Virus record (IMG/VR): IMGVR_UViG_3300025108_000360 | Coordinates: 1 to 24,908 of that record | Direction: 5' to 3' (one strand) | DNA length: 24,908 nt | From: a virus | Made by a program: the position numbers and the translations under genes | Part shown: positions 1 through 24,908 of the stretch, one piece after another | Layout: every line of letters begins with the position of its first letter | How positions within the stretch are numbered: the first letter of the stretch is position 1 | The notes under the pieces: model-generated | Told to the model about the DNA's origin: nothing | The model's input: only the letters and a program-made list of their open reading frames with translations | Database searches by the model: none

Positions 1-108
1 GGAGCGACAGGTCCAGCAGGAGCAACAGGTCCAGCAGGAGCAACAGGTCCAGCAGGAGCAACAGGGCCAGCAGGAGCAACAGGGCCAGCGGGTCCAGCAG
101 GTCCAGCG
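1..108 (+). repeat. 18-base tandem repeats encoding Gly-X-Y triplets
   Basis: Six 18-base units (GGAGCAACAGGTCCAGCA and close variants) run head to tail from the window edge, each coding for GATGPA; the last reads GPAGPA. Third-position changes (GCG/GCA, GGT/GGG) distinguish copies. The array continues out of the window. Copy number may vary by slippage or recombination. Confidence 0.9.
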
Positions 109-690
109 GGAAGCGGTAGCGTTGAAGTGATGAAGTTGAACAAGACCGGCAACGCTTACATGTCGAATGTCCCTTACAACATTGATGTTCTCTCCATTGT
201 TGATGTCGGCTCACCTAATTGGACTGAAATAACCAACCCGGCGACACACCCTTCAATTTCTATAAACCCGGATTACGGCATTGAGTTGCATGATACAGGT
301 TATTATCGCATTGATTGGGGGGCTTATCTCTATGGGGTAGCGCCTGTTACCAGCGTCACAGGGGTTATTGTTCAATACATCGTTACAACGAACCCACCCA
401 ACCCCACCGTACAGGGTTATTGGGATAGAAGCATATCACCTAACCAACCCACAGGCGACATGTCCTATAACCGATTTGACAACGCTTTGGCGACCAATCA
501 AGTTCTCGCTCAAGCGCCCGATTTTAATATCGTCATACCTGTGGACAATACGATGACGCTACCACATACCGTTTATTTGTTTGTCAAGGCTGAAGGTTTG
601 CCTACTTCCGGCGGCGGTCAATTTCAAGTCCGAATCGGGACGGCAGGGACTCTAAACTCAGTAACAATTAGTCGCATGGGTGACTTGTGA
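1..690 (+). CDS. Collagen-like fibre or appendage protein, C-terminal part (5' truncated)
   Basis: The reading frame is open from the first base, so the gene begins outside the window; 229 residues are visible. Residues 1-36 are twelve perfect Gly-X-Y triplets (GAT and GPA), the pattern of a collagen triple helix. A GSGSVEV linker follows, then a domain of about 185 residues rich in Gly, Tyr, Thr and alternating hydrophobics, with a GYYRIDWGAYLYG strand and a C-terminal SVTISRMG strand. That layout (collagen stalk, then a beta-sandwich head of the C1q/TNF/BclA kind) is common in tail fibres and virion appendages of viruses. A virion role as host-contact fibre is inferred from family knowledge and from the position upstream of other plus-strand genes. 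The beta-sandwich fold is an impression, not a motif match. The ATG at 127 is internal to this frame and is not the true start. Confidence 0.75.
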   Translation, partial: GATGPAGATGPAGATGPAGATGPAGATGPAGPAGPAGSGSVEVMKLNKTGNAYMSNVPYNIDVLSIVDVGSPNWTEITNPATHPSISINPDYGIELHDTGYYRIDWGAYLYGVAPVTSVTGVIVQYIVTTNPPNPTVQGYWDRSISPNQPTGDMSYNRFDNALATNQVLAQAPDFNIVIPVDNTMTLPHTVYLFVKAEGLPTSGGGQFQVRIGTAGTLNSVTISRMGDL

Positions 691-712
691 TTTCAAAAAA
701 GGATGTGTAATA

Positions 713-916
713 ATGGGTAAATTAAAACAACGCTTATCTCAAAAATGCCCCGGTTGCTACGAAAATGTTCTCGCGCGACGCTTAGAAGGGCGATATGTTA
801 ATGATAGGGATTCGCGTGTCCTTGTTTGGGAGTGTCCACTTTGTTCGCGATTATGGAAAGAATCGAGATTGGTGAAACCCAAATTCAAACAACACGGAGT
901 GGAAGTTAATGGGTAA
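713..916 (+). CDS. Small four-cysteine zinc-ribbon protein (67 aa)
   Basis: A basic 67-residue protein with two CPxC knuckles, CPGC at residues 12-15 and CPLC at 41-44, spaced as in a classical zinc ribbon. The C-terminus is Lys-rich (KPKFKQHG). The frame is open back to a GTG at 680 that would overlap the fibre gene, but the ATG at 713 is preferred because an AAAGGATG purine stretch precedes it and the ribbon is complete from there. Its last 8 bases overlap the start of the next gene. Function unknown; nucleic-acid binding or a structural virion role are both possible. Confidence 0.75.
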   Translation: MGKLKQRLSQKCPGCYENVLARRLEGRYVNDRDSRVLVWECPLCSRLWKESRLVKPKFKQHGVEVNG

Positions 917-2429
917 AGAAAAGAAGTCTAAGAAAGGCGGTATGGTTCTCATCATCGGTATGGGCGCTAAGCCAAAAGACATGAAGAAGGCTGAACGACG
1001 AGTCGCTTCGCGTGGCTCCAATGATGCTCAAGCGGCTACTCAAGCGGCTTCAAGAGATAAAACTCACTCAAGATTGAAAAGCAATCGTCTTGACATTAAC
1101 AATATATTGGAAAGGCGGAGCATCAATCCCGAAAATTTTCATGGAGAAATGCATCGACGGCACGGTATGGACATGGATGAGTACCTGTCGCATGACAAAG
1201 CACCTTTTGACATTCAACCGCTAATTGATGAATTGGCTGAGAAAAGTGCAAATGAGCGCGGACAAGCCAAATCATCAAGAGCAGACCGACGAGCAGAAAG
1301 TTTGCGAAGCGGTTTGACAAATCCAAAAATCAAAGGAATGCTTCGCAGTAGGGGGATTGACCCTAAAGATTGGGAGCGTGCAGTAAGGCGCATGGATAAT
1401 AGTGAATTAACGGATAAGACTTTTGAAAATCTGCTTAGGGAACTGACTCCCGAAATGAGTGATGAAGAAAGGAAAAAAGTATCCAACGATGCGGATAGAA
1501 TTTTCCGACAACAAGGCGGCTACGACTCTCTCTTTGATGAAGTGGATATGGCTCATAGCGGAGAAGTTGACACCGACGATGACCAACGCTCCGTCCACGA
1601 CATGCCTCTCAGCGATTCCGACCCGTCGGGCGATTCCGACGAAGAGGAAAAATTGCAACGACTCTTACAATTGTTTGAGGCGCGCGGTTCAAGGGACCCT
1701 ATGGATGATGCAATGCGAGCAATGCATGCTATGGGTGGTCAAGAAGAAAACAAAGGAGGTGATAGGGATAGAAAACACAGCCTCTTTGGTGAGGCATCCA
1801 CTGTCAACACGCTTCCGTATGCAGGCAGTGGTGAGCGCGTACAAGACTCAAAGGCTTCGGGTAAAGGAAGAAACCCTGCTGGTCCTGCGCCACCCGGTTC
1901 TGTTGAGGCTGAATACTATGGTTTCCGCGGCGCTTCCCCAATTCAAGGTAGCGGCAGAGAGGAACCCGAAGAAGAAGATATGGACATGGACGCGGTTGAG
2001 CAGAACATGTTCCGCACATCGTTTGACAATCCAAATGTCATGAGCGCGGCATGGGCTTTGTTGAAAGCGAACCCCGATATGCTTGATGCGCAAGGAAATA
2101 CTGTTCATCCCTCGGTGATGAACTATGCTCAACAAGCGCGTGCTCTTCAAGACTCGTTGGAATATCAAAGGGATGCTTGGCAAGGGGGGCATGGGGACAT
2201 GCGAGATGATGATAACACCTCCCGCTTCCGTGGAGCATTGAAAAATCCACGATTTGCACGACACAAGGTTGGTGGAGAAACAATGCAAGGACATCACGAC
2301 TTTGCCCGCAACCGCTCTAAGCGCGACACAAGCGAGTATATGCAAAACGAAAATGACATCGCCCACGAAGGAGGCTACTACGGTCCCGACCCTGCAATTC
2401 AACGAACGCCCCGACCCGAAGATGAATGA
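909..2429 (+). CDS. Highly charged hydrophilic protein of unknown function (506 aa)
   Basis: Start ATG at 909 follows a GGAG motif and overlaps the preceding stop. The protein is very rich in Asp, Glu, Arg, Lys, Ser, Met and Gln, with few long hydrophobic stretches. Residues 1-30 are Lys-rich with a short hydrophobic patch (GGMVLIIGMG); an Asp/Glu/Ser-rich tract lies near residues 215-245 and another acidic run (EEPEEEDMDMD) near 350-360. The composition suggests large disordered parts. The repeated short elements MxxxxGMD, NPKxK and RGxxPKDW hint at helical repeats but match no family I recognise. Its place between a fibre gene and another hydrophilic gene suggests a virion or assembly role (scaffold, internal or packaged protein), which is inference only. 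Confidence 0.7.
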   Translation: MGKEKKSKKGGMVLIIGMGAKPKDMKKAERRVASRGSNDAQAATQAASRDKTHSRLKSNRLDINNILERRSINPENFHGEMHRRHGMDMDEYLSHDKAPFDIQPLIDELAEKSANERGQAKSSRADRRAESLRSGLTNPKIKGMLRSRGIDPKDWERAVRRMDNSELTDKTFENLLRELTPEMSDEERKKVSNDADRIFRQQGGYDSLFDEVDMAHSGEVDTDDDQRSVHDMPLSDSDPSGDSDEEEKLQRLLQLFEARGSRDPMDDAMRAMHAMGGQEENKGGDRDRKHSLFGEASTVNTLPYAGSGERVQDSKASGKGRNPAGPAPPGSVEAEYYGFRGASPIQGSGREEPEEEDMDMDAVEQNMFRTSFDNPNVMSAAWALLKANPDMLDAQGNTVHPSVMNYAQQARALQDSLEYQRDAWQGGHGDMRDDDNTSRFRGALKNPRFARHKVGGETMQGHHDFARNRSKRDTSEYMQNENDIAHEGGYYGPDPAIQRTPRPEDE

Positions 2430-2438
2430 GGCGCGCGC

Positions 2439-3653
2439 ATGTCTAACGCATGGTGGAATTTACTGAAAGCCCCTATTTACGATAGGGTTGACAGGGACCC
2501 TGCCTATGTTCGTTACCTTGAACAAAGTGGTCAAACACCCGACCGAACAAGATTGCGTCAAACAGACATGGGACAAGAAGTACCGGCAGTCCCACCGCAA
2601 AGCACAGTTGGCGCGGAAATAGGCTACACCCTGCCTCGCTTGAACAACCCCAACGCAAAGGGTTCACCTTTTACGGAAGACAACAGATACCAGTGGGAAG
2701 GGAAGAATAAGAATTTCTCTCATTTTTATCAATCGGATGACGAAAAAGTTCGTGCGGGAATCAAGCACCTCGGTGACAACACATACATGCTTGACCATTA
2801 CGCAGTGCGCGAAGGATTAGAAGACGCTGGTCATGGGCGCGCAGGTCTAATCAAACTCAAAGAAGAACTCGAAGCCCATCACGGCGGACCTGTGCAGTTA
2901 GTTGGTACAGATGATGTTGTAGGCGGCGCAGAGGGCTTTTGGCGAAAGATGGCAAACGAAGGATTGATTGAAGACCCATTTGGTGAAGAATTGAATAAGG
3001 AAGCCAAGTCACCTGCCGCCCTTGAACATAAGCGCGAGTATGAAACTGAATACGAGTCTTCACCCGCGCGCAAGAAATACCGTAGGGAGTTAGGTGCGGA
3101 GCGACGCAAGCGTGGAGTTGCAGGCAAGGGGGGTCCCGATATGAGTCACACGAAGACAGGTAAGATTGTCCCCGAAGACCCGCACACGAACAGAGCGCGC
3201 TCTCATCCATCCGTAGGCTCAACGCTCAAGATGGTCGTGGTCAAAGCACCGCAAATGAATCTCATGGGCAACTCAGCAGAATGCGAGTTGTGCGGGGCTG
3301 GCGTTGATGCTCAAACTGCACAGGCGATGAATGAGAAGTTCGGCGCAACGGTATGTGTGGCTTGCATACAACAAGAGCAAGAGCAAATCAATCAACAAAA
3401 TGACATGATGTATCACGGCGCGCCAATGGACATAGCCATGCGGTTGTTGAAGGAGCAGAAGAAACTCTTCGTTCAAGGACAGAAGACTCTTGACGGGCGA
3501 CCTGCCTTCACACCAACCGACTTTGCGGCGGAGGAACAACGAAGGCAAGCCGCCCTAAAGCAACAACAAGCAAGAGAAAGGCGTGAAGCACAACGGCGTA
3601 AGGCCGCTGAAGGAAACGCTACTCTTCCTCAGTTTCAACAGAACCCGGAATAG
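2439..3653 (+). CDS. Hydrophilic protein with a central GNAT-like stretch and a zinc knuckle pair (404 aa)
   Basis: ATG at 2439 lies 9 bases after the previous stop. Three parts can be seen. Residues 1-80 are Pro/Asn-rich. Residues 95-185 resemble a GNAT acetyltransferase C-terminal half (GHGRAGLIKLKEELEAHHGG, then a FWRKMANEGLI helix like the FYEKLGF element of GNATs); this is a weak resemblance and the acetyl-CoA loop is not clear. Residues 200-255 are very basic. Around residues 280-312 a CELCGA knuckle and a CVAC knuckle form a possible zinc ribbon, followed by a Gln/Arg-rich helical tail. No known family is assigned. It ends the plus-strand gene run, next to a convergent gap. Confidence 0.7.
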   Translation: MSNAWWNLLKAPIYDRVDRDPAYVRYLEQSGQTPDRTRLRQTDMGQEVPAVPPQSTVGAEIGYTLPRLNNPNAKGSPFTEDNRYQWEGKNKNFSHFYQSDDEKVRAGIKHLGDNTYMLDHYAVREGLEDAGHGRAGLIKLKEELEAHHGGPVQLVGTDDVVGGAEGFWRKMANEGLIEDPFGEELNKEAKSPAALEHKREYETEYESSPARKKYRRELGAERRKRGVAGKGGPDMSHTKTGKIVPEDPHTNRARSHPSVGSTLKMVVVKAPQMNLMGNSAECELCGAGVDAQTAQAMNEKFGATVCVACIQQEQEQINQQNDMMYHGAPMDIAMRLLKEQKKLFVQGQKTLDGRPAFTPTDFAAEEQRRQAALKQQQARERREAQRRKAAEGNATLPQFQQNPE

Positions 3654-3655
3654 GT

Positions 3656-3724
3656 AAGTTCCAAAACTTGCGCGAGCACCAATCAGCGAGCACGAAAAGA
3701 CCCTCAAAGATAGCAAGCGCTATC
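3656..3724 (+). terminator. Short hairpins after the last plus-strand gene
   Basis: Two small inverted repeats lie just past the TAG: AAGTT/AACTT around CCAA (3656-3669) and GATAGC/GCTATC around AAGC (3709-3724). Neither is followed by a T tract on the plus strand, so a termination role is only a guess from the convergent setting. Confidence 0.2.
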
Positions 3725-3748
3725 AAGAAGAACAATATCGAAGTCGGG

Positions 3749-3755
3749 AAAAAAA
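3749..3755 (-). terminator. T7 tract downstream of the thermosome operon
   Basis: On the minus strand a run of seven T lies 25-31 bases past the chaperonin stop codon, inside the convergent gap. Archaeal RNA polymerase terminates at oligo-T tracts in the non-template strand, so this is the natural 3' end of the last minus-strand unit. Based on position and composition only. Confidence 0.45.
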
Positions 3756-3779
3756 GTATTCCGAGCGTCTCCGAATCCA

Positions 3780-5279
3780 TCAAGTGCGCCTCGCAATAAT
3801 ATCGTCAATGCGAAGGATGGAGCAGGCAACCTCAGTCGCTGACTTGATGATTTGTTCAACAAGCGCGGCAGGTTCCCACACGCCGTGCTGGATGCCCGTC
3901 TCAGCAATGCTACCAACGCCTTCAAAGTCAATGTAAAGTCCCATGTCTGCTGACACTGAGCGCAATTCCATGACAACATCAAGTGCATCCATGCCAGCAT
4001 TGCTGGCGATAGCGGCAGGGATGATTTCGAGTGCATCAGCGAACGCTTCCATACACATACGCTCGCGCGCTGAGGATTGACGCTCAAGTGTGGCATGGTT
4101 GCGAACAGACATAGCCAACTTGGAAAGAACTGCACCACCACCGGGGTAAAGGCGCTGGTCCTTCATGTAAAGACACGCCACGCCAAGTGCATCATCGAAC
4201 GCTCGCTCGTATTCATCGAGGGTTTGTCTTGTAGCACCACGAACAATCATGGTTATGCTATCACTTTCTTTACTCTCGATTGAAACATAGTCAAGGTCGC
4301 CGATTCTCAACGAAGACACTTTGCCTTCGATGCGCGGGGCTTCATCCTCTGTAAATTCAGTAATGCGATGATGGATAGGCACGCCGATGATTCTCGAAAC
4401 ACCGTCAATGTCACTTTGTTGAACGCGACTGACAACTCCGATTTCCATCATGTCAAGATGCTTGGCAACCGCTTCGTGGATTCCGTCACGAACCATGACA
4501 ACATCGCACATCTCAGCAATCTTGTGTGCAACATTGCTCAGTATTTGCATTTCTTGCTGTCGAATGGATTCAAGTTGAGCGGGGTCTTGGATTTGCATTT
4601 GCACATCTTCGTAGTTGAAACCGTCGAGTCCGCCGTCAAGGAGTAACACGCGTGGATTCTCTTTGCCAGCAAAGTCGGGATTGACAAACATCTTGTTGAG
4701 GACGAGTCCACGATGCAAGTACGAGTCAGTCATATCTCCACCCGCTTGAGTCAAGGTACGAACACGGTCGAGGTTACCATCCACAGCAAGCGTGGCTTTT
4801 TCGACAAGTTGTGCGGCGAATCCAAGAGCAGACTCGGATGCTTTACCGCGCAATGCAGTTGCGGCGACATGGCAAATATCAACATCGGTGTCCCCGGAAG
4901 GCATGCTTTCGAGAGCAACCTTTGATGACTTGTTGAAGGCGCGCACGATTGTTTGCGGGTGAATGCCACGCGCAAGCAGTCCTTCGCTCAGCGCCAGCAT
5001 TTGTCCCGCAAGGACAACAACGCTTGTCGTACCGTCTTTGCATACTTCTTCTTGTGTTTGACTCGCTTGAACCATCATTTGCGCACCGGGGTGTGCAGTT
5101 TCGAGTTCTCGGAGAATAGTGATACCATCGTTGGTAACAATTGTTTCTCCGCGTTCGTCAACGAGCATCTTGTCCATACCAGCAGGGCCAAGCGTTGACC
5201 TTACTGTTTCAGCGACCTGCACTGCGGCTCGTATGTTGCTCATTTGGGCTTCTCTTCCAGTTTTTCTTTCTTCTGTCAT
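3780..5279 (-). CDS. Thermosome subunit (group II chaperonin)
   Basis: ATP-driven folding chamber subunit of the archaeal/eukaryotic CCT class. Signature motifs are all present: TLGPAGMDKMLV near residues 29-40, NDGITIL at 50-56, the ATPase loop DGTTSVVVLAG with catalytic Asp82, PGGGA near 379-383, EAFADALEIIP near 411-421 and NAGMDALD at 427-434. The apical domain (about 200-360) is full length with the QDPAQLE protrusion region. At 499 residues it is shorter than usual (about 540), mainly because it lacks the N-terminal extension and the Gly/Met-rich C-terminal tail. The ATG follows a GGTGA ribosome site 6 bases from the upstream exonuclease stop. It is the last gene of its unit. Known chaperonins of this class are cellular; a viral copy may fold capsid or replication proteins, as homo-oligomer or mixed with host subunits. 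Confidence 0.96.
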   Translation of the reverse strand: MTEERKTGREAQMSNIRAAVQVAETVRSTLGPAGMDKMLVDERGETIVTNDGITILRELETAHPGAQMMVQASQTQEEVCKDGTTSVVVLAGQMLALSEGLLARGIHPQTIVRAFNKSSKVALESMPSGDTDVDICHVAATALRGKASESALGFAAQLVEKATLAVDGNLDRVRTLTQAGGDMTDSYLHRGLVLNKMFVNPDFAGKENPRVLLLDGGLDGFNYEDVQMQIQDPAQLESIRQQEMQILSNVAHKIAEMCDVVMVRDGIHEAVAKHLDMMEIGVVSRVQQSDIDGVSRIIGVPIHHRITEFTEDEAPRIEGKVSSLRIGDLDYVSIESKESDSITMIVRGATRQTLDEYERAFDDALGVACLYMKDQRLYPGGGAVLSKLAMSVRNHATLERQSSARERMCMEAFADALEIIPAAIASNAGMDALDVVMELRSVSADMGLYIDFEGVGSIAETGIQHGVWEPAALVEQIIKSATEVACSILRIDDIIARRT

Positions 5280-5285
5280 GTGGGT

Positions 5286-5888
5286 TCACCATCCTATGTG
5301 GTATTCTTCAATCAAACCTGTTTCTTCGTTACGGCCTTTCACAAAGCCTTCGTTTCTTCCATGAAGAAACAAGTCATGATTGAGTTTGCAGTCTGCTATG
5401 CAGTATTTGATAACCTCAGCGTGACGCCCTTCTTTCCAAGCGACGGGCGCGTCTGCTGAGTCCATGATTTCCTTCCCTTTACCGAGTGTGTGTTTACACA
5501 ACGAGTCAAGGTGGTGACTTTTGCCACACGCGCTTCTCAGCGACCAAGAAGTATCAACCATGCTCTCCTTCTTGTTGAGAAGAACACCGGCGTAATGCAT
5601 GTCGAGAGCGTCTCGGAGAACAGGCAAGTCGAAGCCTCGGATGTTGTGTCCAACCACGATGCCTCCCTCGTCAACATGCTTCTTGAGATGCTCACCGAGT
5701 TCACGGGGATGAAGAGGGTGCATGTGCGCGTCTGCTACAATCACATCGTCAGCCTTGCTGAATACATGTGCTTCTTCGCCGTCCCATGTAGCCACCACTG
5801 TTGGTTCAAACAGATGGGTATTACCCCACCCGCCAATCTCATGGGAGAAATTAGCCGTTTCGATGTCAATCGCCATTACTTTACTCAT
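5286..5888 (-). CDS. DEDDy 3'-5' exonuclease (DnaQ / RNase H-like fold)
   Basis: A 200-residue single-domain nuclease. The three exonuclease motifs are clear: Exo I AIDIETAN (Asp8, Glu10), Exo II VVGHNIRGFDLPVL (Asp87) and Exo III KYCIADCK with the Tyr162-x3-Asp166 spacing of the DEDDy class, giving all four metal ligands. Family members remove nucleotides from 3' ends of DNA or RNA. The start is placed at ATG 5888 rather than a TTG six bases upstream because a GGAGG site lies 7 bases before the ATG but only 2 before the TTG. It sits 2 bases after the helicase gene stop and 6 before the thermosome start, so the three are cotranscribed. Substrate (proofreading in trans, end processing or host nucleic acid degradation) cannot be told from sequence. 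Confidence 0.9.
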   Translation of the reverse strand: MSKVMAIDIETANFSHEIGGWGNTHLFEPTVVATWDGEEAHVFSKADDVIVADAHMHPLHPRELGEHLKKHVDEGGIVVGHNIRGFDLPVLRDALDMHYAGVLLNKKESMVDTSWSLRSACGKSHHLDSLCKHTLGKGKEIMDSADAPVAWKEGRHAEVIKYCIADCKLNHDLFLHGRNEGFVKGRNEETGLIEEYHIGW

Positions 5889-5890
5889 AC

Positions 5891-7315
5891 TCAAGCCTCC
5901 TTGAAACGGACATACACAGAGTTGCCGACACGGTAGGTGGTGAAAAGACCTTCCACATCTTTGAACCGCTTGTAAACGGTCGGCTTGCTCTTTCCGAGTT
6001 GGTTAGCGTATCGGTCAAACATGTCGTTCTTGAGAACCCAACCGCTACCTCTGCCTTCAATGTCACTGCTCTTACAGGCTTTGAATGCATTGTTCCATTC
6101 ATCTTTGCGCGCCGCTTTTTCTGCGGCCTTGGCTCCAACTTCAACTTCGGACTCAAGCCAAAGAACAAGTTGTTCGTAAATGTCGTAAAGAATTTCAGTA
6201 GCCATTTCAACATCGTCGCCGGTCACTTTCCATTCACCGTCAACAGGTGTATCGTCGCGCATCACTCTCATCAAAGCAAGGTGTGTTGCGAAAACAACGG
6301 TGTAGTTGAGGATGTTAGGGATGAAAGAACAAACAACATCCGACAAGTGCTTCTCCATGCCGCGAACCAGTGTGTAGTATTCTTCGACGGAGGCAAGAAC
6401 TTGAGGTTCAAAAGATGCATCAATGGTAAACATCTCTTGCATACAACCTCGCGCAACCTCTTCTTTACCAGCAGGGTTGAGTCCTTCCCATGCATCTTCC
6501 GTCATGTTTGAAAGAAGCAAGAGACGCTCTTGGGTTTTGATTTTGATTTCCTTGAAGTGGACTGCAATATCATCGAGTGATTGCACTTCGGTCAACTTGT
6601 TCTTGAAGACACCAGCCATTCTGCGTTCCGACACCATCTGTCGCATGTCATCACTCCATGGTCTGTAAAGCAACAGAACACGCTGGAACAATCCTTTGGT
6701 CAAAACATATTCTTTCACTCCGCTTGGCGGGAATGATGTAATCCAAAATGATACGCGGGATTCTGTTTCCACTTTACCATTCTTCATGTGTTTAGTCAAG
6801 GTGTTGCTGTGACTTCCGACGGGATTCATCGCTTGTTGTAGGTACAAGATGACTTCCGAGAAGAACTGCTTGGGGTTGGATTGGAGAAGGATTGAACCTT
6901 CATCGAAATTCAAACACTTGTTACCGCCAAGTAACCCTTCGTTCTGCACAAGTTCGTATCCACCATCACCGTCGCTCACTGAGTCGATTGACCCGATTAG
7001 CGCGCTGTCTGTTCCACTTGTGAACATGTCAATGTTCAATCCTGCTTTATCTGCCACTTCGCCTGTAAATTCCCAAGCGATTGACTTACCGGACCGCGTT
7101 GCTTGAATCCAAAACACATGGATTCTTGGGTCAAGCGCCGAAGCCCACACGGGGATTCGCACATAGTCAACAAGGGCTTGGCCTTGTAGGTAAAAGAAGG
7201 AAATGAGGCCGGGGACTTCGTTGAAAAACGAGGTCGTCCGAAATCTCTCAAGGTATTCCTTCATCATCGGGTATTCTTTTACTGCGGTGTACTGGTTCCA
7301 TTGTCTTTGGGGCAT
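5891..7315 (-). CDS. P-loop ATPase with C-terminal winged helix, putative replicative helicase
   Basis: 474 residues. A Walker A-like loop QATRSGKS (71-78) has Gln in place of the first Gly; a Walker B strand KCLNFDEG (Asp138, Glu139) and a later polar strand SFWITSFPP (about 195, sensor 1-like) complete an AAA+/RecA-type core. Residues 325-410 form helices like the lid of DUF3987/MCM-type helicases. The C-terminus (about 425-474) looks like a winged helix (LGKSKPTVYKRFKDVEGLF, then a YVRF wing strand). No dedicated helicase of another type was found near the primase and polymerase, so a replicative helicase role is plausible but inferred. The ATG has a strong AAAGGAGA site. It is first in its unit, after a 136-base AT-rich gap. 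Confidence 0.6.
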   Translation of the reverse strand: MPQRQWNQYTAVKEYPMMKEYLERFRTTSFFNEVPGLISFFYLQGQALVDYVRIPVWASALDPRIHVFWIQATRSGKSIAWEFTGEVADKAGLNIDMFTSGTDSALIGSIDSVSDGDGGYELVQNEGLLGGNKCLNFDEGSILLQSNPKQFFSEVILYLQQAMNPVGSHSNTLTKHMKNGKVETESRVSFWITSFPPSGVKEYVLTKGLFQRVLLLYRPWSDDMRQMVSERRMAGVFKNKLTEVQSLDDIAVHFKEIKIKTQERLLLLSNMTEDAWEGLNPAGKEEVARGCMQEMFTIDASFEPQVLASVEEYYTLVRGMEKHLSDVVCSFIPNILNYTVVFATHLALMRVMRDDTPVDGEWKVTGDDVEMATEILYDIYEQLVLWLESEVEVGAKAAEKAARKDEWNNAFKACKSSDIEGRGSGWVLKNDMFDRYANQLGKSKPTVYKRFKDVEGLFTTYRVGNSVYVRFKEA

Positions 7316-7339
7316 ATTTTTTGTCTCCTTTGGGGGGCG

Positions 7340-7366
7340 GATGACTCTTGGGGTGTGGTGGTCATC
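7340..7366. repeat. Inverted repeat in the leader of unit 3
   Basis: GATGAC at 7340-7345 and GTCATC at 7361-7366 form a 6-base perfect inverted repeat around a G-rich 15-base spacer, 25-51 bases before the helicase start codon. It could be a leader hairpin or an operator; a random origin is possible. Confidence 0.3.
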
Positions 7367-7388
7367 CTATAACCATTTCTCGTTTTAT

Positions 7389-7401
7389 CAATTATCACTA
7401 T
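7389..7401 (+). promoter_or_regulatory. 13-base motif shared with the other AT-rich gap
   Basis: CAATTATCACTAT on the plus strand; its exact reverse complement occurs at 18682-18694. Both copies are in the two promoter gaps. A transcription factor site or an origin element would explain this; AT-rich coincidence is the alternative. Confidence 0.3.
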
Positions 7402-7402
7402 G

Positions 7403-7417
7403 TTGTTATAAGGATAA
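7403..7417 (-). promoter_or_regulatory. Candidate promoter element for unit 3
   Basis: Minus-strand reading TTATCCTTATAACAA. Fourteen of fifteen bases match an element in the gap at 18634-18648. Both lie on the same strand relative to the gene they precede, 88 and 89 bases from the start codon. The CTTATAAC core resembles an archaeal TATA box, which would put transcription start about 25 bases downstream and leave a leader of about 60 bases. The gap 7316-7451 holds no gene. Confidence 0.5.
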
Positions 7418-7451
7418 AAGAATGTCTTTTTGCAGAGAGCAACCATAATAA

Positions 7452-8141
7452 TCACTTCTCCACGCGAACTTCTTGTTCGCTTGTGAGCACTTGCGTAACT
7501 CTGTTGCGCAACACTTTCCCCATACGAGGAACATCGCGCAAACAATCTCCACATGCGGCCTCTTCAATAGAGCCACACGCTTCGAGGATGGCATCGACCA
7601 TATCGGGGCCGATGCCGGGTATTGTTATCAACATATCAGCGCGTACATCATTTGTACTAACGCGGCGTACTGCTTGCGCTCCATGCCGACTTGCTTTTTT
7701 GTAGGTTTTCTCATGAAGGGCGACCATGAAAGCCGCCGCTTCACTTGCGTTAGGCGCTCGGTAAATGAGGCAACCGAAATCGGCAACCACTCGACCGAGG
7801 AAACCAGTCATTTGCTTAAGGGCTTGACTGGCTGTTATTCTTGAACCACGGTCGCGCGCTCTGCGGACATAGCCTGCTATGTCTCCCCAAATCACTAAAC
7901 CGTAGTTCCCATCATTAGCGTCCATGTTATCCAACTGACGCATGAGGTGTCCTGTTCTCATAGATGAGAAGAGGTCGTCAACGCTCTTGGCTTCGATGAG
8001 CCAATCGCCGCATTTGTAATCTCCATTGATGAGTTTTTGTCTCAGCACATCAATGCGAGGTGACCTTGATAGAGCGCGCCGTTCAAGTGCTGAGACAAGG
8101 GAGCCACGCTCGTTGGTGTCAATAATGAGAGGTGGCTTCAT
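7452..8141 (-). CDS. XPF/ERCC4-type structure-specific nuclease with HhH tail
   Basis: 229 residues. The nuclease core shows IIDTNERGS (Asp8, Glu11, Arg12), NGDY (Asp41) and GDWLIEAKSVDDL (Glu50, Lys52), the arrangement of the XPF/Mus81/Hef nuclease fold. The family ERK triad is EAK here, so Arg is replaced by Ala while the metal and catalytic residues remain. A helix-hairpin-helix (LITIPGIGPDMVDAIL, residues 171-186) and a second HhH-like part (DVPRMGKVLRNRVTQVL) follow, as in archaeal XPF. Such enzymes cut branched DNA (flaps, forks), fitting recombination-dependent replication or genome processing. The ATG has a GGAGG site and overlaps the upstream stop by ATGA. It is last in unit 2. Confidence 0.88.
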   Translation of the reverse strand: MKPPLIIDTNERGSLVSALERRALSRSPRIDVLRQKLINGDYKCGDWLIEAKSVDDLFSSMRTGHLMRQLDNMDANDGNYGLVIWGDIAGYVRRARDRGSRITASQALKQMTGFLGRVVADFGCLIYRAPNASEAAAFMVALHEKTYKKASRHGAQAVRRVSTNDVRADMLITIPGIGPDMVDAILEACGSIEEAACGDCLRDVPRMGKVLRNRVTQVLTSEQEVRVEK

Positions 8142-8386
8142 TTAACCAACCTCCAAACCTTAACAGGGTAATTCTGCCCGTGACCAGTATCATCAATCAC
8201 ACGCTCCTCGCCTGCTTCCGCAAATTCCTTTGACCTGCTCAGTAAGTTGCCTAAACTTGGCATACTTGGGGCAGTTCGAGGCCATCGCTCTTTGAGAGTG
8301 TAGTACAAATTAGCGGTGTTCATATCTCCTTCTTTGAGAATCTTGATTATGCGATTTATCGTTACAATGTTTCGTCGCTTCTTCAT
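8138..8386 (-). CDS. Small winged-helix DNA-binding protein (82 aa)
   Basis: A basic protein of 82 residues with predicted helices INRIIKILKEG and TANLYYTLKERW, a Ser/Pro-rich turn (APSMPSLGNLLSRSKEF) that looks like a recognition helix, and a C-terminal beta wing (YPVKVWRLVK). This order is typical of winged helix-turn-helix proteins. GGTGA ribosome site; four-base overlaps with both neighbours place it in translational coupling between the primase and the ERCC4 nuclease. It may regulate transcription or assist one of these enzymes; no specific family is recognised. Confidence 0.6.
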   Translation of the reverse strand: MKKRRNIVTINRIIKILKEGDMNTANLYYTLKERWPRTAPSMPSLGNLLSRSKEFAEAGEERVIDDTGHGQNYPVKVWRLVK

Positions 8387-9465
8387 TCACTCACCTCGAA
8401 CTCTCCGGTCCCATCCCATAATTGACAGCGACCGACACAAAGACCTTTCCCAATCAAACTTTCACATCGTTCCATGTATCCTCCATCAACGATGGAGCGG
8501 ATTTGGTATTCAGTGACAGACGGGTCATAGTCAGCCCACTGAAGCGTCTTGATGAAGTCATGAAGGGTCAACATGTGCTTCTCTCTCATCTGCACAGTGG
8601 TTCGTTGAACAGGAAGGAAGTTTCGCAATCGCGATGCAAGGTAAATTGCAAGACTCGCGCGACTGATATGTGGAGGATTGCTACCGACTTGACAAGCAGA
8701 CTCCATGAGACATGGAAGAATCTTGATGCTCCCCATCTTGACAGTATCGAACTCGACTGGTTCGCCTGTGACCTTGAACTGGCTTTTCTTCACTTCGGAT
8801 ACTGGCAAATTAACACCCTTCGTACCATAGAAGAAAGCGGTGTTGCGCGGCTCTTGAGCCATATCACAAATTTGGTCCCAAGTTAATTGGTCAACCTCTT
8901 GATGCATCAAAGGGATGCTCCATCGGAGAACATGTTGTTTAGCGTTGTAAGAGTTGGGAACTCGTATGACTCGCGCCATGTCAAATGGGACAGTCGGGTC
9001 CATGCAATACAACTCCATGTCTTTCTTCCACTTATTGATGACTTTCTTCCCCGCCGCCTTAATGTGAGACACTTGCGCACCACTGGATGGGAGATGAGTC
9101 TTGTCAAGGGAAATCCAAATGTGGAAACCGTTGCCGCTGAACCATACGCCATGGTTAATGTCTTCTTTGAGAAGATGTTCTTGCAAACGAGACACTTGTT
9201 CAACGACTTCATCGCCATCAACCTCAACCATGTTACTCCCCTTGCGATACTTCTTGTCGAAGTCCAGCACGAAATTGCTAACAACCGCAGTGTTGTACTC
9301 CGCGCGTCTTCCATTGGGTTTCAACGCTCGGAAGCCATACACAGACATGTAGGCACATTGTGAGTTCTCAAGGCTCTTCCAATATCTTTCAAACTCTGTT
9401 TGGTTGTGAACGATTTTTCGGAACAGACCAACTTCTTTGGGGAAATCAAACTTAAGTGGTTTCAT
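8383..9465 (-). CDS. Archaeo-eukaryotic primase with PriS-like catalytic and PriL-like Fe-S regions in one chain
   Basis: 360 residues. The catalytic AEP part carries the metal motif FVLDFDKK (Asp68, Asp70), the nucleotide motif FSGNGFHIWISL (Ser110 to His115) and a following RVIRVPNSYNAK stretch (Arg168, Ser172, Lys176), as in PriS and PrimPol proteins. The C-terminal part has Cys252 after Leu-Pro, an aligned HISRASLAIYLASRL helix, then Cys334, Cys343 and Cys347; this spacing resembles the 4Fe-4S domain of the large primase subunit PriL. The enzyme should make RNA or DNA primers for the viral polymerase. ATG 9465 is preferred over a TTG nine bases upstream because the GAGGT site abuts the TTG. 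The start lies inside the end of the 50-residue zinc gene, so the two overlap by 14 bases. Confidence 0.88.
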   Translation of the reverse strand: MKPLKFDFPKEVGLFRKIVHNQTEFERYWKSLENSQCAYMSVYGFRALKPNGRRAEYNTAVVSNFVLDFDKKYRKGSNMVEVDGDEVVEQVSRLQEHLLKEDINHGVWFSGNGFHIWISLDKTHLPSSGAQVSHIKAAGKKVINKWKKDMELYCMDPTVPFDMARVIRVPNSYNAKQHVLRWSIPLMHQEVDQLTWDQICDMAQEPRNTAFFYGTKGVNLPVSEVKKSQFKVTGEPVEFDTVKMGSIKILPCLMESACQVGSNPPHISRASLAIYLASRLRNFLPVQRTTVQMREKHMLTLHDFIKTLQWADYDPSVTEYQIRSIVDGGYMERCESLIGKGLCVGRCQLWDGTGEFEVSE

Positions 9466-9604
9466 CTGTATCAAACCTCATTCCAGCAGTGACAGCAAAC
9501 TCAAGCACCTTGTCGATGCAAGAGAAACAAACAGCGCGCTTTGCATATCGCATTGCTATGCCACCCTTGTCCCATCCACACAGTTCGCACAGTCTTCCGT
9601 TCAT
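9452..9604 (-). CDS. Zinc-knuckle microprotein (50 aa), paralogue of its upstream neighbour
   Basis: Translating the minus strand from ATG 9604 gives a 50-residue protein beginning MNGRLCELCGW and ending VTAGMRFDTDETT before TAA. CELC near residues 6-9 and CFSC near 32-35 form a four-Cys zinc site. It aligns with the next gene upstream (CELCGKK, then GHC, then LVDFAITAGMKYA), so the two are a tandem duplicate pair. Ribosome site and start are the recurrent GGTGATTGAATGA overlap. It runs 14 bases into the primase gene. Function unknown. Confidence 0.75.
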   Translation of the reverse strand: MNGRLCELCGWDKGGIAMRYAKRAVCFSCIDKVLEFAVTAGMRFDTDETT

Positions 9605-9628
9605 TCAATCACCTCTATTGCATACTTC
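9601..9628. repeat. 28-base direct repeat, copy 1
   Basis: Identical to 9780-9807. On the minus strand it encodes KYAIEVIE, the stop codon, and the GGTGA ribosome site plus ATGA start of the next gene. It marks the boundary of a tandem gene duplication or recombination event. Confidence 0.9.
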
Positions 9629-9783
9629 ATTCCAGCAGTGATAGCGAAGTCAACCAATTTACCCAAGCAATGACCGCAAACATAGTTCTTACCATTAGGG
9701 CAGTCAAGGAACTCCTTACTGAATCTCGTCGTGCTTGCATCGGGTTTCTTTCCACATAATTCGCACATCTTGTATTCAGTCAT
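9601..9783 (-). CDS. Zinc-knuckle small protein (60 aa)
   Basis: 60 residues with CELCGKK near residues 7-13, a Cys near 28 and CGHC near 37-40, giving a compact zinc ribbon, then a helix LGKLVDFAITAGMKYAIEVIE. The last eight residues are the same as those of the upstream nuclease because both genes end in the same 28-base repeat. Its downstream neighbour is a diverged copy. Start is ATG 9783 in a GGTGATTGAATGA context overlapping the nuclease stop. Likely a nucleic-acid or protein-binding accessory of replication genes; the exact role is unknown. Confidence 0.8.
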   Translation of the reverse strand: MTEYKMCELCGKKPDASTTRFSKEFLDCPNGKNYVCGHCLGKLVDFAITAGMKYAIEVIE

Positions 9784-9807
9784 TCAATCACCTCTATTGC
9801 ATACTTC
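9780..9807. repeat. 28-base direct repeat, copy 2
   Basis: Identical to 9601-9628; here it forms the last codons of the Cas4/RecB-like nuclease and the start signal of the 60-residue zinc protein. Confidence 0.9.
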
Positions 9808-10700
9808 GGACATAGTTCAAGGTAGTTGCAGTAGCCGCATTTGAAATCCTGCTTCGTTGGAGGGAAGTGATTGTCGAGGTACATCTTGATGAGGTCATTG
9901 AGGCGCTTCATCATTGCACGCTCGCTGATTTTCTTGACAGGTTCAATCATCCAATGGTCGGCGGCTGAATATCGCCATCCCCAATGGGTGACAGGTCTGT
10001 CAATGCCGCGCTCCTGTAAGTAAGCACTGTCGCAGTTTTCAATCAAGAATTTGTAATAAGACATTTCCTTTCTCATCTCCGTCGCTTTGTTATCCTTCCA
10101 CTTACCTGTCTTCAACTCATAGAGCATGAGTCCACCGTCGGGCGCTTCAAACACACGGTCAATGATGCCAACGAATTGTATTGGCACTGTACCGTAGCCC
10201 ACAATATCCATGTCAATCTTGACTTCAAGACGAACTTCATTTGCGAGAGGCATTGGATTGGTAGGATTCATGTGCATTCGCGCAGTCTCAAATTCCATCA
10301 ACCATTCCATGTTTCGGTAGTAATCCTCATGATAGAAGGGGAACTTTTTGTTCTCCGCGCGACGATTGTCAACGATTGTTTTCTCAGTCGGAATCATCTT
10401 CTTAAGATAGTCAGTCATGTCTGCCTTGTTCTTAGCCAAGTTCTTGATTGTCTCAATCAAATGTGGCTTTTTCTCAATGTGTTGATAGAAGAGGTCAAGA
10501 CCGTTGTGAACATCATCACCAAGGACAAGATGCTTCACCAAGCCTTGCGGCTTGCGGTAGTTTTGTTCAAGCCACATCTGTTGTACGCACCATCCGAGTG
10601 AACCAGCAGTTGATTTGCTGATGCGGATGATGATACCATCTTTGCCCATTTCGGGAGTCCAACAGTAGGAAGAACCGTCATCGTAAATCTTAGCAGTCAT
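9780..10700 (-). CDS. Cas4/RecB-like PD-(D/E)XK nuclease with Fe-S cysteines
   Basis: 306 residues. The residues of a Cas4/AddB-type nuclease are in order: Cys38 in a SLGWCVQQMW helix, GDDVH with His65 (motif I), VGIIDRVFE with Asp181 (motif II), LYELKTGK with Glu195 and Lys197 (motif III), a KEMSYYKFLI helix in the place of the QxxxY motif, and a C-terminal CGYCNYLELC set (Cys288, Cys291, Cys297). The four cysteines would hold one 4Fe-4S cluster. Members of this family resect DNA ends and act in recombination. No cas1, cas2 or CRISPR array is present, so a CRISPR role is not supported. ATG 10700 overlaps the upstream stop. Confidence 0.87.
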   Translation of the reverse strand: MTAKIYDDGSSYCWTPEMGKDGIIIRISKSTAGSLGWCVQQMWLEQNYRKPQGLVKHLVLGDDVHNGLDLFYQHIEKKPHLIETIKNLAKNKADMTDYLKKMIPTEKTIVDNRRAENKKFPFYHEDYYRNMEWLMEFETARMHMNPTNPMPLANEVRLEVKIDMDIVGYGTVPIQFVGIIDRVFEAPDGGLMLYELKTGKWKDNKATEMRKEMSYYKFLIENCDSAYLQERGIDRPVTHWGWRYSAADHWMIEPVKKISERAMMKRLNDLIKMYLDNHFPPTKQDFKCGYCNYLELCPKYAIEVIE

Positions 10701-11083
10701 TCAATCGCCCCCTCTTTTCTTTCAACTTCGTATTCCTTGTAGCACTTACCACAAAGGCGCACCGTAAGTTTGCTGTGCTGAGGTATAAACCGAAGTGGTT
10801 TGGTCTTCTGCTTATCAACCCACAGGAGAGTCCCTTCTTCATTCGCTCGTTGAAGATTATTGACGAGCCATTCTTCATCTTCGTGAGGCTGGAAGCATGA
10901 TTCACATTGAAGGTGTGTGCAAATTTCACTGTTGCAGTCACCGACTTGGTGAGTTTCACCCACACCTTCACCACCGTCACACCAGCAGTCACAGGCGTCA
11001 TCCGAGCGATGACCGCATTCAAGTTGAGGATTTTGGTAATCGTCAAACGCGCCCCAGTTCATTCCGGGTGGGTAATTATCCAT
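10697..11083 (-). CDS. Cysteine-rich putative zinc protein (128 aa)
   Basis: Ten cysteines: positions 23, 31, 33, 35 (CDCWC cluster), 50, 55, 60, 63 and a C-terminal CGKC pair at 111 and 114, with several His. The N-terminal half is acidic (DDACDCWCDGGEG), the C-terminal part ends in charged EYEVERKEGAIE. Two zinc sites at least are likely. The start is ATG 11083, which has GGAGGTG seven bases upstream; an in-frame GTG 15 bases further upstream lies over that site and is rejected. Its final codons GGGGCGATTGA serve as ribosome site for the nuclease gene. Function unknown. Confidence 0.7.
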   Translation of the reverse strand: MDNYPPGMNWGAFDDYQNPQLECGHRSDDACDCWCDGGEGVGETHQVGDCNSEICTHLQCESCFQPHEDEEWLVNNLQRANEEGTLLWVDKQKTKPLRFIPQHSKLTVRLCGKCYKEYEVERKEGAIE

Positions 11084-11372
11084 GAAATGCACCTCCACCT
11101 TCGCCTCGGTCCATTTCGCGCCTCATGTTCTTCAACGCAATTTCTTTAGAACGCTTGATACTGTCAGTATCAACCATGTAAAGTTCCTCATCAAGATTGT
11201 CTGTTTTAATTCTAACAACAGTGGCTTGAGGGATGAGAATATATTCCCATTGGTCTTCGCCAGTCTGCACTCCGATGTAATCCGAAAGAAGCGCGTCTCC
11301 AAAAAAGAGTTTACCTGTCATTTGCTTGACTTCCTTAGTTCCTGTTTCAAAATAATCAATCACAACTCGCAT
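11076..11372 (-). CDS. Small protein of unknown function (98 aa)
   Basis: 98 residues: an N-terminal half rich in beta-forming residues (MRVVIDYFE, KLFFGDALLSDYIGV, WEYILIPQATVVRI) suggests a small barrel, and the C-terminal half is a charged helix (SIKRSKEIALKNMRREMDRG) with a Gly tail. No family recognised. ATG 11372 follows GGTGATTGA directly and abuts the stop of the upstream microprotein; the stop overlaps the next gene by 8 bases. Coding status rests on the operon fit and the ribosome site. Confidence 0.65.
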   Translation of the reverse strand: MRVVIDYFETGTKEVKQMTGKLFFGDALLSDYIGVQTGEDQWEYILIPQATVVRIKTDNLDEELYMVDTDSIKRSKEIALKNMRREMDRGEGGGAFHG

Positions 11373-11492
11373 TCAATCACCCCTCAGTGTTTTGGTAATG
11401 CGTCCTTGCTTGTTGTGGCAATCCAAACACAGTTCCGATGAAGGATGCGTCGCTCGCACAATGCTTGAGCATCTTCGGCATCTTTTGTTCAT
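11373..11492 (-). CDS. Zinc-ribbon microprotein (39 aa)
   Basis: Direct translation from ATG 11492 gives 39 residues with CRRC at residues 5-8 and CLDC at 22-25, a basic mini zinc ribbon ending in TKTLRGD. It fills the 116-base space between two other genes exactly: the ATG overlaps the upstream stop (ATGA) and its stop TGA abuts the next ATG, while its last two codons supply the GGTGA site. A longer overlapping frame here (62 aa) was rejected because it breaks this tiling. Confidence 0.75.
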   Translation of the reverse strand: MNKRCRRCSSIVRATHPSSELCLDCHNKQGRITKTLRGD

Positions 11493-11704
11493 GATTGTCC
11501 CACCTTTGTAGGTACATGCAGTCTGTTGATGAGAGGCAGTTCGGGGAACATGTCTTGCAATTCACTGATAGCGCGGGCTAACTTCGCAGTGTCCGTTGCG
11601 TTCGCGTAATCGACATCAAGTTGGTCGTTGAGTTCTTGAACGAGTTCTTCAAGTTCAATGATTCGGGCTTCAAGTTCTTTTTGTTTTTCTTCTGTTTTTG
11701 TCAT
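11489..11704 (-). CDS. Short coiled-coil protein (71 aa)
   Basis: Residues 4-32 are a heptad-patterned charged helix (EEKQKELEARIIELEELVQE), followed by a second helix (ATDTAKLARAISELQDMF) and a basic, Pro-containing end. ATG 11704 is chosen over an upstream in-frame ATG at 11761 because it has GGTGA at the right distance and follows the polymerase stop by 5 bases. It is directly downstream of the polymerase gene; a role as polymerase or clamp partner is possible but not shown. Confidence 0.75.
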   Translation of the reverse strand: MTKTEEKQKELEARIIELEELVQELNDQLDVDYANATDTAKLARAISELQDMFPELPLINRLHVPTKVGQS

Positions 11705-11709
11705 GGTAA

Positions 11710-14058
11710 TCACCAATATGTTGCGGGTCGGGGTTCTCCCATTGCGGCTCCAAGGTCCCAACCCATGACCTTGAACATTGTTTTTATTTTGCTTTGAACG
11801 AGTTTTTCAATGACTGCTTTCTTGTCAATCTCAAACCCATCCAAGTCTTCTTCTTCGCGATAAGCGGCGTACTTTGTAGGGGGTTTACCAACGGGAGGGT
11901 GGGAAACATACAGGTACGCGACAGAATCGCCTTTGATGTATTCATCGCCATCAGCGATGTGTTCATTGTAGTATTGTGCTCCTTGCGCGGCAGGTGTTTT
12001 GGAGGGGAAGACGCCAATGCGTGTCCATTGTGTAATCTCTTTCAAGTTGTATTCACCACGGCGGAGAGGCATGACCATCTCAAGGACAGCATCGCGCACA
12101 TCGCCTTCCGAGCCACCTGTGCAGATGAGTTCAAGCACTGTGCGTTCAGCACGCTTACTGATAGGTGCTTTACCGCTCCCCTTCATCAGTTGAGCGTTCT
12201 TCCATTTGCCTTTGTCGGCTTCGGGGTATGTCACTATGCCTGCATAGCGGTTGTTTGTCTCCAAATACCAGTAATCCATGTAAGCCTCAAGTTCCGCGAA
12301 CAACTTTTTGTTCCCGGTCTGTTCTTGGACAACATCAGTCACGCGCTTTGCTAAGCGTTCAGCATCTTCAAGGGGTACTTGAATGAAAGCAGAGTCGGTG
12401 AATCCGTAAATCACATTGTACCCCATGTTGGTTGCAACAGTGTCCAGCAGAGCAATGCAACGGCGACCCTCGGAGAGAATCGTTTCAGCAATATCCATGT
12501 CAGCCCAACCGTAACCAGCGTGCGCGGTGAGGCCGTATAGTGACGCCATGACCCGCTTGACTGCCGACTGTGTTGTGTTCCATGCGGCTCGCTCTTGCTT
12601 CGTTTTAGCGTCGCGCATGTTTTGTTTACACACATCACGGTAGTCGAACAGATAATCAACGATGGTAGGAAGTATGCCCTTCTCGCCTTGATACCAGTAA
12701 GTATCGTTCTCCATTCGCAGAACATCTTCGCCCGGTCCGTCACGCTTGGTAGTCCAGCATAGGTTGTAGCCTGTCATGAGTGATGGGTACAGTCCTTTGT
12801 AGTCCAACACTGCGACATTCTCGTAAAGGCCGTTGTCTTTCTTGATGAACTCAGCGCCCTTCAAGTCTTCTCGTTGTGCTTGGTATCGTGACGGGGCTTT
12901 CAATCCTGTTCGTCGGGAAATCAAACCGCGCGCAAAGTTCGTGACATTGGATACAGAACTCAGCGAAACGCCTGTCAGTCTCACCATCTCAACATAGAAG
13001 TCAGTGACATTGTGAGCCTCGTCAATACCTCGTAGCAGAACAGTGTCGAGCAGACAATAGTCAACGAACTCGGACCAATACTCATACCATCCATTGTGAA
13101 CAGTCATGCCCTCAATCTCTTCTGTGAGTTTTGAACCAAGTCCAAGCGTCTCAGCAATAGTATTCAACTTGAGGTTAGGTAGTTGTCCGCCACCACTGTC
13201 TTTCCATACACGCTCAAAGCCTGTTCCGCTTGTAGCAGGGGCGGCTGTGTCAAACTGCCAGCGGCCAGCGATAGGTTGGGCGTCGTATCGGTATCTCTTA
13301 CCCTTCTTTGGGTATCGGATAACACCGAGAGGACTCAACTTAGACGCACCACCGTGACCATAAATCTTGTCAAGGCGTTCAATCATGTGAGGTATGTCAA
13401 AGAAAGTTCCCGCATGAGCAATCATCATGTCGGGGTCGCGTTGGTTGAGGAAGACAATGAAGTTGTCATACATCTCCTTCTCGGAACCATAGAGATACAA
13501 ATCGTATTCTGTATCGCGCACCGATTTTTGCATAGGTCCGCTTCTCATGCCGTAACTTGTGTCAAGGGGACAATTGGTTCGCTCGTCAGCCCATGCAAAC
13601 ACAACGGGTGTGTCGAGGTCGGAGTCAATGACAGCAATGACAGTCGTGAAGTTGTCATCACCTGTGTCACACTCAATATCATACCACCACTTGCGCGGCT
13701 TCCACTTGGGCATTTCAGCAACATTGTTGATGAGGTATTGGTCGGGATACATCACATCAGCCTCGTAGGTTTTTGTGAAACCCATAGCCATGTTGTGTAT
13801 GTCATAAGGTGAGTCAGCCTCAACCTTCAACAACTTCGTCTTATCGAGAGCAGTGAATGTCTCGCCTTCAACCACTTGCGCGGTAGGGAAACTGCGAAGC
13901 ATTTTCTTGATTCGATATTCCGGCGTGTGTGCAGGAAGAAAGAAGTGGGGTCTGTAATCCAACTGACGGTGTTCAAACAAACTTCTGCTTTCTGTACCGC
14001 GCCATCTTGTATAGACAGTAGGCGGTCCGTCGTCGTTGTAAATCGCATCGACAATCAT
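11710..14058 (-). CDS. polB: Family B DNA polymerase
   Basis: 782 residues, replicative polymerase with proofreading exonuclease. Exo I is WYDIECD (Asp127, Glu129), Exo II has FFDIPH with Asp221 (the usual upstream Asn is Ala216), Exo III is DYCLLD (Tyr334, Asp338). Polymerase motif A is LDYKGLYPS (Asp419), motif B is KRVMASLYG (Lys501; the usual Asn is Ala505), motif C is YGFTDS (Asp555; the usual first Asp of YxDTDS is Phe553). NNRYAGI stands in place of the KKRY element. The essential carboxylates of both sites are kept, so it should be active. No intein is seen. The start overlaps the PCNA stop by 4 bases, with AGGTG upstream, matching the expected partnership with the clamp. Confidence 0.97.
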   Translation of the reverse strand: MIVDAIYNDDGPPTVYTRWRGTESRSLFEHRQLDYRPHFFLPAHTPEYRIKKMLRSFPTAQVVEGETFTALDKTKLLKVEADSPYDIHNMAMGFTKTYEADVMYPDQYLINNVAEMPKWKPRKWWYDIECDTGDDNFTTVIAVIDSDLDTPVVFAWADERTNCPLDTSYGMRSGPMQKSVRDTEYDLYLYGSEKEMYDNFIVFLNQRDPDMMIAHAGTFFDIPHMIERLDKIYGHGGASKLSPLGVIRYPKKGKRYRYDAQPIAGRWQFDTAAPATSGTGFERVWKDSGGGQLPNLKLNTIAETLGLGSKLTEEIEGMTVHNGWYEYWSEFVDYCLLDTVLLRGIDEAHNVTDFYVEMVRLTGVSLSSVSNVTNFARGLISRRTGLKAPSRYQAQREDLKGAEFIKKDNGLYENVAVLDYKGLYPSLMTGYNLCWTTKRDGPGEDVLRMENDTYWYQGEKGILPTIVDYLFDYRDVCKQNMRDAKTKQERAAWNTTQSAVKRVMASLYGLTAHAGYGWADMDIAETILSEGRRCIALLDTVATNMGYNVIYGFTDSAFIQVPLEDAERLAKRVTDVVQEQTGNKKLFAELEAYMDYWYLETNNRYAGIVTYPEADKGKWKNAQLMKGSGKAPISKRAERTVLELICTGGSEGDVRDAVLEMVMPLRRGEYNLKEITQWTRIGVFPSKTPAAQGAQYYNEHIADGDEYIKGDSVAYLYVSHPPVGKPPTKYAAYREEEDLDGFEIDKKAVIEKLVQSKIKTMFKVMGWDLGAAMGEPRPATYW

Positions 14059-14816
14059 TGGTCAACACCTTCTTGGTGCTTGAGGATGAGCATGCAATCC
14101 ACTTCTTGGTGCTTGAGGATGAGAGCACTCTCTTTGCCAATGAAGAACTCAACATCACCACTACCCATGACTCTCAATAGTTTAGGGAGAACTGACGAGA
14201 AGACAGTCTCAATCTTATCGAAGACAGGCGAACAGTCAACATCAATGACCCTGCTCATACGAGCACCGCGCATACTTCCGACAGTCACCGTCATCTCTTG
14301 TGTGTGCATGGTGATACGAACAGGTGCATCTTTGGAAGTTGCTTTTGTCATAGCGTCAAGTCCATGCAGGTCACTCATGGTTAGAGTTCCGCGACATTGT
14401 ATATCAGCGCGCCCTAACTTCTTGTAGCCGCTCTTCTCAAATCCTGAGATTGCAAACCTTGCTCGCGCAACAGTTAGATTGGATAGAACTTCAGTGTAAG
14501 TTGGGGTACTGTATTGGTCGTTTTCATTAACCAATGTCAGCACGCCTCCCACATGTCGAATGCTTGTGACACCCCCCTTGCACGCCTTGAGGAATGCGTT
14601 CACCTTGTCAAGTTGAGGGATGAATACATCGCCCATGTTGTATGTATCTCCCATGTTCACAACGATTGATTTGTGAACATAGTGGGTATCAACATCAGCC
14701 CAACCTGTCAACTTCATGTCTTTGATTTGACAGAAGAGGTCGTTGACGCCTTCGCCGAAGCCGGAAATAAACCCGCGCAACAAATCTGTGTTGAAACTCG
14801 CTTGAGCCAGCGTCAT
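14055..14816 (-). CDS. PCNA-type sliding clamp
   Basis: 253 residues, the usual size of archaeal PCNA. Recognisable parts are an N-terminal LLRGFISGFGEGVNDLFCQI helix, WADVDTHYVHKSIVV, the interdomain FIPQLDKVNAFLKACKG part, and the C-terminal beta hairpin SGDVEFFIGKESALILKHQE. Identity is low enough that the call also leans on the setting: it lies directly upstream of the polymerase and in one unit with an RFC-like clamp loader. ATG 14816 with GGGGAGG seven bases before it is preferred over a start 17 codons upstream. The C-terminus carries an 11-residue tandem duplication (LILKHQE twice). Its end overlaps the polymerase start. Confidence 0.82.
   Translation of the reverse strand: MTLAQASFNTDLLRGFISGFGEGVNDLFCQIKDMKLTGWADVDTHYVHKSIVVNMGDTYNMGDVFIPQLDKVNAFLKACKGGVTSIRHVGGVLTLVNENDQYSTPTYTEVLSNLTVARARFAISGFEKSGYKKLGRADIQCRGTLTMSDLHGLDAMTKATSKDAPVRITMHTQEMTVTVGSMRGARMSRVIDVDCSPVFDKIETVFSSVLPKLLRVMGSGDVEFFIGKESALILKHQEVDCMLILKHQEGVDQ
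14069..14123. repeat. Tandem 22-base repeat, period 33, at the PCNA C-terminus
   Basis: CTTCTTGGTGCTTGAGGATGAG occurs at 14069-14090 and 14102-14123. In the gene this is an in-frame 11-residue duplication of the last beta strand. The duplicated AAGGTG-containing end also supplies the ribosome site of polB. Confidence 0.9.
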
Positions 14817-14956
14817 TCGTATGCCTCCCCATTCAGCGTCATGTAAATCGCAATGCAGTCCTCGCAAATTGGCGCATCGGAGTCATCGCCCACGGATGCG
14901 TAGTCGCCTATCGCTCCGCAGAGTCTTGGTTTCAGTAGTCCTTTAATGTGAATCAC
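14813..14956 (-). CDS. Zinc-knuckle microprotein (about 47 aa)
   Basis: The minus strand between the DnaJ-type gene and PCNA is open as a short frame with Cys13, CEDC at 31-34 and a C-terminal helix IAIYMTLNGEAYE. Its stop overlaps the PCNA start (ATGA), and its last codons give the GGGGAGG site of PCNA. The start is unsure: a GTG at 14956 overlaps the upstream gene, while an ATT at 14947 stands five bases after a GGTGA site, in the spacing used by neighbouring genes. An ATT start would be unusual. Three cysteines only, so a zinc site would need another ligand. Confidence 0.55.
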   Translation of the reverse strand: MIHIKGLLKPRLCGAIGDYASVGDDSDAPICEDCIAIYMTLNGEAYE

Positions 14957-15317
14957 CTTTTGTTTCTTCATTCTTTTCACCTCTCGGTACATATCGTAAA
15001 CACACGCAGTCGTAAAAGAAAATGACTTCCTCTCCGTCCTTCATCATGCGTTCTTGAACCGCGCCTCCGCCTCCGCATTGCTTGCAGTTTGGGTCGGGGA
15101 CCACTTGCCAGTCAATGAAGATGCAATCACATGGGTGGTTGACGAACTCAACATCGACACACTCGCCCTCATAGTTCCGAACGGGTTGTTCAATGATGTA
15201 TTCACCAGTGCCTCCACAGGCATTGCAGTCGGGGTTTGCTTCGTAGCACGGATTGTCTTCAAGACTTCGGTCTGTGGCATTGTTATGCGCAGGCGTTCCT
15301 GTGGTTTTCCATGCCAT
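14943..15317 (-). CDS. DnaJ-type cysteine-rich zinc protein without J domain (124 aa)
   Basis: Two internal repeats of about 45 residues each hold a CxxCxGxG motif and a CxC motif: CNACGGTG (31-38) with CDC (63-65), then CKQCGGGG (78-85) with CVC (104-106). CxxCxGxG is the signature of the DnaJ/Hsp40 central zinc domain, which binds unfolded protein, but the J domain that recruits Hsp70 is absent. Similar lone DnaJ zinc repeats occur in many phage proteins of unknown role. ATG 15317 follows GGGTGA and shares one base with the upstream stop. Function: metal-binding adaptor, possibly chaperone-like; not provable here. Confidence 0.75.
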   Translation of the reverse strand: MAWKTTGTPAHNNATDRSLEDNPCYEANPDCNACGGTGEYIIEQPVRNYEGECVDVEFVNHPCDCIFIDWQVVPDPNCKQCGGGGAVQERMMKDGEEVIFFYDCVCLRYVPRGEKNEETKGDSH

Positions 15318-16324
15318 CAAACTTCACCCTCTCGTAGTTCCGGTAGTCCAAACCACTGAGGCGCTTCGTCCTTCTTCGTCACCATGATGGTGCGTCGTTG
15401 GTCAAGCAAGTTAGGGTTGGTCTTGATTTTGACGAACTCAACTTCGTAGCGTGTCTCACCTGTTGGTGAGTTATTTTCGCCGCGCACCTTCTTCTTGTGG
15501 AAGTAAAGGATTTGGTTGAGGTAGTTTGCAGTATGCTTCTCCCAAGATGGTTTCTTACCAATCACATTACCGCTCTTGTCTTGTAGTTCCTTGAAGTGGG
15601 TTTCAAAGTAAACATTGACACCAAGGGACATGAGCGTTCGAGCGATGGTTGTAAGTTGATGGAAACGCGTTGTGCGAATCTGCCAGTTGAATCGGAGTCC
15701 GACTTGTTCATGAGGCTTCACCTTTGCACCGATACCGTCGGGGGCTGTACCCAAGTCTTCGATGAACATGCAGTTCTTAGCCACTTCATCCCAAAGGTCA
15801 ACGGCGGTGATAAGTACCGAGTGAAGTCGAGGCTTGTCTCCGGGGCGTGCGGCCCAATCAACAAGCGTCTGTCCAATCTTCATGACACGACGATGCGTCG
15901 CAGGGTAGTCGATGGCTTCACGAATGTCACCGTCAGCGTCTGTCTGTCGGAACATGACATTCGGACTTAGGCAACGGATGTTCTTAGCATGCTCACGATG
16001 ATGTGTGACGCGGGTGGTCTGTCCGCCACCATCAAAGTCCAAGACGAAGATAACATCTCCGCGCTTCTTTTCTTCGTCACTCATGCTGTCGAGAACAATG
16101 CCAGTCTTACCGACACCTTCGGGACCGATGAGGCCCATGAAGATTTGACTCGTAGGCACTTCGTCACCAGCGTTGATGATTTCATCCCACACGGATTTAG
16201 CAATGGGTTGCTTGACGGGCGTGGTAGGGGCTTCAATCATCTCCCCGGTGGTCGGGTCGAAAGGTACAGGTTGTTCGGGTTGTTCGGGCTTGGCTTGGTT
16301 TTTCAAATCGTTTAGGTTTGGCAT
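15317..16324 (-). CDS. RecA/Sak4-like P-loop ATPase
   Basis: 335 residues. After a Pro/Gln-rich N-terminus come GLIGPEGVGKTG (Walker A, Lys73, Thr74), VIFVLDFDGG (Walker B, Asp96), SVLITAVDLW and VNVYFETHFKEL strands, and basic C-terminal strands, the order of the RecA-like core in AAA_24/Sak4-type phage ATPases and RadA relatives. Such proteins bind ssDNA and promote annealing or strand exchange. Its gene follows the probable ssDNA-binding protein, a pairing seen in many viruses. ATG 16324 is chosen because GGAGA lies about 10 bases upstream; a GTG at 16333 would sit on that site. The first 15 coding bases are identical to those of the preceding gene. Confidence 0.78.
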   Translation of the reverse strand: MPNLNDLKNQAKPEQPEQPVPFDPTTGEMIEAPTTPVKQPIAKSVWDEIINAGDEVPTSQIFMGLIGPEGVGKTGIVLDSMSDEEKKRGDVIFVLDFDGGGQTTRVTHHREHAKNIRCLSPNVMFRQTDADGDIREAIDYPATHRRVMKIGQTLVDWAARPGDKPRLHSVLITAVDLWDEVAKNCMFIEDLGTAPDGIGAKVKPHEQVGLRFNWQIRTTRFHQLTTIARTLMSLGVNVYFETHFKELQDKSGNVIGKKPSWEKHTANYLNQILYFHKKKVRGENNSPTGETRYEVEFVKIKTNPNLLDQRRTIMVTKKDEAPQWFGLPELREGEV

Positions 16325-16329
16325 GTTAT

Positions 16330-17652
16330 TCACTCTCCGTATTGGGTAATGTTTGTGTCGCCGCCTTCACCAGCAGGGATGGCGAGGCGTGGGACTGCGT
16401 AAACACCGAAGGTCTTGATGGCAGGTTCGGGTCCGTCATCAGTGACGCGCACACTCAATCGTCCGAAGACAATGACTGTGGACTTCACTGCGTATGGTTT
16501 CCATCCTTCCTCAGTGGCATAATCGAACGGGTGACCCTCGTCTCCGAGGACTCCGTGGATGTAGCAGGGTAGGTTCTGTCGGCGACTTCCGTTGAATGTA
16601 CGCATGAGGTCGAAGGATGACAGCGACATTGAGTAGTCGTGACCAATCGGGTCCCACTCTGTCTCGCGTGCTTCCTTTCGCATGTCACTGACTTTGCCTC
16701 TCACAAAGACAAGAGGTCCGACGGGGTTGTATCCGGGGACAATCTCTTGTCGCGTCTCAAAAACTTCAGCGAGCGATGAGAGGTCTTTGATGTGACTGTC
16801 GAGTCCGGGGACAAGTCTGTCCGGTCGGATGACATCACGAATCTCTTCATCGACAAACTCGTTGCCGTAGGTGAAGGAGGCAGGCAGAGGGTAGGCTGTG
16901 TAGGAATCAGCCCACTCCGGCTTGACATTCTTTCCTTGAGGTCGCACCTTGAGTGTGCCTTCTTGGAAGAGTTGAGGGATGAACCACTCATCGGGATTCT
17001 TTGAAGTCACACTGATGCGCAACACTCTCTGTTCGTTCAAGTAGTTGTCCTTGTCGTTACCGAGATAGTAGTAGGTTCGCTGGTGTCGGTACGGTGTGAT
17101 TGGTTCACCGTAGCGGTTCCATTCGGAGTTGTTTTGAAGGATGGCGATGCTCAGTCCGTGTTCTTCAAAGAGGAACCATGGCTTGGTGTCTGCTGATTCT
17201 TCGGTAGCCTTCGGTCCGTTGACTCCCTCAAGCATCCACACACCGTTCTCGGTGTATGCGCGGGCCACAAGTCCTTGTTGGATTGCGTCGTCAAGGTCGT
17301 TCATAGCGGCTGACACTGCTGGTCCGCGCTTTCGTTCTTGGCTGTCACGGACTTTCGGGTCAACACCAATGAAGTATCCGACGAGTTCAACTGCATTGTT
17401 GTTCCCGCCGCTCATGACGCGTCGCTCAACTACGAAAGTCTCTGCGGCATCAATCATGAAGTCTGCTTCTTCTGCGTCGGGGTTGTCAACTCCGAGTTCG
17501 TTCTTGAGGTAGGTGTAAAAATCACCTGTTGCGTCGTCAAGACTCTTTCCGTTCTTCTCAGCCCACCACTTAAGGCGTTCTTCCACATCGCTGTGAAGGC
17601 TGTTGTTGTTTTTGGCTTCAGTTTGGTTTTGGTTTTGGTTTAGGTTTGGCAT
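16330..17652 (-). CDS. Probable ssDNA-binding protein (RPA-like OB fold suspected)
   Basis: 440 residues. The N-terminus is an Asn/Gln tract (MPNLNQNQNQTEAKNNN). Residues 75-90 and 325-430 contain beta strands that look like OB-fold barrels (VELVGYFIGVD; PLVFVRGKVSDM; KSTVIVFGRLSVRV; KTFGVYAVPR), and the middle has many Trp, Tyr and Phe, which suit base stacking. No firm motif identifies the family. The call rests on this composition and on context: it lies between the clamp loader and the RecA-like ATPase, where a replication protein A equivalent is expected and otherwise missing. GGAGG precedes ATG 17652 by 7 bases. Alternative: a virus-specific recombination or structural protein. Confidence 0.45.
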   Translation of the reverse strand: MPNLNQNQNQTEAKNNNSLHSDVEERLKWWAEKNGKSLDDATGDFYTYLKNELGVDNPDAEEADFMIDAAETFVVERRVMSGGNNNAVELVGYFIGVDPKVRDSQERKRGPAVSAAMNDLDDAIQQGLVARAYTENGVWMLEGVNGPKATEESADTKPWFLFEEHGLSIAILQNNSEWNRYGEPITPYRHQRTYYYLGNDKDNYLNEQRVLRISVTSKNPDEWFIPQLFQEGTLKVRPQGKNVKPEWADSYTAYPLPASFTYGNEFVDEEIRDVIRPDRLVPGLDSHIKDLSSLAEVFETRQEIVPGYNPVGPLVFVRGKVSDMRKEARETEWDPIGHDYSMSLSSFDLMRTFNGSRRQNLPCYIHGVLGDEGHPFDYATEEGWKPYAVKSTVIVFGRLSVRVTDDGPEPAIKTFGVYAVPRLAIPAGEGGDTNITQYGE

Positions 17653-17681
17653 GTTTAGTCCTCCTTGTTTTGGTTTTGGTT
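17626..17681. repeat. TTTTGG hexamer tracts around a start codon
   Basis: The 15-mer GTTTTGGTTTTGGTT occurs at 17626-17640 and 17667-17681. On the minus strand these code for the NQNQN tail of the clamp loader and the NQNQNQ head of the next protein, flanking its ribosome site and ATG. Confidence 0.85.
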
Positions 17682-18545
17682 TTTTGTGTGTAAGGTCGCT
17701 ACGAAGTAGTCAATAAATGATTCACTTCCAAGGTCCCATTGGTTCATCTTCAAGACGAAATCTCCCCACACAGAGAAGAAGGTATATAGTTGTTCCGAGG
17801 TCATCCCCACGGTTTTCACATATTCGTGAATGCGACGCATGATGTATTGATGGGAAGAGCCTTCCCTTAGCATATTCAACATGGTTCTGTGGGCAGACTC
17901 CCACTCATTAGCGGCCAAGTCGAGGGCCAATGAATCCAAATCATCTTGTTCTTCGGGGAACAATTCAAGTCCACTTAGAAGATGATTGCCGATTGCGCGA
18001 AGGTCGCCTCCGAACTGTGAATGCAGTACCTCGGCGCTGACCGTAGGTGAAATGCCTTGTCTCACAATCAAGTGTTCAATATACGCGCGCACATGTTTTA
18101 CTTCGTATGGTCGGAATTTGAACATGACGCATCGTGACTTGATAGCAGGGATAATCTTGCTTTGGTCGTTGCAAGTTAGTATCCACCAGCAGTTGCTTTT
18201 CTCCATGATACGCTTCAATGAATCTTGCGCAGGCTTGGTAAGACCGTCAGCCTCATCGAGTAAAATCAGTCGGCCACCATCCCAAAGGTTGGTCGCTTGT
18301 GCAACTTGCTTCAACTTGTTTCGGATGAATTCAATGCCGCGCTCATCGCTTGCATTGTATTCGACTACCTGTAATCCAAGATGCTTGGCTATGATGTATG
18401 CCGCACTTGTCTTTCCAAGTCCCGGCGCTCCATGCAACAGAAGGCATTGGGGGCTATCAGCATCCCACTCGTCAAGGTAAAACAAGGGCATGTGTGGTTC
18501 GTTCGCTCCGATAAAATCGGTTAATTTTCGGCAGGTGAGTTTCAT
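17655..18545 (-). CDS. Clamp loader ATPase, RFC small-subunit type
   Basis: 296 residues of the AAA+ clamp loader family. Walker A HGAPGLGKTS (38-47), the EYNASDERG signature (62-70), Walker B LILLDEADGLT (93-103), sensor 1 TCNDQSK (124-130) and the SRC arginine-finger motif (137-139) are all intact, followed by the three-helix lid (GGDLRAIGNHL) and a C-terminal collar. It should load the PCNA encoded in the same unit. It is somewhat shorter than cellular RFC small subunits (about 320). No large subunit gene is seen, so it may act alone as a pentamer or with a host subunit. First gene of unit 2, with a GAGGAAG site; the tail is Asn/Gln-rich. Confidence 0.95.
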   Translation of the reverse strand: MKLTCRKLTDFIGANEPHMPLFYLDEWDADSPQCLLLHGAPGLGKTSAAYIIAKHLGLQVVEYNASDERGIEFIRNKLKQVAQATNLWDGGRLILLDEADGLTKPAQDSLKRIMEKSNCWWILTCNDQSKIIPAIKSRCVMFKFRPYEVKHVRAYIEHLIVRQGISPTVSAEVLHSQFGGDLRAIGNHLLSGLELFPEEQDDLDSLALDLAANEWESAHRTMLNMLREGSSHQYIMRRIHEYVKTVGMTSEQLYTFFSVWGDFVLKMNQWDLGSESFIDYFVATLHTKNQNQNKED

Positions 18546-18633
18546 TTTTCTTCCTCAAAACCACTTGCATATTCCGCGTCGGGTTATAAAGGGGGGGTCC
18601 AACGACTACCCTTTTCTTGATATTATCTTATTA

Positions 18634-18648
18634 TTGTTATAAGAATAA
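18634..18648 (-). promoter_or_regulatory. Candidate promoter element for the replication unit
   Basis: Minus-strand TTATTCTTATAACAA, 89 bases before the clamp loader ATG, 14 of 15 identical to the element at 7403-7417. The surrounding gap 18546-18714 is AT-rich and has no gene. A second TATA-like string (CTTTATAA on the minus strand, about 18585-18592) lies closer to the gene, so which is the real TATA box is open. The gap also holds one copy of the 13-base motif at 18682-18694. An origin of replication here is possible but unsupported. Confidence 0.5.
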
Positions 18649-18681
18649 TAGTAATACTTTCTTTATTAGAATGATAATAGA

Positions 18682-18694
18682 ATAGTGATAATTG
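18682..18694 (-). promoter_or_regulatory. 13-base motif, inverted copy
   Basis: Reads CAATTATCACTAT on the minus strand, the exact reverse complement of 7389-7401. Confidence 0.3.
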
Positions 18695-18714
18695 AAACAG
18701 AGGTGCGCTGATGT

Positions 18715-19068
18715 TCAATCTTCTCTATCTAACAGGTCGATAATTTCGGCTATCTCTGTGTGCGTGGGAGCACGCCCCTTGAAATCCATGAGCCTTACCA
18801 TCTTCACCATGTTCTTCAAGTCGTACACATGTTGTTTGACGGGTGAGAGTATTCGGATGATGTGCCGTATCAATTCGGCATCCTTGAGGATTCGTGCATT
18901 GATACCCTGCGTGGCGAGCCACATGTTGAGAGCGGGTTCGTCCTTTCGGCTGACCAAGACGCGCCTCTCCACACGGTATCCAATTCGTGTCTTCGGAGAG
19001 AAGTGAACGCTTAGTTGGAATCGACATTCCCTCGCCAGCCAACCGAGGAAGAAAGCGTCTTCATCCAT
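18715..19068 (-). CDS. Small protein resembling a degenerate LAGLIDADG domain (117 aa)
   Basis: The N-terminus AFFLGWLARECRFQLSV followed by a beta-rich stretch with GYRVERRVLVSRKDEPAL recalls the LAGLIDADG homing endonuclease fold (helix, then saddle strands, then a helix after 'SRKDEP'). The acidic metal ligand at the end of the LAGLIDADG helix is at best a Glu, and only one such helix is present, so nuclease activity is doubtful. The C-terminal 50 residues are helical (IRHIIRILSPVKQHVYDLKN). An ATG at 19068 is preferred over a GTG at 19077. It is the last gene of unit 1. The family call is tentative; a DNA-binding protein is the safer statement. Confidence 0.5.
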   Translation of the reverse strand: MDEDAFFLGWLARECRFQLSVHFSPKTRIGYRVERRVLVSRKDEPALNMWLATQGINARILKDAELIRHIIRILSPVKQHVYDLKNMVKMVRLMDFKGRAPTHTEIAEIIDLLDRED

Positions 19069-19073
19069 TCGGC

Positions 19074-20378
19074 TCACTTCTCCATCAAGTCACCAATCTG
19101 CATAGCATCCGACTGTCCAAGAGTCGTGTCTATTCGTGCAAGATATGGAGCGCGCATCTTCTTACTCTCTTCATCATACCCAAGCGAATGGAAGATGCCA
19201 ATCATCCCTTCGTCAATGTCCATCATGCCTTGCGCTTCGTAAAGACGAGTCAACTTATCCGGTATGTCATCCGCTTTCACATAGGCGTAACCCACAGGGA
19301 ATGGGTCGAAGCCGTCAAGCGCGGCGAGTTTAATTCGTATGCCTTCGCCTTCACGAAAGCCTCCAAGTATCAGTAGCGGTATGTCAAATGTTCTTCTCGG
19401 CACAATAAATCCTCCAACAGCCCCACTGTGATAGTAGGGTCGTTCACCATCCAAGAGGCGCAGGGTTTCACCGTCCTCTAAATGCTGAACGAGTGCTCTC
19501 AAATGGGCGCGGTCTTCCACCTTCTTGGGATTCGTGGCACGCGCGGTTCTGTTATCTTTCCATAGATTCGGCTCACCCTCACGGTACAACCATTCCACAA
19601 TGTTCCCCTGCTCATCCATCTCACACACGCAATCGTCTTCGCCCTCAATAAGAGGGGCGCGCGCTATGCGTAGTCCTTGACGGTCATACGAGTATAGCCT
19701 TCGGCTCCGCCTGTGTACGAAGTAGTTTTTTCCTCGGACGATTTCGTAGTGTGTTTCTTTGAAGGGTAGTGACCATTTATTCCATCGAGAATAGTTGGGC
19801 GCTTGGAAAGGATAGGTGGGCTGAATAGCATACTCGGTCGGGAGAGTGTTGTTGATTGCGCGCTGGATAACTTCACCTGTGGGCATGAGCGCACGCATCT
19901 GTTGAAGGTGATTCGTCTCATACGGTGTTGTGTGTGCAACAGCCCTCATGATAGGGCGTTTGTTCAACGCGCTTCGTCCAAAGCAAAAGCCCCAAAACAG
20001 CATCGCACCTAATTGTGACATTGAGTTGAATAGAATGTCTGCGTTCATCTCATTCTTGATAATCATATCTTTGAACTCAATGGCTTGGCGAAGCGTGATT
20101 GATTCGGCTACATCGGTTGGCGATTCGGATGCAAGGAGCGCGGGCATCTCTTGTTCATCCATGAGCGATTCGTATTCTTCGGGGAACAGACCATACGATT
20201 CGGCTAACATGGAAACGACATGGTGAGATTTTATTGAACTTCGTGGACTTGCGCAACACAGTGTGATAATATCGTGAGCGTCCGATTCGTGTTTCGTGAA
20301 AAGGTCGGAGAGTATTTTCGGGTGCTTCGGTTCTGTTTGATGAGCACGCACTGCGCTTGCCAATTCCTCAAACTTCAC
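19074..20378 (-). CDS. ATP-dependent DNA ligase-like protein with degenerate active site
   Basis: 434 residues with the three-part layout of ATP-dependent DNA ligases. The N-terminal helices (FEELASAVRAHQTEPKHPKI) match the ligase DNA-binding domain. The middle has YEIVRGKNYFVHRRSRRLYSY (about 211-231), in the place of motif I (E-x-K-x-D-G-x-R, then the YSR strand), and IEGEDDCVCEMDEQG (244-258) in the place of motif III. The end (FDIPLLILGGFREGEG, then PVGYAYVKADD) matches the ligase OB fold. The nucleophilic Lys expected at Glu212+2 is Val214, and the motif V lysines are also not evident. It therefore looks catalytically dead, or uses another residue. The start is GTG 20378 with GAGGAAGA upstream. 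Family call from pattern only. Confidence 0.5.
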   Translation of the reverse strand: MKFEELASAVRAHQTEPKHPKILSDLFTKHESDAHDIITLCCASPRSSIKSHHVVSMLAESYGLFPEEYESLMDEQEMPALLASESPTDVAESITLRQAIEFKDMIIKNEMNADILFNSMSQLGAMLFWGFCFGRSALNKRPIMRAVAHTTPYETNHLQQMRALMPTGEVIQRAINNTLPTEYAIQPTYPFQAPNYSRWNKWSLPFKETHYEIVRGKNYFVHRRSRRLYSYDRQGLRIARAPLIEGEDDCVCEMDEQGNIVEWLYREGEPNLWKDNRTARATNPKKVEDRAHLRALVQHLEDGETLRLLDGERPYYHSGAVGGFIVPRRTFDIPLLILGGFREGEGIRIKLAALDGFDPFPVGYAYVKADDIPDKLTRLYEAQGMMDIDEGMIGIFHSLGYDEESKKMRAPYLARIDTTLGQSDAMQIGDLMEK

Positions 20379-20998
20379 TCTTCCTCATCACCCTTGGCAT
20401 TGAATATCAATCCGCGCAAGTGTGGAGGTACAGGCTGACCGTTCCATTCGGACGGCATGATGACCACCGATGCTTCTTCAAGTTCCTTCATCAGCGTTCC
20501 ACTATCTGCAATCTCTATGATTTCACCGCGCTCAAGAACACTCATGCCATCCCAAGAAAAGAACAATTCGTCACCAGCGATGAGGTGGAAGTCCATAGGC
20601 GCTAACTCTTGTTCGCTGTCTTCATGCTTGACCAGCACGCGCCACTCAGCGTTGTCAGTCTCTCTCCATTCAGCGTTCTCCAAATCAAAATTGACAAGCG
20701 GCACGCCACTCTCTTCGTGTATCCATTCCTTCGCAGTATCTTGCGCGGCTTGCATTGGGTCTTCGACAACCTCAACTCCATCAGCGTTTAGCGCTATGCC
20801 AATTTCAGCACACACTTTACCGATGCGCTCAAGAGGAAGGATGGAAGAGGGCGTGGCTTTCGTGATGCGAAAACCATCTTCGTCTTTCATGAGGACAGCA
20901 TCAGCGATACCCCATGTGTCACCCACTTGCATCTTCTCATAGTGGTCTTTCGTCCATTCAATGTCTTCCGCTGTGGGTTCCCAATTATCTTCAATCAT
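20375..20998 (-). CDS. Acidic protein of unknown function (207 aa)
   Basis: 207 residues, strongly acidic, with alternating helix and strand. WTKDHYEKMQVGDTWGI and a VEVVEDPMQAAQDTAKEWI helix stand out; the C-terminus KGDEEE is coded by the purine-rich ribosome site of the next gene. No motif recognised. ATG 20998 has AGGTGA six bases upstream and overlaps the preceding stop. Could be a DNA mimic or protein-interaction factor on composition, but nothing specific supports that. Confidence 0.7.
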   Translation of the reverse strand: MIEDNWEPTAEDIEWTKDHYEKMQVGDTWGIADAVLMKDEDGFRITKATPSSILPLERIGKVCAEIGIALNADGVEVVEDPMQAAQDTAKEWIHEESGVPLVNFDLENAEWRETDNAEWRVLVKHEDSEQELAPMDFHLIAGDELFFSWDGMSVLERGEIIEIADSGTLMKELEEASVVIMPSEWNGQPVPPHLRGLIFNAKGDEEE

Positions 20999-21291
20999 AT
21001 CTCTTCACCTTTGAACCACCGAAACTTGTTGCAACAACGCGCGGGGATAATAATGTACTCACTCTTATCTGTGAACAAAGCGATTTGGTGTGGGTCTATG
21101 CCTTCACCACATGAACACACGATAGCATCAGCGAGTAAGTGAGACGCGTAGTCGAATCCCTCAATGGAATAGTGGATACCATTGTCGGGATTCTTTATTG
21201 TCGCGTTCTTGACAGGTACACCGTCAGCCATCGGATGCGTAAGGAAGCCATCCTCTCCAAAATGGCGCGTGCCTAACTGGTAACGGGGCAT
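20995..21291 (-). CDS. Small protein with Cys motifs, unknown function (98 aa)
   Basis: 98 residues. A CSCGEGIDPH stretch near residues 59-68 and a CCNKF stretch near 86-90 could form a metal site. GGGGGTGA four bases before ATG 21291 is one of the strongest ribosome sites here. The stop overlaps the next gene by 4 bases. No family recognised. Confidence 0.65.
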   Translation of the reverse strand: MPRYQLGTRHFGEDGFLTHPMADGVPVKNATIKNPDNGIHYSIEGFDYASHLLADAIVCSCGEGIDPHQIALFTDKSEYIIIPARCCNKFRWFKGEEI

Positions 21292-21318
21292 TATTCACCC
21301 CCAAGAGGGGCAACCTAT

Positions 21319-21516
21319 TTATTCTTGCGGCATGAAAAGGAACGACGCGTCCCATACTCCGTTGCCTTCAACGCAATGCACTTCGGCTTTGGAGAAGACG
21401 CCGTAAGGAACGGTGCGATAGATGAAGAGTTCCGAAGGTTGCGGATGCTTACGACAAGGGCAAGGCGAATAGGGAATGATGATAACATCAAGCGGTTCTT
21501 GAGGCGCGGGCATCAT
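21319..21516 (-). CDS. Small protein of unknown function (65 aa)
   Basis: 65 residues with CPCRKH near residues 19-24 and a Cys at about 48; mixed hydrophobic strands (LDVIIIPY, LFIYRTVPYGVF). Two adjacent ATGs (21516, 21513) follow GAGGAAGA, overlapping the upstream stop. It fills the space between two supported genes, which is the main reason to accept it. No function assigned. Confidence 0.6.
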   Translation of the reverse strand: MMPAPQEPLDVIIIPYSPCPCRKHPQPSELFIYRTVPYGVFSKAEVHCVEGNGVWDASFLFMPQE

Positions 21517-21863
21517 TCTTCCTCATCCTCCTTCCTCTTTCCATTAGGTAAAGCAAGTTCGGGGTGCAGTCGATTGAAGTTGTTCACACCAAGCATTGTC
21601 GCGTGTGTCATTATTTGGAAGATGTTGTAATCCCTAAACGGATGGAAGGAAGCAAGCGAGTCCCTGTATTCTCGTCTGTCAAGTTCTGCTTTCATTGCAC
21701 ACACTCTTGTAATTTGTTTGCGCAATGACGCTAAGTTCTTGTGTGCCATGCTTCTCAGTGTGCGGTCCGGTAAGTCTTCCAGCAGGACAAACCTACCATT
21801 CTTCAACTGCACAGTGTATGGTGCTGACGGGATGCTCTCTTCCTCTCGGAACTCATCGCTCAT
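21513..21863 (-). CDS. Small helical protein of unknown function (116 aa)
   Basis: 116 residues: a short beta part (YTVQLKNGRFVLLEDL), then helices rich in Arg/Lys and Leu (LRSMAHKNLASLRKQITRVCAMKAELDRRE, seen as two shorter helices), ending in KEDEEE. ATG 21863 has AGGTGG upstream. It overlaps the zinc microprotein before it by 11 bases and the next gene by 4. No family recognised. Confidence 0.68.
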   Translation of the reverse strand: MSDEFREEESIPSAPYTVQLKNGRFVLLEDLPDRTLRSMAHKNLASLRKQITRVCAMKAELDRREYRDSLASFHPFRDYNIFQIMTHATMLGVNNFNRLHPELALPNGKRKEDEEE

Positions 21864-21996
21864 CTCTAACCACCTGCATAGTTCCTGTGCATTTCTCAGT
21901 CGCGTGTGCTACAAGCAAGTTGCATTTACCCGCGCTTCTCATTCTTTGGCTTCCGCATTTGCGGCATTTTCTCATCTTTCTCTTTCCGTGTGTCAT
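21853..21996 (-). CDS. Zinc-ribbon microprotein (47 aa)
   Basis: Translating the gap after the SNF2 gene gives 47 residues, very basic at the N-terminus (MTHGKRKMRK), with CRKCG at 11-15 and Cys at 25 and 36 plus His31, a likely zinc ribbon. ATG 21996 overlaps the SNF2 stop as ATGA and has AGGTG 8 bases upstream; the stop lies 11 bases inside the next gene. Probably nucleic-acid binding. Confidence 0.72.
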   Translation of the reverse strand: MTHGKRKMRKCRKCGSQRMRSAGKCNLLVAHATEKCTGTMQVVRDER

Positions 21997-23963
21997 AGTA
22001 ATGCACCTTTTCCTTTCTTCAATTTAGTCAGCAATGCTTTGCCAATTGCTTCACGCGTCTTGCCGGTTTCACCGTCAAGGATACGCTCAACGAGGTCTGC
22101 TTTGTCAGCAACCACTTGGTCAAACATTGAATCAATGGTGTCCTTAGCGGACAATACCACCTTGTGACAGGTGGAATCTTCTTGTGTCATACGGCGAACG
22201 CGCGCCGCGGCTTGTTGTTCCCATGCTGGAACCCACTCACGCTCAACGAAGAGCGTAGTGTTGGCGTGGTCGAGGTTGACCCCTTCTCGCATGGCGTTGG
22301 TGGAACAGATGAGGAAGTCAATACTACCTTGTTGAAAGTGCAGTATGTTCTCTTGTCTGTCGCTCTCACTCGTTTCACCATTGATGAAGCGCGTGCTTGG
22401 AAAATTCTCTCGCAACCTATCATAAAGCGATTCAATCACATCTCTATGGTGCGCAAAAATGACGAGTGGCTTACCGTTGTTTTCAAAGTAAGTTGTTGCC
22501 CACTTAACAGCCGCCTCCACTTTGTGAAGACCTGCTTCGTGCCGCAACTCAGTCATCATGTTGAGTGTGAAGCCCGCGTCGGTGGAACCAAAGTTCTGTT
22601 GTTGGTCAACCCATGCTTGCATCCAAGAGTTGTGCGTGTTCTTGTAAGCAGTTGTCTGCTTATCAGTCAGTTCGACAGGGATGATGGTTTCAACAAGCGA
22701 AGGCATTTCACCTGCGATACGCGGGTCGTCCATAGAGCGACGCAACATGAAGTCACGCAAGATGTGGTTGAGGGGTGTCGTTTGTCCGTCCCACGATTTG
22801 TCAATGTTGGACGAGCCACTCATATCCCATCCGAACTCAGTCTTGCGCGCATTGCAATACTTCTTTGCGAAGGCGAAAGAGTTGCTGAATGTCGCAGGCA
22901 TCATCAAGTTGAGGGTGGGGAAGAACTCCATAGGGCGGTTCGTGATTGGCGTCCCCGAAAGCGCAATGATACCGTCAATGTTCTTGGCGATGTAAAGCGC
23001 GGCTTTGGTAGTGGCAGACTTTGGATTCTTGATGCGGTGAACCTCATCAAAAATAATGCAGTCATAGCCGATAGCACGCAGGTGTTCTTTGCGCTTGTCC
23101 AAAATGTCGTAGTTGATGATGTGGAAACGAGCAGGACGAATCTCACCCTTCCCTCCACTGATGATTTCTCGGTCTTGAACTGCGAGGTGAATCCACTTCT
23201 CAATCTCGTTCGCCCAATTGTGCTTGACAATCGCAGGGCAAACAATCAAGACGCGTTCGTACCGAGCCAACTCAACACAACCGAGGGCTTGAAGTGACTT
23301 ACCAAGACCCATCTCATCAGCGATGAGAATGCGCTCGCGTCCTCCTGTCATATACATAACAGGAGCGATGCGCTGGTAAGGTCGCATGCTCTTGAACGGT
23401 TCCGCGTCGGGTAGTTCGATGTCAGTCTCAACCGCGCTTGACAGTTCCACTCGTTGGAGCGTTGCTTCATGCGATGCTTTGACTTGTGGGTTGTCTTCGA
23501 TTGCATCAGCCAGTGCCTCAAAGAGAGGTCGGACGGCTGTTGATACAGCCATAGCGACACCAATAGGTATCACCCATGACTTGGAAGCATTGACCCACTT
23601 GGCTGAACCTGCGGCGGCAGACTTCATAGCCGCGTTGATTTCCTTCCAGTTGGGTTGGAAGTCCCACTTCATGATGAGATTGTCGGGAGCAGTGTATGTG
23701 ACAGTAGCGTTAGAAGAAACCTCAATAGCAGTCTCATCGTATTCTAACCCATCCACTGTAATGTCATGGTCAGCGAGGAAAGCGAGAGCCTTCTCAATCA
23801 CATCAGCGCGGTCTTGGATAGCCCAAAGACCCATGCCTCCGTTCCAAACCATTTGAGGGAATGGTAGCGCGGCCTTCATCTCATCCTTCAAATCGAATGG
23901 GACTTTCTTGAGTGCGATTCGCGCACCGTAGTTGTCTGTGTATCGTTCGTATGTCATGTTCAT
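21993..23963 (-). CDS. SNF2-family translocase, SMARCAL1/HARP-like
   Basis: 656 residues. The ATPase core has the Q-type MRPYQ (193-197), motif I ADEMGLGKS (215-223), motif II FDEVH (305-309), motif III LSGTPI (335-340), then in the second lobe ICSTNAMREGVNL (motif V) and AAARVRRMTQ (motif VI, arginine fingers). Before it, residues 1-65 and 95-150 look like two HARP-type repeats (LKKVPFDLKDEMKAALPF...GLWAI and MKWDFQPNWKEINAAMK...SWVIP), the annealing helicase element of SMARCAL1. Such enzymes rewind RPA-coated DNA and remodel stalled forks. In a virus this fits recombination-coupled replication. ATG 23963 has AGGTGA six bases upstream. Alternative: general phage DEAD/SNF2 helicase. Confidence 0.92.
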   Translation of the reverse strand: MNMTYERYTDNYGARIALKKVPFDLKDEMKAALPFPQMVWNGGMGLWAIQDRADVIEKALAFLADHDITVDGLEYDETAIEVSSNATVTYTAPDNLIMKWDFQPNWKEINAAMKSAAAGSAKWVNASKSWVIPIGVAMAVSTAVRPLFEALADAIEDNPQVKASHEATLQRVELSSAVETDIELPDAEPFKSMRPYQRIAPVMYMTGGRERILIADEMGLGKSLQALGCVELARYERVLIVCPAIVKHNWANEIEKWIHLAVQDREIISGGKGEIRPARFHIINYDILDKRKEHLRAIGYDCIIFDEVHRIKNPKSATTKAALYIAKNIDGIIALSGTPITNRPMEFFPTLNLMMPATFSNSFAFAKKYCNARKTEFGWDMSGSSNIDKSWDGQTTPLNHILRDFMLRRSMDDPRIAGEMPSLVETIIPVELTDKQTTAYKNTHNSWMQAWVDQQQNFGSTDAGFTLNMMTELRHEAGLHKVEAAVKWATTYFENNGKPLVIFAHHRDVIESLYDRLRENFPSTRFINGETSESDRQENILHFQQGSIDFLICSTNAMREGVNLDHANTTLFVEREWVPAWEQQAAARVRRMTQEDSTCHKVVLSAKDTIDSMFDQVVADKADLVERILDGETGKTREAIGKALLTKLKKGKGALL

Positions 23964-24487
23964 TCTTCTTCACCTCGGTCACCGTAAATGTTCTTCGCAT
24001 CTTCGTCGCCCCAAGTCAAATACTTGCGTGTCTGTTCATAGTAAGCACGATTGGATTTAATCACACTTGAGTCGGATACAGACAAGGGGACAAGCGCGTC
24101 GCCGTCAATGTAAAAGTTGCCAAACAGCGTGGCCTGTCCAACCATCTCATTTGAGAGAGCGCAACGACTGTCAATGATTGAGGCAATCTCGTTCAGTTGC
24201 TTCATCAATTCGGGGTACTGTTTCATCTCAGCGTCTTTACCCCACTTGATTGCGGCGGCGCGAGTGTTTCGGAACAACCAGCGAGCATTTTCGCGGGACA
24301 CGACAGCCCAACGAATCATCGGATGGCCGTCGAGTGGTTGGAAAGGGAGGTCATCGACCTGCCCACCTTGTTCTTTGATTGCAGACACAATGATGCGCGC
24401 ACCGTCAAATGCGGCAGACTCGCAGTCAAGCCAACACATCATATCAGCGGAGCGAACAGGGTTCTCGTCAAGGACAAAGAAACTCAT
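23960..24487 (-). CDS. Recurrent phage-type protein of unknown function (175 aa)
   Basis: The N-terminus SFFVLDENPVRSADMMCWLDCESAAFDGARIIVSAI, a central GHPMIRWAVVSRENARWLFRNT and the late KSNRAYYEQTRKYLTW match the pattern of a widely spread viral family (FVLDxxP, KxxxE..Q/A, HPCxxWAR, W, YYRxxK) whose role is not established; some members are annotated as pyrimidine dimer glycosylase-like. The motif His/Trp residues are present, but the usual Lys-His of the first helix is replaced by Asp-Cys. ATG 24487 follows GGAGGTGA. The tail GDRGEEE doubles as the ribosome site of the SNF2 gene. Confidence 0.6.
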   Translation of the reverse strand: MSFFVLDENPVRSADMMCWLDCESAAFDGARIIVSAIKEQGGQVDDLPFQPLDGHPMIRWAVVSRENARWLFRNTRAAAIKWGKDAEMKQYPELMKQLNEIASIIDSRCALSNEMVGQATLFGNFYIDGDALVPLSVSDSSVIKSNRAYYEQTRKYLTWGDEDAKNIYGDRGEEE

Positions 24488-24807
24488 TCCTCTTCACCTC
24501 CGTTAAGGAAGTCTTGAACAGTCATGTCCTTGTTGTTGTGGGTGATGCAAAGCGGGGTGATTTGAGCGTTCTGTTCGTATGTTCGTGCAATCTCATACCA
24601 CGCGTTGCAGTGCATACATTGAATCCGCATGTGGTCAACCTGTGTTTGGCTCGCACCGTTTGTTCTTTCAACAATCCAAGAGTGACCCGACTCAGCACAG
24701 TGGTTAAGGTCTTGCAGTTTGTGGACGCGCTCAACCATCATCTCGGCTTGCACTGCCATTTGCGCTTGCTTGATGCGCATCTTTTCCAATGCATCTTCGG
24801 GACTCAT
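24484..24807 (-). CDS. Coiled-coil plus zinc-finger small protein (107 aa)
   Basis: Residues 1-35 form a Met/Gln-rich amphipathic helix (ALEKMRIKQAQMAVQAEMMV). CAESGHSW near 37-44 and CMHC near 64-67, followed by NAWYEI, make a zinc finger of the C-x4-H / CxxC type common in phage proteins. C-terminus LNGGEEE overlaps the ribosome site of the next gene. ATG 24807 with GAGGAAGA upstream. Function unknown. Confidence 0.7.
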   Translation of the reverse strand: MSPEDALEKMRIKQAQMAVQAEMMVERVHKLQDLNHCAESGHSWIVERTNGASQTQVDHMRIQCMHCNAWYEIARTYEQNAQITPLCITHNNKDMTVQDFLNGGEEE

Positions 24808-24908
24808 TCTTCCTCATCCTCCAAGCAAGTGATTTCAATGTCATAGACTTCGTAGTCCATCATGGGAGCAGAATCATCATGCGCCCACGCTTCCTTCTCT
24901 GCCTCTGC
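24804..24908 (-). CDS. Acidic protein, C-terminal fragment (34 residues visible)
   Basis: The frame is open to the window edge and ends in LEDEEE then TGA, overlapping the next start by ATGA. Visible residues are acidic (AEAEKEAWAHDDSAPMM, then DYEVYDIEITC). The start lies outside the window. The tiling with the next gene supports it as coding. No family can be named. Confidence 0.6.
   Translation of the reverse strand, partial: AEAEKEAWAHDDSAPMMDYEVYDIEITCLEDEEE

Follow-up and report, generated by a model that had tools for sequence, protein, structure and literature searches.

The window, i.e. the whole analysed stretch of 24.9 kb, is a virus record carrying a replication gene set of the magrovirus type, which includes genes coding for a family B DNA polymerase, a clamp-loader small subunit (RFC-S), an ERCC4/XPF-type nuclease, a PD-(D/E)XK nuclease and an SNF2 helicase, together with a chaperonin of the TCP-1/cpn60 family (thermosome); the primase and the clamp are represented by sub-threshold matches only. 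The same gene set is found in magroviruses, the tailed viruses of Marine Group II archaea (PMC10768690, PMC12999244), which are characterized by their own replisome (PolB, clamp, clamp loader and primase), a chaperonin and genomes of 90–110 kb (PMC10768690). The virus described here likewise combines its own replisome with a chaperonin, and its relatives include contigs of 100–118 kb, which agrees with the magrovirus genome size. We infer that it belongs to Magrovirales and has a host from Poseidoniales.

The ORF at 19074–20378 on the minus strand, which had been described from the sequence alone as a dead DNA ligase, was confirmed to be real, and its product is hereafter referred to as the pseudo-ligase. 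The gene is located in a replication operon with the following members:

20375–20998, minus strand: very acidic protein of 207 aa encoded immediately upstream of the pseudo-ligase gene, with a 4-nt overlap; synteny with the pseudo-ligase is conserved
19074–20378, minus strand: pseudo-ligase gene, 434 aa, GTG start; three-domain ATP-dependent DNA ligase fold without the catalytic lysines
18715–19077, minus strand: 120-aa gene overlapping the pseudo-ligase gene by 4 nt; located between the pseudo-ligase and RFC-S genes in the relatives examined
17655–18545, minus strand: RFC-S, clamp-loader small subunit, anchor of the syntenic operon; Pfam AAA (E-value 2.5e-14), L033 ortholog (E-value 9e-36)
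11710–17652, minus strand: 440-aa protein, RecA/RadA-like ATPase, probable sliding clamp and family B DNA polymerase, in the same order as in L033

The gene order is therefore pseudo-ligase, 120-aa gene, RFC-S, 440-aa protein, ATPase, clamp, PolB, and the 4-nt overlaps of the pseudo-ligase gene with its neighbors on both sides suggest that it is co-expressed with the replisome genes. The distance from the end of the pseudo-ligase gene to RFC-S is about 360–590 nt with one small gene in between in nearly all the viruses possessing the pseudo-ligase, reaching up to 1.1 kb in a few. The upstream 207-aa protein has a net charge of −16 per 100 aa and a pI of 4.2. The counterparts of the 120-aa gene beside lysine-bearing ligases are weakly LAGLIDADG-like (best E-value 0.009, below the cut-off), so by sequence resemblance this gene is possibly a domesticated homing endonuclease.

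The same operon slot is occupied in a sister clade of viruses (L033, L206, L211, L215, L218, L225 and others) by ligases which, unlike the pseudo-ligase, keep the motif I [ED]-x-K-Y-D-G and the lysines of motifs IV and V. In L033 the order is lysine-bearing ligase, small genes, AAA ATPase, RFC-S, 416-aa protein, RecA-like ATPase, clamp and PolB, and the genes shared with the window are RFC-S (E-value 9e-36), PolB (1e-54), the ATPase (2e-6) and the 440-aa protein gene (3e-5). The PolB gene of L033 (L033:9481-12805) is apparently split into ORFs of 585 and 307 aa located about 640 nt apart.

Fold and relationship to ATP-dependent DNA ligases

Searches with the single 434-aa sequence gave no match in Pfam, PHROGs, NCBIfam, PDB or GenBank phages. 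Relatives with identity values from 100% to 49% were collected by iterated searches, and a scan anchored on the neighboring RFC-S gene added many further remote relatives in the same operon slot, so that members of the resulting 45-sequence alignment have identity to the window protein as low as 17%. No cellular copy was found in the genome_contigs scan. The pseudo-ligase is acidic (pI 5.6); the idea that this acidity reflects a loss of DNA binding was rejected, since RFC-S of the same viruses is shifted likewise, which makes it a lineage effect.

The AF2 model built from the 45 sequences, none of which has the motif I catalytic lysine, reached a mean pLDDT of 88.8, compared with 47 when 11 close relatives were used as input. 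Its best Foldseek matches in PDB are ATP-dependent DNA ligases, namely 9dfa (E-value 4.6e-16), 3rr5 and 2cfm. In the VIA structure alignment to 3rr5, 430 of the 434 residues were aligned with a Z-score of 17.8 and an rmsd of 7.9 Å, the high rmsd probably reflecting a different placement of the domains. At the profile level, hhalign aligned the family colinearly with lysine-bearing ligases (residues 5–434 on 3–509, E-value 9e-10, score 81.5) and gave an E-value of 1.4e-6 with archaeal ligases alone. Since hhalign E-values refer to single-pair comparisons, controls were also run: the reversed profile scored 19.4 and the maximum for 30 column-shuffled profiles was 22.7. The comparison was weak with shallow alignments and became decisive once remote family members had been added together with the ligases of the syntenic viruses. 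The nearest lysine-bearing sequences are the ligases of the syntenic viruses (E-value 2.8e-8).

By both fold and descent, the protein is thus a member of the ATP-dependent DNA ligases, and the three-domain layout recognized in the initial annotation (DNA-binding, nucleotidyltransferase and OB domains) is borne out by the model, by Foldseek and by hhalign. The structure prediction and profile search proposed there gave a structural match to ligases over the whole length and a profile–profile match at 9e-10, despite the empty single-sequence Pfam search. The regions are as follows:

19839–20378, minus strand: DNA-binding-domain-like helical region, residues ~1–180, from the secondary structure of the model and conservation
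19389–19838, minus strand: nucleotidyltransferase-like region, residues ~181–330, with motif I (Y211–H222), motif IV (302–307) and motif V (324–328)
19077–19388, minus strand: OB-fold region, residues ~331–434, with motif VI degraded to R-I-D-T-T

The three-domain ligases of archaea and eukaryotes (Pfu 2cfm, Thermococcus 3rr5 and 9dfa, human LIG1 and LIG4) share with the pseudo-ligase the domains, their order and the match over the whole length. They differ from it in being about 550–600 aa long as compared to 434 aa, with about 15% identity, and in the catalytic residues: the lysine of motif I is replaced by valine in the pseudo-ligase, that of motif IV by arginine and the first one of motif V by valine, and RxDK of motif VI is lost.

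Catalytic motifs and invariant residues

The motif I segment of the window protein reads Y211-E-I-V-R-G-K-N-Y-F-V-H222. The column of V214, the position expected to hold the nucleophile, contains V in 21, I in 19, L in four and S in one of the 45 sequences and never K. The motif I register may be off by one residue, and an H/G-anchored register would pick I213, the column of which has a single lysine, in L172. Both candidate positions are encoded here:

19737–19742, minus strand: codons of I213 and V214, two candidate nucleophile positions; K in 1/45 and 0/45 aligned sequences, respectively

Motif IV is recognizable as [ED]-G-E-x-L-R307, with the EGxxxK lysine changed to arginine in 44 of the 45 sequences. 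Motif V, W-x-K-x-K in ligases, reads F324-I-V326-P-R328; the column of its first lysine (V326) has V in 20 sequences, L in 15, M in six, A in three and Q in one with no K, and that of R328 has R in 25 and K in nine. In the OB domain, R-I-D-T-T stands in place of the motif VI R-x-D-K. The window protein therefore has neither the motif I lysine nor the motif IV and V lysines nor the RxDK of a functional ligase. The claims made from the letters alone, that motif I, read as E-I-V-R-G in the window protein, lacks its lysine and that the motif V lysines are not evident, hold across the family, the latter as far as the first lysine is concerned, and the proposed inspection of Val214 in homologues returned V, I, L or S in every case.

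Another possibility considered was a ligase still active through a catalytic lysine at a new position, given the strong conservation of the protein, the presence of K217 and R215 near the pocket of the window protein and the fact that the related virus G006 has no other lysine-bearing ligase. However, no lysine column of the nucleotidyltransferase domain exceeds 42% of the sequences, the highest one corresponding to residue 192, upstream of motif I; K217 is replaced by Q in L005 and L006 and by S in L025, and the triphosphate residues of motifs V and VI are lost as well. With no conserved lysine column in the domain, this explanation was rejected as very improbable, and the different lysine in the ATP pocket that would have spoken against a dead ligase did not appear.

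Eleven residues, namely E85, S86, A125, W129, R280, G323, D355, G356, G421, D424 and Q427, are invariant in the 45 sequences, and the DNA-binding-domain-like region contains a near-invariant family-specific segment LASES (82–86) as well as A125/W129. The PIP-box-like sequence Q122-x-x-A-x-x-F-W in the same region is not claimed as a clamp-binding motif, as it has Ala at its fourth position and forms a helix of the DNA-binding domain; neither DNA-binding residues nor a clamp-binding motif could be pinpointed in the pseudo-ligase.

The persistence of these residues, from E85 to Q427, at identity values down to 17% is what would be expected if the protein had been exapted as a new enzyme or a purely protein–protein adaptor acting through residues held invariant since the loss of catalysis. 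Some of them may nevertheless be purely structural, as several are Gly, Ala or Trp, and no known catalytic constellation was recognized among them, which leaves exaptation rather unlikely.

Conservation, distribution and other ligase-like proteins

An intact ORF was found in 58 distinct relatives of at least 350 aa, and the gene is kept in every virus of the group with a readable operon slot. Its dN/dS values, calculated for three virus pairs, are 0.05–0.15, comparable to those of RFC-S and the RecA/RadA-like ATPase, and such conservation is beyond chance. The intact ORFs and the purifying selection refute a decaying pseudogene or an assembly artefact, which the missing catalytic residues might otherwise have suggested and which now has a practically negligible probability. 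Taken with the structure, the profile comparison, the synteny and the family-wide loss of motifs, they support the original description of a dead ligase kept at full length.

In the RFC-S tree, the viruses whose operon ligase bears the lysine group together in one clade of 11 rows with a support of 100/100, and the viruses with the pseudo-ligase are located outside it, so a single inactivation is enough to explain the distribution. Among the unlabelled rows, L187, L190, L195, L200 and L202 lie outside this clade and have a diverged pseudo-ligase in the slot, and four further ones fall inside; the slot is unreadable in L158, L159 and L198, the contigs of which end there. The direction of change was presumably from lysine-bearing to dead, judging from the lysine-bearing cellular ligases.

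A second ligase nucleotidyltransferase domain was observed in a giant protein of about 1700–2400 aa (e.g., L260:2515-8562 in G006 and L261:30-5555 in G012), a family with matches in 22 of the 23 large contigs searched. In G006 the giant protein has 2016 aa and is encoded upstream of the head maturation protease and the major head protein, and its ligase domain is dead, with S-L-Y-P-Q-G in motif I and I-L-L-R in motif IV. The domain is likewise dead in most of the viruses, the motif I lysine being lost and that of motif IV replaced by arginine. Shorter copies of 831–887 aa are present in G023, G026 and G040, and both of those translated (G026 and G040) have the canonical motif I, unlike the long versions inspected.

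G006, a 102.9-kb contig with a pseudo-ligase gene about 70% identical to that of the window, possesses no ligase in which motif I contains the lysine, the giant-protein domain being its only other ligase-like sequence. More generally, PF01068 searches and motif inspection found no lysine-bearing ligase in 18 of the 22 contigs of at least 75 kb, a count to be read with the reservation that contigs may be incomplete and diverged ligases can escape Pfam. Two of the viruses with the pseudo-ligase, G018 (L238) and G030 (L237), contain an extra 380-aa ligase with the motif I Q-R-K-F-D-G, which in G018 also matches an OB-domain family.

An "ATP-dependent DNA ligase" has been reported for magroviruses with the same replication gene set (PMC10768690, PMC12999244, PMC10160649). 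At least one published magrovirus ligase, that of a group A magrovirus, adjoins the prohead protease (PMC7318539), which is where the giant protein found here is encoded, and thus fits the giant protein. The operon pseudo-ligase has no Pfam match. No earlier description of the operon pseudo-ligase was found in the literature searched, although a remark on its inactivation may exist in the core magrovirus papers.

Possible role in viral replication

The retained ligase fold with its DNA-binding and OB domains, in viruses mostly devoid of a lysine-bearing ligase in their large contigs, would also be compatible with a nick or end binder which shields viral DNA from, or blocks, the host ligase and repair, in line with the nick sensing, end protection or block of host repair suggested in the initial annotation. 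It would sit on nicks and leave them unsealed, for example keeping replication or packaging intermediates open. However, the gene belongs to the core replisome operon and not to the accessory or early host-takeover genes, and a virus having no ligase needs that of the host to seal its own Okazaki fragments. Such an antagonist is accordingly judged unlikely, and the strict operon position by the clamp loader, the clamp and the polymerase favours, though it does not prove, a role inside the replisome over an attack on host repair.

The explanation that we consider the most plausible, and hold to be rather probable, is that the protein was once the replicative ATP-dependent DNA ligase in a magrovirus-like marine virus of archaea, lost catalysis and has been kept as a non-catalytic replisome or nick-binding pseudo-ligase. 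A non-catalytic replisome factor is the simplest reading because the ligase shape is kept, the AMP-handling residues are gone and the gene is fixed beside the clamp-loader gene. The invariant E85, S86, R280, D355, D424 and Q427 count against it, as they could reflect a novel interface or novel chemistry.

According to the preferred explanation, catalysis would have been lost in an ancestor of most of the virus group, and the pseudo-ligase may still associate with viral DNA containing nicks or ends, or else with the clamp and the clamp loader, as a structural subunit of the replisome. It might hold Okazaki nicks or hand them over to the host ligase, and sealing would be performed by the latter or, in the few genomes having one, by another viral ligase. 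A comparable logic is known for Lig4, as its catalytically inactive form promotes joining by Lig3 (PMC9638927), so a ligase deprived of its lysine may still promote joining by another ligase. That form differs in being an engineered K273A mutant and not a natural family, and in acting in double-strand-break repair and not in viral replication.

A wider proposal is put forward more tentatively, with slightly more doubt than confidence: in most magrovirus-like viruses both the operon ligase and the giant-protein domain may be structural pseudo-ligases, the former serving as an obligatory non-catalytic replisome subunit which manages nicks for the host ligase. As neither ligase-derived protein looks catalytic in most of the large contigs examined, these viruses probably rely on the ligase of their hosts. 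If this is true, the published view that such abundant viruses of marine archaea possess a complete replication set with a ligase is to be corrected, the role of a non-ligating ligase in a replisome becomes a testable question, and the operon protein represents a natural pseudoenzyme family which spans a clade and stems from a replicative DNA ligase.
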